Below the pieces are notes generated by a model. It saw only the letters and a list, made by a program, of their open reading frames with translations, searched no databases and was not told the DNA's origin. 64,000 nucleotides of DNA, taken from NCBI RefSeq assembly GCF_017355875.1, contig NZ_JAFEWC010000001.1, forward strand, positions 1,736,001-1,800,000, given 5' to 3'. The stretch's first letter is position 1; each line of letters begins with the position of its first letter. Position numbers and translations under genes: made by a program. This DNA is from Aridibaculum aurantiacum (GTDB taxonomy: Bacteria; Bacteroidota; Bacteroidia; Chitinophagales; Chitinophagaceae). This document shows, piece by piece, positions 1 to 64,000 of this stretch.

Positions 1-3000
1 TGGTATAGAAGAATAGCTTCTACTTCCATTTGTAATGGATTACAATCAAGCACCAGTGCCGCAGTTAAGATCACCATCAATCCAAATGCTGTTGCACAAT
101 TTAATCCTTCCGTTACTACAGGATGTGCACCTTTCACTATCACACCTTCTATTATCAACCTTGTTACTAATAGCGGTGTTGTAGAATACAGGTGGTATGC
201 AAATGGCACCTATATAGGAAGTGGTCAAAGCTTCCCCGGTTATACCATTACCAGGAATTTTGATAGCGTGATCATTAAGCTGGTAGCAGTAAGCAGGTTT
301 GGATGTGCCAACGATACAACACAACATTTATTCATTTCTGCTGATGCGCCTTCACCATCATTCACGCAAAGTGATTCTGTTGGTTGCGGTCCATTAACAG
401 TAAGCTTTACAAATACTACCAACAACGCCAGCCAGTATAACTACTTCTGGAATTTTGGCAATGGACAAACAAGCAGTGCAATTCAACCAGCACCTATAAC
501 TTTTGCTGTAGCAAGAAGCGGTGGCGATACTACCTATACAATTCGTATGACGGCTTTCACTTCGTGTGATAGCATAACTGTAATAAGGAAGGTAGTGGTA
601 AGATCTAAACCAAAGGTTCACTTCCTGCCAAACAGAACACAAGGATGTAGTCCTTTCCTTGTTACATTCACCAATCTTAGCAGTGGCAGCAATGCAAACT
701 ACACCTGGGATTTTGGAAATGGTACAGCACCTGTTGCTACCAATAATGCTACCATACAACAAACCTATACAGCAGCGGTACAAACCACTTTCAACATAAA
801 GCTGATCGGTGCAAATGATTGCGGTATTGATTCATTTGTTTCCCCTGTTGTAGTTACGCCTAATGCTATACTGGCTTCGCTTACTACACTTCCAGGAGAT
901 ACGGTTGGATGTGCGCCACACACAGTTCGTTTTGTAAATAGCACAACTGGTGCTTCTAACTTCCAATGGGACTTTGGTGATGGCAACATACTTAATACTA
1001 CAGCTTCACGTGATACCATTTACCATACTTACAGTGCTACTGGTATCTATCATGTAAACATGAAAGCCATCGGAAGTTGTAATGATACCACTGTTTCAAT
1101 CCGCATCAACATAAAGGTGAAGCCAAACATCCGTTTCAGTGCTACGCCAATGGTAGCTTGTATTGGTGATACCATCCGTTTTACCAACAACAGCGATGCC
1201 GGTACAGAAAGCTTCTGGAGATTTGGTGATGGTACCACATCGTATACACGCAATCCTGTAAAAGTATTTTCTGCACCAGGTACCTATAGAGTGAAATTGT
1301 TTGGTACATGGAGTGGCGTTAACAGCTCAAGTTGTGCCGACAGTGCATTTGCAGATATCATCATCCGCGATACTATGCCAGGTACCTTCCGCGTCAGCGA
1401 CTCGATCAGTAGTTGTGTTCCATTCACTGTTCAATTTGTAAATGAAACTGGTCCATCAGCTTATACCACATGGAATTTTGGTAACGGGTTCACCGCTACC
1501 GGCGACAGTGTATCGCATACATTCACCACAGTAGGTATGTACACGGTACGAATGGCTACACGCAATGTGGGTGGTTGTACTTTTACTGATAGTAAAATAA
1601 TAAAGGTTAATGCGCCTACGGGTAATCTTCAATACAATGGTGGCTATGCTTGTGTAAATGCAGATGTGCGTTTTGAGATCCGCAATGGCAATGCAGCGCA
1701 GTATAGGTTCATCTTTGGTGACGGAGATTCATTAACAACGAACAGCACCATCATTTTCCATAAGTATACAAGACCTGGAAACTATGTGCCATTTGCATAC
1801 CTGCTCGATGGTAACTGCCGGATAAAGATCAGTACAGGTGATACAATCAAGGTAGACCAGGTGGATGCAGGCTTTAGCTATTCAAGTATAAGAACCTGCG
1901 GCATTACTACTTATCAATTTACCGATACTTCTAAATCGTACTATGGTGTTGGTGGCTGGCAGTGGGACTTTGGTGATGGAACTGTTTCGCCAACTAAAAA
2001 TCCTACAAAGGCATACTTCAGCGATGGCACCTACTATGTACAGGTACTGATAAATGGAGTAAGCGGCTGTCTTGATACACTTCGTGTTCCTATCAATGTA
2101 TCTATACGTAGAGCACCAGTAGGAGATATAGGTAGCGATACCATTGCTTGTACTGGTCAACGGATGTACTTCAACGCCCTTATTCAATCACAGGATTCTG
2201 TAGTGAATGTTGCCTGGAACTTTGGAAACAACACAGCTGGTGTAGGTAGAAATGTATTCGCAGTTTACAATGTGCCGGGTGTATACCATGTGCGGTTGAT
2301 CACCACCACCATGTATGGATGTGCAGATACTACTTTTAAAACCATACGTGTAGATGCAACACCAATGGTGAATGCAGGTAATGATGTTCAAATATGTCGC
2401 GGGCAAACAACGCAGCTTACTGCAGGAGGAGCCAGCACTTATACATGGAGTCCTGTCCAAAGCCTTAGCTGTGCTACCTGTCCAGTTACTTTGGCTAATC
2501 CTACAATGTCTACTCAATACGTAGTGCAGGGCAAAACCTTGCTCGGATGTAGCAATACAGATACTGTAGTAGTGAACGTGGTGCAGCCTTCACGCATAAC
2601 TGTTTCGTCAAACGATACGATCTGTATTGGAGAGACAACACAATTGTTTGCTAATGGCGCCACACGATATATGTGGAACCCTGTAGTAGGTTTAAGTAGC
2701 GGAAGTATTGCCAATCCACTTGCATCGCCTACCACTACTACTGATTATATGGTAATAGGAACTGACCCTTACAATTGCTTTGCAGATACAGGTTATGTGC
2801 GTGTAGTGGTGGGAGCATATCCTAAGGTGAAATTGAATGATGGTGGAACCGTATTAGTCGGATCAACTATTCCATTGAGTGCAGTTATAAGCAATGGCCC
2901 TATACGCAAGTATACCTGGTCGCCTGCAGAAGATGTAAGTTGTATCAATTGTCCAAGACCACTGGCTGTTGTCAACAAGCCAACGACATTTAAACTTACT

Positions 3001-3357
3001 GTAGAGAATATCTACGGCTGTAGTAGCAGCGATACGGTTAGCTATAAGGTGAAGTGTGAAGAGTCGGCGCAGGTATATATACCGAATGCATTTAGTCCTG
3101 ACGGAGATGGCCTGAACGATGTGTTCATGATACGTGGTAAAGGTTTGTCGACGGTGAAGTTCTTCAGGGTATTTAACCGGTGGGGACAGTTGGTGTTTGA
3201 ACGCAGCAACTTCAATGCAAATGATCCGCGAAGCGGGTGGGACGGAAAGATAAATGGTGTACCTGCCAACCCTGATGTATATGTGTATACAGCAGAGATG
3301 ACGTGTGCCGCAGGTGATACATTTGTTAGAAAAGGAAACGTGACCTTGGTTCGATAA
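1..3357 (+). CDS. PKD-repeat surface protein with gliding-type (T9SS type B) C-terminal domain, 5' partial
   Basis: The frame is open from base 1, so the gene starts before the window; 1118 residues are visible. It contains about eight PKD-type beta-sandwich modules marked by repeated W(D/N)FG(D/N)G motifs (for example near bases 450, 705, 965, 1215, 1470, 1965, 2215). Three shorter modules follow (about bases 2400-3040), each with a (T/Y)(T/M)W(S/N)P signature. The last ~95 residues (from about 3070) match the gliding-motility-associated C-terminal domain: IPNAFSPDGDGLND, then an FNRWGQLVFE core and a GWDGK strand. In Bacteroidota this domain is a type B sorting signal for type IX secretion. 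The protein is therefore probably secreted and held on the surface as an adhesin or matrix protein. The porP/sprF gene 122 bp downstream supports this. Ligand unknown. Confidence 0.93.
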   Translation, partial: WYRRIASTSICNGLQSSTSAAVKITINPNAVAQFNPSVTTGCAPFTITPSIINLVTNSGVVEYRWYANGTYIGSGQSFPGYTITRNFDSVIIKLVAVSRFGCANDTTQHLFISADAPSPSFTQSDSVGCGPLTVSFTNTTNNASQYNYFWNFGNGQTSSAIQPAPITFAVARSGGDTTYTIRMTAFTSCDSITVIRKVVVRSKPKVHFLPNRTQGCSPFLVTFTNLSSGSNANYTWDFGNGTAPVATNNATIQQTYTAAVQTTFNIKLIGANDCGIDSFVSPVVVTPNAILASLTTLPGDTVGCAPHTVRFVNSTTGASNFQWDFGDGNILNTTASRDTIYHTYSATGIYHVNMKAIGSCNDTTVSIRINIKVKPNIRFSATPMVACIGDTIRFTNNSDAGTESFWRFGDGTTSYTRNPVKVFSAPGTYRVKLFGTWSGVNSSSCADSAFADIIIRDTMPGTFRVSDSISSCVPFTVQFVNETGPSAYTTWNFGNGFTATGDSVSHTFTTVGMYTVRMATRNVGGCTFTDSKIIKVNAPTGNLQYNGGYACVNADVRFEIRNGNAAQYRFIFGDGDSLTTNSTIIFHKYTRPGNYVPFAYLLDGNCRIKISTGDTIKVDQVDAGFSYSSIRTCGITTYQFTDTSKSYYGVGGWQWDFGDGTVSPTKNPTKAYFSDGTYYVQVLINGVSGCLDTLRVPINVSIRRAPVGDIGSDTIACTGQRMYFNALIQSQDSVVNVAWNFGNNTAGVGRNVFAVYNVPGVYHVRLITTTMYGCADTTFKTIRVDATPMVNAGNDVQICRGQTTQLTAGGASTYTWSPVQSLSCATCPVTLANPTMSTQYVVQGKTLLGCSNTDTVVVNVVQPSRITVSSNDTICIGETTQLFANGATRYMWNPVVGLSSGSIANPLASPTTTTDYMVIGTDPYNCFADTGYVRVVVGAYPKVKLNDGGTVLVGSTIPLSAVISNGPIRKYTWSPAEDVSCINCPRPLAVVNKPTTFKLTVENIYGCSSSDTVSYKVKCEESAQVYIPNAFSPDGDGLNDVFMIRGKGLSTVKFFRVFNRWGQLVFERSNFNANDPRSGWDGKINGVPANPDVYVYTAEMTCAAGDTFVRKGNVTLVR

Positions 3358-3479
3358 AAAACATGAAGAAAGGCAACTTGTAAAAAGGGTAATACATTAC
3401 AATATTCTATAAGTTCTTATCTTCCTATACTGTTATTGCTGTTTGTGAGATGGTTTACTAGTTTTTGAATTAACCTGAC

Positions 3480-4502
3480 ATGAAAAAATATTTTACCCTG
3501 GCATTGGTTGTAGTAAGCTTATGTACTGCTAATGCACAGGATTACAACTTTTCGCAGTTTTACGAACTGCCTTTGCTGCGGAACCCTGCTCTAGCTGGCA
3601 TCTTCGATGGCAACTTTAGAGCAAAATCTGTGTTTCGCAACCAGTGGCAGAGTGTAACTACTCCTTACCGTACTTCTGGTATTAGTGCCGAAATGAAGTT
3701 TCATGCAGGTAGAGGCAACTGGCACAACCTTGCCATGCAGGCTACCTACGATGTAGCCGGCGATAGCAGGTTGAGCCGCGTGCAGGTGCTGCCGGTTTAT
3801 ACTTTCCATTTACAAATAGCAGAGGAGAATTACCTATCGATGGGTATGATGGCAGGTGCAGTTAGCAGCCAGTTTGATCCTACTAAACTTACCTGGGACG
3901 ATCAGTTTGTCAACGGTTCATTTAACGTAAATAATCCTACTTCGCAGATCATACGCAATACCAATCGTAACTATTTTGAACTGGCTACAGGTCTTGCCTT
4001 TACGCGTCCTTTGGGTGAAATGGGAACCTTGTACATCGGCGGTAGCATGTTTCATATTACCAGGCCACGTGTGTCTTTTGATCCTAATAATGAAGACAGG
4101 CTTGAAAGGAAGTATGGTTTAAATGGTGGCCTTACAGTGCCTACAGGTGCACGTGATGCATTTACCTTTTATACAGATGCATTTTTCCAGGGAGGCCACA
4201 GGCAAAACATGATTGGTGGGATGTATACAATGGCGCTTGCTGATGAATACTATGATGATAAGAACAAGACCAGCCTGCACGTTGGTGGCGCTTATCGTTG
4301 GAACGATGCGTTCATTCCTGTAATAAAACTCGACTATCAAAACTTCAGCTTCGGGCTTAGTTACGATGTGAATACTTCAAAACTGAAAACTGCATCGCAG
4401 AGCAGGGGTGGATTCGAATTTACCCTAACATACCGCAACAATGCCATAGGTGCTGGTCATAATGGTGATGTGCCATGCCCAAGGTTTGGTAGTAACTTCT
4501 AA
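3480..4502 (+). CDS. PorP/SprF family type IX secretion system membrane protein
   Basis: 340 residues with a signal peptide ending at about residue 19 (TANAQ). The mature N-terminus carries the family motif QFYELPLLRNPALAG, and the body consists of alternating beta-strand segments as expected for an outer-membrane barrel. PorP/SprF proteins work with type IX-secreted proteins carrying type B sorting domains and are typically encoded directly downstream of such a cargo gene. That is the arrangement here, with the giant PKD protein ending 122 bp upstream on the same strand. It probably anchors or exports that partner. Family assignment is strong; the specific pairing is inferred from adjacency. 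ATG start at 3480. Confidence 0.9.
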   Translation: MKKYFTLALVVVSLCTANAQDYNFSQFYELPLLRNPALAGIFDGNFRAKSVFRNQWQSVTTPYRTSGISAEMKFHAGRGNWHNLAMQATYDVAGDSRLSRVQVLPVYTFHLQIAEENYLSMGMMAGAVSSQFDPTKLTWDDQFVNGSFNVNNPTSQIIRNTNRNYFELATGLAFTRPLGEMGTLYIGGSMFHITRPRVSFDPNNEDRLERKYGLNGGLTVPTGARDAFTFYTDAFFQGGHRQNMIGGMYTMALADEYYDDKNKTSLHVGGAYRWNDAFIPVIKLDYQNFSFGLSYDVNTSKLKTASQSRGGFEFTLTYRNNAIGAGHNGDVPCPRFGSNF

Positions 4503-4664
4503 ACGATTGATGTTGGTTCAGCAGAACAATACTTTCTTTTAGTGCTGCAGAAAAAGGTACATATTACAAGTCAAGTCTTGTTTAAAGATTATGGTTGTAG
4601 TTCCTACTTTTCAACAAAGCTGGCTTAGGCTTTGAAGATAAACCTATGTATACTGCTCATTGTA

Positions 4665-4672
4665 TAATATTG
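4665..4672 (+). promoter_or_regulatory. Possible -7 element of pcm
   Basis: TAATATTG differs by one base from the Bacteroidota -7 consensus TAnnTTTG and ends 5 bases before the GTG start of pcm. No clear -33 TTTG was seen. Confidence 0.35.
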
Positions 4673-4677
4673 CAGCT

Positions 4678-5337
4678 GTGAAGAAGTTTGAAGATACTTA
4701 CCAGCATAAAGGTTTACGCAGGCAATTGGTAAACCTTTTACGTGAGAAGGGCATTACAGATGAAAATGTTCTTTCTGCCATCAATAATATTCCACGTCAT
4801 TATTTCCTTGATTCTGCTTTTGATAAGATAGCTTACGAAGACAGGGCTTTTCCCATAGGTGAAGGACAGACCATTTCGCAGCCTTATACAGTTGCCTACC
4901 AGTCGCAGTTGCTGCAGGTAAAGCCTTACGATAAAATACTGGAAATAGGAACCGGAAGCGTGTACCAGGCATCTGTATTAGCAGAGATGGGTGCTAAGGT
5001 ATTCACCATAGAACGCCAGAAGAAGTTGTACGATCACAACAAGAATTTTTGCCTGAAAACTAAGTACCACAACATCAAATTCTTTTACGGTGATGGCTTC
5101 CTTGGATTGCCTACGTATGCACCTTTCGATAAAGTGATCATTACTGCTGCGGCACCATTCATTCCTCCAAGGCTTATTGAGCAACTTAAAGTTGGTGGCT
5201 TGATGGTTATACCTGTTGACGTAGGGCCTTTTCAGCAAATGCTTCGCCTTACTAAGTTGGCAGACGGTTCATATGCTGAAGAACGGTTTGATAATTTTTC
5301 TTTTGTTCCTATGCTTGAAGGCAAGAACGGCGGCTAA
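4678..5337 (+). CDS. pcm: Protein-L-isoaspartate O-methyltransferase
   Basis: 219 residues from the GTG at 4678. The enzyme methylates isoaspartyl residues of aged proteins with S-adenosylmethionine so that they can revert to aspartate. The family hallmark GEGQTISQPY is at about residues 61-70, and the SAM-binding motif I follows as EIGTGSV (about 89-95). The usual second glycine of motif I (GTGSGYQ) is a valine here, which is unusual. A longer frame opens at a TTG at 4660, but a promoter-like TAATATTG (4665-4672) lies between the two candidates and family proteins begin close to KKFEDTYQHKG. I therefore prefer the GTG start, giving a very short leader. Converges with the ABC ATPase gene 9 bp downstream. 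Confidence 0.9.
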   Translation: MKKFEDTYQHKGLRRQLVNLLREKGITDENVLSAINNIPRHYFLDSAFDKIAYEDRAFPIGEGQTISQPYTVAYQSQLLQVKPYDKILEIGTGSVYQASVLAEMGAKVFTIERQKKLYDHNKNFCLKTKYHNIKFFYGDGFLGLPTYAPFDKVIITAAAPFIPPRLIEQLKVGGLMVIPVDVGPFQQMLRLTKLADGSYAEERFDNFSFVPMLEGKNGG

Positions 5338-5346
5338 AACTTTTCA

Positions 5347-6327
5347 CTACATATACCATACATGGTTTGGCTGTACCGCCAGGTAAACCACATCGCCTCG
5401 GTGTACAGAAGTATCATTGGTTTGCACAACCAACGGATGACCACCTATTGAAACTTCCAGTTCGGTATACCTGCCGTGAAAATGTACTGCGTCAACAGTG
5501 CCTCTTATGCCATCACTGTCATTGGTCAGCAACAGGTGCTCCGGGCGGATCATGATATTATCCCAGCGGAGCTGCATACCAGGCAAACGCGAGAAAGCCT
5601 GCACCTGTCCAAGCGTAAGGATGTTATACCTGCCAAACAAACCGGCAGTATATTCATCTGCAGGTTGATTGTAGATAAGGCTTGGCGCGCCTTGCTGTAC
5701 TATCCGCCCATCCTTCATCACGATGATCTCGTCTGCCCAGACCAGTGTATCTGCCGGCTCATGCGATACCATCATGCACGTGATCTGCAGTTGCCTGCTG
5801 ATGGCGTTGATCACCTGCTTCATGGTATTCTTGTGCACCATATCAAGATTGGAAAACGGTTCATCGAGCAACAGTAGCTTTGGCGTATTGATGAGCAGGC
5901 GTGCAATTGCTATTCGTTGTTTTTCTCCACCTGAAAGTTGATCTGTTCTTCTTTTCAGCAGGTGGTTTATCTGGCAGATAGTGAAGATAGTGGCAGCATC
6001 GTGTGCAGGTAATTTAGTAGCCATTTCCAACACTTCTTCTACACGGTAGTTATTGCGCAATTCAAAATGTTGAGACAGGTAAGCAATGGAAGGATGCCCC
6101 GGAAGAAGTTGTTCTAAAGGTCCTTTTACGCGCACATCTTCAAAGAGAACAGTACCTGCATCAGGCTGAATAATCCCGGCTATGATTTTCAATAAAGTAC
6201 TCTTGCCCGAGCCCGTTTCGCCGGCTATGGCTATTTGCTGAAACTTTGCCTGGTTGAAGTGAATATTCTGCAGAATAAATGCCTGGTCCTTCTGTTTGGA
6301 GATGCCTGAAACACGTAAAAAACTCAT
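5347..6327 (-). CDS. ABC transporter ATP-binding protein (PotA/FbpC-like, with C-terminal TOBE-type domain)
   Basis: 326 residues. The nucleotide-binding domain (about 1-225) shows Walker A GETGSGKST, a Q-loop near SQHFELR, signature LSGGEKQR and Walker B LLLLDEP. The remaining ~95 residues contain IRPEH and paired short beta motifs typical of a TOBE regulatory domain, as in polyamine, ferric and molybdate importers. No permease or binding-protein gene lies nearby, so it is an orphan ATPase whose substrate cannot be told. The frame extends upstream to 6459, but family similarity starts at MSFLRVSGIS and a TACTTTTG promoter element (6334-6341) lies just before that ATG, so the start is placed at 6327. 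Confidence 0.88.
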   Translation of the reverse strand: MSFLRVSGISKQKDQAFILQNIHFNQAKFQQIAIAGETGSGKSTLLKIIAGIIQPDAGTVLFEDVRVKGPLEQLLPGHPSIAYLSQHFELRNNYRVEEVLEMATKLPAHDAATIFTICQINHLLKRRTDQLSGGEKQRIAIARLLINTPKLLLLDEPFSNLDMVHKNTMKQVINAISRQLQITCMMVSHEPADTLVWADEIIVMKDGRIVQQGAPSLIYNQPADEYTAGLFGRYNILTLGQVQAFSRLPGMQLRWDNIMIRPEHLLLTNDSDGIRGTVDAVHFHGRYTELEVSIGGHPLVVQTNDTSVHRGDVVYLAVQPNHVWYM

Positions 6328-6333
6328 AATCGC

Positions 6334-6341
6334 CAAAAGTA
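6334..6341 (-). promoter_or_regulatory. -7 promoter element (TACTTTTG) of the ABC ATPase gene
   Basis: On the minus strand a perfect TAnnTTTG lies 6 bases before the ATG at 6327. If used, the transcript would be nearly leaderless. No convincing -33 element at the usual spacing. Confidence 0.5.
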
Positions 6342-6491
6342 AACGAACGCAACAAATGCAGCAGTTTTTTGTTGTAGATATTCCTATAGAAATCTTACCA
6401 GGTAAGGTTACCTGATGATAATTAGGAGCAACGTGAGCAGTATACCGTATTTTTACCAATCCATTTTGATTATGAAGAACCCTTGTTGATT

Positions 6492-7280
6492 ATGAAGATT
6501 ACCAAATACCTCTTGTTGTTTACACTATTGGGCTGCACAGCTACCAGGTCTACCACTCCGGATAATAAACATTCGTTGCTTGTGCAGGGAAAAATGTATG
6601 CTGCGTTTTTCCAGCAACATGCTGCTGAATACCGGGCATTGTGTTACCAGGCTTTCAATATAGCCCGTGTAAGAGTAGATGCATGGAAACCTGGCACACG
6701 ACCAACAGCTATTGTTACGGATGTAGATGAAACCATACTGGACAACTCACCTTATGCAGTTCATCAAACCTTGCGCGGAACCGATCATACACCGCAGGAG
6801 TGGGAGGCATGGACAGCGATGGCGCAATGTGATACCATACCTGGCTCTCTTTCTTTTTTACAATATGCTGCATCAAAAGGCATTGAGATTTTCTACTTAA
6901 CCAATAGAGAAGAGTCTGAAAAGGAAGGAACATTAAAAAACCTTCGCCAGTTCAATTTCCCTAATGCTGATGAAGAACACTTGCTTTTGAAACGTGCTAC
7001 CAGCAAGGAGGCAAGAAGAAATAAGGTTTTGCAAACGCATGATATTCTCTTGCTGATGGGTGATAATCTTTCTGATTTCGCTTCTTTATTTGACAAGCGC
7101 CAGCCTGCTGAAAGAAACGGTAATACAGATAAAGTATCGTATGAGTTCGGTAACAGGTTTATTGTATTACCCAATACAACCTACGGTGATTGGGAGAATG
7201 CTATCTTGAACTACAACTATAATCTTACAATACCTCAAAAGGATTCGGTTATCAGGAAATCGTTGAGAGGATATAAATAA
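6492..7280 (+). CDS. 5'-nucleotidase, lipoprotein e(P4) family (class C acid phosphatase)
   Basis: 262 residues from the ATG at 6492; a TTG 9 bp upstream is in frame but less likely. The N-terminus is a lipoprotein signal (LLLFTLLGC, lipidated Cys at about 15). The class C HAD phosphatase motif appears as TDVDETILDNSPY (two catalytic aspartates), with the later metal-binding GDNLSDF motif. Haemophilus e(P4) is an outer-membrane phosphatase that dephosphorylates nucleotides, including NMN, for uptake; a similar periplasmic or surface scavenging role is likely here. The stop codon is followed at once by a heptamer-repeat tract and then a terminator. Confidence 0.92.
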   Translation: MKITKYLLLFTLLGCTATRSTTPDNKHSLLVQGKMYAAFFQQHAAEYRALCYQAFNIARVRVDAWKPGTRPTAIVTDVDETILDNSPYAVHQTLRGTDHTPQEWEAWTAMAQCDTIPGSLSFLQYAASKGIEIFYLTNREESEKEGTLKNLRQFNFPNADEEHLLLKRATSKEARRNKVLQTHDILLLMGDNLSDFASLFDKRQPAERNGNTDKVSYEFGNRFIVLPNTTYGDWENAILNYNYNLTIPQKDSVIRKSLRGYK

Positions 7281-7322
7281 TTCAAAAGGCAAAAGTCAAA
7301 AATTAGAAAGTAAAAAGAAAAA
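7281..7322 (+). repeat. Degenerate tandem heptamer tract (A-rich, GTCAAAA family) in the 3' UTR
   Basis: Starting on the base after the e(P4) stop codon, the sequence divides into 7-mers without gaps: TTCAAAA, GGCAAAA, GTCAAAA, ATTAGAA, AGTAAAA, AGAAAAA, and a further GTAAGAA that already belongs to the terminator stem. The units are imperfect, but A-richness at fixed phase is kept. The same arrangement occurs after several other genes in this window. Confidence 0.65.
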
Positions 7323-7363
7323 GTAAGAAAGGAGAGTGATAACATTCTCATACTTACTTTTTC
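7317..7363. terminator. Bidirectional terminator hairpin between converging genes
   Basis: Inverted repeat GAAAAAGTAAG (7317-7327) and CTTACTTTTTC (7353-7363) with an inner GAGAGTG/CATTCTC extension. The A-rich and T-rich arms give U-tails in both directions, suiting the convergent e(P4) and AraC genes. Confidence 0.7.
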
Positions 7364-7387
7364 AGTTGTTTACAAATAAGCTGTTTC

Positions 7388-8371
7388 TCATCTCACCGCG
7401 GCTTCCCTGTTGTACTTGCTTTTGTAGGCCAATGGTGACAGGCCGGTGAATCGTTTGAAAGTAGTGCGGAATGCTTTAGGATCTGTATAGCCTACATTGT
7501 ACATCACATCGTTTACATTCTCACGGCTTTTCTCCAGGCTCATTTTGGCGGCCTCTATTTTTACGCGCTGTATATATTCCACAACCGTATTGGATGTAGC
7601 TTTTTTAAAGCGGCGTTCAAGGTTTCTTCTTCCTATTGCAAACTTGGTTGCCAGTTGGTCTACCGTTATTTTTTGTTGGAAATTTTTCTCTATGTATTCC
7701 TGCGCTTGTTTTATCGATTCGTCATCATGTGCTTTTTGACCCTGGAATATGATAAACGGAGACTGGCTCTTTCGGTCAATGTCTATCATGAATGCTTTGC
7801 TGATGAGAATAGCCATATCTCGTCCGGCATATTTTTCTACCAGGTATACAATCAGGTTTAAGTAGGAGTAAGCTCCACCACTGGTGTACAAGCCGCTGTC
7901 TTCGGTCATTATTTTATCGTCTACCAGTTTAGCATCAGGAAATAAGTTTCTGAATTCGTTAGCAAAGCGCCAATGCGTAGCGCACTGCTTGCCGGTAAGC
8001 AAGCCTGTAGATGCAAGAAAGAAAGTTCCAAGGCACAAGCTAGCTATTTCAGCGCCATTCTTGTACTGTTGTATGATCCATGGGATGAACGCTTCATTTT
8101 GTTTCATGGCTTGTAAGGGATCACCCATGAGAGCAGGAATGATAACCAGGTCTGTACGCTCTACCTCGTGTATCAATACATCAGGTTTGATGGTGAACAA
8201 ACCATCACGCTGGCTCGTTTCTTTGTCTAATCCTACTAATTGTACATTGAAAACTTTAGGCATTCCCATAGCCATACGCATGGAGTTTAGCTCCATAAAA
8301 ATTTGGTGTGTGCCTTCTATATTAGTCAGGCTGGTGTGTCCTTTTGGAACCAGTATTGAAAGATGTTTCAT
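7388..8371 (-). CDS. GlxA-type AraC family transcriptional regulator (DJ-1/PfpI domain plus HTH)
   Basis: 327 residues. Residues ~1-195 form a DJ-1/PfpI (GATase1-like) domain with a nucleophile-elbow-like SLCLGTFFLA segment. Residues ~225-320 form two AraC helix-turn-helix motifs, ending with the conserved VGYTDPKAFRTTFKRFTGLSPLAYK. This architecture belongs to cytoplasmic ligand- or stress-responsive activators such as GlxA and CdhR. It is divergent from the VOC/SRPBCC genes across a 212-bp gap, which makes that pair a plausible target. A TATATTTG promoter element lies upstream at 8406-8413. Confidence 0.92.
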   Translation of the reverse strand: MKHLSILVPKGHTSLTNIEGTHQIFMELNSMRMAMGMPKVFNVQLVGLDKETSQRDGLFTIKPDVLIHEVERTDLVIIPALMGDPLQAMKQNEAFIPWIIQQYKNGAEIASLCLGTFFLASTGLLTGKQCATHWRFANEFRNLFPDAKLVDDKIMTEDSGLYTSGGAYSYLNLIVYLVEKYAGRDMAILISKAFMIDIDRKSQSPFIIFQGQKAHDDESIKQAQEYIEKNFQQKITVDQLATKFAIGRRNLERRFKKATSNTVVEYIQRVKIEAAKMSLEKSRENVNDVMYNVGYTDPKAFRTTFKRFTGLSPLAYKSKYNREAAVR

Positions 8372-8405
8372 GATGATCTCCTGATTGTTTTTGCGATTGC
8401 GTTAC

Positions 8406-8413
8406 CAAATATA
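8406..8413 (-). promoter_or_regulatory. -7 promoter element (TATATTTG) of the AraC-type regulator gene
   Basis: Perfect TAnnTTTG on the minus strand, 34 bases before the ATG at 8371. A TTG lies 20 bases further upstream (8434-8436), close to the Bacteroidota -33/-7 spacing. Confidence 0.55.
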
Positions 8414-8438
8414 CTTCGGGCATTTGTCGTAATCAACC

Positions 8439-8455
8439 CTTACAAAAGCCGTAAG
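8439..8455. promoter_or_regulatory. Dyad CTTAC-N7-GTAAG in a divergent promoter region
   Basis: A short perfect inverted repeat sits between the AraC-type regulator and VOC genes, just upstream of the regulator's putative -33 TTG. It could be an operator. The arms are only 5 bp, so chance is not excluded. Confidence 0.3.
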
Positions 8456-8583
8456 TCCACCCTCTGAAAGTAAGAAGATGATCAGAGCTTTGATGTACCG
8501 CTTATACATTTTTAAGCATAAGAGGAAACTAGATGGCTGCCATCATTAAGAGAAAAAATCTGTAACATTTTAAACTTAAAAAT

Positions 8584-9066
8584 ATGATACACGAAATGGA
8601 AATTGCGAATGGTGCACAAACTGAAGTGATTGCTACAGAGCCAGTACAACAAACCAGCTTTCTGAGCCCTTACATTGGTTTCAACGGGAAGTGTAAAGAA
8701 GCTATGACTTTCTACCAGGACTGCCTTGGAGGTGAAACAACTTTCCTGGCGTGGAAGGATACACCGATGGCTGATAGCTGTCCAAACGGAGCTGAAAACA
8801 TGATGATGCACGCCATGCTAAAGAGCGGTAACCTGGTACTGATGGGAAGTGATATGACTCCGCCTGGTGGTCATGTACAAGGCAACAGTATGTCAGTTTG
8901 TGTAAGCTGTAGCAGCTTAGAAGAGATACATAACTACTTTGAAAAATTCTCTGAAGGAGCTACTGTTCTTGATCCTTTGGGTGAAAAGTTTTGGGGTGGT
9001 ACTTTTGGTGTATTGATGGATAAGTTCGGCATTGTCTGGATGTTTGAATACAGTCCCCTTTGCTGA
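8584..9066 (+). CDS. VOC family protein (PhnB/glyoxalase-like)
   Basis: 160 residues. After a ~23-residue N-terminal extension it has the YIGFNGKCKEAMTFYQDCLGG start of PhnB-like vicinal-oxygen-chelate proteins, a central MMHAMLKSGNLVLMGSD strand region, and the C-terminal WGGTFGVLMDKFGIVWMF core. Members of this subgroup often have no known substrate. The SRPBCC gene begins 49 bp downstream on the same strand, so the two are probably co-transcribed. The divergent AraC-type regulator is a candidate controller. Confidence 0.88.
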   Translation: MIHEMEIANGAQTEVIATEPVQQTSFLSPYIGFNGKCKEAMTFYQDCLGGETTFLAWKDTPMADSCPNGAENMMMHAMLKSGNLVLMGSDMTPPGGHVQGNSMSVCVSCSSLEEIHNYFEKFSEGATVLDPLGEKFWGGTFGVLMDKFGIVWMFEYSPLC

Positions 9067-9115
9067 TTTACATGAATTGTCCAACTTTACATTTCTTTCA
9101 ACCAAACCTCAACTT

Positions 9116-9664
9116 ATGAAACTTTTGAAACGCATTTTAGCAGGTCTTGCAGTCCTTATTGTTTTGTTACTCGTTGTAGCTCTTTTTGTAAAGAAGGAGT
9201 ATACGGTACAACGTGAGGTAACCATCAACAAACCAAAGCAGGAAGTTTTTTCTTACATAAAATATTTACGCAACCAGGACAAGTTTAGTAAGTGGGCATC
9301 CATGGATCCGGCTATGCGTAAAGAGTATCGTGGTACAGATGGTACTGTTGGTTTTGTATCAGGATGGGAAAGTGACAAGGACGATGTAGGCAAAGGTGAG
9401 CAAACCATAAAAAGAATAGAAGAGGGCAATGCCGTGGATTTCGATCTTCATTTTATTGAACCGTTTGAAGGTAGAGCTGATGCACGTATGACAACACAAT
9501 CATTAGACGAAAATCAAACGAAGGTTACATGGAGCTTTCATAGTAAAATGCCTTATCCAATGAACGTGATGATATTGTTCATGGATATGGATACTATGAT
9601 AGGTGAGGACCTGCAGGTTGGATTGAATAACCTGAAGACAAGGATGGAGAAGAATGAGTTGTAG
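9116..9664 (+). CDS. SRPBCC (START-like) domain protein with N-terminal membrane anchor
   Basis: 182 residues from the ATG at 9116; an upstream in-frame ATG at 9032 overlaps the VOC gene and adds a sequence unlike the family. One transmembrane helix (about 7-24, AGLAVLIVLLLVVALF) precedes a SRPBCC ligand-binding fold that begins YTVQREVTINKPKQEVFSY and contains FSKWASMDP, typical of Polyketide_cyc2-like members. The domain probably faces the periplasm. Ligand unknown; co-occurrence with VOC proteins is common in Bacteroidota. Confidence 0.85.
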   Translation: MKLLKRILAGLAVLIVLLLVVALFVKKEYTVQREVTINKPKQEVFSYIKYLRNQDKFSKWASMDPAMRKEYRGTDGTVGFVSGWESDKDDVGKGEQTIKRIEEGNAVDFDLHFIEPFEGRADARMTTQSLDENQTKVTWSFHSKMPYPMNVMILFMDMDTMIGEDLQVGLNNLKTRMEKNEL

Positions 9665-9782
9665 GTAGATTTTTTACAAACGTTGGTTCTTCCTGGTAAA
9701 CACCTTGGAGGTTTATCGTAAGCAGGTTCTATTGTTCATCATTAGGAGAAAATCCTTTATTTGCTATTCAACCTGACTGCTC

Positions 9783-10514
9783 ATGCGCGCTGCTTTCTTG
9801 CTTCTTTGTATCACTGCTTTTTTTGCCACTTCTGCACTTGCTAGTGACACCCTCTTTTTCCGTGTTTCAAATCCATGGAATACTGTAAAAGATCCGGCTG
9901 GTAAATACCTGCGTAAAGTATTAAAGACCGATACAGGTTATCTTTCGCTTGATTACAATGAGCGGAATGTGCTGGTGGTAAAAGGTCATTACACCGATAC
10001 ACTCTTTACAAGGAAGTTACACTGCCATACATATTTCAACCAGGACAAAGGCTATAAGGAGGAGGTGCGGTGTTATGAGAATGGGAGGCTGAATGGCGTG
10101 AAGGCTGGCTTCAATGAAAAAGGAGATACCCTGTGGAGCGAAGTGTTTGTAGAAAATACACTTGTCTCCAGCAAGCACAGCGAAAAAAGTGATGCGAAAA
10201 TCATTTCATTTGATAAGTTAGAAAGGGCGGCTCAATTTCCCGGTGGCCCGCAGGCATGGGTAAATTATCTTTCTAATAACCTGAGGTACCCACGCAAAGC
10301 AAGCAAGGATAAAATAGAAGGCACAGTAAAAGTGCAATTCCTGGTAACAAAAGAAGGTTTGGTTACAAATGTAAAAGTTGTGCAGTCGGTGCATCCTTCG
10401 CTGGATGAGGAGGCCGTTCGGCTGATAGAAGGATCACCGCGATGGGAGCCAGCTGTTCAAAATAAACGCACTGATATTTACATGGCTACGCAAAGCATCA
10501 CCTTCAGGTTGTAA
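9783..10514 (+). CDS. TonB C-terminal domain protein
   Basis: 243 residues with a signal peptide (about 1-20). Residues ~85-140 contain short repeats like the MORN-type antitoxin/TonB-linked modules found in Bacteroidota (VRCYENGRLNGVKAGF). Residues ~155-243 are a TonB C-terminal domain with FPGG, YP, GTVKVQFLV and a W-PA signature. There is no typical proline-rich linker, and the N-terminus looks cleavable rather than a classic TonB anchor. It may be a periplasmic accessory protein rather than a full energy transducer. Confidence 0.82.
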   Translation: MRAAFLLLCITAFFATSALASDTLFFRVSNPWNTVKDPAGKYLRKVLKTDTGYLSLDYNERNVLVVKGHYTDTLFTRKLHCHTYFNQDKGYKEEVRCYENGRLNGVKAGFNEKGDTLWSEVFVENTLVSSKHSEKSDAKIISFDKLERAAQFPGGPQAWVNYLSNNLRYPRKASKDKIEGTVKVQFLVTKEGLVTNVKVVQSVHPSLDEEAVRLIEGSPRWEPAVQNKRTDIYMATQSITFRL

Positions 10515-10527
10515 CGTAATTACCTGT

Positions 10528-11442
10528 TTAAGACAGTACTTCTGGTGCTGGTCCGCCTGCTGGTTTGGATCGATCTTCAGGCAGTGGAATGAACTCATGA
10601 TTGTCGTTGGGAGGAAGAATAATGCGGCCTTCCTTCCAATCGGCTTTAGCCTGTTCTATGCGTTCCTTCCTTGATGAAACAAAATTCCACCAAATATACC
10701 TGTCGCCGAGTGGCTCGCCACCAAGCAGCATGAGGGTTGTATCTTCCTTTGCAATAATCACAGGGTCTACGCCTTTTGTGAAAACCAACATCTGGCCTGC
10801 AGTATAAACATTGCCACCAACTTCTATGCTTCCTTTAGCAATGTAAATTCCTCTTTCTGCATGTTCTTTAGGCAAGCCAAATCGTGCTCCAGCGTTAAGC
10901 ACTACATGCAGGTAAAATAACGGAGAGTGTGTCTTCACTTCATTCTGTAAACCAAAAGCATTGCCTGCTATCAGGCGCATCCAAACACCTTTATCAGTAA
11001 AAACAGGAAGTTGAGAAGGAGCGTAGTTGACAAAAGAAGGATCTGCTTCTTCATCGCGTTCTGGTAGCGCCACCCATGTCTGTATCATCTCTAGTTGGCC
11101 ACCGGCAAGAGCTGCCGGATCTTCAAAACGTTCTGAATGCGCTATGCCTCTGCCTGCAGTCATCCAGTTCACTTCGCCGGGGCGAATCACCTGGTGAACT
11201 CCCAGGCTATCGCGGTGCGTTACCTGCCCGCCAAACAAATAGCTTACAGTTGATAAGCCAATATGCGGATGCGGCAATACATCCATGTTGGATGCTGCCT
11301 GCGGTGCTACTTCTACTGGTCCCGCATGATCCATGAATACAAAAGGACCAACCATTCTTCTTTGCCTGAAGGGTAGAATGCGTTTTACATCCATGCCCGG
11401 TCCAATTGATGCTTTGCGTGAAGTGATTACGATGTCAAGCAT
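10528..11442 (-). CDS. Pirin family protein
   Basis: 304 residues, bicupin. The N-terminal pirin domain has the metal-ligand motif PHPHIGLSTVSYLF and the conserved MTAGRGIAHSE segment. A C-terminal pirin domain follows (about 175-280, including GGEPLGDRYIWWNFVSS). Bacterial pirins have been linked to quercetinase activity, redox sensing or metabolic regulation, so the exact function is open. It ends 13 bp from the converging TonB-domain gene with no clear hairpin between. Confidence 0.93.
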   Translation of the reverse strand: MLDIVITSRKASIGPGMDVKRILPFRQRRMVGPFVFMDHAGPVEVAPQAASNMDVLPHPHIGLSTVSYLFGGQVTHRDSLGVHQVIRPGEVNWMTAGRGIAHSERFEDPAALAGGQLEMIQTWVALPERDEEADPSFVNYAPSQLPVFTDKGVWMRLIAGNAFGLQNEVKTHSPLFYLHVVLNAGARFGLPKEHAERGIYIAKGSIEVGGNVYTAGQMLVFTKGVDPVIIAKEDTTLMLLGGEPLGDRYIWWNFVSSRKERIEQAKADWKEGRIILPPNDNHEFIPLPEDRSKPAGGPAPEVLS

Positions 11443-11550
11443 AGTTTCAGTATGTTGGCTAAAGCTATGAAATGTTGAGGTACAAGGGCAGAATTAAACT
11501 GAGGCTTTAAAAGCCTGAGTGGAGAAAAATGACTGAATATTATTGTAAAT

Positions 11551-11582
11551 AAAAAACCTGCACCAATTGAATGATGCAGGTT
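11551..11582 (-). terminator. Rho-independent terminator of the desaturase gene
   Basis: AACCTGCA (11555-11562) pairs with TGCAGGTT (11575-11582). On the minus strand the stem is followed by TTTTTTA. It lies 23 bp beyond the desaturase stop. Confidence 0.75.
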
Positions 11583-11604
11583 CTAATATATTATTGGTTG
11601 TAGC

Positions 11605-12384
11605 TTATGCGGCTTTCACATGATTGTTATGTACATGAGCAGAACGCTGAGCATGAGGTACCAACCTGATAATGCGTACTGCGTGTAGCACTTTCATTAT
11701 TTGGAAGGTCATATCAAACTCAAACCAGCGACGGGCAAAGTTCGCATTATCCTTGTCGTGGTGGTGATTATTTTGAAACAATTCACCCATCATTACTACA
11801 CCCCATGGAGTGGTATTTTTTGAATGGTCGCCGTTTTTAAAATTGCTATAGCCATATTTATGACCGCACCAGTTTACAATAGCACCATGTATAGGTCCCA
11901 TTAAAAAATGGATCGGTAACAAAAGGTACCACCATGCACTAGGAGCATAGATGTAGTAAATCATAAAGTACGAAATGCCAAACATTATGCGAACGATCAT
12001 GCTGCTTCCAACGCCATCAAGTAAACTCCATTTTGGAAGATATTCTTTGGTGAACTCAGGATCAGGAAGGTTTTTGCCTGAACGCAAATTTCTGAATACA
12101 GCAGCAGTGTGCATCATCATTTGCCAAATGTCTTTGAAGAAATGCGGGGAGTGCGGATCTTTTTCTGTATCGCTGTACTCGTGGTGCATGCGGTGAAGCA
12201 CGCCATAAGCACTAGGAACAAGGAATGAAGATCCCTGGGTAAACCAGGTAGAGAAATAGAAGAATCTTTCCCATCCTTTGCTCACATTGTACATTTTATG
12301 GGATGCATAACGATGCAGGAAAAAGGAGTGAAAGAACAAAGAAAGAAACCAATGCAACAGGAAAAAAGAAATAATAACTATCAT
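11605..12384 (-). CDS. Membrane-bound acyl-CoA (delta-9 type) fatty acid desaturase
   Basis: 259 residues, polytopic. The three histidine boxes that bind the di-iron centre are present: HRYASH (about 24-29), HRMHH (about 65-69) and NNHHHD (about 205-210). Between them are hydrophobic segments typical of integral-membrane stearoyl-CoA desaturases. It introduces double bonds to adjust membrane fluidity. Its neighbour upstream on the same strand is an RRM protein of a group often cold-induced in bacteria, so a shared temperature response is possible but not shown. Confidence 0.92.
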   Translation of the reverse strand: MIVIISFFLLHWFLSLFFHSFFLHRYASHKMYNVSKGWERFFYFSTWFTQGSSFLVPSAYGVLHRMHHEYSDTEKDPHSPHFFKDIWQMMMHTAAVFRNLRSGKNLPDPEFTKEYLPKWSLLDGVGSSMIVRIMFGISYFMIYYIYAPSAWWYLLLPIHFLMGPIHGAIVNWCGHKYGYSNFKNGDHSKNTTPWGVVMMGELFQNNHHHDKDNANFARRWFEFDMTFQIMKVLHAVRIIRLVPHAQRSAHVHNNHVKAA

Positions 12385-12517
12385 AAATCAATAAAAATGT
12401 GTAACAAACTAAAAAACCGGTTATGTCCACTAATTCTTTGAACATAACCGGGTTGAATAAAGGGCGAAGTAATGCCAATTGACCTGGGTCTGCCGGCAAT
12501 ACTTCGTTATAATGTAA

Positions 12518-12829
12518 CTACCACTTTTTGCTGTAGTCGTTCTTCTTACCATAACCACCACCACCAAAGTTGCCTTGACCTGACTCTTCTTTAGGTCTTG
12601 CTTTGGTAACTGAGATATTTCTTCCTTGTAGTGAAGATTGGTCCAGGCTTGTTATTGCATTTTGACCAGATAAACCATCTTCCATTTCAACAAATCCAAA
12701 ACCCCTGCTACGGCCGGTTTCTCTGTCTTTGATGATCTTTACTGATGATACTTCACCAAAAGATGTAAATAATTCTTTCAGGTCACCTTCTTCTACGTTG
12801 AAGCTAAGGTTCGAAACATAAATGTTCAT
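12518..12829 (-). CDS. RRM-type RNA-binding protein
   Basis: 103 residues from the ATG at 12829; the frame runs further upstream but similarity begins at MNIYVSNLSF. RNP2 is IYVSNLSF and RNP1 is RGFGFVEM, so the RNA-contacting aromatics are present. A short Gly/Lys-rich tail (GGGGYGKK) follows. Single-RRM proteins in Bacteroidota and cyanobacteria act in post-transcriptional control, and many are cold-induced. The 480-bp gene-free stretch upstream leaves room for a long regulated leader. The in vivo targets are unknown. Confidence 0.93.
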   Translation of the reverse strand: MNIYVSNLSFNVEEGDLKELFTSFGEVSSVKIIKDRETGRSRGFGFVEMEDGLSGQNAITSLDQSSLQGRNISVTKARPKEESGQGNFGGGGYGKKNDYSKKW

Positions 12830-13309
12830 ACTTATTGTATTGTTTGTTTGATTGATGAGCAATAAGTAGAACAGAAAAATACAGCTTCGCTGAATAATAA
12901 TGACGATACTAAAGCTTCTCAAAAAATGATTGACGGTGTAAATGTAGTGTATTCTGCCTCATGAATGCTAATGAAGCTGCTCGTAATATGTTAAGCTTAC
13001 CAATAATAATCGCTTACATGTAATGGATTCCTTCATTATGATCTTCTTCTACTTCCCGTACCTGTAAATAGCGTGACTAAAATATTCTTGTGTTTCATGA
13101 TGTTATAGCTAATGGATCATATAGCCATGGCAATATGGTGAGATTGAGAAAGCCTTTTCTGCTTCCCGATTTCACATCCAAAAAAGATAGTCATGCTGTG
13201 TAAAAGTGCCGTGTTCACAAAAAGATAACCTTTAGTTGTGTCTTCATTTATCCATTATAGAGAGCCATGTACATTCTCTTATTGATGATATTTGCTAAAA
13301 TTGATAACT
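12830..13309. other. 480-bp gene-free stretch between the RRM and DUF1330 genes (divergent)
   Basis: No open frame with recognisable content. It holds the promoters of the two divergent genes. I see a perfect palindrome TTACATGTAA at 13014-13023, a GCCATGGC palindrome at 13124-13131, and a weak GATATTTG -7-like element at 13287-13294 ahead of the DUF1330 gene. Long leaders are common for bacterial RRM genes. No riboswitch or tRNA was recognised. Confidence 0.4.
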
Positions 13310-13600
13310 ATGCCAGCTTATGTTTTGGTTGAGGTGTCCATTCATGACACAGCACTATATGAAGATTATAAAAAGCTAACGCCTGCTGCCGTTGCAGCCT
13401 TTGATGGTCGTTTTGTGGTACGTGGTGGGCAAGCAGAAACACTGGAAGGCGATTGGCAACCTGAGAGGGTTGTTGTTATTGAATTCCCTTCGGTAGAACG
13501 CGCCAAGGAATGGTGGAATTCTGAGCAGTATAATATAGCTAAAGCTATTCGCCAGCAAGCTGCACATACCAGGATGATCGTGCTGCCGGGAGTGGAGTAA
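13310..13600 (+). CDS. DUF1330 domain-containing protein
   Basis: 96 residues from the ATG at 13310 (MPAYVLVEV), the usual start of this dimeric ferredoxin-like family; the frame opens 18 bp earlier without support. It contains the family core FDGRFVVRGGQAETLEGDW and RVVVIEFPS followed by AKEWWNSEQY. Function of the family is not established. The stop codon is followed after 4 bases by an A-rich heptamer tract. Confidence 0.9.
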   Translation: MPAYVLVEVSIHDTALYEDYKKLTPAAVAAFDGRFVVRGGQAETLEGDWQPERVVVIEFPSVERAKEWWNSEQYNIAKAIRQQAAHTRMIVLPGVE

Positions 13601-13604
13601 ATGC

Positions 13605-13632
13605 AAAATGAAAAATTAAAAAATAAAAAGAA
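13605..13632 (+). repeat. Degenerate tandem heptamer tract (AAAATTA type) in the 3' UTR
   Basis: Four contiguous 7-mers AAAATGA, AAAATTA, AAAAATA, AAAAGAA begin 4 bases after the DUF1330 stop codon, in the sense orientation. Low complexity alone could give this, but period and position match the other tracts. Confidence 0.5.
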
Positions 13633-13710
13633 AACCGAAGACCAGAACGGTCATGTTTTACTTTAGGTTCCTTCCCGAGGTTGAAAATGAAGTGGTTGTA
13701 TAAAAAGAAA

Positions 13711-13755
13711 TCCCTCCTGCAAAAGGCTTATGAAAATTACCTTCTGCAGGAGGGA
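13711..13755. terminator. Terminator hairpin between converging genes
   Basis: Perfect 11-bp stem: TCCCTCCTGCA (13711-13721) and TGCAGGAGGGA (13745-13755), with A/T-rich flanks on the left (T-rich on the minus strand: TTTCTTTTTA). It probably ends the sugar dehydrogenase transcript and may also serve the DUF1330 transcript. Confidence 0.7.
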
Positions 13756-13760
13756 ATGTA

Positions 13761-13832
13761 TTTACTTCGTACCTCGTACTTCGTATTTCGTACCTTGTTT
13801 TAGTACTTCGTTCTTACTCTCCGTTCTTCTAC
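13761..13832 (-). repeat. Degenerate tandem heptamer tract (CGAAGTA type) in the 3' UTR
   Basis: On the minus strand, directly after the stop codon of the sugar dehydrogenase gene (stop at 13833-13835), the sequence passes through ACGAAGT and CAAGGTA and ends in CGAAATA, CGAAGTA, CGAGGTA, CGAAGTA at constant phase. It stops 5 bp before the terminator stem. It uses a different heptamer from the A-rich tracts but has the same period and the same place between stop codon and terminator. Confidence 0.7.
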
Positions 13833-15068
13833 TTATTTCTTTCCAATCCTATACAGCCGCCCTTCATCAGTGATGGCATAGAGCGCTCCATCTCTGCCTT
13901 CTGTTACTGACCTGAATCTTTGTTGCTGATCGGCAGCCAGTCTTTCTTCTCCAACCACACGATTGTTTTCTATAACCAAACGAGCAATGTGGTGGCTGTT
14001 CAAGCCTCCTATGAACAAGCTGTTCTTCCATTCAGGAATGGCATCGCCGCGGTAAAAGGTCATACCGCTTGGTGAAAGCACAGGATCCCAAAAATAAACG
14101 GGTTGCTCCAGGCCTTCTCTTTGAGTTATACCAGTGCCGATTGTGTCATGGCTGTATTCCATTCCATAAGTTATAATAGGCCAGCCATAGTTTTTGCCCG
14201 GCTGTACATGATTTAATTCATCACCTCCTTTTGGCCCCATCTCGGCAATCCATAGGTCACCAGTGGCAGGATGCATATCTATACTTTGAATATTCCTGTG
14301 GCCAATACTATAGATCTCAGGTTTGGCATTTGGTTGTCCTGCAAACGGACCCCCTGGTGCAGGTTGACCATCTTTAGTTATATGCAAAACTTTTCCTAGA
14401 GAGGATACCAGGTCCTGTGCATGCTGTCGCCTTTCTTTTTCAAAACGATCGGCGGTAGTTACAAATAGGTTCCCGCTCTTATCAAACAATAACCTGCTGC
14501 CATAGTGTTTGGTGCCACTATACACCGGCACCGCCTGGTATATTACCCGTACATTCTCTATACGTTTTTCATCGGCCGAAAGCGTTCCTTTAGCTACTGC
14601 TGTTGTACTTCCGTTACTCAGTTTTGCAGAGTAAGACCAATACACCATCCTGTTGCTGCCAAAGTCAGGATCCAGTTTTACATCCAGCAATCCAGCCTGG
14701 TCTTCTGCTACTACCTCAGGCAGACCAGTGATCTTTTCACTTACCTGGCCGTCCTTGGTTACTATTCGCATATTGCCTTCCTTCTCTGTTACCAGCAGCC
14801 GACCATCTGGTAGTTCAGTTATACCCCATGGTTTGGTTAGTTTGTCAGTTACCACACGAACTTCATATGGAGTAGATGTTTTTACACCTGGTGCACGTGT
14901 TTGTCCTGCAAAAGCAGGCTTATAACCTATATCTGGTTTACGCATTTCTACAGGATCTCCTGGTTGTTCATTGCCTATAGCTTCTTCTTTATTTGCACTG
15001 TTCATGCCGCTGTTGCATGCACTAAAGAATAAGATGGTTCCAGCTACTGCAATTGAAATTTTTACCAT
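13833..15068 (-). CDS. PQQ-dependent sugar dehydrogenase (glucose/sorbosone dehydrogenase family) lipoprotein
   Basis: 411 residues. The signal peptide ends in a lipobox (FFSAC, Cys at about 18). The mature part is a six-bladed propeller with the GSDH-family signatures LTKPWGITELPDGRLLVTEKEG, DQAGLLDVKLDPDF and HYGSRLLFDKSGNLFVT, plus the C-terminal FIGGLNSHHIARL. These periplasmic enzymes oxidise aldoses with pyrroloquinoline quinone; several homologues have unknown or non-PQQ activity, so the substrate is not certain. A heptamer tract and a terminator follow the stop. Confidence 0.9.
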   Translation of the reverse strand: MVKISIAVAGTILFFSACNSGMNSANKEEAIGNEQPGDPVEMRKPDIGYKPAFAGQTRAPGVKTSTPYEVRVVTDKLTKPWGITELPDGRLLVTEKEGNMRIVTKDGQVSEKITGLPEVVAEDQAGLLDVKLDPDFGSNRMVYWSYSAKLSNGSTTAVAKGTLSADEKRIENVRVIYQAVPVYSGTKHYGSRLLFDKSGNLFVTTADRFEKERRQHAQDLVSSLGKVLHITKDGQPAPGGPFAGQPNAKPEIYSIGHRNIQSIDMHPATGDLWIAEMGPKGGDELNHVQPGKNYGWPIITYGMEYSHDTIGTGITQREGLEQPVYFWDPVLSPSGMTFYRGDAIPEWKNSLFIGGLNSHHIARLVIENNRVVGEERLAADQQQRFRSVTEGRDGALYAITDEGRLYRIGKK

Positions 15069-15343
15069 GATTTTGATTTTTAGATGTTGGACTTTTTAAG
15101 ACAGAAAAACTATACCACCAATCATTTTTTGATGCTTTGTATAAGTCTTCATTCAATTACTTATTTGTTGATGCAACAATTGTAATCAACCGGCAGTAGC
15201 TCATGAAGAACAACCTTGATACTGAGGAAGTAAAGCAGTTGCAGCTATAGCTTGCAAAAGAAGAAACTGCTGTTTATATTAGTAGTAGGCTATGCAGCAT
15301 TCAATAGCCATCATCTTCATTACAAAAATGTAAACCTAACATC

Positions 15344-16144
15344 ATGGAAACTACAAAACCGGGCTTTCAGAACATTTCAGGTTTTTTTGAAGAAAAGGAA
15401 ATACAACCTATGCAGAGCGATAATGAACAAGTGATCTCGTACCAGAAGCTGCGGACCTTCATTGGTATAATTGGAGTTTGTTTGCCTATTGCGTTAGTAT
15501 TGGGCTGCTATATTTTTGGTGCAGGCGAAAACTCCTGGCAACATTCCATCAGCCACTATTACTACAGTAAAATGCACTTTGTGTTCCTGTGCACCTTATG
15601 CGTATTGGGTGGATTTCTCATTACCTACAAAGGCAAACGCGACGATCCATGGGAGAGCAGGTTGGCAAATATTGCAGGTTATTGCTCTTTTGGAGTAGCT
15701 GCTTTTCCTACACAGTTTGAAGGTTTCAGGCCAGCCGAAAACGGCAGCAATCAATACCTGAAAGTACTGCAGGAAATCTCCGGCTTATGGGGCGGAATTC
15801 ATTTTGCATTTGCCGGTGGTTTATTTGTTTGTTTCATTATTTTTTGCCTGCACTTTTTCCAAAAACCAGATGAGGCATATACTGCTGAAGAGGCTGCTAT
15901 GTTCAACAGGAGAAGGTGGTTGTATAAAATATGTGGATGGGGTATAGCTGTAAGTATCGCATGTATTGCTTTATTCAGCTTCATCATAAAATATGAAGAA
16001 GGTTTATTCGCCTTTACAACATTTATTTTTGAAACCACTGCCTTATGGTTCTTTGGTACAGCATGGCTAGTTAAAGGATCAAAAATGTGGCGAAAAACGC
16101 CAGTGCTTAAACAGGTATTCTCTCCTCTACGACAATTCAATTGA
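15344..16144 (+). CDS. Polytopic membrane protein of unknown function
   Basis: 266 residues. A ~35-residue hydrophilic N-terminus precedes about six predicted transmembrane helices (near 36-55, 78-96, 112-127, 152-175, 200-222 and 228-246). A conserved-looking HSISHYYYSKMHFVF segment follows the first helix and FGVAAFPTQFEGF lies in the third. I do not recognise a characterised family; DUF998-like membrane proteins are a possible relation. It stands alone, between the sugar dehydrogenase (divergent) and the ATP-grasp gene (convergent). Confidence 0.75.
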   Translation: METTKPGFQNISGFFEEKEIQPMQSDNEQVISYQKLRTFIGIIGVCLPIALVLGCYIFGAGENSWQHSISHYYYSKMHFVFLCTLCVLGGFLITYKGKRDDPWESRLANIAGYCSFGVAAFPTQFEGFRPAENGSNQYLKVLQEISGLWGGIHFAFAGGLFVCFIIFCLHFFQKPDEAYTAEEAAMFNRRRWLYKICGWGIAVSIACIALFSFIIKYEEGLFAFTTFIFETTALWFFGTAWLVKGSKMWRKTPVLKQVFSPLRQFN

Positions 16145-16151
16145 TGATAAC

Positions 16152-16175
16152 AAAAGAGCGGGATACCGCTCTTTT
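16152..16175. terminator. Bidirectional terminator
   Basis: AAAAGAGCG (16152-16160), loop GGATAC, CGCTCTTTT (16167-16175). The A-run and T-run arms serve the converging membrane-protein and ATP-grasp genes. Confidence 0.8.
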
Positions 16176-16226
16176 GCTTTATTAGGTAATGAACAAATTA
16201 ATTGGAAAGTTCTTTGCCGTTTCGAT

Positions 16227-17045
16227 TTATATCATCTTCAGGAGTGCTTCTTTGAATTGTTTTATAAAGCTATTTCTTGTGCTGTCGTCTAACAGGTCCA
16301 ATGAAAGAAATGGATTAAGGTCTTCCAGTTCTACCAGCAGCAGATCACCTGTTTTTGTTCTGCATGCATCTACACGTTGAATGCCATGTGTAAGTGTATT
16401 CCATTGAACGAAGAGTTCAGCAAAAGCCATGTCTTTTTTAGTTGGACTATATTCTTCCAACTTCCATCGCTGGTCTTTATCTGGTGCATAAAGCGCATAT
16501 TGAAAATTGCCATCAATGAAGTAAAACGATACCTCATATTCAAAATCAATAAATGGTTGAATGATCTCATCCTGCAGAACAGTAGAAACCAAGTCTTCTT
16601 TTGTAATTGTTCGTGCACCTATAGAATCCGCTCCTTGAATTGGCTTGATAAGGTAATTTTCTTTGGTTGGCAACAGTTCTATATCATCTAAAGATGCAAT
16701 AGTGGGAATTACAGGATATCCATCTTTGGAAAGTACAAGCAAATACTTCTTTCCAAGCATGTCGCCGCGGCCATCAAATGAATTGTATATAGGTATGGCC
16801 TTGCTTTTCATCCGTTCTAAAAATGCCCGGTAATATTCCTGGTAATGAATGGTAGGTCCTGAATTTCTCACTACTACCAGGTTCACTCGTTCTTCAAAAG
16901 GAGCGGAGTGTAAAGGATGGCATATGGCAATGTTGAAATCATTTCTTAAATGCGAGGTGATATAAAGGTCCTCAGCATAATAAGCCCTGTTTCGTGCAGG
17001 GTAATATAGATCAGTTATGTATAGAATAGAAGGTTTGTCAAACAT
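16227..17045 (-). CDS. ATP-grasp domain protein (RimK/glutathione-synthetase-like)
   Basis: 272 residues from the ATG at 17045; the frame continues upstream to 17231 but that part overlaps the neighbouring gene and its terminator. It begins with a pre-ATP-grasp Rossmann-like region (PSILYITDLY), then IPIYNSFDGRGDMLGKKYLL and the ATP-binding strand YLIKPIQGADSIGARTI. A C-terminal metal-binding region follows (RVDACRTKTGDLLLVELEDLNPFLSL), with the E-x-N pair replaced by E-x-L-N. ATP-grasp enzymes ligate a carboxylate to an amine through an acyl phosphate. Here the substrates are unknown; peptide or amino acid ligation is the family default. Confidence 0.72.
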   Translation of the reverse strand: MFDKPSILYITDLYYPARNRAYYAEDLYITSHLRNDFNIAICHPLHSAPFEERVNLVVVRNSGPTIHYQEYYRAFLERMKSKAIPIYNSFDGRGDMLGKKYLLVLSKDGYPVIPTIASLDDIELLPTKENYLIKPIQGADSIGARTITKEDLVSTVLQDEIIQPFIDFEYEVSFYFIDGNFQYALYAPDKDQRWKLEEYSPTKKDMAFAELFVQWNTLTHGIQRVDACRTKTGDLLLVELEDLNPFLSLDLLDDSTRNSFIKQFKEALLKMI

Positions 17046-17142
17046 AGAAGTAGTGTCGCGTTTTATAAGCGAGCAATTTATACCATAAAGCACATGCCGC
17101 CTTTTCACTTTACTTTTAGCTGCCAATGAAATTGTAAATAAA

Positions 17143-17165
17143 AAGGACTGCCATAAGCAGTCCTT
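17143..17165 (-). terminator. Terminator of the T9SS cargo gene
   Basis: AAGGACTGC (17143-17151), loop CATAA, GCAGTCCTT (17157-17165). On the minus strand a TTTTTATTTAC tail follows. It lies 25 bp past the stop of the upstream cargo gene. Confidence 0.75.
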
Positions 17166-17190
17166 CCAGTATAACCTTTCTATAAAATGA

Positions 17191-18480
17191 TTAGTTGATA
17201 AGCACTCTTGTATTATAAGCCTGAGCATCATTTTTTACCTGCATATTGTAGATGCCTTTTGTCAGCGATGGTAGTTGTAAAGAAGTATTGTGATTGCCGC
17301 CATTGCTTGTGATCTTAGCTTGAAAAGCTACCTGTCCATTTGATCCTGTAAGGATAACAGAGTAGGTGCCAGGTAAGAAGTTACCCAGCTGAATATTGAT
17401 CTTGTTATTCACTACAGGATTAGGATGCACTGATACTGATCTGTCAGCTTTTGTAACTGACACTCGTGCTACATTGCTGTAAGTATAACTGCCGTTATTA
17501 TCTACCATTTTCAAGCGGTAAAAATGTACGCCCTCTGTTGTTGCATGTGCAAAACGATACTCTGCTCTTGCTGTGCCACCGCCTTTGGCTGCTACTTCAG
17601 TTACTTTGGTAAAAGAAGTGCCGTTAGAACTTGTCTCCACTTCAAACTTTGCAGTATTCACCTCGGCTGATGTACTCCAAACCAATTCTATCGTATTTGC
17701 CTTGTATGCTGCAGAGAAGCTTAGTAATGAAACAGGAAGTGTAACCGGAACATCAAATGCTGTTGTATTCAATGGGTTGCTCCAGTGGTTTGTCCAGTTT
17801 CCGCTCGACCTTACCAATTGTTTAAATTCTTCAACTGTTTTACCAGTTCTAGTACCTACATAATGTTGATATGGATTTTCGAAAGTGTACAGGAACCTGG
17901 TAGCATAACCACTAAGATCAGAAGGCAGGTAAGAGGTTATATGGTCAATATTTCCAGATGATATAAAATCAAATGGCCACTGTAAAATGCCAATAGCAGT
18001 ACCATTAAAGGTAGCAGACGCATTATTGTTATCCGAGTAGCCATTGCCACTGGCGGTTTGATAGATGGTGATCTGGTCGCCTCCCTGGATAGCCAGTGCA
18101 GGTGTAGTTGATGTGGAACTATTACTAAATACTGTAGTGGTACCAAGATTGGCAGTATACGGTGAAGCCGTTTTGGTAACTATGATCGTACCAGCTGCAA
18201 TAGTACTTCCGGTTGAGTTGGACCATGTAGCAATCTCTTCCATGTTTCTTGCATTACCTGCAGTAGTGGTAGTTGCAGTACTGTTCCAGCCGTTATTGGT
18301 AAAACAAATTTTTGTTTCGGGTGCTAATGGAACCCAAGATACAAATGCAATATCACCATTGCCTGCATTAAAACCAGTAATAGAAACATCTCCAGGATTT
18401 AGAACAGTTTGTGCCCATAGTGGTGCAGCAGATAATTGAAAAATAGCAACGAGGATTAGGGTAAAAATTTTGTTGTTCAT
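17191..18480 (-). CDS. Secreted protein with T9SS type A C-terminal sorting domain
   Basis: 429 residues. Signal peptide (about 1-23, ends LWAQ). An N-terminal ~200-residue beta-rich domain (PGDVSITGFNAGNGDIAFVSW) is seen in extracellular Bacteroidota proteins of unknown role. A fibronectin-like module follows (about 250-340, with VELVWSTSAEVNTAKFEVE). The last ~80 residues are a Por-secretion-type sorting domain: SVHPNPVVNN, then GTYSVILTG and KGIYNMQV. The protein is therefore predicted to be exported by the type IX system. No enzymatic motif recognised. Confidence 0.85.
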   Translation of the reverse strand: MNNKIFTLILVAIFQLSAAPLWAQTVLNPGDVSITGFNAGNGDIAFVSWVPLAPETKICFTNNGWNSTATTTTAGNARNMEEIATWSNSTGSTIAAGTIIVTKTASPYTANLGTTTVFSNSSTSTTPALAIQGGDQITIYQTASGNGYSDNNNASATFNGTAIGILQWPFDFISSGNIDHITSYLPSDLSGYATRFLYTFENPYQHYVGTRTGKTVEEFKQLVRSSGNWTNHWSNPLNTTAFDVPVTLPVSLLSFSAAYKANTIELVWSTSAEVNTAKFEVETSSNGTSFTKVTEVAAKGGGTARAEYRFAHATTEGVHFYRLKMVDNNGSYTYSNVARVSVTKADRSVSVHPNPVVNNKINIQLGNFLPGTYSVILTGSNGQVAFQAKITSNGGNHNTSLQLPSLTKGIYNMQVKNDAQAYNTRVLIN

Positions 18481-18685
18481 AGAATTGATAGAATCAGTTT
18501 TTTAAAATGAACACCATGAACGCAGGCGGTTGAAAGAAAATTTTACCAGGCAGGCTGTATTACCCGATTTGAGCGCTGCTTTATCCTTTGCAGGCCTTTA
18601 TGAGCTTGCTTTATGATGATAAATTGTAATAACACTATGGAGGCACAGACAAAGTGACCATCACATTACAAAAACCTGGTAATTG

Positions 18686-19642
18686 CTAACCGCGCCAAAC
18701 AAGAAAGATGATATAGGCGATGTACGTAAGCAGGAAAAGAACGCCTTGCCAGCGCTGTAATAAATGCCTCTTTCCCAGAAACAATAACCCGAACAACAGT
18801 AAGCTTGAAATGATGGTCATGATGACATCAGTATTGCTCTTTGGCTGGAATGGGAGAGGTTTAATAATGGCGCTTAAACCAAGCACCCAGAATATGTTGA
18901 AGATGTTTGAGCCGACAGCATTGCCTACGGCTATATCTGTATTCTTTTTATAAGCCGCCATCGCCGATGTGGCAAGCTCTGGCAATGATGTGCCAATGGC
19001 TACTACTGTTAATCCCACCAGGGACTGGCTGACACCAAAACGGGCAGCTATTTCCAATGCACCATTTACGATCCATTGGCCACCTACTGCAAGACCTGCT
19101 AAACCGAATATTACAAGTAATATAGATTTCCAGGTGCTCATCACTTTTACGCTGTTGGCATCATCAGTTGCTGATGCTTTAGCAATACCCATTATATAGT
19201 ACATAAAGATGATGAAGAAGCCTATCAACACAAAGCCATCGCTCCTGGTAACTTCAGAAGTTTCGCTGCCATCTAAAAGACGATCATTAGCAAGTATGCC
19301 TAAAACAACGGCTGCAAGAAGACTGAATGGTATCTCCTTGTATAGCGTTGACTTCTGAATAGAAACGGGATATATAACAGCAGCTACGCCCAGTATCAAT
19401 AAAATGTTGGCGATGTTGCTGCCCAAAATATTACCAATGGCCAGTTCAGTATTTCCATCTACACTGGCAAAAATGTTTACAAACAACTCGGGGGTAGAGG
19501 TGCCGAATGCCACCACCGTAAGGCCGATCACCAGGTTCGAAATATTCATCTTCTTAGCAATGGAAGAGGCTCCATCTATCAATAGATCGGAGCCTTTAAT
19601 CAAGACCACAAATCCAACAACAAAGAGTATATAAGTCAACAC
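18686..19642 (-). CDS. Calcium/sodium antiporter (CaCA family, YrbG-like)
   Basis: 318 residues with about ten transmembrane helices arranged as two homologous halves. Each half carries the alpha-repeat ion-binding motif: GTSTPELFVN (about 48-57) and GTSLPELATS (about 212-221), plus the partner GNxxGSNIxNI motifs (GNILGSNIANI and GNAVGSNIFNI). It exchanges Ca2+ or K+ against Na+ across the inner membrane. A 14-bp near-palindrome at 19659-19672 just upstream may be an operator. Confidence 0.93.
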   Translation of the reverse strand: MLTYILFVVGFVVLIKGSDLLIDGASSIAKKMNISNLVIGLTVVAFGTSTPELFVNIFASVDGNTELAIGNILGSNIANILLILGVAAVIYPVSIQKSTLYKEIPFSLLAAVVLGILANDRLLDGSETSEVTRSDGFVLIGFFIIFMYYIMGIAKASATDDANSVKVMSTWKSILLVIFGLAGLAVGGQWIVNGALEIAARFGVSQSLVGLTVVAIGTSLPELATSAMAAYKKNTDIAVGNAVGSNIFNIFWVLGLSAIIKPLPFQPKSNTDVIMTIISSLLLFGLLFLGKRHLLQRWQGVLFLLTYIAYIIFLVWRG

Positions 19643-19658
19643 GGGCTTTTAATTATAT

Positions 19659-19672
19659 ACCTAAAGTTAGGT
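19659..19672. promoter_or_regulatory. Palindrome ACCTAA-AG-TTAGGT upstream of the antiporter gene
   Basis: Perfect 6-bp arms separated by AG, 16 bp before the antiporter ATG at 19642. Position and symmetry suggest an operator for a dimeric repressor. No regulator gene is adjacent. Confidence 0.35.
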
Positions 19673-19895
19673 AGATGTTGAATGTTACAAATCTGCGTAA
19701 TAGCTTCAACTTCTTGCATACATCACTAAAGATATGCCATGGGATTCCGGCCTTCATTATGCCACCTTTCTACTGGCTGCCTGCTCAAAAATTATACTTT
19801 TCATGTGTATCTATAGTTCATCAAAGGATCATGGTTGGTAAGAAAACGGTAGCTGTAATACTTAATGCTTATTTTGCTCCATTATAAACCACTGA

Positions 19896-20441
19896 ATGAA
19901 TATGAGCTTCCGGTCCGGCTACCGATACCTGGTAATGATATTTAGTAGTTGCATTTTTTTCTTACCTGCAACTGCACAAACAGGAAATATGCCTGCAGAT
20001 AATTTGATGAAACAGGCTAAGCAAATGGCGATCGACTTCAATAAGAATAATCTTGCCGCATTTGTGAAATACACGCATCCTAATGTAGTAAAAATGGTGG
20101 GCGGTGAAGCAAAGATGGTAGAAGTGATCCGCAGCCAGGTTGACAAATGGAAGGAGGAAGGCATAAGCATATCTTCCGTATCTATAGGCGATGCAAAGCC
20201 TATTGTAAAAGCAGGAACTGAACTTCACTCAGTGGTTGCCCAGGACCTGGTGTTATCTGTTCCCGGTGGTAAACTCACACGTACATCTTACCTGCTTGCT
20301 ACATCGCCTGATAAAGGTGTTACATGGAGGTTCATTGATGCTACCAATATTCCTGTAGACAAGCTTTACCAGATGTTTCCAAACTACAACAAAGCCCTTG
20401 TTATTCCTGTTAAGAAAGAGCCGGTATTCATTGCTGATTAA
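19896..20441 (+). CDS. Secreted hypothetical protein (possible NTF2/SnoaL-like fold)
   Basis: 181 residues with a signal peptide (about 1-27, ends ATAQ). The mature part starts with helices (ADNLMKQAKQMAIDFNKNNLAAFVKYTHPNVVK), followed by strands ending in VTWRFIDATNI. That order resembles the cone-shaped NTF2-like fold, but I do not recognise a named family. A second ATG 6 bp downstream is an alternative start. It sits 100 bp upstream of the methyltransferase gene on the same strand. Confidence 0.65.
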   Translation: MNMSFRSGYRYLVMIFSSCIFFLPATAQTGNMPADNLMKQAKQMAIDFNKNNLAAFVKYTHPNVVKMVGGEAKMVEVIRSQVDKWKEEGISISSVSIGDAKPIVKAGTELHSVVAQDLVLSVPGGKLTRTSYLLATSPDKGVTWRFIDATNIPVDKLYQMFPNYNKALVIPVKKEPVFIAD

Positions 20442-20541
20442 GAAGCATTTGTTTACATCTGCCTTTCCAAATGTTGTTGTTTCCAACCAATTCTCATGTG
20501 CTTTTCACGTATGTTATTATCAAGTAAAAGAACTCCGGGCT

Positions 20542-21387
20542 ATGCATAAAGACGCTATCAAAAAATATTATTCTGACACACAGTTTGAGTACAAGCTTAT
20601 CTGGAACTGGATGCTAAAGAGTACGCCGGCACTGCACTTTGGCTATTATGATGAAAAAGCCACCAATCATAAACAGGCTATCGTGCGGGCTAACGAGGTG
20701 CTGGCAGAGTTTGCCGGCATACAAAAAGGTGCACGTATAGTTGATGCAGGCTGTGGCCTCGGTCACTCATCTGAGTGGCTGGCGAAAAACCTGGATGCTA
20801 CAGTTACCGGAATTTCCATTGTTGAGAAACAGGTTGCCACCATACATCAAAGGCTTGCAAAACACCCCGTGCCCAAAGTTGATTTTGTAGTAGCCGATTA
20901 CCTGGAGATGCCTTTTGAAGATAATTCCCTTGATGTAGTTTGGGCGTTTGAAAGTGTTTGTCATGCTGCCAGCAAACAGGAGTTTTATAAAGAAGCTGCA
21001 AGGGTTTTAAAACCTGGGGGCAAAGTGGTGATGGCTGAATATACCAGGACATCCCGGCCAATGGAAACGGACAAGGAACAGCTACTGCACCAGGTATTTG
21101 ATCCGTGGGCAATACCTGACCTAGATACCATACAAGAGCACCAACAACATGCACTAGCTACAGGTTTCAGTTCTTTCAATTGTAAAGACATCACTCCACA
21201 TGTTATGAAGTCGTACAGGAACCTTCGTGATACATGCAGGCGCTATGCAACTTTAAGCAAGCTGCTGTACAATACTGGCGTCATATCTTCTGTACGGCAT
21301 GGCAACATGCTTAGCTCCTTAAAACAAGCCGATGCTATTGAGCAAGGTGTGTTTACTTACCACCACATTGTAGCAGAGAAAGGGTAG
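20542..21387 (+). CDS. SAM-dependent class I methyltransferase (tocopherol/sterol methyltransferase-like)
   Basis: 281 residues from the ATG at 20542; the open frame extends back into the previous gene, but similarity starts at MHKDAIKKYY. Motif I is VDAGCGLGHSS, followed by DFVVADYLEMPFEDNSLDVVWAFESVCHA and VLKPGGKVVMAEY, the pattern of the gamma-tocopherol/Erg6-like methyltransferase group. The N-terminal YYSDTQFEYKLIWNW and FGYYD segments are shared with that group. Its small-molecule substrate is not known. Confidence 0.85.
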   Translation: MHKDAIKKYYSDTQFEYKLIWNWMLKSTPALHFGYYDEKATNHKQAIVRANEVLAEFAGIQKGARIVDAGCGLGHSSEWLAKNLDATVTGISIVEKQVATIHQRLAKHPVPKVDFVVADYLEMPFEDNSLDVVWAFESVCHAASKQEFYKEAARVLKPGGKVVMAEYTRTSRPMETDKEQLLHQVFDPWAIPDLDTIQEHQQHALATGFSSFNCKDITPHVMKSYRNLRDTCRRYATLSKLLYNTGVISSVRHGNMLSSLKQADAIEQGVFTYHHIVAEKG

Positions 21388-21391
21388 GAGG

Positions 21392-22051
21392 CTACTTCTT
21401 TTGAAGAATAATATCAAAGCTTTGAACAAGTAAAGTGTCCTTATCGCCGAGCTTATTTATGCCAGTAGGATCAAGCACATTGTTGAACCTGCCCGTTGAA
21501 AAAGAGAAAGAATAATCCTGGGTGGATGTGATGATGTAGCGAATGATAGGCAGATGCAATTTGTCATTCACTCTTTTTAGGATGATAGCTGGATCATATA
21601 ATTCAAAATAAGAATAGCCTAAAGAAGTGGTCTCCAAATAATGCAGCTTGTACTTTCCAAGGTGAAGCTCCAGCGTGTTGGTATCATTTACGGGAACGGT
21701 GTATTTGCTTTTGAAAACATCATATGCATCTACCAATGTTCTTTTCATTTCTCCGACAGGCGCTATTCCGGTATTAATGATGCTGTCCTCATTTACAAAC
21801 GAGAAGCGCTTGTACTCATTGCCTGTGAATTCAGATGATGGTGTATAAAAGAACTGCGAATGTGTGTTAGCATAACGCGCAACCAGCGAAGCATCATTTA
21901 TCTCACCAAGCTTTGTGAACATCCGGTAGTTCTTAAAGTTTGAAAGCTTCTCATATTCAAACTCAGTATATTGTTTAGTGGTATAACCTGGTGTTTCTTT
22001 TTTGCAAGAAAATAATCCAACTAGCAGGATCAGGAAAAGTAATTGCTTCAT
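21392..22051 (-). CDS. Hypothetical lipoprotein
   Basis: 219 residues from the ATG at 22051 (MKQLLFLILLVGLFSCKKE), a clear lipobox with Cys at about 15. The frame is open further upstream without support. The mature domain is rich in polar and aromatic residues with probable beta strands and ends in DTLLVQSFDIILQKK. No family recognised. It converges with the methyltransferase gene with only 4 bp between stop codons and is divergent from the next lipoprotein gene. A CATCTTTG sequence on the minus strand near 22082-22089 is one base off a -7 element. Confidence 0.7.
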   Translation of the reverse strand: MKQLLFLILLVGLFSCKKETPGYTTKQYTEFEYEKLSNFKNYRMFTKLGEINDASLVARYANTHSQFFYTPSSEFTGNEYKRFSFVNEDSIINTGIAPVGEMKRTLVDAYDVFKSKYTVPVNDTNTLELHLGKYKLHYLETTSLGYSYFELYDPAIILKRVNDKLHLPIIRYIITSTQDYSFSFSTGRFNNVLDPTGINKLGDKDTLLVQSFDIILQKK

Positions 22052-22196
22052 GGAAGGAAGGTCAAGGGTTGTTGATGCCGCAAAGATGCCGAAAACATTC
22101 ACTCCGCGGAACCACATTAACATGTGTATTTTGATGCTTACTTTCAAAATGAAGATGTAGAAACTACTGTACCTTCAAAGCCTGTAAATGATCATT

Positions 22197-22907
22197 ATGA
22201 ATAGAACATTATTAAGCAGTTGTTTACTTGTGGTCCTTATCCTGGTAATTACATTCTTTTCGTCCTGCAAAAAAGAAAAGTTCATAACGATCAGTGGCAG
22301 GTTGGTGCTTTCTTCATCTAATAGGGTTCCTGTGAGTAATGCACAGCTGGAGTTTTACCAAAGGGGCAGCGGAGGCATTGGGATCCCATCCAGTTCGGGT
22401 TCCTCTAATTTAACGGCAAGAACCAATGCTGATGGTCATTTTACTGCTAAGTTTCCCCTGGGCCAGGGACAGTTTATAGGCATTCCATTTAGTAGTATGA
22501 TGCCTATCAACATGTCTGTAAGTAGTAATAATATAGATGCCTCTTGGCAAAATCTGCCTGCATCAGATACCTCGTTAGGCGAGATCTACCTGTATAAACT
22601 GGTAAGGCAGCTGGTAGTGCAGGTGTCTTCCAATACCGCCATACTGCCTTCAGATACACTCATTCTTAATGCTTCTACCACAAGTGGGAGATTTTCTAAG
22701 CAGTATACCAACCTTTCCATTCCTGCCACTACGCTTACTGTGTTAGATACTATCCCAAATGTTGTATTCAGTTATTTTGATGGACATGATAAAACTTATG
22801 CTAGCCCACTTTATATACGGGTTTTAAGCAAAGGTTCAGGAAGTAGTTTTGAAAGATTTCCCATGCAAGACGAGCAGATCCGGCTACATCGTATTTATAT
22901 CTACTAA
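22197..22907 (+). CDS. Hypothetical lipoprotein with carboxypeptidase-regulatory-like domain
   Basis: 236 residues from the ATG at 22197 (a second in-frame ATG lies 9 bp upstream). The signal peptide ends in a lipobox (ITFFSSCKKE). Residues ~30-95 (ISGRLVLSSSNRVPVSNAQLEFY then TNADGHFTAKFPLGQG) resemble the transthyretin-like carboxypeptidase regulatory fold common in Bacteroidota surface lipoproteins. The C-terminal half is beta-rich and unrecognised. Probably an outer-membrane-attached protein of unknown role. Confidence 0.7.
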   Translation: MNRTLLSSCLLVVLILVITFFSSCKKEKFITISGRLVLSSSNRVPVSNAQLEFYQRGSGGIGIPSSSGSSNLTARTNADGHFTAKFPLGQGQFIGIPFSSMMPINMSVSSNNIDASWQNLPASDTSLGEIYLYKLVRQLVVQVSSNTAILPSDTLILNASTTSGRFSKQYTNLSIPATTLTVLDTIPNVVFSYFDGHDKTYASPLYIRVLSKGSGSSFERFPMQDEQIRLHRIYIY

Positions 22908-23236
22908 ATAATGTGCATGCTTCTATACGTGCTTATCTGAGATAAGATGTTAATGTCAAAGCTGGTGCTCATCCTCATGGCATGGTCTTTTGGGGTTATT
23001 CCATGAGCTTTTTAATGAACGAAAGGTAGTGCCTCTCTCTCTTTTTAAAGAAGGAGAGGCTTTTTTTTTACAACTATTCAGGTGTAATTGATCTTTTTTT
23101 GAAAAAAAACCGGCAGAGATAAAAGAGTTCCTGATGAATATAATATGATTAGTTATCAGCACATCTGAAATAAACATAAAGTTTAAGACGCCTTTCCTAT
23201 CATAATAAGCCAGCGCTTTGATGAACCGATACACCT
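22908..23236. other. 329-bp gene-free stretch
   Basis: Apart from the terminator at 23031-23069 I see no gene, repeat or RNA motif. The stretch separates the lipoprotein gene from the converging PepSY gene. Confidence 0.4.
23031..23069 (+). terminator. Rho-independent terminator
   Basis: GCCTCTC (23031-23037) pairs with GAGAGGC (23054-23060), followed by nine T residues (23061-23069). It is 124 bp past the lipoprotein stop. Confidence 0.8.
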
Positions 23237-24505
23237 CTATACCTGTTCCATACTAAGTTCCGGCACTTTTTGCAGCTTTTTTTCTGCAGCTTTACGCTTC
23301 TTTTTCTTTAGCCTGTTGATCCACATGATAACACCTGTAATAGGAAAGGATGCACCCAGCAGGCAGACAATGAAGGCAATTACCTTAGAAGGCAAACCAT
23401 AGATAGAACCTGTGTGTACAGGCTTGAATGCTGATCGTACACGCTGCCCAAGATTTTTATCGTTGAATGCTAGTGTGCCAATCACCTGTCCTGAATACTG
23501 GTCAATGTAATAGCTGTCGCTGGCAGTTTCCATTACACCCGCCGGTAATACAGTTGCGGTAAAGATGCCGGTGCTATCGCTGGGTGCTCTCAATGTATAA
23601 TAAACAGCACCAGGAGCCACTTTGCTAATAGTGCTAAAAGCAGCATCATAAGTGATCTTCGATTGATCGGCCACGAATGCAGATTGTGGCGGCTTAGGCG
23701 CTTCCATGCTGGAATTGGTGACAGTATAAATTCCTTTATTGAACCATTTGAACGACCACGCCAACGCGGTGAAAGCAAATATGAAAAGGAAGATTGAGGA
23801 ATAAAAACCAAGCACTACGTGCATGTCGTGGTTAATGCGTTTGAAGCTGCCACTGGTTTTTAGCTTAAGTCTTTGTAGCAGGATTGCCTTGTTTTTCGGC
23901 CACCACAAAATGATACCGGTGATAAGGATAACCAGAAAAATAAGCGTAGAAACACCGGTGATGGTTTTCCCGATACTGCTGTCGCTGCCAAGGAGCCAGC
24001 GGTGCAGGGCGAACATGGTATAGAAAAATGTTTCGCGGTAGCTGTATAGTTCTATTACCTGCCCGGTGTATGGATTAACAAAAGCCGTATGCGTAGGACG
24101 ACCACCTCCCGCCGGAGGACCAGCTTGTTTGCCTTTGCCACCTGCAACCGGGGGAGTAGCGGCATTATTGTCTTTAGATGTTTCAGCTTTTTTGCCCTCA
24201 CCTTTTTTGCCTTCTTTATCTTCTTTGGAAGGAATGGTGACACCAATTTCTACACTACGTGCCGGATCAGGATAAAGCTTCACAGAAGAAACTTTGGCTT
24301 TAGGATATTGCTGCTTCACATTAGCAATCATCTGCTCTATCGGCAACTGCTTTTCCTGCTGCGTTACATAGTACCGGTCGTGGTTAAAAGCTTCCTGCAG
24401 TTCTTTTTCGAAAACTAGAACAGCACCTGTAAAACAACAGGTAAGAATTACTAACCCTGCAGCAAGGCTAAGGTAGAGGTGAATGTTTCTGAAGAATTTT
24501 TTCAT
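23237..24505 (-). CDS. PepSY-associated transmembrane protein (iron-uptake associated reductase-like)
   Basis: 422 residues. Transmembrane helices near 10-32, 182-202, 232-256 and 368-392 flank two PepSY-type periplasmic segments, the usual layout of the PepSY-TM family. The first starts IHLYLSLAAGLVILTCCFTGAVLVFE, split here by position. These proteins are encoded with TonB siderophore receptors and may help reduce or release iron. An odd low-complexity insert (about 95-140) is rich in Lys/Glu and then Gly/Pro. It is the second gene of an operon, 154 bp after the receptor gene. Confidence 0.85.
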   Translation of the reverse strand: MKKFFRNIHLYLSLAAGLVILTCCFTGAVLVFEKELQEAFNHDRYYVTQQEKQLPIEQMIANVKQQYPKAKVSSVKLYPDPARSVEIGVTIPSKEDKEGKKGEGKKAETSKDNNAATPPVAGGKGKQAGPPAGGGRPTHTAFVNPYTGQVIELYSYRETFFYTMFALHRWLLGSDSSIGKTITGVSTLIFLVILITGIILWWPKNKAILLQRLKLKTSGSFKRINHDMHVVLGFYSSIFLFIFAFTALAWSFKWFNKGIYTVTNSSMEAPKPPQSAFVADQSKITYDAAFSTISKVAPGAVYYTLRAPSDSTGIFTATVLPAGVMETASDSYYIDQYSGQVIGTLAFNDKNLGQRVRSAFKPVHTGSIYGLPSKVIAFIVCLLGASFPITGVIMWINRLKKKKRKAAEKKLQKVPELSMEQV

Positions 24506-24659
24506 GTGAGCGGGGCGCTTAAGTTTTTATGTCTTTGTCCTTCCTATTATAATGTAGCTGTACAGCTGCCTATTGATATACCGTATAAGTGTGCGACGCA
24601 ACGGGCGCAAAATTGTTGTTCTGCTGCTGGTTGCCCAAAAAAGCAATCATAAGCTTACT

Positions 24660-27086
24660 CTAAAATTTATAATTAACGGTAGCAATTACCTGCCGCGGCG
24701 CAATAGGGTTAATGCTATTGTCATCGTGTGCATTGTAGCTAAGCTTGTCAAGCAGGTTCGAAACCTTCAGTCGTACGGCGTACTTTGGCTGGTTGTAGCC
24801 AATGTTCACATCCAGTGTGGTAAAATCAGGAAGTGCTATCAGTTTATTAGTATTGGTTGGGCTGTTGGTAGGATTTCTACCCGCCAACCTGTCGCCAATG
24901 TAAAAGGCACCTGCACCCACGCACAATCCTTTTAAAGCAGAATTATTGCTGAAGTTGTAAAACACGCTGGCATTGGCGGTGTGCGACGGGTTGTAGCGCA
25001 GCCTGTCGCCTTTAATGTTCCCGTTGACAGTGTTTCCATTGACACCTGTGTAGCGCATATCGTTAAAACTGTAGCCGGCAATGATATTAAAGCCATTGAT
25101 AGGGCGGCTGATGATATCTAGTTCTATGCCTTTGCTGGTGGTTTCACCTGTAAGTTCACGAATGTTGCTATTGGTGTTGATGCCTCCATCAGGCAGGTAG
25201 ATAGCTGTCTGTGCCAGGTTGCTGTTCACAATCTGGTAAACCGTTAGGTTGGCTGATACAGCACCTTTAAAAAGGTCATTCTTCATACCAATCTCAAACT
25301 GGTCGCTGATGGATGGCGGCAGCGCCTGGTTGTTTACATCAACGCCAGTGTTAACAGAAAATGTATTGGTATAGCTGGTGAAGAACGAGATGTTTTTGGT
25401 TGGCTGGTATACAACACCCAATCGAGGACTAAAAGCATCAGCTGCATTGGCTGCAATAAATCCTTGTGTGCCTTTCAATAATGTGTCTACCGTAGCTACC
25501 TCGTTTTTCTGGTAAGAGTAGCGGATGCCTGCCAGCACTTTCCATCTGTTAGACAGTGCCACCAGGTCTTGCACATAAGCACCATACCTGGTAATAGGCG
25601 AGGTGGTGATACGTTCAGCAGCAAGTACAGGTATATCGTTGCGCTGGTTAAAAGTGGAAGGATCAAATATGTTGATGCTGTCGTAAACATTTTTGTTGCT
25701 GCTGGCTATTGCGTTGTTTCTATAAGTGGCAAATGCAAATGATTGAGTGTAGTACTTATCAGCATCAGCTCCTATAAGGAAGGTATGCCTGATCTTGCCT
25801 GTATTCAACTTTGCCGTCAGGTCAACAGAGGAGAAATAATAGCTTTCATCTGTTTTTGTTTTTTGCAACCCACGCATCCATGTACCATCAGTTCTTATAG
25901 ACATAGAAGCAGGACGCGACGCAGAAAACATCTCGTTTCCAAGACCCTGGTAGGAAGCAACACCGCGTAGTTGTACACTTTCAGAAAAATTGTGAATGGC
26001 GGTGGCGGTTGTGGTATACTGTTGTGTTTTTAGATAAGCCCAAGGCACATTGATAGTGCGTGAACGTGGCACATCTGCTATTGCATAATTTATTGCGCCC
26101 GAACCAAAATCTGGTGTGCGATTGTCTTTCAGGTAATCGCCTTCCAGCAAGAATTGGGTTTTGTTGCTCACCTTGTAAAGCAGGGAGGGATTGAAGTAAA
26201 AGCGCTCCGACTGCACACCATCGCGAAAGCTACCAGCTTTTTCATAGGTGCCATTTACACGGTAAGCAAAATGTTTGCTGCCGGCTATAGCTCCATATAC
26301 ATCAAAGGATGGTTTATAAAGATCATAACTACCTGTGCGGAAGCTGACTTCTCCGCCAGTTTCAAATTTCGGTTTCTTGGTCACAATGTTCAGGATGCCG
26401 CCTGCCGCTACATTGCCATAAAGGATGGCGCTGCCGCCTTTCAATACTTCTATCTTTTCTACAGAGCTGAACTCGTGCCTGATGCCATTGTTTACCCTTG
26501 ATCCATTCTTAAATGTATTGCTGCTGCTAAATGCATAACCTCTTGCAGCTATCTCTTCCTGGTAGCCGCCGGTAGTACCCATGATGTACACTCCATTGGT
26601 GTTTTGCAACACGTCAGTCATTGACTGTACCTGCTGGCGCTCCAACACAGCCTGGTCAATCACCACTATGCTCTGGGGCAGGTCACGTTGTGCTACAGGT
26701 AATTTTCCTATAGAAGTAGAACGGTTGTTCAATGACCTGGTTGCAACCACGATCACTTCATTCAGCTCAGCTGCATTCTCGTGCAGCTGGAAATCTAATT
26801 GGATGGTTTCACCGTTTTTGATCGTTACTATCTTCTCTTGTGTGGCAAGGCCTACAAAAGAAACAATGATCGTGCAGGTGCATTCTTTATCTGTATTGAT
26901 AGTGTAGGTGCCATCTTCAGCCGCCACTATGTTTTCTTTGGTTTCTTTAATGGTGATGTTCACATGCGGGGCAGGCTTTCCATCACTTGTATAAATTTTA
27001 CCGGTTATAGTTCCTTGTTCTATTTGAGCAGTTAGTGTGGTTCCTGTCAGTAATACCAGGAAAGTCAGTATGTATAGTTTCATCAA
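24660..27086 (-). CDS. TonB-dependent siderophore receptor with N-terminal carboxypeptidase-regulatory domain
   Basis: 808 residues. Signal peptide (about 1-20), then a CarboxypepD_reg-like domain (about 24-105, GTITGKIYTSDGKPAPHVNI). A plug domain follows (about 120-235) containing the siderophore-receptor pattern RDLPQSIVVI and GSAILYGNVAAGGILNIVTKKP, then a 22-strand type barrel to the C-terminal phenylalanine (NYKF). It imports a ferric siderophore across the outer membrane using TonB. The PepSY gene downstream supports iron uptake. I could not see a convincing Fur box in the upstream 250 bp. Confidence 0.92.
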   Translation of the reverse strand: MMKLYILTFLVLLTGTTLTAQIEQGTITGKIYTSDGKPAPHVNITIKETKENIVAAEDGTYTINTDKECTCTIIVSFVGLATQEKIVTIKNGETIQLDFQLHENAAELNEVIVVATRSLNNRSTSIGKLPVAQRDLPQSIVVIDQAVLERQQVQSMTDVLQNTNGVYIMGTTGGYQEEIAARGYAFSSSNTFKNGSRVNNGIRHEFSSVEKIEVLKGGSAILYGNVAAGGILNIVTKKPKFETGGEVSFRTGSYDLYKPSFDVYGAIAGSKHFAYRVNGTYEKAGSFRDGVQSERFYFNPSLLYKVSNKTQFLLEGDYLKDNRTPDFGSGAINYAIADVPRSRTINVPWAYLKTQQYTTTATAIHNFSESVQLRGVASYQGLGNEMFSASRPASMSIRTDGTWMRGLQKTKTDESYYFSSVDLTAKLNTGKIRHTFLIGADADKYYTQSFAFATYRNNAIASSNKNVYDSINIFDPSTFNQRNDIPVLAAERITTSPITRYGAYVQDLVALSNRWKVLAGIRYSYQKNEVATVDTLLKGTQGFIAANAADAFSPRLGVVYQPTKNISFFTSYTNTFSVNTGVDVNNQALPPSISDQFEIGMKNDLFKGAVSANLTVYQIVNSNLAQTAIYLPDGGINTNSNIRELTGETTSKGIELDIISRPINGFNIIAGYSFNDMRYTGVNGNTVNGNIKGDRLRYNPSHTANASVFYNFSNNSALKGLCVGAGAFYIGDRLAGRNPTNSPTNTNKLIALPDFTTLDVNIGYNQPKYAVRLKVSNLLDKLSYNAHDDNSINPIAPRQVIATVNYKF

Positions 27087-27340
27087 TCCTTTTGTTTTGA
27101 GGGTGCAAATAACCGTTGGCGAAAATGGAAAGACTTACTGTATCGGGAAAAGCGGGTTACGGTATCAGGAATAAGATGTTCAGGTAAGGCTAGACGATTG
27201 AAATGGATGATGCAAATGGAGTAATGGAAAATAGGTAATCATAATATGATGATATCATGAAAATTTGCCGGTAACCATAGATGCATGAAAATCTTGTTCT
27301 TAAACTTGTATTTTGCAGACTTCAGCAAAATCAACAATAT

Positions 27341-28291
27341 ATGATACAAGCCAATGTGCCATGGGTAGAGTCACCCTTTTTTGAAGAAGAACTGGAAAAG
27401 AAGAACCTTTCTGCAGAGCAAAAGAAATTGGTGCAGGATTATCATAATGATGGATACGTTGTTATTTCTGGTCTTGTGCCCGAGTCGCTTATTGATAGAA
27501 CAAGAGAAGATGTAGAGACGAAAGCTTTCAATCCTGATTTTGAAATCAAAACCCATCGCGATCATTCACGGATCCAGGACTTCTGGATGGTTTCGGATGC
27601 ATCTAAAGAGTTGGCTATTTTTCCTAAGATACTCGACATGCTGGAGTTGCTTTATGGCAGGGAGCCCGTTCCATTCCAGACATTAAACTTCAGGGTAGGA
27701 TCGCAACAAAGAGCCCATTCTGATACCATACACTTTAGCTCGCTTCCAGCACGTTTTATGTGCGGTGTTTGGGTGGCTTTGGAAGATATCACAGAAGAGA
27801 ATGGACCTGTATTTTATCACCCGGGTTCACATCGTTTACCTGAATACGATTTTACCCAGATAAAAGAAACTGCACACGATACTTCTTACGATGATTATAA
27901 AGATTATGAAGATTTCATTGAGAAGATCGTGCAGGTAAACAATTTCCCTAAGAGAAAGTTCCTGGCAAAAAAGGGAGATGTTCTTATCTGGTCATCTAAT
28001 ATCATTCATGGCGGATCGCCTGTTACAAAAGAAGGTTCTACCCGTTATTCCCAGGTAACGCATTACTTCTTCAAAGACTGTTACTATTATACTCCTATGC
28101 TTTCTAACATGGTCACCAAAGAACTTTATTTGCGTACCTCTTTGGTAAATATAAAAACAGGAGAAAAGGTAGAGCAGACCTATAATGGAAAGAAGCTAAA
28201 CTATATTTCTACAGGTAATAACCTTTTTATTCTAAACGACAGGCTGAAGCCGGTGCCAAAGTCATTGAAGTTTCTTGGTAAAGTATTCTAG
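27341..28291 (+). CDS. Phytanoyl-CoA dioxygenase (PhyH) family protein
   Basis: 316 residues from the ATG at 27341; the open frame extends to 27281 but the extra residues are not family-like. The Fe(II)/2-oxoglutarate facial triad is visible: H126-x-D128 in QRAHSDTIHF, with the distal His in IIHGGSPV about 100 residues later. VWVALEDITEENGPVFYHPGSH, in two parts here, is typical of PhyH and ectoine-hydroxylase relatives. It should hydroxylate a small molecule or lipid, but its substrate is unknown. A TATTTTG sequence lies 23 bp upstream. Confidence 0.88.
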   Translation: MIQANVPWVESPFFEEELEKKNLSAEQKKLVQDYHNDGYVVISGLVPESLIDRTREDVETKAFNPDFEIKTHRDHSRIQDFWMVSDASKELAIFPKILDMLELLYGREPVPFQTLNFRVGSQQRAHSDTIHFSSLPARFMCGVWVALEDITEENGPVFYHPGSHRLPEYDFTQIKETAHDTSYDDYKDYEDFIEKIVQVNNFPKRKFLAKKGDVLIWSSNIIHGGSPVTKEGSTRYSQVTHYFFKDCYYYTPMLSNMVTKELYLRTSLVNIKTGEKVEQTYNGKKLNYISTGNNLFILNDRLKPVPKSLKFLGKVF

Positions 28292-28339
28292 GTAATCCTA
28301 TTTTTTTATTGGAACGTAATAAACTAATACGCTGAAGCC

Positions 28340-28912
28340 ATGAAGACAAAGGGCAGTACCAACAAATTGTTGCCACAACAGCGTGAAGAGCTGTTGACTA
28401 CATTGAAGACACGATTTGAAAAGAACATGGTTCGTCATAAAGAGATAAAGTGGGAAGATGTACAGGAGAAGCTAGCTGCCAATGAAGACAAACTGTGGTC
28501 ACTACATGAAATGGAGCAAACAGGTGGAGAGCCTGATGTGGTTGCTAAAGATGAGCAGTCAGGCCAGTACATCTTTTTCGATTGCTCAGCTGAAAGTCCT
28601 GCAGGGCGTAGAAGTTTTTGTTACGACCTGGAAGGGCTGGAGTCGCGGAAGGAACACCGGCCAAAGAACAATGCAATAGACATGGCTGCATCTATGGGAA
28701 TAGAGCTTTTGACCGAAGAGCAATATCATTACCTGCAACAGCTGGGAAATTTTGATCAGAAAACATCGAGTTGGTTGAAAACACCTGCAGCCATAAGAGA
28801 ATTAGGTGGAGCTATATTTGGTGATTTACGTTTCGGTAGGGTGTTTATTTACCACAATGGTGCGCAATCCTACTATGGAAGCAGGGGCTTCAGAGGAGTG
28901 CTGAAAGTTTAA
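28340..28912 (+). CDS. DUF4256 domain-containing protein
   Basis: 190 residues covering the whole family length. Recognisable blocks are the EELLTTLKTRFEKNMVRH start, WSLHEMEQTGGEPDVV and FFDCSAESPAGRRSFCYD, with an FGDLRFGRVFIYHNGAQSYYGSRGFRG end (given here in order, not as one run). The function of DUF4256 is unknown. It follows the PhyH gene by 48 bp on the same strand, so it is probably co-transcribed. The transcript ends with two consecutive hairpins. Confidence 0.9.
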   Translation: MKTKGSTNKLLPQQREELLTTLKTRFEKNMVRHKEIKWEDVQEKLAANEDKLWSLHEMEQTGGEPDVVAKDEQSGQYIFFDCSAESPAGRRSFCYDLEGLESRKEHRPKNNAIDMAASMGIELLTEEQYHYLQQLGNFDQKTSSWLKTPAAIRELGGAIFGDLRFGRVFIYHNGAQSYYGSRGFRGVLKV

Positions 28913-28935
28913 AGAATTTAAAGGATAAACGAGAT

Positions 28936-28964
28936 CATGTACAGCACTTGTTCAACTGTACATG
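28936..28964 (+). other. Hairpin immediately upstream of the terminator
   Basis: Perfect 9-bp stem CATGTACAG (28936-28944) and CTGTACATG (28956-28964) with an 11-base loop. It ends 3 bp before the terminator stem, so the mRNA 3' end carries two stacked hairpins. Confidence 0.55.
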
Positions 28965-28967
28965 CTA

Positions 28968-29005
28968 TAACAACAAAAGCTGCATTATTGCAGCTTTTGT
29001 TGTTA
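28968..29005. terminator. Bidirectional terminator with a 17-bp stem
   Basis: Perfect arms 28968-28984 and 28989-29005 around a TTAT loop. The inner GCTGCA/TGCAGC is extended by AACAACAAAA and its complement. It serves the converging DUF4256 and chromo-barrel-like genes. Confidence 0.8.
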
Positions 29006-29038
29006 AGTCAGGAAGTTTGAGGCTTCTTTTTTCATTTT

Positions 29039-29761
29039 TTATTTACCTACTCTTTTTGCAGTCCACTTCAATTTGTAGGTGTCGCTTTCGCCGCCGGCGT
29101 AGGTGCACCTGTAGGTTCCTTCTGCTGTTGTAGGTGTGGCAAAGCGGCCTGTCACATCCCACCACATACGTGCAGATGGTACACGTTGTACACGCGCAAA
29201 CGATCCATTGCTAATGTCGAACGGCAGTGGCGGATCAAGGTTTAGCAAAACTTCAGTAAAGCCGCGGCTCCTGTTTTTCCAGTATCCTTTAAAAACCACG
29301 TTCTGTATCTTCTTTCCATCTTTTGAAACTTCAAAAGTCAGCTTGTCACCTTTGTAGCCATTGGTGATGGTTGCTTCCCATTTACCGGCCAGTGGCGATA
29401 CCCCAGGCCTTACCGGCTCATCAGAAGGTTGAGTGGTGGTTTCAAAACCATTAACGGTAGCTGTGGTAGTATTCTGTGTGGAACTGCTGTTGGTGTTTGT
29501 GCCTGCAGTTGTTTGTTCGGCAGGTTTGTATTCTTTTTTAGATCCTGGTGCCCGTAACCTGTCGGTGCCTACCCACTCATCCCAGGTGGAACTCCAGCCA
29601 TCGTAGGAGATCTTGTACTTCCCGTCTTTTACTTCATTTACTTTCCCTTTGTACCAGGAGCCGCTCCAGTATATTTCTACACTGCTTCCGGCGTTAAAGT
29701 TCTGGCTGATAGACTGGAAGTAACATGCGATCACGACCAGCAGGAGCAATAGCTTTTTCAT
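29039..29761 (-). CDS. Secreted protein with chromo-barrel/Tudor-knot-like (Agenet-type) domain
   Basis: 240 residues from the ATG at 29761; an upstream in-frame ATG is 18 bp earlier. Signal peptide (about 1-19). Residues ~22-70 read VEIYWSGSWYKGKVNEV then KISYDGWSSTWDEWVG and DRLR. This closely resembles the Tudor-knot/chromo-barrel pattern of eukaryotic MRG15-type proteins (GWNxxWDEWV). A Thr/Ser/Asn-rich linker (about 80-120) follows, then a C-terminal ~110-residue beta domain (GKWEATITNGYKGDKLTFEV). What it binds in the bacterial envelope is unknown. Confidence 0.7.
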   Translation of the reverse strand: MKKLLLLLVVIACYFQSISQNFNAGSSVEIYWSGSWYKGKVNEVKDGKYKISYDGWSSTWDEWVGTDRLRAPGSKKEYKPAEQTTAGTNTNSSSTQNTTTATVNGFETTTQPSDEPVRPGVSPLAGKWEATITNGYKGDKLTFEVSKDGKKIQNVVFKGYWKNRSRGFTEVLLNLDPPLPFDISNGSFARVQRVPSARMWWDVTGRFATPTTAEGTYRCTYAGGESDTYKLKWTAKRVGK

Positions 29762-29887
29762 GGTTAACTTTTGTGGCAACGAATGTAATTGTAAAACATA
29801 ACGGATGGCGTTGCCGTATTCATTTAAATTTACATAACGAGTTTTCTCTGGTACTATTTTATAGGTTCCATTAAAAAGTCAAAGCAT

Positions 29888-30238
29888 ATGATCCATATCG
29901 AAACGAGGAGCAATATTATTTACACCACAGTATCAGGTACTTTAGATAATGCAGCTGTAGATCAACAATTTGATGTGATCAATCGTGCGCTTGAAAAGCA
30001 TGAAAAACTGCGCTGGTATTACGAGATGAATGACTTTGAAGGCTGGAACATCACTTCATTCTTCAAGGACTCGCTAGAGTCGATGAAGCGCACTGCGAAA
30101 TTTGATAAAATAGCAATGGTCGGCGACAAGAAGTGGCAAAACCTGATGGCGCAGGTTTCTAAAGCATTAACACCTGCAGAAGTTCGTTTTTTTGATCTCG
30201 ATCAGAAAGATGAGGCGAAAAGATGGATAGAGGAGTAG
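29888..30238 (+). CDS. SpoIIAA-like (STAS/CRAL-TRIO-like fold) protein
   Basis: 116 residues, the full length of the SpoIIAA-like family: a beta start IIYTTVSGTLDNAAVDQQF, RWYYEMNDFEGWNI in the middle, and IAMVGDKKWQNLM then AEVRFFDLDQKDEAKRWIEE at the end. The AVVGD/W-EAxxWI arrangement is typical. No anti-sigma partner is encoded nearby. Function of stand-alone members is not settled; membrane association or stress roles have been suggested for the family. Confidence 0.88.
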   Translation: MIHIETRSNIIYTTVSGTLDNAAVDQQFDVINRALEKHEKLRWYYEMNDFEGWNITSFFKDSLESMKRTAKFDKIAMVGDKKWQNLMAQVSKALTPAEVRFFDLDQKDEAKRWIEE

Positions 30239-30286
30239 TGGAAGAAGTTCAGGCTGCTATCCTACCTTTATTCCTTAACTCATTTT

Positions 30287-32164
30287 ATGAAACACCTGTT
30301 GCTACTTCTTTCGATCTTTTTAGGTTTTCAACTCCATGCGCAAACAACACAAAAACCGGTTCTGCACGGAAAAAATTGGATGGCGATCACCGGCAAACCA
30401 TTAGCCGCCACAGCGGGTTCAATGGTTTTTCAAAAAGGTGGTAATGCTGTAGATGCTGCATGTGCAATGCTGGCCGCCACATGTACCATGTGGGATGTGC
30501 TTAGCTGGGGCGGAGAAACGCAGGCGCTGATATATAATCCCAAAACAAAAAAAGTGATTGCCATCAATGCAATGGGTGTAGCACCAACGGGTGCAACAGC
30601 TGATTTTTTCAAAAGCAAAGGATACAGTTTTCCACCAGAGTATGGTCCGCTTGCTGCAACCACGCCAGGTACGCCTGGTGGCCTGTGTTATATGCTTGCG
30701 CAATATGGTACCATGAGTTTAGCGCAGGTGCTCGAGCCTGCCATGCAGTTGGCTGCAGGATATCCTATGGAAGCACAAACAGCCAATAGTATAGAAAGAG
30801 GAAAAGAACGTATCAAGCAATGGCCATACAGCAAAAAGGTTTTGCTGACCCACCTGGGTGAAGGAAGAGAAGCGCCTCATGCAGGAGAAATTTTTGTACA
30901 GAAGGACCTGTTGCAAACACTGCAAAAAATGGTGGACGCTGAGCGCGCTGCATTGAAAAAAGGTAAAAGCCGACGTGATGCCATCATGGCTGCTTATGAT
31001 CGTTTTTATAAAGGTGATATAGCAAAAGAATTTGTACGCGGCAGCAAAGAGCAAGGCGGACTTATCACCATGCAGGATCTTGCCCGTTGGAAGGTGATAG
31101 AAGAGGAGCCTCTTAAGGTAAATTATAAGGGCATTGATGTTTACAAAATGCAACAATGGACGCAAGGTCCTATGCTGTTGCAGTCGCTCAATATTTTGGA
31201 AAACTTTGACTTGAAGTGTATGGGCTACAACAGCGCAAAGTATTTGCACACGTTGTACCAAACACTCAACCTGGCTTTCGCTGATCGCGACTTCTACTAT
31301 GGTGATCCTTATTTTGCCCCGGCAGAACCTATAAAAGGTTTGCTTAGCAAGGAATATGCAAAGCAGCGTGCGCAGCTGATAAAAGATGATAAAAACGATC
31401 CGTTCATTGGTCCCGGCGATCCGTATCCTTTTGAAGGCAGAACAAATCCGTATGTAGAGATGCTAAAGAAAAGAGGCTATGAGTTGGATACTTCAAGAAG
31501 GAATTTTGCGCCGCAACATGATGTGCAGAATACGCTTGGTAAGAATGAATACCAGGAAAAACTTTGGATGGGAACTACTACTGTAGAAGCGGCTGATAAA
31601 GAAGGATGGATTGTTTCTATTACACCCAGCGGTGGATGGATACCTGCATGTATTGCCGGTAACACCGGTATAGGCATGAGCCAGCGCATGCAAAGCTTCG
31701 TGCTGGATTCTACGCTTAACCCATTCAATGTTGTAGCGCCTGGTAAACGACCACGCGTTACGCTTACGCCTTCTATTGCATTAAAAGAGGGAAAGCCTTT
31801 CCTGGCATTTGGTGTACAGGGCGGCGATACACAAGATCAAAACCTGTTACAGTTTTTCCTGAATATGGTAGAGTTTGGTATGAATGTGCAACAAGCTGCA
31901 GAAGCAGCCAATTTCAATTCAAACCAATTGTGGCTTTCTTTAGGTGGTACAAAAACAGTCGACAGGAAACCTAAAGCAGGTAATATTTTACTGAACAAGA
32001 ACACCCCGGAAACGGTACGCGAACAGCTAAAGAAGATGGGATACATTATGACGTTTGAAGACCGTACCAGCGGCCCTATCAATGCCATCTACTTCGACTG
32101 GAAGCACGGCAGCCTGTGGGGCGGTTCCAGTAACTATGGTGAAGATTATGGAATAGGATGGTAG
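30287..32164 (+). CDS. Gamma-glutamyltransferase family protein (secreted)
   Basis: 625 residues with a signal peptide (about 1-18). The large-subunit start AATAGSMVFQKGGNAVDAACA is family-typical, in sequence order. The expected autoprocessing Thr lies in GTTTVEAAD (about 428-436), where classical enzymes have TTH-x-SV. The small-subunit oxyanion pair is kept as VQGG, but the SSM segment of classical GGT is PRVTL here. It is therefore a divergent member (acylase- or transpeptidase-like) rather than a proven glutathione-degrading enzyme. Heptamer tracts of three types fill the 3' gap. Confidence 0.88.
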   Translation: MKHLLLLLSIFLGFQLHAQTTQKPVLHGKNWMAITGKPLAATAGSMVFQKGGNAVDAACAMLAATCTMWDVLSWGGETQALIYNPKTKKVIAINAMGVAPTGATADFFKSKGYSFPPEYGPLAATTPGTPGGLCYMLAQYGTMSLAQVLEPAMQLAAGYPMEAQTANSIERGKERIKQWPYSKKVLLTHLGEGREAPHAGEIFVQKDLLQTLQKMVDAERAALKKGKSRRDAIMAAYDRFYKGDIAKEFVRGSKEQGGLITMQDLARWKVIEEEPLKVNYKGIDVYKMQQWTQGPMLLQSLNILENFDLKCMGYNSAKYLHTLYQTLNLAFADRDFYYGDPYFAPAEPIKGLLSKEYAKQRAQLIKDDKNDPFIGPGDPYPFEGRTNPYVEMLKKRGYELDTSRRNFAPQHDVQNTLGKNEYQEKLWMGTTTVEAADKEGWIVSITPSGGWIPACIAGNTGIGMSQRMQSFVLDSTLNPFNVVAPGKRPRVTLTPSIALKEGKPFLAFGVQGGDTQDQNLLQFFLNMVEFGMNVQQAAEAANFNSNQLWLSLGGTKTVDRKPKAGNILLNKNTPETVREQLKKMGYIMTFEDRTSGPINAIYFDWKHGSLWGGSSNYGEDYGIGW

Positions 32165-32190
32165 GGGAGCTGTCAGCTAGCAGAACTTGT

Positions 32191-32224
32191 AAGTCAAAAG
32201 TCAAAATTCAAAAGTCAAAAAATT
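32191..32224 (+). repeat. Tandem heptamer tract, AAGTCAA type
   Basis: Units AAGTCAA, AAGTCAA, AATTCAA, AAGTCAA in uninterrupted phase from 32191 to 32218, then A-rich sequence. It begins 27 bp after the stop of the GGT-family gene, in sense orientation. Confidence 0.75.
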
Positions 32225-32252
32225 AGAGATCAGTGATTAGAGATTGGTGATC
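32225..32252 (+). repeat. Tandem heptamer tract, AGAGATT type
   Basis: Exactly four units with no gaps: AGAGATC, AGTGATT, AGAGATT, GGTGATC. It directly follows the AAGTCAA tract. Confidence 0.7.
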
Positions 32253-32262
32253 AGGCAAAAGA

Positions 32263-32333
32263 ACATCAAACACCAGATAATCGACATCATATATCAGACA
32301 TCAGACATCAAAACATCAGACATCATACATCTC
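32263..32333 (+). repeat. Tandem heptamer tract, ACATCAG type
   Basis: About ten units (ACATCAA, ACACCAG, ATAATCG, ACATCAT, ATATCAG, ACATCAG, ACATCAA, one inserted A, ACATCAG, ACATCAT, ACATCTC). It is the third heptamer type within 145 bp and ends 11 bp before the next promoter element. Confidence 0.75.
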
Positions 32334-32343
32334 TACCTGGTGC

Positions 32344-32351
32344 TACTTTTG
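32344..32351 (+). promoter_or_regulatory. -7 promoter element (TACTTTTG)
   Basis: Perfect TAnnTTTG 23 bases before the ATG of the RibD-C reductase gene. No clear -33 TTTG. Confidence 0.5.
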
Positions 32352-32374
32352 CCAATAATTTCAAAACAATAGAA

Positions 32375-33079
32375 ATGGATAGTATAAAACCGTATGTTAT
32401 TTGCCATATGTTAGGCTCGGTAGATGGAAGGATAAAACAAGACATCTGGGGCTTTACAGATCATCATAAATATTTTGAAGAAACAGCTGAAAAGATACCT
32501 GCAGATGCATGGCTGGTGGGGCGTGTTACCATGCAGGAATTTTCAAGTAAGCAACAGCATTCAATTGCAGCTACAGCTAATATTTCTTATGAAGATTTTG
32601 TGGCTGAGAAGGTGAGCGAAACTTTTGCGGTTGTCATTGATCCTTCCGGTAAATGTACTTGGGATAGCAATATGGTATCTACCGAACAGGTGATTGAAGT
32701 ACTTACTGAAAAGGTTTCAACAGGTTATTTAGAGCACCTTCGTAATAAGAACGTTTCTTACATATTCGGTGGAAAAGAAGAGCTGGACCTGCAGCTTGTT
32801 TTGCAAAAACTAAAGGGCCTGTTTGGAATAGAGACATTGCGTATAGATGGCGGTGGTCATGTAAATGGTTCTTTTCTGAAAGCAGGATTGATAGATGAAT
32901 TCAGCCTGGTGCTGGCTCCTGTAGCAGATGGAACAATCGGCTCGCCTACAGTGTTTGAAGCAGAGGAAGGATATGGTGATAGAAAAGCAACACAGTTCAA
33001 GATAAAGTCTGTAGAACGTATTTATGACGACTTCTTATGGATCCGCTACCAGGTTATAAAAGATAATGTAGGGAGATAG
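32375..33079 (+). CDS. Dihydrofolate reductase family protein (RibD C-terminal-like)
   Basis: 234 residues. Starts KPYVICHMLGSVDGRI, the RibD_C/DHFR-fold pattern, with WLVGRVTMQEFSS, VSYIFGGKEELDL and the LRIDGGGHVNGSFLKAGLIDEFSLVLAPV block typical of bacterial RibD-C homologues. It should be a cytoplasmic NAD(P)H-dependent reductase; the group includes riboflavin-pathway and uncharacterised members. No folate or riboflavin genes are adjacent. Confidence 0.9.
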   Translation: MDSIKPYVICHMLGSVDGRIKQDIWGFTDHHKYFEETAEKIPADAWLVGRVTMQEFSSKQQHSIAATANISYEDFVAEKVSETFAVVIDPSGKCTWDSNMVSTEQVIEVLTEKVSTGYLEHLRNKNVSYIFGGKEELDLQLVLQKLKGLFGIETLRIDGGGHVNGSFLKAGLIDEFSLVLAPVADGTIGSPTVFEAEEGYGDRKATQFKIKSVERIYDDFLWIRYQVIKDNVGR

Positions 33080-33081
33080 GT

Positions 33082-33123
33082 AAGTCAAATTAAAAAGTCA
33101 AAAGTCAAAAAGCAAAAGTCAAC
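33082..33123 (+). repeat. Tandem heptamer tract, AAGTCAA/AGTCAAA type
   Basis: Six gap-free units: AAGTCAA, ATTAAAA, AGTCAAA, AGTCAAA, AAGCAAA, AGTCAAC. It starts 2 bases after the stop codon and ends 4 bases before the terminator stem. Confidence 0.75.
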
Positions 33124-33127
33124 ATCA

Positions 33128-33169
33128 CTAAAACTATAGGATGCTATTAGTGGCGTCCTATAGTTTTAG
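33128..33169 (+). terminator. Terminator with a 14-bp stem
   Basis: CTAAAACTATAGGA (33128-33141) pairs perfectly with TCCTATAGTTTTAG (33156-33169) around a 14-base loop. The TTTT lies inside the distal arm. Confidence 0.7.
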
Positions 33170-33259
33170 TTCAACCTTGTTTTACTTCACATTAAAGTAA
33201 TCTTGTCATAACATCCTGTTCATGTACGGCAGCCAACTTCGCAGCTTCAAAAACTGCTT

Positions 33260-36200
33260 ATGATTCGTACTGCTACATTATTTTTCTTTTCCTTGATTTT
33301 TATTCTGCCTGCCAGCTTACAGGCGCAGAACATCATCACCCAATGGAATTTTAATTCCAATCCTCCCGATGCTTCCAATACAACGGGATCTACAGTTGCC
33401 TCTACTGGTACTGGAACCATTTCAACTATAGGTGGTGCTACAGCTGCATTTTCTTCGGGTTCAGCCAATGGTGGCTCATCAGACCCAGGAAGTGATAATA
33501 CCGGCTGGAACATCAGTGGTTTTCCAGCACAGGGTGCAGCAAATAAAACTGCAGGTATACAGTTCAGTGCTTCTACTGTAGGTCATCAAAACATAGTTGT
33601 TATGTTCGACCTGCGCCACAGCAATACAGCACCACGCCACTTCAGCGTGCAGTATACTACTGATGTAAATGCTTCACCTGTTGTTTGGACTGAATTTACT
33701 GTTGATTCTACCACAGCCGGCGATACGTGGGTGAATAAACGTACATACGATATGAGCAGCATTTCTGCTCTAGCCAATAATGCCAATGCAGGTTTCCGTG
33801 TAGTGGCTGCCTTCAGGCCAGCTACCAGCACTTATATACCCAGCACACTTACCAGTAACTATGCCACTACCGGCACCTGGCGGTTTGATATGATTACTAT
33901 AAAAGACACTACTTATCCTGCTCTTGGTGCGGTAAGTTTTGTAGGTACACGTGCCGATGTAATGGAGACAACTACTGAAGTAAAAGTAGTTGCGAAAATA
34001 ATGGGTGGTGGCGCAGCAGCCTCTGCTGACCTGGAGATACTACCTATCAGCACGGCCACTGCCGGAACGGATTATGTCATTCCTGCTTCCATGAAATTTG
34101 AATGGGAGGCTGGTGCTGACAATGTGAATGATACCATCATCTTTACCATTAACAATGATGCACTTGCTGAGCCAGCGGAGTATTTTATTGTTCGCCTGGT
34201 AAACCCGGTAAATGTTACACTTCCTGCGGCTACAGCCAATCACTTTACTGTTATGATCATGGATGATGACAGGCAGGCGCCGGTGGCAACACAAAGCGTG
34301 ACGCTACAACATGTTGCCTCGTTTAGCAACGGTACTGCAGGAACTAACTCTGCTGAAATAGTAGCCCACGACCCTGCTACACAGCGTTTGTTCATTGCCA
34401 ATTCCATTGGTGGTAAAATAGACATCGTCGACTTCAGCAATCCTGCTAGTGCTTCTCTCATCTCTTCCATTGCGATGACGCCTTATGACAATATCAATTC
34501 AATAGCATTTCGCAATGGTGTGTTAGCTGCGGCTGTGGAAAATGCAGATCCGCAACTGCCGGGTAAGGTGGTTTTCTTCAATGCCAGCGGTAACTTTATC
34601 AGCCAGGTAGAAGTAGGTGCAATGCCTGATATGATTACCTTCAATCATGCAGGAACTAAAGTGCTTACAGCCAACGAAGGAGAGCCTAATGCCAATTATA
34701 CAATAGATCCTGAAGGTTCTATCTCTATCATCGATATTTCTGGAGGCGTAGCTAATGTTACTGCAGCCAATGTTACTACTGCCACCTTTGGTAGCTTCAA
34801 TAGCCAGGCTGCAGCATTAAGAGCAGCAGGTGTACGTATATTTGGCCCGGGTGCTACAGTAGCGCAGGATATGGAACCGGAGTATATCACCATTTCTGAC
34901 AATGACCAACTGACTTATGTTGCCTGCCAGGAAAACAATGCAATAGCAGTGGTAGATATTGCTACCGCTACCGTTATTGAGATCCGGCCTTTAGGCATCA
35001 AAGATCATATGGCTGCTGGTAATGCATTAGATGTAAGCGACCAGGGTGGATTGGTACAGATTGCTAATTGGCCGGTGAAAGGACTTTATATGCCTGATGC
35101 CATTGCTTCTTACAGAGTAGGCGGAGAAACATATATCATCACTGCCAATGAAGGCGATGCAAGAGAATACACTGGTGCAATCGTAGAAGCTCAGCGCCTT
35201 GGCAGTAGCAGCTATACATTAGATCCTGTGAAGTTTCCTTACGCAGAAGCGTTGAAAGCAAATCTTGGCCGTTTGAATGTAACCAATGCTTCAGGCGACA
35301 CAGATGGTGATGGTGACTTTGATGAAATACATGCTTTTGGTGCACGCTCTATATCTATCTGGAATGCTACCACAGGTGCTTTGGTTTGGGATAGTAAAGA
35401 TGAAATGGAAGTGATCACAGCTAAGCACCCGGTGTTTGGTGCCATCTTCAATGCCAGCAATGCTAACAACAACTTGAAGAACCGCAGTGATGACAAAGGA
35501 CCAGAACCTGAAGGAATAGCACTGGGAGAGATCAATGGAAAACAATATGCTTTTGTAGCACTGGAGCGTATAGGTGGTTGTATGGTATACGATGTAACGG
35601 ATCCTGCTAATCCATTGTTCGTTGATTATGCTAATACACGCAGCGTGGCTACTTACGGTGGCGACAATGGTGCAGAAGGCGTAATCTTTATTTCTGCAGC
35701 CAACTCGCCTAATGGAAAGCCGATGGTGATCTTGGCAAACGAAGTTTCCTCTACGCTTACTTTTTACAACATCAATACACCTGTGCTGAATATTGCTCTT
35801 GCAGGAATTTCTGCAAGCAACAATGGCAGCTACAACAAAATAAACTGGAACACCCACAGCGAAGCAACAGGCGACCGTTTTGAACTGCAACGCAGCACCG
35901 ATGGTAACAGCTTTAGAAGTATAGCTAATATCAATGCTAATGGCACACCTTCGGCTTATGTATACAAGGATGAAAGTCCTGCAATAGGTGTAAACTACTA
36001 CAGGCTGCAGCTTCACCATGTGGATGGCACCAGCACATACAGCCGCGTAGTGACAGCAACAACAGGTGTAGCTAATAAGGCATTGGTTAAAGTATTTCCT
36101 AATCCTGTAACAGATAAACTGGTGGTGCGTGTAGATGCATCTCAAACAGGTGCTGGGCAAGTACGCATCAGCAATCTTGCGGGTGTGGTTGTACTTGCAA

Positions 36201-36313
36201 AAACAATTAATCAACAAGTAGAGATCGATATGCAGGAACTACCTGCTGGTATATATACAGTTACTTATTCTAACAACAGTTACCATGAGGCAATTCAGGT
36301 TGTAAAAAAGTAA
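33260..36313 (+). CDS. Choice-of-anchor I / Calx-beta domain secreted protein with T9SS type A sorting domain
   Basis: 1017 residues. Signal peptide (about 1-22). An N-terminal ~200-residue beta domain (ITQWNFNSNPPDASNTT) is followed by a Calx-beta domain (about 220-335, ending HFTVMIMDDD). A seven-bladed-propeller choice-of-anchor I domain comes next (about 345-850, with LFIANSIGGKIDIVDFSNP, TANEGEPN, ITANEGDARE and DDKGPEPEGIALG). Then come a fibronectin-like segment and a C-terminal sorting domain (VFPNPVTDKLVV through GIYTVTYSN). Propellers of this type occur on alkaline-phosphatase-like surface proteins. Catalysis is unproven here; an extracellular phosphoesterase or scaffold role is inferred. 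Confidence 0.88.
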   Translation: MIRTATLFFFSLIFILPASLQAQNIITQWNFNSNPPDASNTTGSTVASTGTGTISTIGGATAAFSSGSANGGSSDPGSDNTGWNISGFPAQGAANKTAGIQFSASTVGHQNIVVMFDLRHSNTAPRHFSVQYTTDVNASPVVWTEFTVDSTTAGDTWVNKRTYDMSSISALANNANAGFRVVAAFRPATSTYIPSTLTSNYATTGTWRFDMITIKDTTYPALGAVSFVGTRADVMETTTEVKVVAKIMGGGAAASADLEILPISTATAGTDYVIPASMKFEWEAGADNVNDTIIFTINNDALAEPAEYFIVRLVNPVNVTLPAATANHFTVMIMDDDRQAPVATQSVTLQHVASFSNGTAGTNSAEIVAHDPATQRLFIANSIGGKIDIVDFSNPASASLISSIAMTPYDNINSIAFRNGVLAAAVENADPQLPGKVVFFNASGNFISQVEVGAMPDMITFNHAGTKVLTANEGEPNANYTIDPEGSISIIDISGGVANVTAANVTTATFGSFNSQAAALRAAGVRIFGPGATVAQDMEPEYITISDNDQLTYVACQENNAIAVVDIATATVIEIRPLGIKDHMAAGNALDVSDQGGLVQIANWPVKGLYMPDAIASYRVGGETYIITANEGDAREYTGAIVEAQRLGSSSYTLDPVKFPYAEALKANLGRLNVTNASGDTDGDGDFDEIHAFGARSISIWNATTGALVWDSKDEMEVITAKHPVFGAIFNASNANNNLKNRSDDKGPEPEGIALGEINGKQYAFVALERIGGCMVYDVTDPANPLFVDYANTRSVATYGGDNGAEGVIFISAANSPNGKPMVILANEVSSTLTFYNINTPVLNIALAGISASNNGSYNKINWNTHSEATGDRFELQRSTDGNSFRSIANINANGTPSAYVYKDESPAIGVNYYRLQLHHVDGTSTYSRVVTATTGVANKALVKVFPNPVTDKLVVRVDASQTGAGQVRISNLAGVVVLAKTINQQVEIDMQELPAGIYTVTYSNNSYHEAIQVVKK

Positions 36314-36370
36314 AGTAAAGAACTACTGTAGAGTAAAGACATCCAATATTTCACATATAGTTTTCTCATG

Positions 36371-36397
36371 AAGCACCTGGCTTATGCCGGGTGCTTT
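36371..36397. terminator. Bidirectional terminator
   Basis: AAGCACC-T-GGC (36371-36381) and GCC-G-GGTGCTT (36386-36396) around a TTAT loop, followed by TCAATTTTA. It lies between the converging choice-of-anchor gene and the lipoprotein gene. Confidence 0.7.
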
Positions 36398-36420
36398 CAA
36401 TTTTAATGGACCCAATCGTT

Positions 36421-37143
36421 CTAATTAATGTTCAAACCCACTGTAAACCCAATCCAAGGTTTTTGCTGGTATATCCAAACTTTCCGGTTCTTATCTAACA
36501 GACGATCAAAACCAACGGCTGCGCCAAATGTTATATCGCCTATGCCTACCAAGGCAGAGATACCTTTCGTCAGCACAACTCCATCATATTCTGATTGCAC
36601 ATGGTTTTCAGTTACCGATGCATTCATTTGTGTAGCACCTATGCCTATAAATCCTCCAACACTATAAGCAAAGTGATTTATTCTCTGCTGAAATTTGTTC
36701 AGTGGTGTTTTGTCGTACGAAAGAATGTAAAGATCTGTTCTGTATCCAATGAACTCTGCTGCATTGAAGTTTGTGTTTATTTGATTAGGTAACCCTTTTG
36801 TGTACGGACGATATTTAAAAAGGATCGTCATTACATCAAGATCAAAACTGCGGTTGATGAATTTTGTATTTTTCCATGTACCGCCCTGTGCCGGGTTCAT
36901 ATTTATTAATGAAAAGGCAGAAGTGTCAGCATTCCATCCTGTTTTGGTTTTCGCTACCGGGTACATCTTGATGGTGTCTTCCTTTACATCTACAAACACC
37001 CGTTTCTTTTCCTGTTCTTTCAACATGTAAATTCCTGGCTCCAGCTTTTTCCTGGAAGTTTCATTGATGATACTGCATCCGGGAGCAATCATCATGCACA
37101 GGATAATTATTCCTTTGATCTTAATGGGTACTTGTGAAAGCAT
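36421..37143 (-). CDS. Hypothetical lipoprotein, possibly with outer-membrane beta structure
   Basis: 240 residues. The N-terminus MLSQVPIKIKGIIILCMM leads to a lipobox-like APGC (Cys about 23). The body has amphipathic strands, and the end VWIYQQKPWIGFTVGLNIN looks like the closing strand of a small outer-membrane barrel. I recognise no family. It is divergent from the TonB-dependent receptor-like gene downstream of 37297; whether the two are related in function is unknown. Confidence 0.6.
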   Translation of the reverse strand: MLSQVPIKIKGIIILCMMIAPGCSIINETSRKKLEPGIYMLKEQEKKRVFVDVKEDTIKMYPVAKTKTGWNADTSAFSLINMNPAQGGTWKNTKFINRSFDLDVMTILFKYRPYTKGLPNQINTNFNAAEFIGYRTDLYILSYDKTPLNKFQQRINHFAYSVGGFIGIGATQMNASVTENHVQSEYDGVVLTKGISALVGIGDITFGAAVGFDRLLDKNRKVWIYQQKPWIGFTVGLNIN

Positions 37144-37296
37144 TGTACAAAATTGGTAGAAAATGCTGTAAGTGTAGAGGCCAGCTAATACTTCTGCAGC
37201 ATTACCTCCTTCTACAGAAATGGGATGAGTGGTTTCATTAGCACGAAGCTTTTCGTAAACTTTATATACAACACCAACACTTGTAGCAATCAGCTT

Positions 37297-39708
37297 ATGA
37301 AAATATTATTTACACTTATCGCAGCTCTTATTTGTACCGCATCTATAGCACAACAACTTGCTGTAACAGGCATAGTAGCTGATGAACAAGGTCGTCCGCT
37401 TCCTTTTGTAAATGTTACTTTAATTTCTACTAAAAAAGGAGCTGCTGCATCCGGCGCCACTCTCACCGATTCTTCCGGAAAATTCTCTGTTGCCGTACCA
37501 GCCGTAGGCGAGTGGAAGCTTTCACTAAGTGCTATAGGCTTCGCTAAAAAGGATTCTGTTTTTTCTGTAGCAGGCACTGATCCTATTCACTCCTTAGGAA
37601 CTATCAGGCTAAAGAACGAGTGGAAGGTGCTGGATAATGTAGATGTACTTTCTATGCGACCAACCATTACTCAACTTGCAGATAAGTTGGTGATAAACGT
37701 GCAAGGGACAGCCATGGCTGCAGGTAATACTGCCTTTGGATTGTTGAGTAAAGCACCTGGTGTATTTGTAGATCCTGAAGGCGCTATTCAATTGAATGGA
37801 CGTGGTGGCGTTACCCTGATGATTGATGGCAGGCTTACTTTTCTGTCTGTCAGAGACCTTCGCAACCTGCTGGAGAATACACCTGCTGAAAACATAAAGA
37901 GCATTGAGATTATTTCTAATCCTTCTGCTAAATATGATGCTGAAGGAACCTCAGGTATTATCAATATAGTTTTTAAGAAAAACGTTTTACGCGGAACCAA
38001 TGGTACGGTAACTACTACTTATTCTACAAACCTGAAGCAACATTTATATGGTGCCGGTGTAACTTTGAATCATAAAAGCAATCGCTGGAATTCATTCCTT
38101 ATATCGGACTTTAACCGCCGTGGCAGTGGCAGGGAAGCTACATTTACCCGTGTATTTAGAAATAACAATTCTACTACCTATTTCGATCAAACGGCAGTTG
38201 GTAACTGGAGCAATATTGGACCTCCTTCTTTGCGCATCGGTTCCGATTATACTATTAATGAAAAACATAGTGTTGGATTTATAGCATCTTATTTTACCAA
38301 TACTGCCAATTCTGAATTTTTAACCAAAACATTTATTGGCCCGGATCCTAAACTGCCTTTTCAATTTGTAGAAGCCAATAATTATAATAAGAATACGCTG
38401 GTTAATGGTGTAGCTAATATTCATTATTCCGGTAAGCTAGATACATTAGGTTCTACACTTTCTGCTGATTTTGATTTTGCACCTATACGCAACAAAGGTG
38501 ATGGAGATTTTTTCAACACGTTTACACGATTAACCGATGGCCAAATAACTACTGATAACCTGTACACCTACACACCAAATGGTTATGATATTTATTCAGG
38601 AAAAATTGATTTTAGCTATGCGCTAAATAAACAGCATAAATTAGAAACAGGTACACGTGTCAGCCAGGTTATTTCAGATAATGATTTTCGTTTTTATTTT
38701 AATAACAATGGGCTGGTGGTAGATCCGCAGCGCACTAATCATTTTCATTATAAAGAAAATATTTATGCAGCTTATTTAAACTGGAACGGGCAATTGGGTA
38801 AGAAGACATCTATGCAAGCAGGCTTGCGTGCTGAACAAACCAAATCGCGTGGCCAATCTTTTACCACACGTGAAGTGAATGATCGTAATTACCTCGACTT
38901 TTTTCCATCAGTTTTTTTGCAGCATAAAGTATCGGATAATTATAATGTGGCTGTTAACTATAGCCGCAGGCTAAACCGTCCTAACTATGGTAATCTTAAC
39001 CCGTTTCGTAGTTACCGCGATCCTTACACATGGACAGTAGGCAATCCATACTTGCGGCCACAGTATACGCAGTTGTTCAATGTTAGCCAGACATTCAAGA
39101 AGATATATGTGGTGCAGATGTTTTACCAATATACAAAGGATGTGATGATTGAATTGCCAATGCCGGATGCCGTAAACAATGTGACTGTGTATACAACAGG
39201 TAATGTAGATGATAGTTATAGTACAGGCATCTCGGCTATTGTGCCGGTAAAGCTCGGCAGAAAATGGGATACCCGCAATACAACCCAATTATCGTACAGC
39301 AGGTTTAGTGCTATGCAGAACAATGAACTATTGGTTAATGAACAATTGTTCTATTATTTCCAAAGTGCGCATACTATTTTGCTACCTAAAGATCTACGGG
39401 CCGAAGCTACTTTTCTTTACCGTGGGCCTGCCGCATCAGGCTTGTATCACCAGCAGGGTATGTACCGCATAGATCTTGCTTTCAGCAAAGCGTTTTTCAA
39501 AAAGAAGCTTGAGCTTGCAGTAAATATCACTGACCTGACAAAAGGATGGCGATTTAGATGGGCAGCTAATTACGGGGGTAATATAAATAAGTTTGACCAG
39601 TATATGCGTTGGCGCACCTTTGGTATTACCCTGCGTTACAAATTCAGTAGAGGACAAAAAGCTGAATTACGCCAGCGTTCAGGTCCTGATGAATTAAACA
39701 GGTTGTAA
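37297..39708 (+). CDS. TonB-dependent receptor-like outer membrane beta-barrel protein (OMP_b-brl_3 family)
   Basis: 803 residues from the ATG at 37297; the frame extends to 37225 but the preceding 24 residues lack family likeness and the signal peptide starts at MKILFTLIAAL. After the signal (about 1-18) there is a carboxypeptidase-regulatory domain (about 20-105, VTGIVADEQGRPLPFVNV). A plug-like region with AKYDAEGTSGIINIVFKK follows, and then a large barrel with the family signature YSRRLNRPNYGNLNPF. Such proteins import unknown ligands. No SusD partner is encoded next to it. Confidence 0.88.
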   Translation: MKILFTLIAALICTASIAQQLAVTGIVADEQGRPLPFVNVTLISTKKGAAASGATLTDSSGKFSVAVPAVGEWKLSLSAIGFAKKDSVFSVAGTDPIHSLGTIRLKNEWKVLDNVDVLSMRPTITQLADKLVINVQGTAMAAGNTAFGLLSKAPGVFVDPEGAIQLNGRGGVTLMIDGRLTFLSVRDLRNLLENTPAENIKSIEIISNPSAKYDAEGTSGIINIVFKKNVLRGTNGTVTTTYSTNLKQHLYGAGVTLNHKSNRWNSFLISDFNRRGSGREATFTRVFRNNNSTTYFDQTAVGNWSNIGPPSLRIGSDYTINEKHSVGFIASYFTNTANSEFLTKTFIGPDPKLPFQFVEANNYNKNTLVNGVANIHYSGKLDTLGSTLSADFDFAPIRNKGDGDFFNTFTRLTDGQITTDNLYTYTPNGYDIYSGKIDFSYALNKQHKLETGTRVSQVISDNDFRFYFNNNGLVVDPQRTNHFHYKENIYAAYLNWNGQLGKKTSMQAGLRAEQTKSRGQSFTTREVNDRNYLDFFPSVFLQHKVSDNYNVAVNYSRRLNRPNYGNLNPFRSYRDPYTWTVGNPYLRPQYTQLFNVSQTFKKIYVVQMFYQYTKDVMIELPMPDAVNNVTVYTTGNVDDSYSTGISAIVPVKLGRKWDTRNTTQLSYSRFSAMQNNELLVNEQLFYYFQSAHTILLPKDLRAEATFLYRGPAASGLYHQQGMYRIDLAFSKAFFKKKLELAVNITDLTKGWRFRWAANYGGNINKFDQYMRWRTFGITLRYKFSRGQKAELRQRSGPDELNRL

Positions 39709-39883
39709 ATATTTTTTTGCTTGCGTCTGATATTAAAAAAACATTCAGATGAGTTTTTAAAGACTTCATAATTACCAATAGTTAAGCATTTAAATTCGTT
39801 GATTATTAAGAATAGAATATTGTTTTAAATCAGTTTCTTCTAAATAAATAATCTATTATTGCTGGTATAACCAAAACTATTTT

Positions 39884-40453
39884 ATGAGGTCGCTCCTGGT
39901 TTCACTGCTGCTGATTTTCTTTTTTCAGTCAAATGCTCAGATCAATAAAGGTCAATTTCTGGTAGGAGGGAGTGGGACATTCTCTTCTGGTAAATACACT
40001 TTTGCTGAGACTAAATTCCGAACTCTTGAAATTGATGGTAATGCTGGTTTTTTCATATTAAATAAATTAGCTGCTGGTCTCCATACTGGATATAATAGAT
40101 ACACCGAATTGTATACCACCCAAACAAACAATTTCAGGCAGTTTCAAAGATCCATTGACATAGGACCATTTGTTCGATATTATTTCTTGAATGCATCAAA
40201 AAAATTTAATCTTCTCGCCGATGCTAGCTACTACCGTAGTTGGTCTAAAAGTGGAAACCAAGGTGGCAGTAGTAAACACCAGAGTTTTGGTTATTCCTTT
40301 GGTGCAGGCCCTGTATTTTTTCTTAACCCTCATGTTTCTTTAGAAAGTACAGTGAACTATGAGTATAGCGATGAACTGATATTGCCTAAAACTTTAAGAG
40401 TAAAACTTGGTTTCCAGGTGCATTTGTCTGCTTTGAAATCTGCCAAAAGATAG
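39884..40453 (+). CDS. Small outer membrane beta-barrel protein
   Basis: 189 residues with a signal peptide (about 1-19, ends SNAQ). Alternating strands such as FLVGGSGTFSSG, LEIDGNAGFFILNKLAAGLHTGY, FGYSFGAGPVFFL and VKLGFQVHLSAL indicate an eight-strand OmpA/OmpX-like barrel. Function unknown; it follows the TonB receptor-like gene after 175 AT-rich bases that contain no other gene. Confidence 0.78.
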   Translation: MRSLLVSLLLIFFFQSNAQINKGQFLVGGSGTFSSGKYTFAETKFRTLEIDGNAGFFILNKLAAGLHTGYNRYTELYTTQTNNFRQFQRSIDIGPFVRYYFLNASKKFNLLADASYYRSWSKSGNQGGSSKHQSFGYSFGAGPVFFLNPHVSLESTVNYEYSDELILPKTLRVKLGFQVHLSALKSAKR

Positions 40454-40523
40454 ATTGAGCTACCAACAACTACAATCTATGCTCATTTACACAGCCTGGC
40501 GAACATCCAACTTGTTATTCCCT

Positions 40524-40531
40524 TACTTTTG
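40524..40531 (+). promoter_or_regulatory. -7 promoter element (TACTTTTG) of prfB
   Basis: Perfect TAnnTTTG ending 5 bases before the prfB ATG at 40537, implying a nearly leaderless mRNA. Confidence 0.55.
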
Positions 40532-40536
40532 CGGCC

Positions 40537-41629
40537 ATGACACAAGAACAAATTAAGGAAATGAGGGATCGGGTTTTGGTCCTAAGGAGGTTTCTTTGAC
40601 GTCGATAATCGACAGGCTAAAATAGATAATGATAAACAGCTATCGCTGTCACCGGGCTTCTGGGATGACAATGACAGAGCCACCGGCATTCTGAAAGAAA
40701 TAAAAGTGAATGAATACTGGGCAAAGCTTTACCAGCAGGTGGATTCTGCTGTAGAAGATTTTGCGGTTCTTTTTGAATTCTGGAAAGCTGGAGAAGCATC
40801 TGAAGAAGAGGTGAAGGAAGCGCATTCGGCTGCCATACTGGCTATAGAGGAAGCTGAATTTAAAAGCACACTTAACCAACCTGAAGACGAGTTGCCTGCG
40901 GTACTGCAGATAAATAGTGGTGCCGGTGGTACAGAAAGCCAGGACTGGGCCCAGATGCTGATGCGTATGTATCGCATGTATGGCGAAAAGCAAGGATGGT
41001 CCGTTACCGAGCTTGACCTGCAGGAAGGTGATGGTGCAGGAATAAAAAGCGCAACGCTTCAGTTCGATGGAGCATTCTCCTATGGTTTTTTAAAAGCAGA
41101 AAGCGGTGTACATCGCCTTGTGCGGATTTCTCCTTTTGATAGTAATGCACGCAGACATACATCCTTTGCCAGTGTATATGTTTACCCGCTGATTGATGAT
41201 AGTATAGAAATAGAAGTTAATCCATCTGATGTGGAATGGGCTTTCTTCAGAAGTGGCGGTGCAGGTGGTCAGAACGTAAATAAGGTAGAAACAGCTGTAA
41301 GACTAACACATAAACCTACCGGTATAATTGTAGAATGCCAGCAGGCACGTACGCAAGGTGAGAACCGCGAAAAAGCAATGACCATGCTGAAGAGCAGGTT
41401 GTATGAAGAAGAAATGCGTAAGCGTGAAGCCATCAAAAATGCTAACAATGCCAGTAAGAAAAAGATAGAGTGGGGCAGCCAGATACGCAGCTATGTTTTC
41501 CATCCTTACAAGATGATCAAAGATCATCGTACAGATTTTGAAGTAGGCAACGTAGGACCTGTGATGGATGGTGAGCTAGATGGTTTTATCAAAGCTTATT
41601 TGATGTTTCAGAAGGAGGAAGAATCGTGA
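40537..41629 (+). CDS. prfB: Peptide chain release factor 2, expressed by programmed +1 frameshift
   Basis: 363 residues, read as 40537-40596 joined to 40598-41629. The first frame (20 codons, [11 protein letters not shown]...) ends at an in-frame TGA (40597-40599). It is preceded by CTT and, three bases further, by the Shine-Dalgarno-like AGGAGG (40585-40590). This is the classic autoregulatory site AGGAGG-TTT-CTT-TGA: low RF2 lets the ribosome slip +1 and continue with [12 protein letters not shown]2 hallmarks downstream are the stop-codon-recognising SPF ([12 protein letters not shown]) and the catalytic GGQ ([11 protein letters not shown]). It terminates translation at UGA and UAA. A promoter element lies directly upstream. 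Confidence 0.96.
40585..40599 (+). promoter_or_regulatory. Programmed +1 ribosomal frameshift site in prfB
   Basis: AGGAGG, spacer TTT, slippery CTT, stop TGA, then C (40600), the poor termination context. Spacing is the same as in other bacterial prfB sites. Confidence 0.93.
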
Positions 41630-41634
41630 TCTGG

Positions 41635-41655
41635 AAATCAAAAGTCAAAATTCAA
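41635..41655 (+). repeat. Tandem heptamer tract, AAGTCAA type
   Basis: Three units AAATCAA, AAGTCAA, AATTCAA begin 5 bases after the prfB stop and run directly into the terminator stem. Confidence 0.65.
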
Positions 41656-41681
41656 AAGCTGCTCATGTTTGAGCAGCTTTT
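41654..41681 (+). terminator. prfB terminator
   Basis: AAAAGCTGCTCA (41654-41665), loop TGTT, TGAGCAGCTTTT (41670-41681), then TGTTT. Confidence 0.8.
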
Positions 41682-41797
41682 GTTTAAGCGACATCATTTT
41701 GTAGTTACTTGGTTAGTGTCAGCCTTTTGATCAGAAAATGTGTCAATAAATATTTGTTCTTCAGTCTGAACACAAGCATCAACATCAAGAGTTCAGG

Positions 41798-41825
41798 TTT
41801 TGATTTTTGACTTTTTACTTTTGAC
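41798..41825 (-). repeat. Tandem heptamer tract, GTCAAAA type
   Basis: On the minus strand, starting on the first base after the stop codon of the isoprenoid-synthase-like gene: GTCAAAA, GTAAAAA, GTCAAAA, ATCAAAA, with no gaps. Confidence 0.75.
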
Positions 41826-42818
41826 TTATATATTTTTCGCCAGTTCTTTTATATGCTTCAATGTTCTAAGGCGATTCTTATTCTTCCACATGTCGGTTAT
41901 CATTTCCTGGCGGGTTGCTTTATTCCAGTCTACGGGTGCGCCGTATTTATGTTCCGTTTCCTGTAAATGATCAATGGCGGTAAGTGTAAAGCCATGCAAT
42001 ACGCTCATCCTTCTTATGGTATTCATTTGGTGTTGGCGCTGGTTATCTGTGCTCAATACCATTTGATGCAGCGTTTGGCATTCATCCAAAAAGAATTGCC
42101 TCACCTGCTTAATAGAAGGCGCTGTGTTAAAATAGGTTTTGATGCCAGCCTGTGTGTCAAAGTAGATATCAAAACTGTCGTTGGTAAGTTGACCAACAAT
42201 AGCTGATTGATAAATAAACTGCAGCTCATTTTCCGTCCAATCTTCATCTACGAGTGAGGCAAACATCAGTGATGTATTGCCATTCTTCTCTCGACAAATG
42301 CGTACGATCTCATCAAGTGAAATGGCTGGATCTTGTTGCTTATTAGATACTGCCTGCCACTCCAATGCGATCTTTAATTGTTGGTAATATTTTTCTGTTA
42401 CTGGCCAGAAGGCTTTTAGCTCATTATTTAGCGAAACCAATAGTTGAGCTTTAGGAGCAAGACCCGTTTCATCAAGGTCTGTGGAAAGCAGGTGAAATAT
42501 TTCGTCTCTTGTCCAGCCGTCTTCGTCTACCAGGTCATCACAAATAGTGGCCATAGCGCCAACTAATGTCAACCGCTTTCTTTCATTGATTGTCAAGCCA
42601 CGACCTTTGATGGCTACATACATCTGCGCACATGCCAGCACCGTATACATCGGGTAATAAAAAAGGACCTTCTTTTTTTCAGTAGGATTTAACTGGTAAT
42701 GTAAGCGGTGCGTGTGCTTGTTTACCAATGGTTGTAAAAACCGGTTGATGAATGAAAGCTGGCGATATCCATCTGCAGTAAGAGAAAGCCCATATTGTAC
42801 TAATTGCCAGTTATTCAT
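41826..42818 (-). CDS. Putative class I isoprenoid (terpene/prenyl) synthase-like protein
   Basis: 330 residues, predicted all-helical. Residues 94-100 read DDLVDED after a helix (LVGAMATIC), matching the Asp-rich metal-binding motif of class I isoprenoid synthases. About 115 residues later, N213, D217 and D221 in NDSFDIYFD have the spacing of the second NSE/DTE Mg-binding motif. The order and separation fit the family. No other isoprenoid gene is nearby, so substrate (prenyl diphosphate) and product are unknown. Overall sequence is otherwise unfamiliar to me; a helical protein with coincidental acidic motifs is the alternative. Confidence 0.6.
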   Translation of the reverse strand: MNNWQLVQYGLSLTADGYRQLSFINRFLQPLVNKHTHRLHYQLNPTEKKKVLFYYPMYTVLACAQMYVAIKGRGLTINERKRLTLVGAMATICDDLVDEDGWTRDEIFHLLSTDLDETGLAPKAQLLVSLNNELKAFWPVTEKYYQQLKIALEWQAVSNKQQDPAISLDEIVRICREKNGNTSLMFASLVDEDWTENELQFIYQSAIVGQLTNDSFDIYFDTQAGIKTYFNTAPSIKQVRQFFLDECQTLHQMVLSTDNQRQHQMNTIRRMSVLHGFTLTAIDHLQETEHKYGAPVDWNKATRQEMITDMWKNKNRLRTLKHIKELAKNI

Positions 42819-42931
42819 GAAGAAGTGGTATCAGGCAAAAATAGGCGACAGGTAAATGCAATAATGATAAGAAAGTAGAACAACTATATTAACCAGTTGA
42901 TGTACGCATTGTATAACTACAAAATGAACGG

Positions 42932-44023
42932 TTAATTGTCCGGTTTGTATTCTATCACCACCACTGCATTTTTTTGCTCGGTAGAAGTGATGTGTAGTTC
43001 ATGCCGCTTTCCACCGGCAGTTATTATCATCAGTGCCGTATTAGGCGGAATAGAACCCAGGTTCTCTGCTATCATCACAAATTCATGATGCGTTTCATTC
43101 TCATCCACCTTTATGTTCAGTGAGATAGGCTTGTGCGTTAGAAGCTTCTTGCTTACGATAAGCTTATTGTTGTGATAAACAGATATGGTGTCACCATCTA
43201 TCTCACCATTATCGTACAGGTCTATTTTGAATTCTTTAGAAGAAATGATCACTTTCTTTGCCAGTTCATTCGTACGCTTCCTTATTACATCAGGCTTTTG
43301 TATGGGTGCTCTTTCCGTAGGTGGTGCTTGTACCAATTCTTCAGTAGGAGGAGGCAGTATACCCTTATTGATCTCGTTTTGCCTGTTCGTCCTGTTGTCC
43401 TTACTTACTATATTTTCTTCAGCTCCTGGCTTGATTCCTTTTGGCTGCACTGATTGCTGCGGTACTTTTGGAGTTGCCCTTGTAGGTGGCGCTTTAGCTG
43501 TATTGTTCTGTGCGTTCTGCCTGCGCTTTAGTTCATTTTCCCGCTTTACTAAAAAGTCTTCTTTATGAAAATCGCTTTCTTTTACTTTTTCCAGGTAAAC
43601 CTGCCCATTACCACAATCAGTTCCATTCTTCAGGTTGCGGCTGGTGTATGTTCCGGTTAATGTTTCTAAAGAACCCATTTTGCCATACTCAAGATAGCAT
43701 GTCATTAAGCATGGCTGGCTTTGGTCCCCGATCTTTACCTCCAGCAGTTTTGTCTCGTTGAAAACTATGTTATTCGTCTTCTTTGTGTAAATGCCTTTAA
43801 GATCGGCCTTGCCATAAAACACCGTGGTTTTGTATGAATAGGTAACACCATTCAGCGCATTGTTAGCTAGTTGCTCTACCTGTATCTCAAATTTGTAACG
43901 GTCTTCGTAGTATCCGAAGCTCTTTTGAACAAAATGTCCCTTCCAAATACCAGTGAGGTTTTGGGCACCGGCATTAGCAGAAATGATCAGTAAAGAAAAA
44001 AGAAGGGTACAAATAAACTTCAT
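42932..44023 (-). CDS. Secreted hypothetical protein
   Basis: 363 residues. Signal peptide (about 1-20, ends AGAQ). Residues ~22-150 form a beta-rich domain (LTGIWKGHFVQKS) reminiscent of lipocalin-like or DUF-type sensing domains. A basic, Gln/Asn/Pro-rich linker (about 160-250) follows, and a C-terminal ~100-residue beta domain (KIDLYDNGEIDGDTISVYHNN through TAGGKRHELHITS). The C-terminal domain recurs in Bacteroidota secreted proteins but I cannot name it. No enzymatic motif. Confidence 0.7.
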   Translation of the reverse strand: MKFICTLLFSLLIISANAGAQNLTGIWKGHFVQKSFGYYEDRYKFEIQVEQLANNALNGVTYSYKTTVFYGKADLKGIYTKKTNNIVFNETKLLEVKIGDQSQPCLMTCYLEYGKMGSLETLTGTYTSRNLKNGTDCGNGQVYLEKVKESDFHKEDFLVKRENELKRRQNAQNNTAKAPPTRATPKVPQQSVQPKGIKPGAEENIVSKDNRTNRQNEINKGILPPPTEELVQAPPTERAPIQKPDVIRKRTNELAKKVIISSKEFKIDLYDNGEIDGDTISVYHNNKLIVSKKLLTHKPISLNIKVDENETHHEFVMIAENLGSIPPNTALMIITAGGKRHELHITSTEQKNAVVVIEYKPDN

Positions 44024-44107
44024 CTAACAAATGTAACCTTGAATTTACAACGTGCTTCTAAAGAAGCGTTAAAAGGTGTAGCTATAAAACAAGGCAGTAG
44101 AAATAAA

Positions 44108-44133
44108 AAACGGTAGCTGTTGGGCTACCGTTT
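44108..44133 (-). terminator. Terminator of the etfBA operon
   Basis: AAACGGTAGC (44108-44117), loop TGTTGG, GCTACCGTTT (44124-44133), with TTTTTTATTT following on the minus strand. Confidence 0.8.
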
Positions 44134-44151
44134 CGTCTATTTTTTTAAGCT

Positions 44152-45114
44152 TTAGGCTCCTTTAAATTTCCTGATCTCTTCTGTGAGTTTAGGCACTATT
44201 TCAAAAATATCACCTACTATTCCGTAGTCAGCAGCTTTGAAGAAAGGAGCTTCGCCATCTTTATTGATAACTACGATCACTTTACTCCTGTTTACTCCTG
44301 CAAGGTGTTGAATTGCTCCGCTGATACCCAATGCCACGTAAAGATTAGGCGCAATCGCAACGCCTGTTTGTCCTACGTGCTCGTGGTGCGGTCTCCAGTG
44401 GCTATCAGCTACAGGGCGACTACAAGCAGTAGCTGCATCCAATGCCTTAGCCAGGTCTTCCAGCAAGTGCCAGTTCTCAGGTCCTTTAAGACCACGACCA
44501 CCACTTACTACACGCGTAGCTTCTGTTAATGGAACTTCGCCTGTTACTTTATCGGTAGCAGTAACTTTTATTTTAGGAGCATCTACAGCAGTATCTAGAG
44601 TGCTTACTTCTGCTGTGCCTTCGCCGGCTGCAATCTTGTAAGCATTCATATTTAGCGAAATGATTTTGATATCTGTATTAATAGCAACATTGGCAAAAGC
44701 CTTTCCGCTGAATGATACTTTTCGAACCACGAAGCCATTGCTGGTTTCAGGAAGTGCAACAGCGGCAGTTACTAATCCTGCTTTTAAGCGTACAGATAAA
44801 CGTGGTCCTACTGCGCGGCCTGTGGTGTTTTGAGAAAAGATAACTATCGTAGCTCCTGTAGATTTCACAGCTTCTGCTATTACTTTAGCATATACCTGTG
44901 CATCCACTGTATTCAAAGCTTCATTGGCTACATGGTGTACTTTCTTTACACCATATTTACCCAAAGAAGCAAGATCTTCTGATACCGTTCCAAGCACCAA
45001 AGCTTCTGCTGTAGTGCCTGTTAGTTCAGCTACTTTAGCACCATAAGAAAGTGCTTCGTAAGCTGTTTTTTTGAAATGACCATCTGCCTGGTCGGCTAAT
45101 ATAAGGACTGACAT
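44152..45114 (-). CDS. etfA: Electron transfer flavoprotein subunit alpha
   Basis: 320 residues from the ATG at 45114 (a TTG 9 bp upstream is in frame). The N-terminal domain is followed by the C-terminal FAD-binding domain. The FAD-binding domain carries the conserved VSGGRGLKGPENW, ACSRPVADSHW, QTGVAIAPNLYVALGISGAIQH and the KAADYGIVGDIFEI end. With EtfB it passes electrons from acyl-CoA and related dehydrogenases to the quinone pool. It is second in the operon, 87 bp after etfB; the spacer contains a GAATGAT/ATCATTC dyad (45161-45187). Confidence 0.95.
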   Translation of the reverse strand: MSVLILADQADGHFKKTAYEALSYGAKVAELTGTTAEALVLGTVSEDLASLGKYGVKKVHHVANEALNTVDAQVYAKVIAEAVKSTGATIVIFSQNTTGRAVGPRLSVRLKAGLVTAAVALPETSNGFVVRKVSFSGKAFANVAINTDIKIISLNMNAYKIAAGEGTAEVSTLDTAVDAPKIKVTATDKVTGEVPLTEATRVVSGGRGLKGPENWHLLEDLAKALDAATACSRPVADSHWRPHHEHVGQTGVAIAPNLYVALGISGAIQHLAGVNRSKVIVVINKDGEAPFFKAADYGIVGDIFEIVPKLTEEIRKFKGA

Positions 45115-45201
45115 AATTGGCAATTAAAGATTAATAGATCAACATTTGAAAAGATGATTAGAATGATAAAGTGATACATCATCATTCTGTGATGCTCATC
45201 A

Positions 45202-45948
45202 TCAAATAACTTTTGCTTCTTCGTGAAGTAGTCTTACCAGCTCGCCAACATTATCAGGGCTTACCAGTTTTACGCCTGCTTTAGCAGGAGGTAACTCAAA
45301 GCTGCTGATGCTTGTTAAAGCTTCTACGGCTACAGGCTCTACTACTTTTAGTGGCTTGGTACGTGCAGCCATTATACCACGCATGTTTGGAATACGTGCT
45401 TCGGCCATACCCTTAGCGCAGCTAACAACAACAGGTAACGTTACTTCGTTGGCTTCTTCACCACCTTCTATCTCTCTTTGGATAGTGGCTGTGTTGCCGT
45501 TGATCTCGAACTTGGTTGCAATAGAAACAAAAGGCAGGTCAAGCAATTCAGCCACCATACCACCAATTGCAGAATTGTTATAATCAATGGTTTCTTTACC
45601 AGTGAAAATAAGATCGTATGCACCAGCGCGTGCTACTTCAGCTATTTGGCTGGCTACATAAAAACTATCAGTAAGATCGGTGGAATTTACACGAATAGCT
45701 TCATCGCCACCCAATGCCAGTGCTTTGCGGATGATGGGTTCTGCATCTGCACCGCCTACAGTTATTAAATGCACAGTAGTTGATGGATCTTTCTCTTTTA
45801 ATTCAATGGCACGAACCAATGCGTACCATTCGTCGTATGGGTTTATGATCCACTGAACACCATTATCCTCAAATTGGGTATTGCCATTTTTGAAGGCTAT
45901 TTTTGCCGTGGTGTCCGGTGTCTTGCTGATACAAACTAAGATTTTCAT
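45202..45948 (-). CDS. etfB: Electron transfer flavoprotein subunit beta
   Basis: 248 residues, the usual EtfB length. Starts MKILVCISKTPDTTAKI and has the AMP-binding region (TVGGADAEPIIRKALALGGDEAIRV, in order) and the signature VSCAKGMAEARIPNMRGIMAA. It forms the ETF heterodimer with the downstream EtfA. A TATATTTG element (46001-46008) is the likely promoter of the operon. Confidence 0.95.
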   Translation of the reverse strand: MKILVCISKTPDTTAKIAFKNGNTQFEDNGVQWIINPYDEWYALVRAIELKEKDPSTTVHLITVGGADAEPIIRKALALGGDEAIRVNSTDLTDSFYVASQIAEVARAGAYDLIFTGKETIDYNNSAIGGMVAELLDLPFVSIATKFEINGNTATIQREIEGGEEANEVTLPVVVSCAKGMAEARIPNMRGIMAARTKPLKVVEPVAVEALTSISSFELPPAKAGVKLVSPDNVGELVRLLHEEAKVI

Positions 45949-46000
45949 GCAAACACGTTTAGGTAATAAATAAGTTGCTTATGCAACTAAAATTGTGCTA

Positions 46001-46008
46001 CAAATATA
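46001..46008 (-). promoter_or_regulatory. -7 promoter element (TATATTTG) of etfBA
   Basis: Perfect TAnnTTTG on the minus strand, 52 bases before the etfB ATG. Confidence 0.5.
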
Positions 46009-46050
46009 GTTGTCCTTTATTTTGCTCACGGTATTTACTGAAATTATTTT

Positions 46051-46362
46051 ATGGATAGGATAGAGAAGCTAACGGAATATTTACAGGCGTCGCCCAACGA
46101 TAATTTTTTGCAGCATGCGCTGGCTTTGGAATACATAAAGATTGGTGATGACACGCAGGCGCGCCAGTTGTTTGAAGAAATATTGCAAAGAGATCCTGCT
46201 TATGTAGGTTCGTATTATCACCTGGCAAAACTGCTGGAACGAATAGGAGAGACAGAGCGTGCAATAGAGTGGTATGAAAAAGGAATGGCTGCCGCTAAGG
46301 CTGCAGGCGATCAGCATGCATATAATGAATTACAGATGGCTTACGAAGATCTTACGTATTAG
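46051..46362 (+). CDS. Tetratricopeptide-repeat protein
   Basis: 103 residues made of about two and a half TPR units: NFLQHALALEYIKIGDDTQARQLFEEILQRDP, in parts, with the GxYYHLA and AIEWYEKGMAAAKAAGD patterns (A/G/Y/F/A/P at TPR positions). No signal peptide, so probably cytoplasmic and a protein-protein adaptor. Divergent from etfBA. The gap behind it is filled by an inverted-repeat element. Confidence 0.85.
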   Translation: MDRIEKLTEYLQASPNDNFLQHALALEYIKIGDDTQARQLFEEILQRDPAYVGSYYHLAKLLERIGETERAIEWYEKGMAAAKAAGDQHAYNELQMAYEDLTY

Positions 46363-46366
46363 TAGC

Positions 46367-46596
46367 GGGAACGCTGATTTATATGATGGTGATGATAGGA
46401 GATGTGAAACTTGGGAACGCAGGTTTTTATAATGGTGATGATATATGTAAAGATGAATATATTTATTCATCCTCCCTGCTCATCAAAAGCTCATTCATTA
46501 TAAAAATTCATCTCAAGCATCTGCCTAATCGTAATGATCCGTGTTCTTTATCAACTCCTCCCACAAATCTTAAATATCATCACAACCTGCGTTCCC
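46367..46596. repeat. 230-bp inverted-repeat element with internal 46-bp tandem repeat
   Basis: Ends are GGGAACGC (46367-46374) and GCGTTCCC (46589-46596). The left half is two copies of a ~46-bp unit, 46367-46412 and 46413-46458; their first 31 bases match at 26-27 positions (GGGAACGC... TGATGATA). The right end carries the same motif inverted (GGGAACGCAGGTT then TGATGATA on the minus strand). A hairpin GATGAATA-TATT-TATTCATC sits at 46452-46471. No credible ORF. It fills the whole convergent gap between the TPR and ribF genes, so it may be a REP/MITE-like element or a structured 3' UTR. Confidence 0.6.
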
Positions 46597-46604
46597 TAGT
46601 AGTA

Positions 46605-47543
46605 TCAACCCTGCAGCTTGCGTAAGCTTTCATCTTTATCCTTATGCAACTGTTGTGTCAGCTGTTCAAGGCCTTCAAACTTTACCTCATTGCGTAGGAA
46701 GTGCTTTACATACACCCTTACATGGCGTCCATAGATGTCAGCATTAAAATCAAAGAAATTTACTTCTATCACTCTTGAAGTGCCGCCAATGGTTGGTCTT
46801 ACGCCTATGCTCATCATTCCTTTTAAGAGGTCTGCATTGCCTTCTACCTTAGCTTCCACAGCATAGATGCCATCAGCAGGCAGCAATTTATCTTCCTCTT
46901 GCGGTTGCAGGTTAGCAGTCGGGTAGCCGAGTGTTCTGCCTAGTTTGTTGCCATGCACCACTTTTCCTTCAAAGAAAAAAGTATAGCCTAAGTAACGGTT
47001 TGCAGTGTCTATATCGCAGGCAGCAATTGCTTCACGTATACGTGTGCTGCTAACGGTGATGTTATTTAGAACGTGCTCCGGTATTTCTTTCAGTTTGAAA
47101 TTATAGTCAACGCACATGCGCTCCAGCAGGTGGTAGTCACCAGCTCTTCCCTTACCAAACTTGTGATCGTAACCTATGATGACGGTATGCGGGTGAAACG
47201 TATTCACCAGGAAGTTTTTTACATAATCTTCAGCAGTCTGACTCGCAAAGGCTTCATCAAAAGGAACCACCACAACATGATCAATTCCTTTACTATGTAA
47301 CAGTTCAATTTTTTCGTCGAGAGTGTTCAGCAGTTTTACCTGCTTGGCACCACCCGCCACCACAGAGCGTGGATGTGGATGAAACGTAATGATAATGGTT
47401 TCTCCACCAATGGCTTTAGCCTCTTCCTGCAATTGATTGATGATCTGCTGGTGCCCCGTGTGCACACCATCAAAAGTGCCAATGGTGATTACTGCATTTG
47501 TAAATGAAGGTAGCCGCTGAAGGTCTCGGTGTACATGAACCAT
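46605..47543 (-). CDS. ribF: Bifunctional riboflavin kinase / FAD synthetase
   Basis: 312 residues. The N-terminal FMN adenylyltransferase domain has VITIGTFDGVHTGHQQII with the nucleotidyl-transfer GxFDGVHxGH motif, and ISSTRIREAI appears as VSSTRIREAI. The C-terminal riboflavin kinase domain has GRTLGYPTANL (PTAN motif) and FFDFNADIYG. It makes FMN and FAD, which fits its place near the ETF genes, though that vicinity is probably incidental. It ends 8 bp from the inverted-repeat element. Confidence 0.95.
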   Translation of the reverse strand: MVHVHRDLQRLPSFTNAVITIGTFDGVHTGHQQIINQLQEEAKAIGGETIIITFHPHPRSVVAGGAKQVKLLNTLDEKIELLHSKGIDHVVVVPFDEAFASQTAEDYVKNFLVNTFHPHTVIIGYDHKFGKGRAGDYHLLERMCVDYNFKLKEIPEHVLNNITVSSTRIREAIAACDIDTANRYLGYTFFFEGKVVHGNKLGRTLGYPTANLQPQEEDKLLPADGIYAVEAKVEGNADLLKGMMSIGVRPTIGGTSRVIEVNFFDFNADIYGRHVRVYVKHFLRNEVKFEGLEQLTQQLHKDKDESLRKLQG

Positions 47544-47710
47544 AAGTGGCGCAAAACTAACTTGATTTTGGATTGAATAGAAGGCAGATTATAACATCTT
47601 GCTTTTTTAATTATGGCTGGCTCTAAAGGTTTTCATCCTTATACATATTGCTAAAACACTAGCATGCATGACAATGATATGCAGGCAGGAGCATCAATGG
47701 GCAATCGGGC

Positions 47711-47718
47711 TATATTTG
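47711..47718 (+). promoter_or_regulatory. -7 promoter element (TATATTTG) of purM
   Basis: Perfect TAnnTTTG 38 bases before the purM ATG at 47757. Confidence 0.5.
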
Positions 47719-47756
47719 CGCGAAATCTATAACTGCCACTCTCAAACCATACCGGA

Positions 47757-48926
47757 ATGTCTTTATATGCTCAACGCGGAGTTTCTGCACAAAAGGAAGA
47801 AGTACATGCTGCTACCAAACATCTCAACCAGGGATTGTTTCCTCATGCTTTTTGTAAAATTTATGAAGACACGCTTGGCGGCGATAAGGATTGGGTAAAC
47901 ATTATGCACGCAGATGGTGCAGGAACCAAGAGCATTCTTGCATACCTGTATTGGAAAGAAACGGGTGATACAAGTGTATGGAAAGGCATTGCACAGGATG
48001 CTGTAGTAATGAACCTTGACGACCTGCTTTGTGTAGGCGTATATGATAACTTTCTTTTCTCTTCAACCATAGACAGAAACAAGAAGCATATTCCCGGTGA
48101 AGTGTTGGAAGCAGTCATCAATGGTACACAAGAGATATTTGACTGGTTGAAACAATTCGGAGTAAATATTCATTTCCTTGGTGGTGAAACGGCTGATGTA
48201 GGAGATGTGGTAAGAACAATAGCAGTGAACGGAACACTGGCAGCCCGTTGGAAAAAAGACAGGATCATCAGCAATGAGAAGATACAGGCAGGTGATGTAA
48301 TTGTAGGATTAGCCAGTTTTGGAAAGGCAACATACGAACAGGAATATAACAGCGGTATTGGTAGTAATGGACTTACCAGTGCCCGCCACGATGTGCTTAA
48401 TAAATGGTATGCTCAAAATTATCCGAACACGTACGAGCCTTCACTAGATGAGAACGTCGTTTGTATAGGGAAACACCGCCTTACCGATATTATAGAAGTG
48501 GATGGTACATCAACCAATATTGGTAAGTTGATACTTAGTGCCACAAGAACATATGCGCCTGTAGTAAAAAATATACTTGACAAACATTTTGAGGATGTGC
48601 ATGGATTGATACACTGCAGCGGCGGTGGCCAGACCAAGTGCATGAAATACCTGCCAAAGCCTTTGCGCATTATAAAAGATAACCTGTTTGAGCCACCGGT
48701 TATTTTCAATATTATCCAAGAAGCTTCTAAAGCTGATTATAAGGAAATGTACCAGGTGTTCAACATGGGACATAGGTTAGAAGTATTCACTAATGAAGCG
48801 ACCGCTCAATCTATCATTGATATCGCTACTTCATTTGGTATAGATGCCAAAATAGTAGGAAGAGTAGAAGAAGCAGCTGAAAAAGAATTGATACTGCAGG
48901 GAGGTTTTGGTAAGTTGAGATTTTGA
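47757..48926 (+). CDS. purM: Phosphoribosylformylglycinamidine cyclo-ligase (AIR synthetase)
   Basis: 389 residues, the length of the Bacteroidota-type enzyme, longer than the ~345-residue E. coli form. MHADGAGTKSILAYLYWKETGD, MNLDDLLCVG, HFLGGETADVGDVVRTI and LIHCSGGGQTKCMKYL match the ATP-grasp-unlike PurM fold active site. It closes the imidazole ring of AIR in purine synthesis using ATP. Not clustered with other pur genes. ftsE follows 79 bp later with its own promoter. Confidence 0.93.
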   Translation: MSLYAQRGVSAQKEEVHAATKHLNQGLFPHAFCKIYEDTLGGDKDWVNIMHADGAGTKSILAYLYWKETGDTSVWKGIAQDAVVMNLDDLLCVGVYDNFLFSSTIDRNKKHIPGEVLEAVINGTQEIFDWLKQFGVNIHFLGGETADVGDVVRTIAVNGTLAARWKKDRIISNEKIQAGDVIVGLASFGKATYEQEYNSGIGSNGLTSARHDVLNKWYAQNYPNTYEPSLDENVVCIGKHRLTDIIEVDGTSTNIGKLILSATRTYAPVVKNILDKHFEDVHGLIHCSGGGQTKCMKYLPKPLRIIKDNLFEPPVIFNIIQEASKADYKEMYQVFNMGHRLEVFTNEATAQSIIDIATSFGIDAKIVGRVEEAAEKELILQGGFGKLRF

Positions 48927-48981
48927 GAACATTAACATCCTCTGCTGCAAGTTTAGTTAAGCAGAACTTAAGTGAAAACAA

Positions 48982-48989
48982 TATTTTTG
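48982..48989 (+). promoter_or_regulatory. -7 promoter element (TATTTTTG) of ftsE
   Basis: Perfect TAnnTTTG 16 bases before the ftsE ATG at 49006. Confidence 0.5.
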
Positions 48990-49005
48990 CCCACAAACAA
49001 TAGCA

Positions 49006-49695
49006 ATGGCTGAAACAATCTGTTCTTTATCGAGCGCTAATATATACCAAGGAGGCAATCTTGTTTTGGAGAATGTAAACCTGAACGTGAACCGTGGAGA
49101 GTTTGTTTACCTGGTTGGTAAAACCGGTACAGGTAAAAGTAGTTTACTAAAAACCCTTTATGGCGATCTGCCTTTGAAAGAAGGACAAGGATTTGTAGCA
49201 GGCTACGACTTAAGAAAAATGGACTGGAAGAAGGTGCCATTCCTGCGCCGTTCATTGGGTGTTGTTTTCCAGGATTTCCAATTGCTTACGGATAGAAACG
49301 TATACGAAAACCTGAAGTTTGTTTTGAAAGCTACAGGTTGGAAGGATAATAAACTGATGGATGAAAAGATCAACGATGTATTAGATAAAGTTGGTCTGAA
49401 AAGTAAAGGCTTCAAAATGCCTTTTGAAATGAGTGGTGGTGAGCAGCAGAGGGTAGATATTGCCCGTGCTTTATTGAATTCGCCTAAATTAATACTTGCC
49501 GACGAGCCTACAGGTAATCTTGATCCAGAAACGAGTGATGAGATCATGCAATTGCTGTTTCATATTGCACGCGATTATAATACTGCCGTTATTATGGCTA
49601 CCCACGACTACATTGTTATCAATCGTTACCCTGCAAGGATGCTAAAGACGGAAAGAGGACATGTATTTGATAGCGCTACCATTGCTGCTGAATAG
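49006..49695 (+). CDS. ftsE: Cell division ATP-binding protein FtsE (ABC-type)
   Basis: 229 residues. Walker [11 protein letters not shown]-loop [17 protein letters not shown], signature [15 protein letters not shown], Walker [14 protein letters not shown] and switch His in MATHDY. The [11 protein letters not shown] region is characteristic of FtsE over other ABC ATPases. FtsE with membrane partner FtsX controls peptidoglycan hydrolases at the septum. No ftsX gene lies next to it in this window, as is frequent in Bacteroidota. Confidence 0.88.
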
Positions 49696-49711
49696 GAGAG
49701 GTACTAAAGAT

Positions 49712-50833
49712 TTATTGCCATATCCATTTTACCAGTTTTTGCGCATTGGCATCATTGTCAAACATATGATCCAGTAGTTGATGACGTACCTGCAGGTCTT
49801 TTTCTGTAAAAGGCTTTTGATAATATTCCAGGATCATATGTTTCATTTCAGCGGCTGTGTTGGCTATCAAACAGGCAGCTTCTAATCCTGTTCCTTTTAC
49901 TGTACTATTGTTTACCACGCAGTGCCTGCCATTGAATAAGGCATTTATCAGTTTCAATTTAATCCCGGTGTTATTGAAGGAAGGGATAAGATGCATGTGA
50001 GCCTTCGCTATCATGTCCTGCATTTCTTCATTTCCCGGGTTAGCTACCAGGCACACATCAGTTCTTCCTTCCGTTTTCTTGTACAGGCTGTTCGATGGAT
50101 TTTTGCCGGCGATGACTAAAGGAATATCAATGTCCTGTAATATGTTAGTCAGCAGCCATTCAACTGCCTTTTCATTTTCCGCTACACTCAGGTCTCCATG
50201 ATATAAGCAATAAGTTCCTTTGCCTTCTTTGCTGTTAACTTTCCATGGTGGCAGAAACAATGGAAGAAAAGAGATCCGCTTACATCCAAGCCTGCGATAG
50301 ATCTCAGCATCCGGCTCTATCACACTCCAGAAAGTAGCTTTGCATGCAGTCTTCTTTTCATAACTGGTCAGCAGTTTACTTTCCCATTTGTAGTAGGCTT
50401 TTTTCAGCAGGTTGTTGGTGTGATCAGCCAGGTGGTTGTAATAAATGTATTCTACATTATGCAGCCTCACGAAGCACTTGCGGTTCGTGAACCTTGTATC
50501 ATGGAGCAGGTAAGTGCAGTGAATACCTTCCATCAAAATAGGATGATCATCCTGTGCAAGCCTCGCCAGTAGCTCCTCATTTTTTCTACTGCTAACTATA
50601 TAAGGTAAACTGAAAGAGAAAGCACCTGGCCCAGTAGATCGCTTGTAGTAGTGAACGGAAGCGCAATACTTATTCAATTCAGGTTGCTCGCCTCTGCCAT
50701 ATTCAAAGCAATGCAAGTGGATCTTTACACCCAGCTTATGTAGTGCAGGCAACTTGTAAAACAAGTCGAACACACCGCCATAATTCACGGGGTAAGGAAC
50801 ATTCAGACAGATGATATGTATGTGCTGATCCAA
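49712..50833 (-). CDS. Glycosyltransferase family 4-type protein
   Basis: 373 residues. GT-B type layout: N-terminal IHIICLNVPYPVNYGGVFDLFYKLPALHKLG, in parts, and a C-terminal nucleotide-sugar half containing YHGDLSVAENEKAVEWLL, VIAGKNPS and HLIPSFNNTGIKLKLINAL with the usual late Glu position replaced by Gly/Lys. The start is a TTG at 50833 that directly follows the TAA of the preceding gene (TAATTG), so translation is probably coupled. It acts with the neighbouring glycosyltransferase, likely on a cell-surface glycan; sugar donor unknown. Confidence 0.82.
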   Translation of the reverse strand: MDQHIHIICLNVPYPVNYGGVFDLFYKLPALHKLGVKIHLHCFEYGRGEQPELNKYCASVHYYKRSTGPGAFSFSLPYIVSSRKNEELLARLAQDDHPILMEGIHCTYLLHDTRFTNRKCFVRLHNVEYIYYNHLADHTNNLLKKAYYKWESKLLTSYEKKTACKATFWSVIEPDAEIYRRLGCKRISFLPLFLPPWKVNSKEGKGTYCLYHGDLSVAENEKAVEWLLTNILQDIDIPLVIAGKNPSNSLYKKTEGRTDVCLVANPGNEEMQDMIAKAHMHLIPSFNNTGIKLKLINALFNGRHCVVNNSTVKGTGLEAACLIANTAAEMKHMILEYYQKPFTEKDLQVRHQLLDHMFDNDANAQKLVKWIWQ

Positions 50834-51925
50834 TTAGTGGAATAGTTTCTGGTAAAATTCTATCAAGACTTTTTCTTCGGAAGACCAATTAAGTTCTAAA
50901 CGCGCCGCAAGTGCATTTTGTTGAAGACGATCATAAAGAAGCTGGTCGTTCAGCAACCTGTTGATAGCAGCAGCAATGGTTTCTTGTTTGGTATCATCTA
51001 TTAAATACGCTACTTCGTATTGATCATTGATAGCCTTATATTCCGGGTAAGCAACACATATCTGGGGTATGCCTGCCATTATATAATCGAAGAAGCGGTT
51101 GGCTAAAGAATAATATTGGTTCAGTCCTGTATTCTCAAACAACATTACAGCAGCAAATGCACGAGGTGTAATGGTTCGAAGTTCGTCAGGTGCTACATAG
51201 CCTTTCATCTCTACTTTATCTTCCAGCTTATGTTCCTTTACAAGATGCTGCGCTTGTTCAAAAAAATTTCCATTGCCACATATCACCAGCCTTGCAGGCA
51301 CCTCTTTCATGGCAGGAATAAGTGTTTCAAAACTTCGTCCTTCATTAACTGCTCCCTGGTATATGATGAATGGATCACCTTTATCTGTTTGAGGTTCTAC
51401 CTGGTGGAGCCGGGGTAGGTTCCTTACCATTTTGTACTGAACACCATATCGGCTGTTTAGTTCTTCAATGATGAATTCATTAACAGTATAACCATGCGGA
51501 AAACGAGGAACAGCAAATCGCTCCACCTTTAGCCATAGCTTATGTATGGCTGGCCGCGTTACAATCTCCTTTTGTTCAGTAAAAAGTTCATGCGCATCAT
51601 ACACACGTTTTTTGCTTCTGATCTTAGAAACAAAATATACAGGCATAATGGTATCGAGGTCAATTGCGCAGATGCAGTCAGTTTTTACAAACAGCAGGTA
51701 AAAGAACAGGCGCAGGTTGTACTCTAAATACATGAGCTTGCCTTTGCTAAACCAGGATGGAAGCCTTTTTTGTTGAAAAGGCTGCTGCTTGATTGGAATG
51801 GAAGAAGCCAGCTTTCTTCCTACAAGCGTTACAGCGAATTCATTTGCCGCCAGTGATCCGCAAATGCGTTGCATGCGCTGGTCGTAGCTAAGATCGTTTG
51901 TAACGGTAAAGGTGAGGTGTTTCAA
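50834..51925 (-). CDS. Glycosyltransferase family 4-type protein
   Basis: 363 residues from a TTG at 51925 (LKHLTFTVTNDLSYDQRMQRI). The open frame reaches 51952, but there a TATATTTG promoter element overlaps the would-be start. The N-terminal half has NDLSYDQRMQRICGSLA and VTLVGRKL, and the C-terminal half has IIYQGAVNEGRSFETLI, VICGNGNF and LANRFFDYIMAGIPQICV. These are typical of GT4 enzymes of surface polysaccharide synthesis. The next glycosyltransferase starts on the base after its stop codon. Confidence 0.82.
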   Translation of the reverse strand: MKHLTFTVTNDLSYDQRMQRICGSLAANEFAVTLVGRKLASSIPIKQQPFQQKRLPSWFSKGKLMYLEYNLRLFFYLLFVKTDCICAIDLDTIMPVYFVSKIRSKKRVYDAHELFTEQKEIVTRPAIHKLWLKVERFAVPRFPHGYTVNEFIIEELNSRYGVQYKMVRNLPRLHQVEPQTDKGDPFIIYQGAVNEGRSFETLIPAMKEVPARLVICGNGNFFEQAQHLVKEHKLEDKVEMKGYVAPDELRTITPRAFAAVMLFENTGLNQYYSLANRFFDYIMAGIPQICVAYPEYKAINDQYEVAYLIDDTKQETIAAAINRLLNDQLLYDRLQQNALAARLELNWSSEEKVLIEFYQKLFH

Positions 51926-51949
51926 AAAAAGTGGCTCTTGAATTGGGCG

Positions 51950-51957
51950 CAAATATA
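51950..51957 (-). promoter_or_regulatory. -7 promoter element (TATATTTG) of the glycosyltransferase pair
   Basis: Perfect TAnnTTTG on the minus strand, 24 bases before the TTG start at 51925 and right behind the flavodoxin-like gene's stop. Confidence 0.5.
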
Positions 51958-51972
51958 AGGTTTGCAGGTCGG

Positions 51973-53055
51973 CTAATCTTTTAGCCCCTGGCGTAGTTTC
52001 TCACCCTCACCTTTCTTGGGATGCCAGGTAGCGTCATCATTCAATCCTTCATCATGTTGCTGTTGTGGCGAGGAATCTTTAGGTCCTTTTCCAATCATCA
52101 TCTGGAAGTAGCGCCAGCCTAACTTCAGATCACCGATGGTATGGTTTGGTGGAGTATAGCCGGCAGCACGATATTTTGCCGGTGGTACTTTTCCTTTTTG
52201 ACCAACAAAACTGGTAAATGCTTTCACCCAGTTGCTAAAGCTGTTCATGAAGGCATCTTCTCTTACCATGTGCTCCGCTTGCATTTCACTGTATTTCTTG
52301 CCATCACCAACGATAGCATATTGCCACAATTCATCAGGCACTTCTATGCCGCCGTACCTGCATTGCCATACAAAAGGAGCGTAAGTATTGCGAGTATCTT
52401 TGGTAAAAATCTCTTCTGCAGGATTGAAGTATTCTTTATGTCGCAGTAGCTTGGGCCGGCCATCCTCTCCAAATTCATCACCACCTTCGTCGCCATAACA
52501 AAAGAATGCTGCTGTTCTGCCTTCCAGGTGGTTAAGGCTCATTTCTTTCCATTCTTCCTTGTGCTCTAGTTCTATAGCTTTTTCCGGGTCTTTATGATCA
52601 ATAGTAGACTCAATAGGGTTGCCGCCATTCATGCACACCAGCCTGTCAAACATCAATTTGAGATTGCTGCTGGGTGCATACCAGTTTACAGGTCCAATGA
52701 TAGCCCATGCATCTGCCAGGTCCAGCCGTTGGTACAGGTCAAGATCCCACATCAGGTCGGGTTCGTCTTTGTTATTTTTTGTATAGCAGTTACATGGCCA
52801 TACACACAAAGCCATACTGGTAGATACACAAGCATTGCATGGCTGGATGCGTTGCCGTGCAAAAACATTTCCTAGGTCTTCATAATCTATTTCCCATTCC
52901 TGCGGTAGCATCTCAGCCATTTTCAGCATCAATGTTCTTGATTTGCTGTCTACGCCGGGGCAGTTGTATTGCCTGCGTTGGCTGCCGGAAATGATCAAAA
53001 CACGAAGCGGGCGACTGTTTGGATTTTCTATGGCTGCTTTATCATTAGGTATCAT
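51973..53055 (-). CDS. Flavodoxin-like NAD(P)H-dependent FMN reductase with cysteine cluster
   Basis: 360 residues. Residues ~17-170 form a flavodoxin fold: VLIISGSQRR, then phosphate-binding region, and IIGPVNWYAPSSNLKLMFDRL as in NADPH-dependent FMN reductases and iron-sulfur flavoproteins. Cysteines at 73, 76, 84, 88 and 90 (C-x2-C-x7-C-x3-C-x-C) form a cluster where some family members bind an Fe-S centre. The C-terminal ~150 residues are an extension (FVWQCRYGGIEVPDELWQY). It lies between two glycosyltransferase transcripts; a redox role is all that can be inferred. Confidence 0.8.
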   Translation of the reverse strand: MIPNDKAAIENPNSRPLRVLIISGSQRRQYNCPGVDSKSRTLMLKMAEMLPQEWEIDYEDLGNVFARQRIQPCNACVSTSMALCVWPCNCYTKNNKDEPDLMWDLDLYQRLDLADAWAIIGPVNWYAPSSNLKLMFDRLVCMNGGNPIESTIDHKDPEKAIELEHKEEWKEMSLNHLEGRTAAFFCYGDEGGDEFGEDGRPKLLRHKEYFNPAEEIFTKDTRNTYAPFVWQCRYGGIEVPDELWQYAIVGDGKKYSEMQAEHMVREDAFMNSFSNWVKAFTSFVGQKGKVPPAKYRAAGYTPPNHTIGDLKLGWRYFQMMIGKGPKDSSPQQQHDEGLNDDATWHPKKGEGEKLRQGLKD

Positions 53056-53089
53056 GAGAGGAGTTTTATGTAATAAAGCACTGCATTTT

Positions 53090-53794
53090 TTACACCTTGC
53101 CTTTCCTGATCCACTTTCTATACAGGCTTACCAGCTTAGGCTGCGGGATGTTTAGCTTGTATAAAATATAGATAACAAAAAAGATCGCCTGAAGTTTTAC
53201 GTAGCCATTTTCCCTGTATTTCCTATCGGAAGTGGTGACCGCGTAGGGAATGATAGTGAAGGAGAATTGTTTTCTAAGCCTAGTTATAATCTCTTGGTCT
53301 TCCAAAATGATATGCGCTTCATCAAAACCTTGCACTGCCTCAAAAGCATGGCGTGTTACAAAAAGGCTCTGGTCCCCAAACCTGATGGCATTGATGTCGA
53401 ACCTTGTGAGCCACGCATTCATCTTCAAGAAATAGCTGGTTGTATTGAAGCGTAACCGAAAGCAACCACAAGCAATTTTATTTTTTACTGCTTTAGTTAT
53501 TTCTGCCAATGCATTTGCCGGTGGGTAGCTATCTGCATGAAGAAAATATATTATATCGCCAGTGGCATGTTTTGCAGCTGCATTCATTTGCTTTGCACGG
53601 CCTTTTCCACCAACTACCACAGTTGCTCCTACCTGTTCAGCCAATGCTATAGTTGCATCCGTACTGCCACCGTCAGCTACAATTATCTCTTTCAATGATT
53701 GACCACCGGGTAACTGTTGTAAATAAGTAAGCAGTTTTGGTAGTTCTTGTTCTTCGTTATAAGTGGGAATGATGATGCTAATGGTCGGCGGCAT
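53090..53794 (-). CDS. Glycosyltransferase family 2 (TIGR04283-type)
   Basis: 234 residues from the ATG at 53794 (MPPTISIIIPTYNEEQEL); upstream open sequence lacks similarity. The GT-A core has IIVADGGSTDAT, GGKGRAKQMNAAA, DIIYFLHADSYPP (DxD-like) and FGDQSLFVTRHAFEAVQGFDE. This GRAxQMN block is diagnostic of the TIGR04283 group, named for an arsenosugar pathway in some organisms. No arsenosugar radical SAM gene is present here, so that name should not be taken as function. Possibly in an operon with the FMN reductase gene 34 bp downstream. Confidence 0.87.
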   Translation of the reverse strand: MPPTISIIIPTYNEEQELPKLLTYLQQLPGGQSLKEIIVADGGSTDATIALAEQVGATVVVGGKGRAKQMNAAAKHATGDIIYFLHADSYPPANALAEITKAVKNKIACGCFRLRFNTTSYFLKMNAWLTRFDINAIRFGDQSLFVTRHAFEAVQGFDEAHIILEDQEIITRLRKQFSFTIIPYAVTTSDRKYRENGYVKLQAIFFVIYILYKLNIPQPKLVSLYRKWIRKGKV

Positions 53795-54127
53795 TGGTTG
53801 GTTCAAATCTTCTTCGTTTTGTTTATTTCCAGTAAGTACAAAGAAAGCAACCTGTTTCAAGAATGGAAATGTTTCCTTCAATTGAATGCGGTTCTGACCA
53901 GGCGACCCTGGCAAATTGTTTTCCGTTACAAGTAAAAGTTACTATACATTCGCTGCTTTCCGCCGGCTGTCTGTCATGGTTCACCTGTAGCAGGATGTTA
54001 AATATATTGCAGGGTTCCAGTTTTTCCGTAAAATATTCCTGCTTCCTTTGCAGCTTTTCTGCATATTTCCCCTACTTTTGCAGCCGATATAAGAAAAAAT
54101 AAAACTTGGTGTCTTAAAAAATCACAG
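53795..54127. other. 333-bp gene-free stretch between GT2 and rpsO (divergent)
   Basis: Holds the rpsO promoter (TTTG at 54047-54050, TACTTTTG at 54073-54080) and the upstream region of the GT2 gene. No gene or RNA motif beyond that was recognised. Confidence 0.4.
54047..54080 (+). promoter_or_regulatory. rpsO promoter, TTTG-N22-TACTTTTG
   Basis: The best Bacteroidota-type promoter of the window: -33 TTTG (54047-54050) and -7 TACTTTTG (54073-54080) with 22-bp spacing, 47 bases before the rpsO ATG. Confidence 0.7.
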
Positions 54128-54400
54128 ATGTCGTATCTAACTACAGAAAAAAGGGCAAACATATTTGCCGAATATGGCGGAAACGCAAAAAATACTGGGT
54201 CTATTGAAGGACAAATCGCTCTTTTGACTGAGCGCATTCAACAAATCTCCAAGCATCTACAAGCTAACAAAAAAGATTTTTCTACTCAACGTGGTCTTAT
54301 GAAAATGGTAGGACAACGTAAAAGTTTATTGATGTACCTAAGCAAGCATAACCTAAGCGGTTACCGTGCTTTGATTGAAAAACTTGGATTGAGAAAATAA
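54128..54400 (+). CDS. rpsO: 30S ribosomal protein S15
   Basis: 90 residues, full length. [16 protein letters not shown] and [29 protein letters not shown] are the conserved 16S-rRNA-binding helices. It organises the platform of the small subunit. As in many bacteria, pnp lies directly downstream, with an 11-bp hairpin in the gap. Confidence 0.97.
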
Positions 54401-54420
54401 CTTTTTCTGCATGATATAAC

Positions 54421-54456
54421 CTATTCCCAACTGTCCTTAATAGCGGTTGGGAATAG
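54421..54456 (+). terminator. Hairpin between rpsO and pnp (terminator or processing site)
   Basis: CTATTCCCAAC (54421-54431) pairs with GTTGGGAATAG (54446-54456), 14-base loop, followed by TTGTTTGT. In E. coli the rpsO-pnp gap carries a terminator and an RNase III site used in PNPase autoregulation, so either role is possible here. Confidence 0.6.
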
Positions 54457-54553
54457 TTGTTTGTATACGTGCCTTAGCTGCTATACTTTTTAACGGGCTT
54501 GCATAGTACCATTTATCCCCCTCTTTGTACTTGTAGCCAAAAATCAACTAACT

Positions 54554-56848
54554 ATGTTGTCACAACCAACTAGTGTTACTTTCGATATAGGCGCAGGCCG
54601 CGAGGTAACCATAGAAACCGGGAAGCTAGCCCGGCAGGCCGACGGTGCTGTTACTGTTCGCCAGGGTAATTGTATTTTACTAGCTACAGTTGTAGCAAAC
54701 AAAGAACCCAGAGAAGGACAAGATTTCTTTCCCCTGTCTGTAGATTACCAGGAAAAGTTCGCTTCTGCCGGACGTATCCCAGGTTCATTTTTTAAGCGCG
54801 AAGCACGACTGAATGATTATGAGGTTCTAACCAGCCGACTGATCGACCGTGCACTTCGTCCGCTATTCCCTGAAGATTATTTCTGCGATGTGCAGGTGCT
54901 GATCAGCCTTATTTCAAGTGATGCAGAGGTTTTGCCTGATGCATTGGCTTGCCTGGCTGCGTCTGCTGCACTGGCAGTTTCTGATATTCCCATCAAAGAG
55001 ATCATTAGCGAAGTAAGAGTAGCCAGGATTGATGGTGAGATTGTTGTTAATCCTTCTCGTACACAATTGGCTAAAGCTGAATATGAATTCATCATTGCAG
55101 CTACTGAAAAGAACCTGATGATGGTGGAAGGTGAAGCGAAAGAATGTTCTGAAGCTGACCTTGTAGAAGCATTGCAGGTTGCTCACGATGCTATTCGTGT
55201 TCACATAGCTGCACAGCGTGAACTACGCGGTAAGGTGGGTATAACTGCAGTACGCGAGTATAAGCGCCCTGAGCAAAATGAAGAGCTTAAGAAAAAAGTA
55301 GAAGAATTTGCAAGAGATAAGGTTTACCAGGTATCTAAAAGCTTTGGTAGCAAGCACGAACGTAGCGAAGGATATGCTGCTATAAAAGACGAGGTTATTG
55401 CAAGTCTTGGCGAAGAAGTGACGGACGCAGAGAAGAAGCTTGCAAAAAAATATTACGAAGACCTGAAGTGGGAAGTAGTAAGGAATATGATGTTGGAAGA
55501 TCGCGTTCGTTTAGATGGACGTGGATTGGAAGATGTTCGTCCTTTGGCAATGGAAGTAGATCCGCTGCCAACTCCACACGGTTCTGCATTATTCACTCGT
55601 GGTGAAACACAATCTCTTACCACTGTAACTTTCGGTACCAAACTAGATGAACTATTGATTGAAAGCGCTGCTAAATCTGATTACAGCAATTTCATTCTTC
55701 ACTATAATTTCCCTCCATTTTCTACCGGTGAGGTCAAAATGATGCGTGGTGTAGGAAGGAGAGAAGTAGGTCATGGTAACCTGGCAATGCGCAGCTTGAA
55801 GCAGATGATGCCGGGTAATGATTATCCTTATACTGTACGTATCGTTTCAGATATTTTAGAAAGTAATGGTTCTTCTTCAATGGCTACTGTATGTGCGGGT
55901 TCACTTGCACTTATGGATGCTGGTGTGCCTTTCGCTAAGCATGTAAGTGGTGTAGCAATGGGATTGATCACACGTGAAGATGGTAAATACGCCATTCTTA
56001 CCGACATCCTTGGTGATGAAGATCACCTGGGTGATATGGACTTCAAAGTAACTGGTACACGCGATGGTATCTGTGGTGTACAAATGGATATCAAGGTGGA
56101 TGGTCTTAGCATGGAAGTGATGACCGAAGCGTTGGAGCAAGCTCGTCGCGGCCGTCTTCACATACTTGATGCAATGTATGAGTGTATGCCAGCTGCCCGT
56201 GCAGATGTTAAGCCTCATGCTCCAAGAATGGAGAAACTGTTCATTGATAAAGAATTCATTGGTGCGGTTATCGGGCCACAGGGTAAAGTGATACAAGAGA
56301 TCCAACGTGAAACAGGAACTACCATCAATCTTGAAGAGGTTGGTAATGTAGGTGAAGTAAGCATTTTCTCTCCTGAGAAAGAAGGATTGGATAAGGCTGT
56401 AGCGTGGATCAAGAGCATCGTTGCTGTTCCTCAAGTGGGTGATGTTTACGAAGCAACTGTGAAAGGAATTAAAGAATTCGGTGCATTCGTTGAATTCATG
56501 CCGGGCAAACAAGGTTTATTGCACATAAGTGAAATAAGCTGGAAGCGCCTGGAGACCATGGAAGGCGTATTGAATGAAGGTGATGTGGTAAAGGTGAAGC
56601 TGATCGGTCTTGATCCTAAGACTGGTAAGTTCAAATTGAGCCGCAAAGCACTCATGCCTAAACCAGATTTCGCACCACGCGAAGGCGGTGATGGTGGTCG
56701 TCCGCAAGGTGGAAACAGGGACGGTGGTAACCGCGATGGCGGAAACCGTGAGCATGGTTCTAATCGTGAACACCGCGGCAACCGTGAACAAGGTCCTCGC
56801 AGAGATCAATCTAATTCTGCACAGAACAACGAAGGACAAGACAATTAA
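54554..56848 (+). CDS. pnp: Polyribonucleotide nucleotidyltransferase (PNPase)
   Basis: 764 residues. Domains in order: RNase PH 1 (about 15-145), helical linker (150-235), RNase PH 2 (about 325-460), KH (about 555-615, with IGAVIGPQGKVIQEIQ), S1 (about 622-690, VGDVYEATVKGIKEFGAFVEF). A ~60-residue Gly/Arg/Asn/His-rich tail with repeated GNR and DGG/EH units follows. It degrades RNA phosphorolytically from the 3' end and can add tails. The RGG-like tail beyond the S1 domain is longer than in E. coli PNPase and may add RNA binding. A terminator hairpin follows. Confidence 0.96.
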   Translation: MLSQPTSVTFDIGAGREVTIETGKLARQADGAVTVRQGNCILLATVVANKEPREGQDFFPLSVDYQEKFASAGRIPGSFFKREARLNDYEVLTSRLIDRALRPLFPEDYFCDVQVLISLISSDAEVLPDALACLAASAALAVSDIPIKEIISEVRVARIDGEIVVNPSRTQLAKAEYEFIIAATEKNLMMVEGEAKECSEADLVEALQVAHDAIRVHIAAQRELRGKVGITAVREYKRPEQNEELKKKVEEFARDKVYQVSKSFGSKHERSEGYAAIKDEVIASLGEEVTDAEKKLAKKYYEDLKWEVVRNMMLEDRVRLDGRGLEDVRPLAMEVDPLPTPHGSALFTRGETQSLTTVTFGTKLDELLIESAAKSDYSNFILHYNFPPFSTGEVKMMRGVGRREVGHGNLAMRSLKQMMPGNDYPYTVRIVSDILESNGSSSMATVCAGSLALMDAGVPFAKHVSGVAMGLITREDGKYAILTDILGDEDHLGDMDFKVTGTRDGICGVQMDIKVDGLSMEVMTEALEQARRGRLHILDAMYECMPAARADVKPHAPRMEKLFIDKEFIGAVIGPQGKVIQEIQRETGTTINLEEVGNVGEVSIFSPEKEGLDKAVAWIKSIVAVPQVGDVYEATVKGIKEFGAFVEFMPGKQGLLHISEISWKRLETMEGVLNEGDVVKVKLIGLDPKTGKFKLSRKALMPKPDFAPREGGDGGRPQGGNRDGGNRDGGNREHGSNREHRGNREQGPRRDQSNSAQNNEGQDN

Positions 56849-56866
56849 TATTATTGATGATCATAG

Positions 56867-56897
56867 AAAATGGCCTGTTTACAGGCCATTTTTATTT
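56867..56897 (+). terminator. pnp terminator
   Basis: AAAATGGCCTGT (56867-56878), a TT loop, ACAGGCCATTTT (56881-56892), then TATTT. A 2-base loop means the top pairs probably open. It overlaps the upstream end of the prmA frame, supporting the later prmA start. Confidence 0.75.
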
Positions 56898-56908
56898 ACA
56901 AAAATTCT

Positions 56909-57724
56909 ATGGCTGATTACTTAAAAATAGAGATACCTGTTACGGATGCACAGGTAAAAGATCAACTGCTGGCTGTTTTATCTCTTATGGATTTTGAAGG
57001 TTTTGAAGAGACAGACACTGCTGTTTTAGCTTACCAGGAGCAGGATAAATTTGAAGAAGCTGAGCTAAAGATGATCATCGACCAATTTGGTCTGACCTAT
57101 TCAGTTTCTACAGAACCTCAACAAAACTGGAACGCACTATGGGAAAGCAATTTTGATCCTGTAGTAGTAGAAGATTTCTGTGCTATCCGTGCTCATTTTC
57201 ATGAACCTATTGCGTCAGCAAAACATGAAATATTGATAACGCCAAAGATGAGTTTTGGAACTGGTCATCATGCAACAACTTACCTAATGGTAAAAGAGAT
57301 GAGCCAGGTTGATTTTGATGGTAAAGTGGTGGCTGACTTTGGTACAGGTACGGGAATACTAGCCATACTAGCAGAAAAGCTTGGCGCTAAGGAGGTGGTA
57401 GCAATTGATTATGATGAATGGAGCATTGAGAACACCAAGGAAAATGTAGAAAACAACGGCTGCTCAGCTATTGCTGTACTTAAGCTTGATCATTTTGGCG
57501 TCAGCCAAAAGTTCGACATAATCCTGGCCAACATCAATAAAAATGTGATACTGGATAATTTAGCCGGCCTTGCAAATGGCCTTGCCAGCGGTGGGTTATT
57601 ATTGTTAAGTGGCTTACTTAAATCTGATGAAACTGAAGTGATTGCTGCATGTGAAGCGAAAGGTCTTAAGTGGAAACACACGAACGAAAGGAACAACTGG
57701 ATCACCATCATGTTATCATATTAA
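56909..57724 (+). CDS. prmA: Ribosomal protein L11 methyltransferase
   Basis: 271 residues from the ATG at 56909 (MADYLKIEIPV). The upstream in-frame start at 56870 lies inside the pnp terminator and is unlikely. The N-terminal substrate-recognition domain has LWESNFDPVVVEDFCAIRA, the SAM site has KMSFGTGHHATT and VVADFGTGTGILAILAEKLGA, and the catalytic NIN motif follows as ILANINKNVI. It trimethylates L11 at several lysines. Transcription after the terminator needs read-through or a promoter I did not identify. Confidence 0.93.
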   Translation: MADYLKIEIPVTDAQVKDQLLAVLSLMDFEGFEETDTAVLAYQEQDKFEEAELKMIIDQFGLTYSVSTEPQQNWNALWESNFDPVVVEDFCAIRAHFHEPIASAKHEILITPKMSFGTGHHATTYLMVKEMSQVDFDGKVVADFGTGTGILAILAEKLGAKEVVAIDYDEWSIENTKENVENNGCSAIAVLKLDHFGVSQKFDIILANINKNVILDNLAGLANGLASGGLLLLSGLLKSDETEVIAACEAKGLKWKHTNERNNWITIMLSY

Positions 57725-57768
57725 CAATTTTGGACCGTTTAAGCCGTTTTTAATTAACCGCTTAACCT

Positions 57769-57776
57769 TATTTTTG
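57769..57776 (+). promoter_or_regulatory. -7 promoter element (TATTTTTG) of plsY
   Basis: Perfect TAnnTTTG 26 bases before the plsY ATG at 57803. No -33 TTTG at the standard spacing. Confidence 0.5.
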
Positions 57777-57802
57777 CCCTCCCAGCTAAAAACCAACACC
57801 TG

Positions 57803-58453
57803 ATGAATGAATTTCTTCTGATTGTAGTGGCATATGTCATAGGCTCTATTCCAACTTCCGTTTGGGTAAGTAAATACTTTTTTGGAATAGATATCCGTGA
57901 CTATGGTAGTGGCAATGCAGGAGCAACCAATACCTATCGTGTGCTTGGTTCCAGGTGGGGAACATTTGTAATGGTAGCTGATGTTTTAAAAGGAGTTATT
58001 GCTACCTCTCTTTATATTCTTATTCCTTATTATTTGCAAGATGAATGGCACCGTACAAACCTGATGGTTGGTTTAGGTTTAGCTTCAGTGCTTGGTCATA
58101 TATTCCCGGTTTTTGCCGATTTTAAAGGTGGTAAGGGTGTAGCTACTCTATTTGGAATGGTAATAGCTATTCAGCCATTAGTAGCCATCTGTTGTGTAGG
58201 TGTTTTTTTGTTGGTGCTTTATCTAACGCGTTTTGTTTCTCTTAGTTCAATTTTGGCAAGTATAGCATTTGCTGTTTTTATTCTTTTCATTTTCAACGAG
58301 AAGGAAACCTTATACAGGGTATTTGCCGTAGCGGTGGCGTTAATGGTTATACTGACGCACCAGAAAAATATCAACCGCATTCTTAACGGCACAGAAAGCA
58401 AAGTGCCTATTTTAAAGTATAGGGACAGGCGCAGGAGCCGCAGGAAGTTTTAG
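57803..58453 (+). CDS. plsY: Acyl-phosphate:glycerol-3-phosphate acyltransferase
   Basis: 216 residues with about five to six transmembrane helices. Active-site motifs are all visible: the first as GSGNAGATNTYRVLG, the second as FKGGKGVAT, and the third as LTRFVSLSSI. PlsY acylates glycerol-3-phosphate with acyl-phosphate in phospholipid synthesis. The C-terminus ends in a basic RDRRRSRRKF tail. Confidence 0.95.
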   Translation: MNEFLLIVVAYVIGSIPTSVWVSKYFFGIDIRDYGSGNAGATNTYRVLGSRWGTFVMVADVLKGVIATSLYILIPYYLQDEWHRTNLMVGLGLASVLGHIFPVFADFKGGKGVATLFGMVIAIQPLVAICCVGVFLLVLYLTRFVSLSSILASIAFAVFILFIFNEKETLYRVFAVAVALMVILTHQKNINRILNGTESKVPILKYRDRRRSRRKF

Positions 58454-58577
58454 CTGCTGCTGCTTTTCTTTTAGGAAATATTTCTACAGTCCCTCATTAA
58501 ACTCATTCTCAATAAGTTCGATCATAGCGTCAATCCTGTTGGTATTATTATTGTTTATTGCTAACAAAATTTGAACT

Positions 58578-59396
58578 ATGAAAAAATCAATGTCCTTGTT
58601 GAGTATAGGCACCATGATGCTGGTTGTGGCCTGTACAACCAACGCAATCACCGGAAGAAGACAACTCTCTCTCGTTCCTGAGAGCCAATTACAGCAAATG
58701 GCTCAAACTGAATACCGATCTTTTTTAAGCCAGAATAGGGTAGTAGCGCCTTCGCAAAATAAAGATGCTGAAATGGTGCGCAGGGTAGGAAGCCGTATTG
58801 CCAATGCCGTTACCAGTTATTATAAAGGGCAGGGGCTGGCTAATGAAATTCAAAACTACCAGTGGGAATACAATTTAGTTAATGATAATTCGGTGAACGC
58901 ATGGTGTATGCCGGGCGGAAAGATTGTTGTTTATACAGGTCTTTTACCTGTTACTCAAAATGAAGCAGCACTTGCGGTAGTAGTAGGACATGAAGTAGCA
59001 CATGCTGTGGCTAAGCACGGAAGTGAAAGAATGAGCCAGGGACTTATTCAGCAATTAGGTGGTGTGGCGTTAGATGTAGCTTTATCAAGCCGTTCGCAAG
59101 AAACACGTGGACTATTTAATGCAGCATATGGAGTAGGTAGCCAGGTTGGTTATACGCTACCTCACAGCCGTAAGCAGGAACTGGAAGCTGATAGGCTTGG
59201 TTTGATCTATACAGCACTGGCAGGTTACAATCCACGCGAAGCCGTTCCTTTATGGGAACGAATGAAAGCAATGAGTGGTGGTAATCGTCCAGCAGAATTC
59301 ATGAGTACACACCCTGCAGAAGATACACGTATCAGGGAGCTTCAAAGAATGATGCCTGAAGCACTGAAATATTACAAACCTGCAGGTTCTAAATAA
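58578..59396 (+). CDS. M48 family metallopeptidase lipoprotein (LoiP/BepA-like)
   Basis: 272 residues. The signal peptide ends with a lipobox (MLVVACTTN, Cys about 19). The zinc site is HEVAHAVAKH (about 138-147) with the third ligand Glu in ELEADRLGL (about 210-218). GxxNAWCMPGGKIVVYTGLL, in parts, and STHPAEDTRI are conserved in this M48 group. It probably degrades or refolds damaged outer-membrane proteins in the periplasm. A good terminator follows. Confidence 0.92.
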   Translation: MKKSMSLLSIGTMMLVVACTTNAITGRRQLSLVPESQLQQMAQTEYRSFLSQNRVVAPSQNKDAEMVRRVGSRIANAVTSYYKGQGLANEIQNYQWEYNLVNDNSVNAWCMPGGKIVVYTGLLPVTQNEAALAVVVGHEVAHAVAKHGSERMSQGLIQQLGGVALDVALSSRSQETRGLFNAAYGVGSQVGYTLPHSRKQELEADRLGLIYTALAGYNPREAVPLWERMKAMSGGNRPAEFMSTHPAEDTRIRELQRMMPEALKYYKPAGSK

Positions 59397-59421
59397 TTAT
59401 TTTCGATCGTACAGTCTTGAT

Positions 59422-59455
59422 ATCCACCAATGTATTACCTTGGTGGATTTTTTTT
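59422..59455 (+). terminator. Terminator of the M48 peptidase gene
   Basis: ATCCACCAA (59422-59430), 9-base loop, TTGGTGGAT (59440-59448), then seven T residues. Confidence 0.82.
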
Positions 59456-59478
59456 ACGTGAAACTGCTGCAGAACCTG

Positions 59479-59486
59479 TACCTTTG
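59479..59486 (+). promoter_or_regulatory. -7 promoter element (TACCTTTG) of the YdeI-family gene
   Basis: Perfect TAnnTTTG 35 bases before the ATG at 59522. Confidence 0.5.
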
Positions 59487-59521
59487 CACCTTTATTAGGT
59501 AACCATAAATCTCTTTCACAT

Positions 59522-60202
59522 ATGTCTCAACAAAGTTTGTTGGAAAAGTTGCAGGTAGTTAATGAAAAGAATTTGTTGATCCAGGGTCTTCCTTCAAGCA
59601 TCGAAAAGCAGTTTGTAAAGTTATCTTACTCCAAAAATGTCACTCCTCTACTAAAGATCAAAAAGATCGATTTTGCTTTAGTTTTTGCCATCAACGCCAA
59701 CCAGTTGAACAGCATTTTGAAAGAAGTGATCCCTTGCCTGAACGGTGAAGGAAAATTATGGGTAGCTGCACCTAAGAGTTCCAGTAAAATTGCAAGCGAC
59801 TTAAATCGTGACTGTAGCTGGGATATTCTTTGTAACAACCATTACGAAAATGTAGAGCAGATAACGCTAGATCATGTATGGTCTGCTACCTTGTTTAAAA
59901 GATCTGCAAACGCAGCAGCAGTTAAATTAGAATGTAAACAAGTGGAAGAGGAAAGCTCAAATTCCGTTGATATCAAATCTGTTGATTTTGATAAAAACCT
60001 GGTAGTTCCTCCGGTAGAACTTGAAAAGATATTTACCCGCCACAAAAAAGCACACGAGGTTTTCCAAAATCTATCTGTAAAAGATCAGAAGGAATATGTA
60101 GAATGGATAGAAGGTGCGAAGCGGAAAGACACACGCAGCCGCAGGCTTGAAGCTACAGTTGAAAAACTACTCGCAGGTAAAAAGACACCATTAGAGAAAT
60201 AA
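59522..60202 (+). CDS. YdeI/OmpD-associated family protein
   Basis: 226 residues. The N-terminal ~135 residues resemble a DUF3052-type domain (LLIQGLPSSIEKQFVKLSYSKNVTP, in order). The C-terminal part has VVPPVELEKIFTRHKKAHEVFQNLSVKDQKEYVEWIEGAKRKDTRSRRLE, given here by blocks. The KEYVEWIExAKRxxTRxRR block is the OmpD-associated/YdeI signature. Function is not firmly known; YdeI-like proteins were linked to resistance against cationic peptides in enterobacteria. The protein lacks a signal peptide, so it is probably cytoplasmic. Confidence 0.8.
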   Translation: MSQQSLLEKLQVVNEKNLLIQGLPSSIEKQFVKLSYSKNVTPLLKIKKIDFALVFAINANQLNSILKEVIPCLNGEGKLWVAAPKSSSKIASDLNRDCSWDILCNNHYENVEQITLDHVWSATLFKRSANAAAVKLECKQVEEESSNSVDIKSVDFDKNLVVPPVELEKIFTRHKKAHEVFQNLSVKDQKEYVEWIEGAKRKDTRSRRLEATVEKLLAGKKTPLEK

Positions 60203-60225
60203 CTAAGAAGTTCTTGTATAAAAAG

Positions 60226-60253
60226 AAGAGGTGCAGTTGAAGCTGCACCTCTT
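60226..60253. terminator. Bidirectional terminator between converging genes
   Basis: AAGAGGTGCAG (60226-60236), loop TTGAAG, CTGCACCTCTT (60243-60253), then TTATTTT on the plus strand and A-rich sequence on the other side. Confidence 0.82.
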
Positions 60254-60314
60254 TTATTTTATAGCTATTCGTTTTATTTTTTAAACTTCTGTTCGCAGGC
60301 CTAGGATCAAAAGC

Positions 60315-62243
60315 TTATTTAAATATTACTGTACCTAACGCTTTTGTAATTTTCTGCTCTTCTTCTTTTAGTTGTGCGTGTACCCTTATCAGGTCCATCT
60401 GTTCTTCAAAAGATGTGGCTTTTTCAATGTCTTGCTGGTTCTCATCAAACATTCTTTTGATCTTACGCAGCTTGAAGTAATTCAGGCTCATGATCACATC
60501 CTGCCTGCTGGTGTCGCGGTTGTTTATGTTCAAGCCTTCCATGATCACATCCCACTTTGGACTCAGTTCGTATTGCTGTACGCTCAGGTTAACCACCTGC
60601 TTACGTATAGCCTCGTCTTCATGGTACAGCAATGATTTCAGTGTAGGTTGTTGACCCGCATAATAAAGGTCTTTATATACCTGTAACATCTGATCCAGTT
60701 CCCTGCTATCTATACTAAAAGAATCCAATTCATTTAAAATATAATCTGCTATTGTTTGCTCTTCATCCCATTGCTTCAGGCCAAATTCAAGCAATACCCT
60801 TATCAGGTTTTTCTCCTGGCGTTCATCCTGCTCAAGTAATAAACTAACATCGTCGGTAGGTGGTGGCTGGTTATCCCATTCCTGTGGCTCGGGTGGAAGA
60901 TCAGAAGGCTTTGCCCGTTCTTCCTTTTCCAGCTTCTCTCTCTTAAATTTATTTACAAGATTGGTGAAACCAGTTTCATCGATTTTTAAAATAGCAGAGC
61001 ATTGGCGGATATAGTCCTGCTGGCGCGTGAAGTCTTCCGTCTTATTGATTTTACTAAGCGTCTCTGCCACCTGGTTTACTACCGCACTTCGTTTACCTGA
61101 ATCATTACCTGCTTGCTGCAGCATTATATCCAGCTGGAAGATGATAAAGTCTTTCTTGTTCTCTTCTACAAAAGCCCTGAAGGCCGCAGCGCCTACTTTA
61201 TTTACATAACTATCCGGATCCTCTTTATCCGGTATTAGCACAAGCCTCACATTCAAACCTTCTTCAATGGCCATATCCAAACCGCGCAGTGCAGCTTTTA
61301 CACCTGCATTGTCACCATCATAGATAATTGTTAGGTTGTTTGTATGCTTCCTGATCAACCGTAGCTGATCAGTAGTAAGCGAGGTGCCGCCACTTGCTAC
61401 AACGTTTTCTATTCCTGCCTGGTGTAAGCTGATAACATCGGTATATCCTTCTACGAGCAGGCATTCATCAAATTTATCAATGGCTTGCCGGGCAAAGTAG
61501 GTGCCGTAGAGGATCTTACTTTTTATATAAAGCTCATTCTCCGGCGTGTTGATGTATTTAGGAGCGCGATCGTTATTCTTAATCAGCCTGGCTCCAAATC
61601 CTATTATTTTACCAGTGTGATTGTGCACCGGGAAAATGATCCTTCCTCTGTAGTTATCTACAGGTTCATCATTTCGTACTACCACCAATCCAGTCCGCTG
61701 TACATTCTCAATATTGAACTGGTTAGCGAGCAATGTCTTCGCAAGGTCATCCCTCGCTTCCAGGTTATATCCTAACTGGAACTTTTGGATGATCTCTTCC
61801 CTGAAGCCACGGTATTGCAGGTAGCTAAGTCCTACAGCCTTGCCTTCTTCCGTATCAAAAAGATTGCGTGAAAGATGTTTTTGTGCAAAGTTGTTGATGG
61901 CGTACAGGCTCTCTGCTACCTGCTGTTGTTGTCTTACCTCAGGGCTTACCTGCGTTTCCTCTACCTCCACATTGTATCGGACAGCCAGCCACTTCAGAGC
62001 CTCCACGTACGAGTACTTCTCGTGGTCCATCAGGAAGCCAATGGCATTGCCGCTTTTACCACAGCCAAAGCACTTATAGATTTCCTTACTTGGAGATACA
62101 GTGAAAGAAGGAGATTTCTCGTTGTGGAATGGACAATTCCCCAAATAATTGGCTCCACGCTTCTTAAGTTTCACAAATTCACCAACAATTTCCACAATAT
62201 CAATCCGGCTGGTAATCTGTTGTATGGTGTTAGGGGTAATCAT
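60315..62243 (-). CDS. dnaG: DNA primase
   Basis: 642 residues. CHC2 zinc finger with C37, H40, C58, C61 (NCPFHNEKSPSF and YKCFGCGKSG), catalytic core with a TOPRIM domain (about 255-345, LLVEGYTDVISLHQAGI, and the acidic IIYDGDNAG), and a C-terminal helicase-binding region (about 450-642). It makes RNA primers for replication. It stands apart from rpsU and rpoD, as is usual in Bacteroidota. Convergent with the YdeI-family gene. Confidence 0.95.
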   Translation of the reverse strand: MITPNTIQQITSRIDIVEIVGEFVKLKKRGANYLGNCPFHNEKSPSFTVSPSKEIYKCFGCGKSGNAIGFLMDHEKYSYVEALKWLAVRYNVEVEETQVSPEVRQQQQVAESLYAINNFAQKHLSRNLFDTEEGKAVGLSYLQYRGFREEIIQKFQLGYNLEARDDLAKTLLANQFNIENVQRTGLVVVRNDEPVDNYRGRIIFPVHNHTGKIIGFGARLIKNNDRAPKYINTPENELYIKSKILYGTYFARQAIDKFDECLLVEGYTDVISLHQAGIENVVASGGTSLTTDQLRLIRKHTNNLTIIYDGDNAGVKAALRGLDMAIEEGLNVRLVLIPDKEDPDSYVNKVGAAAFRAFVEENKKDFIIFQLDIMLQQAGNDSGKRSAVVNQVAETLSKINKTEDFTRQQDYIRQCSAILKIDETGFTNLVNKFKREKLEKEERAKPSDLPPEPQEWDNQPPPTDDVSLLLEQDERQEKNLIRVLLEFGLKQWDEEQTIADYILNELDSFSIDSRELDQMLQVYKDLYYAGQQPTLKSLLYHEDEAIRKQVVNLSVQQYELSPKWDVIMEGLNINNRDTSRQDVIMSLNYFKLRKIKRMFDENQQDIEKATSFEEQMDLIRVHAQLKEEEQKITKALGTVIFK

Positions 62244-62559
62244 CTCTCTTCTTTCGCTCAGGTTTAGGCGCGAATATCCGCTAATATGCTCATAAACATC
62301 TGAATTACTATGGGGCTGGAAGCTTCTTCAAAGTTTTTTTAACATGGCTAGCGCAAACCTGAAGTTTGGCATAAAGTTTTAGATACAATAAGTAAGAAAG
62401 ACAATCACATCTCGATATAAATTTTTAGGGGGTTTTTTCATGTTAGGTTAAACGTTGCCCTCCGCTTCTGCGGAGGGTTTCTTTTTTTATATCCTTTTAG
62501 GACTGTTTTTTGCTAGTAAAGGGATACTTACTTTACGCATTAAATGAAATAAGTAAAAT
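62244..62559. other. 316-bp gene-free stretch between dnaG and the response regulator (divergent)
   Basis: Contains the dnaG 5' region and a strong plus-strand terminator at 62458-62484 with no annotated gene in front of it. This may mark a small untranslated transcript or an attenuated leader for the response regulator. Sequence such as GTTTGGCATAAAG (62364-62376) could be part of a promoter, but this is weak. Confidence 0.4.
62458..62488 (+). terminator. Orphan rho-independent terminator
   Basis: CCCTCCGC (62458-62465), loop TTCT, GCGGAGGG (62470-62477), then TTTCTTTTTTT. A strong GC stem on the plus strand, 72 bp upstream of the response regulator ATG. No gene lies upstream on that strand within 200 bp. 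Confidence 0.82.
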
Positions 62560-63012
62560 ATGAGTTCTACCCCTTCTTCCAAATTACGCATTTTACTTGC
62601 CGATGATGATACGGATGATTCCTTCTTGTTCAATGAAGCTCTTGAACAATCAGAAATACCTGTAGACTTTACGCATGCGGAAGACGGTAATGCTCTTATA
62701 GAAATGCTGCACACTACCAACAAGCCTGACCTTCTTTTCCTGGATGTGAATATGCCTTATAAGAACGGGATTGAGTGTTTGCAGGAAATAAGAGCGAAGG
62801 AAGAGTTTCAAGATATGCCCATCATTATCTATTCTACTACCAATTACAAAATGAACATAGATGCGTGTTATGAAAAAGGCGCGGATCTGTACGTAGTTAA
62901 GCCCAGCACTTTTGAGGATATCATGAAAATGATACGCAAGGTGTGTAGCAGGGACTGGTTCAGGAAAAAGAAACCTTCGCCAGAAGGCTTTATTTTAAGT
63001 GACTTTGAATAG
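62560..63012 (+). CDS. Single-domain response regulator (CheY/Rcp1-like receiver)
   Basis: 150 residues, one receiver domain. The acidic pocket is DDD (about 14-16), the phosphoacceptor Asp lies in LFLDVNMPYKNG (about 62), the conserved Thr/Ser in IIYSTT, and Lys in YVVKPS. No output domain, so it likely relays phosphate or acts by protein contact. No histidine kinase is encoded in this window; partner unknown. A plus-strand terminator is upstream of its start. Confidence 0.92.
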   Translation: MSSTPSSKLRILLADDDTDDSFLFNEALEQSEIPVDFTHAEDGNALIEMLHTTNKPDLLFLDVNMPYKNGIECLQEIRAKEEFQDMPIIIYSTTNYKMNIDACYEKGADLYVVKPSTFEDIMKMIRKVCSRDWFRKKKPSPEGFILSDFE

Positions 63013-63136
63013 TTGAGGAAATTATTCTACTTGCATTGATACTAAGGGAGCTTCTTGTTTAGTCATTCAAATTAGCCTTTCTATTTATTGTTAACATATA
63101 TCATGGTGTTTCAATTGCGATGTCATAGCAACACCT

Positions 63137-63412
63137 ATGATAAAAGAAGTTATTAAAGATGAGCAACTTGTAAGTATGCTCAAAGCGCATCAGCCTAAGT
63201 CCATTGAACTTGCTTACGAAAAATATGGTGCTGCTTTATATGGCTGTATTCTGCAGTGGGTAAAAGACGAAGGTGTTGCTGCAACTGTTCTCGAAAAAAC
63301 TTTCATAGAATTATGGCATACCTGCCAGCATATAAACTGCCATAAGCACAATATCTTCTGCCTGATGTACAGTATAGCCAGGCGACTTGCCAATGGCAAA
63401 GCTGAACGCTAA
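63137..63412 (+). CDS. Stand-alone sigma-70 region 2-like protein
   Basis: 91 residues. LVSMLKAHQPKSIELAYEKYGAALYGCILQWVKDEGVAATVLEKTFIELW, in blocks, matches the ECF sigma region 2 pattern (LY..YG..LYG and V.D...A..VL..TF...W). It ends IFCLMYSIARRLANGKAER where region 2 normally passes into the linker. Region 4, the -35 recognition half, is missing and the stop is clean; the next frame also holds no region 4. It may be a truncated sigma relic or a small regulator that binds core polymerase or anti-sigma factors. Confidence 0.65.
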   Translation: MIKEVIKDEQLVSMLKAHQPKSIELAYEKYGAALYGCILQWVKDEGVAATVLEKTFIELWHTCQHINCHKHNIFCLMYSIARRLANGKAER

Positions 63413-63504
63413 TATTATTTCTCCTGCTTTTATATTCTTTCTTCTTTTACAGGCTTCACTTAAATTAGTGTATCTAAAAGATCATCAAACAATAAAGCTT
63501 GATT

Positions 63505-64000
63505 ATGAAAATTTCAAAACTTCTAGCTGCCACTATGCTGGTGACTGCAACCGGTGCCCAGGCCGATCCTGGTAATATTCCTCCAGACAAAGGGAAATAC
63601 ATTGACAAGGCTAACATGGATATGAGCGTGAAGCCTGGCGATAATTTTTACCTATATGCGAATGGTAACTGGCTTCGCAACAACCCCATTCCAGGCAGTA
63701 AAACGCGCTGGGGTTCTTTCGATGTTTTACGTGAAGAAAGCTCGCAGCGTATGCGTGCTTTATTAGAAGAAGCAGCAGCAAATCGCAATAAGAACCGCAT
63801 AAACCAAATGATCGGCGACTTCTACCTGAGTGCTATGGACAGCGCAGCGATAGAGGCTTCAGGCATTCAACCCATAAAAGCAGAATTGGATAGGATTAAT
63901 GACCTGAAGAATTCTCAAGCGGTATTGGTGGAAATAGCCAGCCTTCGCACCCGCGCTTTGGGCAGCCCACTCTTTGGGATGTTTGTAGCACAGGACCGCA
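63505..64000 (+). CDS. M13 family metallopeptidase (neprilysin-like), 3' partial
   Basis: The gene starts at the ATG at 63505 and runs off the window; 165 residues are visible. The signal peptide ends near GAQA (about 18-20). The mature N-terminus has DMSVKPGDNFYLYANGNWLRNNPIPGSKTRWGSFD, in blocks, the conserved M13 N-terminal domain start. The zinc-binding HExxH lies beyond the window. M13 enzymes are periplasmic or secreted endopeptidases for short peptides. It lies 92 bp behind the sigma-like gene. Confidence 0.9.
   Translation, partial: MKISKLLAATMLVTATGAQADPGNIPPDKGKYIDKANMDMSVKPGDNFYLYANGNWLRNNPIPGSKTRWGSFDVLREESSQRMRALLEEAAANRNKNRINQMIGDFYLSAMDSAAIEASGIQPIKAELDRINDLKNSQAVLVEIASLRTRALGSPLFGMFVAQDR

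Follow-up and report, generated by a model that had tools for sequence, protein, structure and literature searches.

Period-7 repeat arrays at gene ends in Aridibaculum aurantiacum and related Chitinophagaceae

Heptad blocks behind a gamma-glutamyltranspeptidase gene

The window, the whole 64-kb stretch of DNA analysed here, contains a gene for a gamma-glutamyltranspeptidase (GGT; PF01019, E 1.4e-108) followed, across an intergenic gap, by a gene for a RibD_C-domain protein (PF01872, E 1e-20). The gap carries three consecutive blocks of tandem heptads, and further arrays of the same period lie elsewhere in the window:

32165..32374, + strand: whole gap, from the gamma-glutamyltranspeptidase stop (32164) to the start of the next open reading frame (32375), delimited from open reading frames and Pfam
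32191..32220, + strand: block 1, four AAAAGTC-type heptads (AAGTCAA AAGTCAA AATTCAA AAGTCAA), the third unit deviating
~32221..32258, + strand: block 2, five degenerate heptads (ATTAGAG ATCAGTG ATTAGAG ATTGGTG ATCAGGC)
32263..32331, + strand: block 3, G-poor heptads of ACATCAG type, several of them imperfect, with a single 8-nt step
33087..33117, + strand: second AAAAGTC array, behind the next + gene (lag-7 scan, TRF)
7283..7322, + strand: lag-7 array in a convergent gap (lag-7 scan)
13601..13643, + strand: lag-7 array of ATGAAAA type in a convergent gap (lag-7 scan)
13763..13792, + strand: TACTTCG-type array on the opposite side of the convergent gap holding 13601..13643 (TRF, lag-7 scan)
41635..41657, + strand: AAAAGTC-type array in a convergent gap, forming the left arm of the window's clearest inverted pair
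41798..41825, - strand: right arm of that pair, ending at the stop codon of a - gene

Over 32191-32333, 86 of 136 comparisons at lag 7 are matches, against a mean of 42.5 (sd 5.4) in dinucleotide-shuffled sequence, a value that none of 2,000 shuffles equalled; the best of the other lags from 3 to 13 gives 46 matches, and lag 14 gives 67. Each block also exceeds its own 2,000 dinucleotide shuffles, none of which was as high, with 21/23 matches in block 1 (shuffled mean 8.9), 19/31 in block 2 (8.6) and 40/62 in block 3 (20.3), so that the succession of three period-7 blocks described behind this GGT-family gene in the first-pass annotation is real. Block 2, which TRF does not call while it calls blocks 1 and 3, consists of five degenerate units in place of four clean AGAGATT. 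The three families had also been described as unrelated; they are not wholly so, blocks 1 and 2 being C-poor and block 3 G-poor. A complementary arm pair was looked for in the gap 32165-32374 and none was found, the predicted fold being weak, and Rfam gave no match above its gathering score in the 64-kb window.

Period, position and dispersal of the arrays

The genome to which the window belongs (G000; 4.86 Mb in 5 contigs) was sampled over 460 contiguous kb around the window, with genes taken from a simple hexamer-scored caller (379 genes and 315 gaps; starts may be off). Intergenic arrays at lag 7 number 39 in this sample against 0.3 expected from shuffles, which places them in the heptanucleotide class of long simple sequence repeats, with units of seven above chance. 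The period is specific: lags 5, 6, 8-11 and 13 yield 0-3 arrays each, lag 14 yields 30 and lag 15 yields 5, in agreement with the earlier proposal of a process that favours a 7-nt period.

The arrays are concentrated at gene ends. Convergent gaps (n = 54) hold 18 and tandem gaps (about 190) hold 21, many of the arrays starting within a few bases of a stop codon, and the 70 divergent gaps hold none of the 39, against 10.9 expected by length (p 3e-6); the first-pass annotation's confinement to 3' regions thus passes this test. Autocorrelation over the same 460 kb bears out its expectation of a lag-7 peak behind genes, the excess being strong in the 100 nt after stop codons (z 9.9) and in convergent gaps (z 10.2) and absent in the 100 nt before starts (z 1.3) and in divergent gaps (z 0.8), with lag 14 weakly raised before starts (100 nt, z 3.6). 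A lag-15 excess is also seen in the 100 nt after stop codons in this sample (z 5.8).

Sense-strand stop codons in stop-proximal arrays show no enrichment over a null that keeps the period (p 0.10-1.0), a null without periodicity having overstated it, and the idea that arrays supply stops in three frames was dropped on this ground. The strand opposite the gene holds more stop codons than the period-keeping null (p <=0.002 in G000 and in three related genomes, G018, G059 and G060, whose families are not independent).

Array length has a preferred value. In G018 and its congeners G059 and G060 (~90% and ~84% DNA identity, respectively), 82 of 143 arrays measure 27-33 nt, or about four heptads; the peak is weaker in the own genome, at 12 of 39. 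Samples of 100 kb from relatives gave 45 arrays in G018, 16 in G012 (one a run of N), 7 in G016, 3 each in G013 and G017, 2 in G009 (which, like G001, belongs to the same genus as the own genome) and 0 in G003 and G015. Density is uneven, with 74 arrays in 500 kb of G018 as against 45 in its 100-kb sample, and divergent gaps hold some arrays in these genomes: 9 of the 74 in G018, where 20.3 are expected, 4 in G012 and 3 in G016 (100-kb samples). Among 80 loci around GGT orthologues, the Pontibacter group (n = 30) has 1 array, the Pedobacter group (n = 27) 0, and Chitinophagaceae and others (n = 23) 4; different heptads follow the stop codon of the orthologue in Segetibacter aerophilus, and none were seen behind that of a Segetibacter metagenome-assembled genome. 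In 140 kb of G018, G059 and G060 the only Rfam matches were two tRNAs.

The block vocabulary recurs. The AAAAGTC doublet occurs in 16 of 59 genomes, the own included (14/36 within the family and 2/23 outside), where its reversed control occurs in 9 genomes and at most 9 times per genome; in the own genome it is present 50 times and the control 0. The block-1 30-mer, deviating third unit included, is found exactly at 4 places in the own genome (the tract included) and at 3 in G012, which belongs to a different genus of the family, and with up to 3 mismatches at 54 sites in the own genome (reversed control 0). Within 300 nt on the same strand, 10 of 43 AAAAGTC arrays are followed by an ATC[AC]GACATC-type block, against ~0.6 expected per side; such a block lies ahead of the array in 4/43 and on its opposite strand in 0/43. 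These 10 arrays sit in 8 stretches, the tract among them and one also matched in the ACATCAG search, with three arrays within a single 3-kb stretch. Because this order recurs in the genome, the succession at 32191-32333 is one case of a repeated arrangement.

One 30-nt arm of the G018 genus is likewise dispersed, with up to 3 mismatches at 110 (G018), 314 (G059) and 174 (G060) sites; its reversed control has 23, 75 and 43, the arm being nearly its own reverse. Exact copies number 61 in G059 and 26 in G060, counted with exact sites ranked ahead of mismatched ones. The earlier suggestion that the tract does not reflect spread of one sequence is not supported, given these exact 30-mers and the recurrent AAAAGTC to ATC[AC]GACATC order. 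Copies bearing this arm on both sides (26 distinct) span 133-149 bp in 19 cases and 112-149 bp in 24, and their interiors differ. Unlike MITEs, 26 copies of one arm family show no target-site duplication (0 immediate repeats of 2-9 nt). A shared interior, another MITE trait, is seen in an AATTAGG-armed G018 element with several near-full-length relatives, G059 places that match it over 105-149 nt at 72-82% identity among the matches listed; of 53 interiors, 25 have no match in 900 kb other than themselves, and the shared-interior idea was set aside for that reason.

Other dispersed intergenic sequences came to light beside the heptads. One, GTTGCGTCGCAC then A/T CTTGTRC, lies in several gaps, including an own-genome gap at window coordinate 81501 (past the window end), locus L078 after the GGT stop, and L333; repeats around GCGCCTTAGTGG / CACTAAGGCACGAAG adjoin heptad arrays or gene ends in L335, L351 and L083.

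Arm pairs, turnover and strand

Arrays at the two sides of a gap are commonly complementary in the G018 genus. All gaps that hold two or more arrays were used, with no selection for pairing, and the first array was compared with the last. The arms are complementary in 23/29 gaps of G018, 13/14 of G059 and 9/12 of G060 (45/55 together, counts that share orthologous gaps), as against 23-31% when arms are drawn from different gaps (permutation p 0.0002 in each genome); direct, non-inverted similarity is near chance (p 0.36, 0.055 and 0.29). In the own genome pairing within gaps (4/12) is not distinguished from that across gaps (26%; p 0.26), and G012 has complementary arms in 1/5 gaps (not significant). 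A blunter test, on gap halves and covering 29 gaps, gives p 0.064. In the window, pairing is clearest in the gap 41630-41825, which has an inverted similarity of z 9.9; a GC-rich stem and a following run of T's lie between the two arms. Arms are polar, those on the 5' side being A/G-rich and those on the 3' side T/C-rich. When read in the nearer gene's sense, an array of a convergent gap is poor in C (5.6%) and rich in G (26%). Mismatches in arms comprise 34 of G-U and 23 of A-C type, so that a G-U bias is not clear.

Two features of the interiors were noted in passing. A GTGYHGC motif, chosen post hoc, lies just inside the left arm, within 30 nt of it, in 11/41 interiors versus 1.2% of background windows and crosses arm families (G018, G059, G060). 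Some copies of one family have a CATTC...GAATG stem-loop, its outer bases changed and still pairing; a scan for this stem-loop in ten genome samples gave no clear excess over control cores.

Between species, the arms change. At least one of G018, G059 and G060 has an array in 29 of 67 orthologous gaps, and in gaps 30, 35, 39 and 59 both arms differ jointly in family: in gap 39 the three species have three heptad families on paired arms, while the sequence past the element remains alignable, and in gaps 30, 59 and 35 one species has a different arm pair. Left-arm and right-arm similarity are correlated (Spearman 0.64, over 26 non-independent pairs). A thresholded count of joint replacement (7 pairs with both arms the same, 10 with both different, 9 mixed) gives Fisher p 0.23, a table blurred because AATTAGG and AATTAAT arms are alike.

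Where an array abuts a stop codon, the codon varies with the array: on the left side of gap 30, as on the right side of gap 59, TAA precedes TTAATAAT or TTAAGAAT, and TAG precedes GAACTAG or GAATTAG. The triplet seven bases further along is identical to the stop codon in 7/40 array-near genes versus 12/267 others in G018, 6/22 versus 5/106 in G059 and 4/16 versus 5/128 in G060; the own genome has 1/21 versus 3/277. Length changes by seven as well. Indels of exactly 7 nt make up 7/32 of those at arrays (from 5 gaps) and 2/159 of those elsewhere in the gaps of the G018 genus, in support of the 7-nt period proposed earlier.

The AAAAGTC family also has a strand. In the own genome the + strand of the contig carries 36 of 42 collapsed arrays regardless of gene direction (17/19 in -- gaps and 9/11 in ++ gaps), in stretches partly selected for holding arrays but not for strand. 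GC skew on contig C1 is positive in 19/20 pieces of at least 20 kb each between 0.2 and 1.86 Mb and negative in 4/4 pieces at 2.4-2.72 Mb, where two of the - arrays are located; contigs C2 and C4 are weakly positive and C3 is mixed. Together, the bias and the skew suggest that the strand preference reflects a replication-linked process.

Explanations and precedents

The reading we favour, and to which we give an even chance of being right, is that these are dispersed, fast-turnover hairpin-arm repeats tolerated at gene ends, and that the tract at 32191-32333 is a decayed member; its hairpin component is an extrapolation from the G018 genus, own-genome pairing being not significant. The tract would belong to a set of dispersed intergenic repeats, each a short tandem run of heptads that commonly has four units. 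Heptads poor in C would occupy the 5' side of a gap and heptads poor in G its 3' side, and in the G018 genus the two complementary sides could fold into a hairpin. Slippage by one 7-nt unit would keep the arms periodic, and whole arms or elements would be copied to new gene ends. Selection would clear arrays from coding and promoter DNA, so that they would accumulate right behind stop codons. On this view the families at 32191-32333 may be layers that turnover has left in succession and that are now partly decayed, namely an arm of the AAAAGTC 5' type, a degenerate block of 5' type and a block of the ACATCAG 3' type. Such an explanation would need no function. In its favour stand the 39 arrays where 0.3 are expected, their absence from the 70 divergent gaps and their starts close to stop codons, the exact dispersed arms, the relatives of the AATTAGG-armed element, the recurrent block order in the own genome and, in the G018 genus, the complementary arms, the joint family differences, the correlated arm similarity and the 7-nt indels. 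Counting against it are the non-significant pairing in the own genome and G012, the tract's own gap without a pair, the Fisher p of 0.23 for joint replacement, the missing target-site duplication, the lack of a transposase tied to the arms, the 25/53 interiors that match only themselves, and the divergent-gap arrays of G018, G012 and G016.

We favour this reading over plain polymerase slippage, in which seven nucleotides is the preferred slip and arrays arise independently, without an element or copying, and persist where harmless. Slippage draws on the prevalence of heptanucleotides, which in many genomes are more frequent than any other long simple repeat and for which a polymerase-contact idea has been offered (Mrazek 2007, as cited in PMC4679880), on the 7-nt indels at arrays, and on a strand bias of AAAAGTC such as a replication-linked process could give. 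It leaves unexplained, however, the complementary arms within gaps, the exact 30-mers found at unlinked places and in two genera with their deviating unit unchanged, the ordered block succession and the four-unit peak, and we judge it unlikely.

Hairpins of RNA or DNA under selection at gene ends, for instance two-way terminators or stabilisers of mRNA 3' ends in which heptads keep the arms complementary, would account for the paired arms in 45/55 gaps of one genus, for the arm polarity and for arms that flank a GC-rich stem and T's, as at 41630-41825; in Xanthomonas, transcript starts or ends are more frequent at repeats able to form quadruplexes than at control sequences (PMC4692102). A hairpin role is nonetheless improbable in our estimation, for arm mismatches lack a clear G-U bias, arrays are absent from most gaps, pairing is not significant in the own genome and wanting at the tract, and arrays lie on the antisense strand in tandem -- gaps.

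REP/REPIN sequences of RAYT transposases are dispersed inverted pairs in intergenic DNA, a likeness that, with Y1_Tnp (PF01797) matches in 7/8 genomes searched, would suit sequences moved by Y1 (RAYT-type) transposases. No tie of heptad arms to Y1 genes was found: of 20 Y1 loci inspected one, L306, has lag-7 arrays, two short ones (the L309 row is a run of N), and L303 and L304 by eye have GTAG-type palindromes in place of heptads. The Y1 link is thus not supported, and we regard it as highly improbable. As an observation in its own right, the Y1 genes at L303 (own genome, C3 near 313925) and L304 (G059) are flanked on both sides by GTAG-containing palindromes, CGTTCCGTAGGAACG and TTGCCCGTAGGGCAA, an arrangement that resembles RAYT genes with their own REPs.

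Rho-loading (rut) sites follow a spacing rule, and rut RNA is C-rich and G-poor on the sense strand. A Rho site with one pyrimidine-C pair per heptad of the sense RNA, an idea that arose from the TC found every 7-8 nt in blocks 1 and 3, is barely credible and was dropped on composition, since arrays in convergent gaps are the reverse of rut, C-poor and G-rich in the nearer gene's sense, and the TC-bearing strand of AAAAGTC is antisense in -- gaps.

An excess of heptads in bacteria has been noted for years without its cause being settled (PMC4679880, PMC4692102). The closest precedent is the GGGAATC repeat of Xanthomonas (PMC4692102), mostly of four units and intergenic, which adjoins or overlaps the stop codon of the preceding gene, lies between divergent genes in 7-8% of cases, forms 70 and 75 inverted pairs in two species and varies strongly in length between species. 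The arrays described here share the four-unit peak (G018 genus; weaker in the own genome), the nearness to stop codons and the rarity between divergent genes (0/39 in the own genome, 9/74 against 20.3 in G018); inverted pairs are strong in G018, G059 and G060 and not significant in the own genome and G012. Xanthomonas has a single G-rich heptad, whose four-unit preference is linked with G-quadruplexes and explained by quadruplex-forming power, and its repeats lack a leading- or lagging-strand preference (PMC4692102), whereas many different heptads occur here; four GGG runs are present in 0/68 left arms, and the G-rich Xanthomonas pattern is absent from 5 genomes searched. Because the arms here are alike in length, place and pairing without G-tracts, the link between quadruplexes and four units is unlikely to be general.

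Intergenic heptads in Bacteroidota have been published before: TAACTGA direct repeats occur in Beggiatoaceae, Cyanobacteria and some Bacteroidetes, with mixed heptads in some of the last (MacGregor 2015, PMC4679880). That system resembles ours in its intergenic direct repeats, in 7-nt indels between Cyanothece strains and in a Microcystis sample from between stop codons that lies all on one chromosome strand; it differs in that TAACTGA in Beggiatoaceae lies mainly before start codons and the arrays here behind stops. The TAACTGA doublet is found 0 times in the own genome and once each in G018, G059 and G060. The accessible part of PMC4679880 does not describe the 3' restriction or paired arms, and in the searched open-access literature we found no report of Bacteroidota heptad arms that pair. 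In the P6b stem of the Nostoc tRNA-Leu intron, degenerate heptads of varied classes form a hairpin and change in copy number (PMC3488679), at one intron locus as opposed to gene ends genome-wide, and Geobacter metallireducens has 49 dispersed copies of an element with four tandem heptads (PMC2700814), though these are GC-rich, lie within genes too and are called putative regulatory.

A bolder reading, which we put forward with more doubt than confidence, is that layout may define the element class: two inverted arms of about four heptads starting from the stop codon, with the heptads of both arms exchangeable together. Whatever copies or maintains such elements would then read four times seven nucleotides and not a motif, the repeats of Xanthomonas, Geobacter and Chitinophagaceae would be of one kind, and the preference for four units would have a cause other than quadruplexes. 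Since both arms differ in family between species at ~90% and ~84% DNA identity, the generating process can be studied in close strains.
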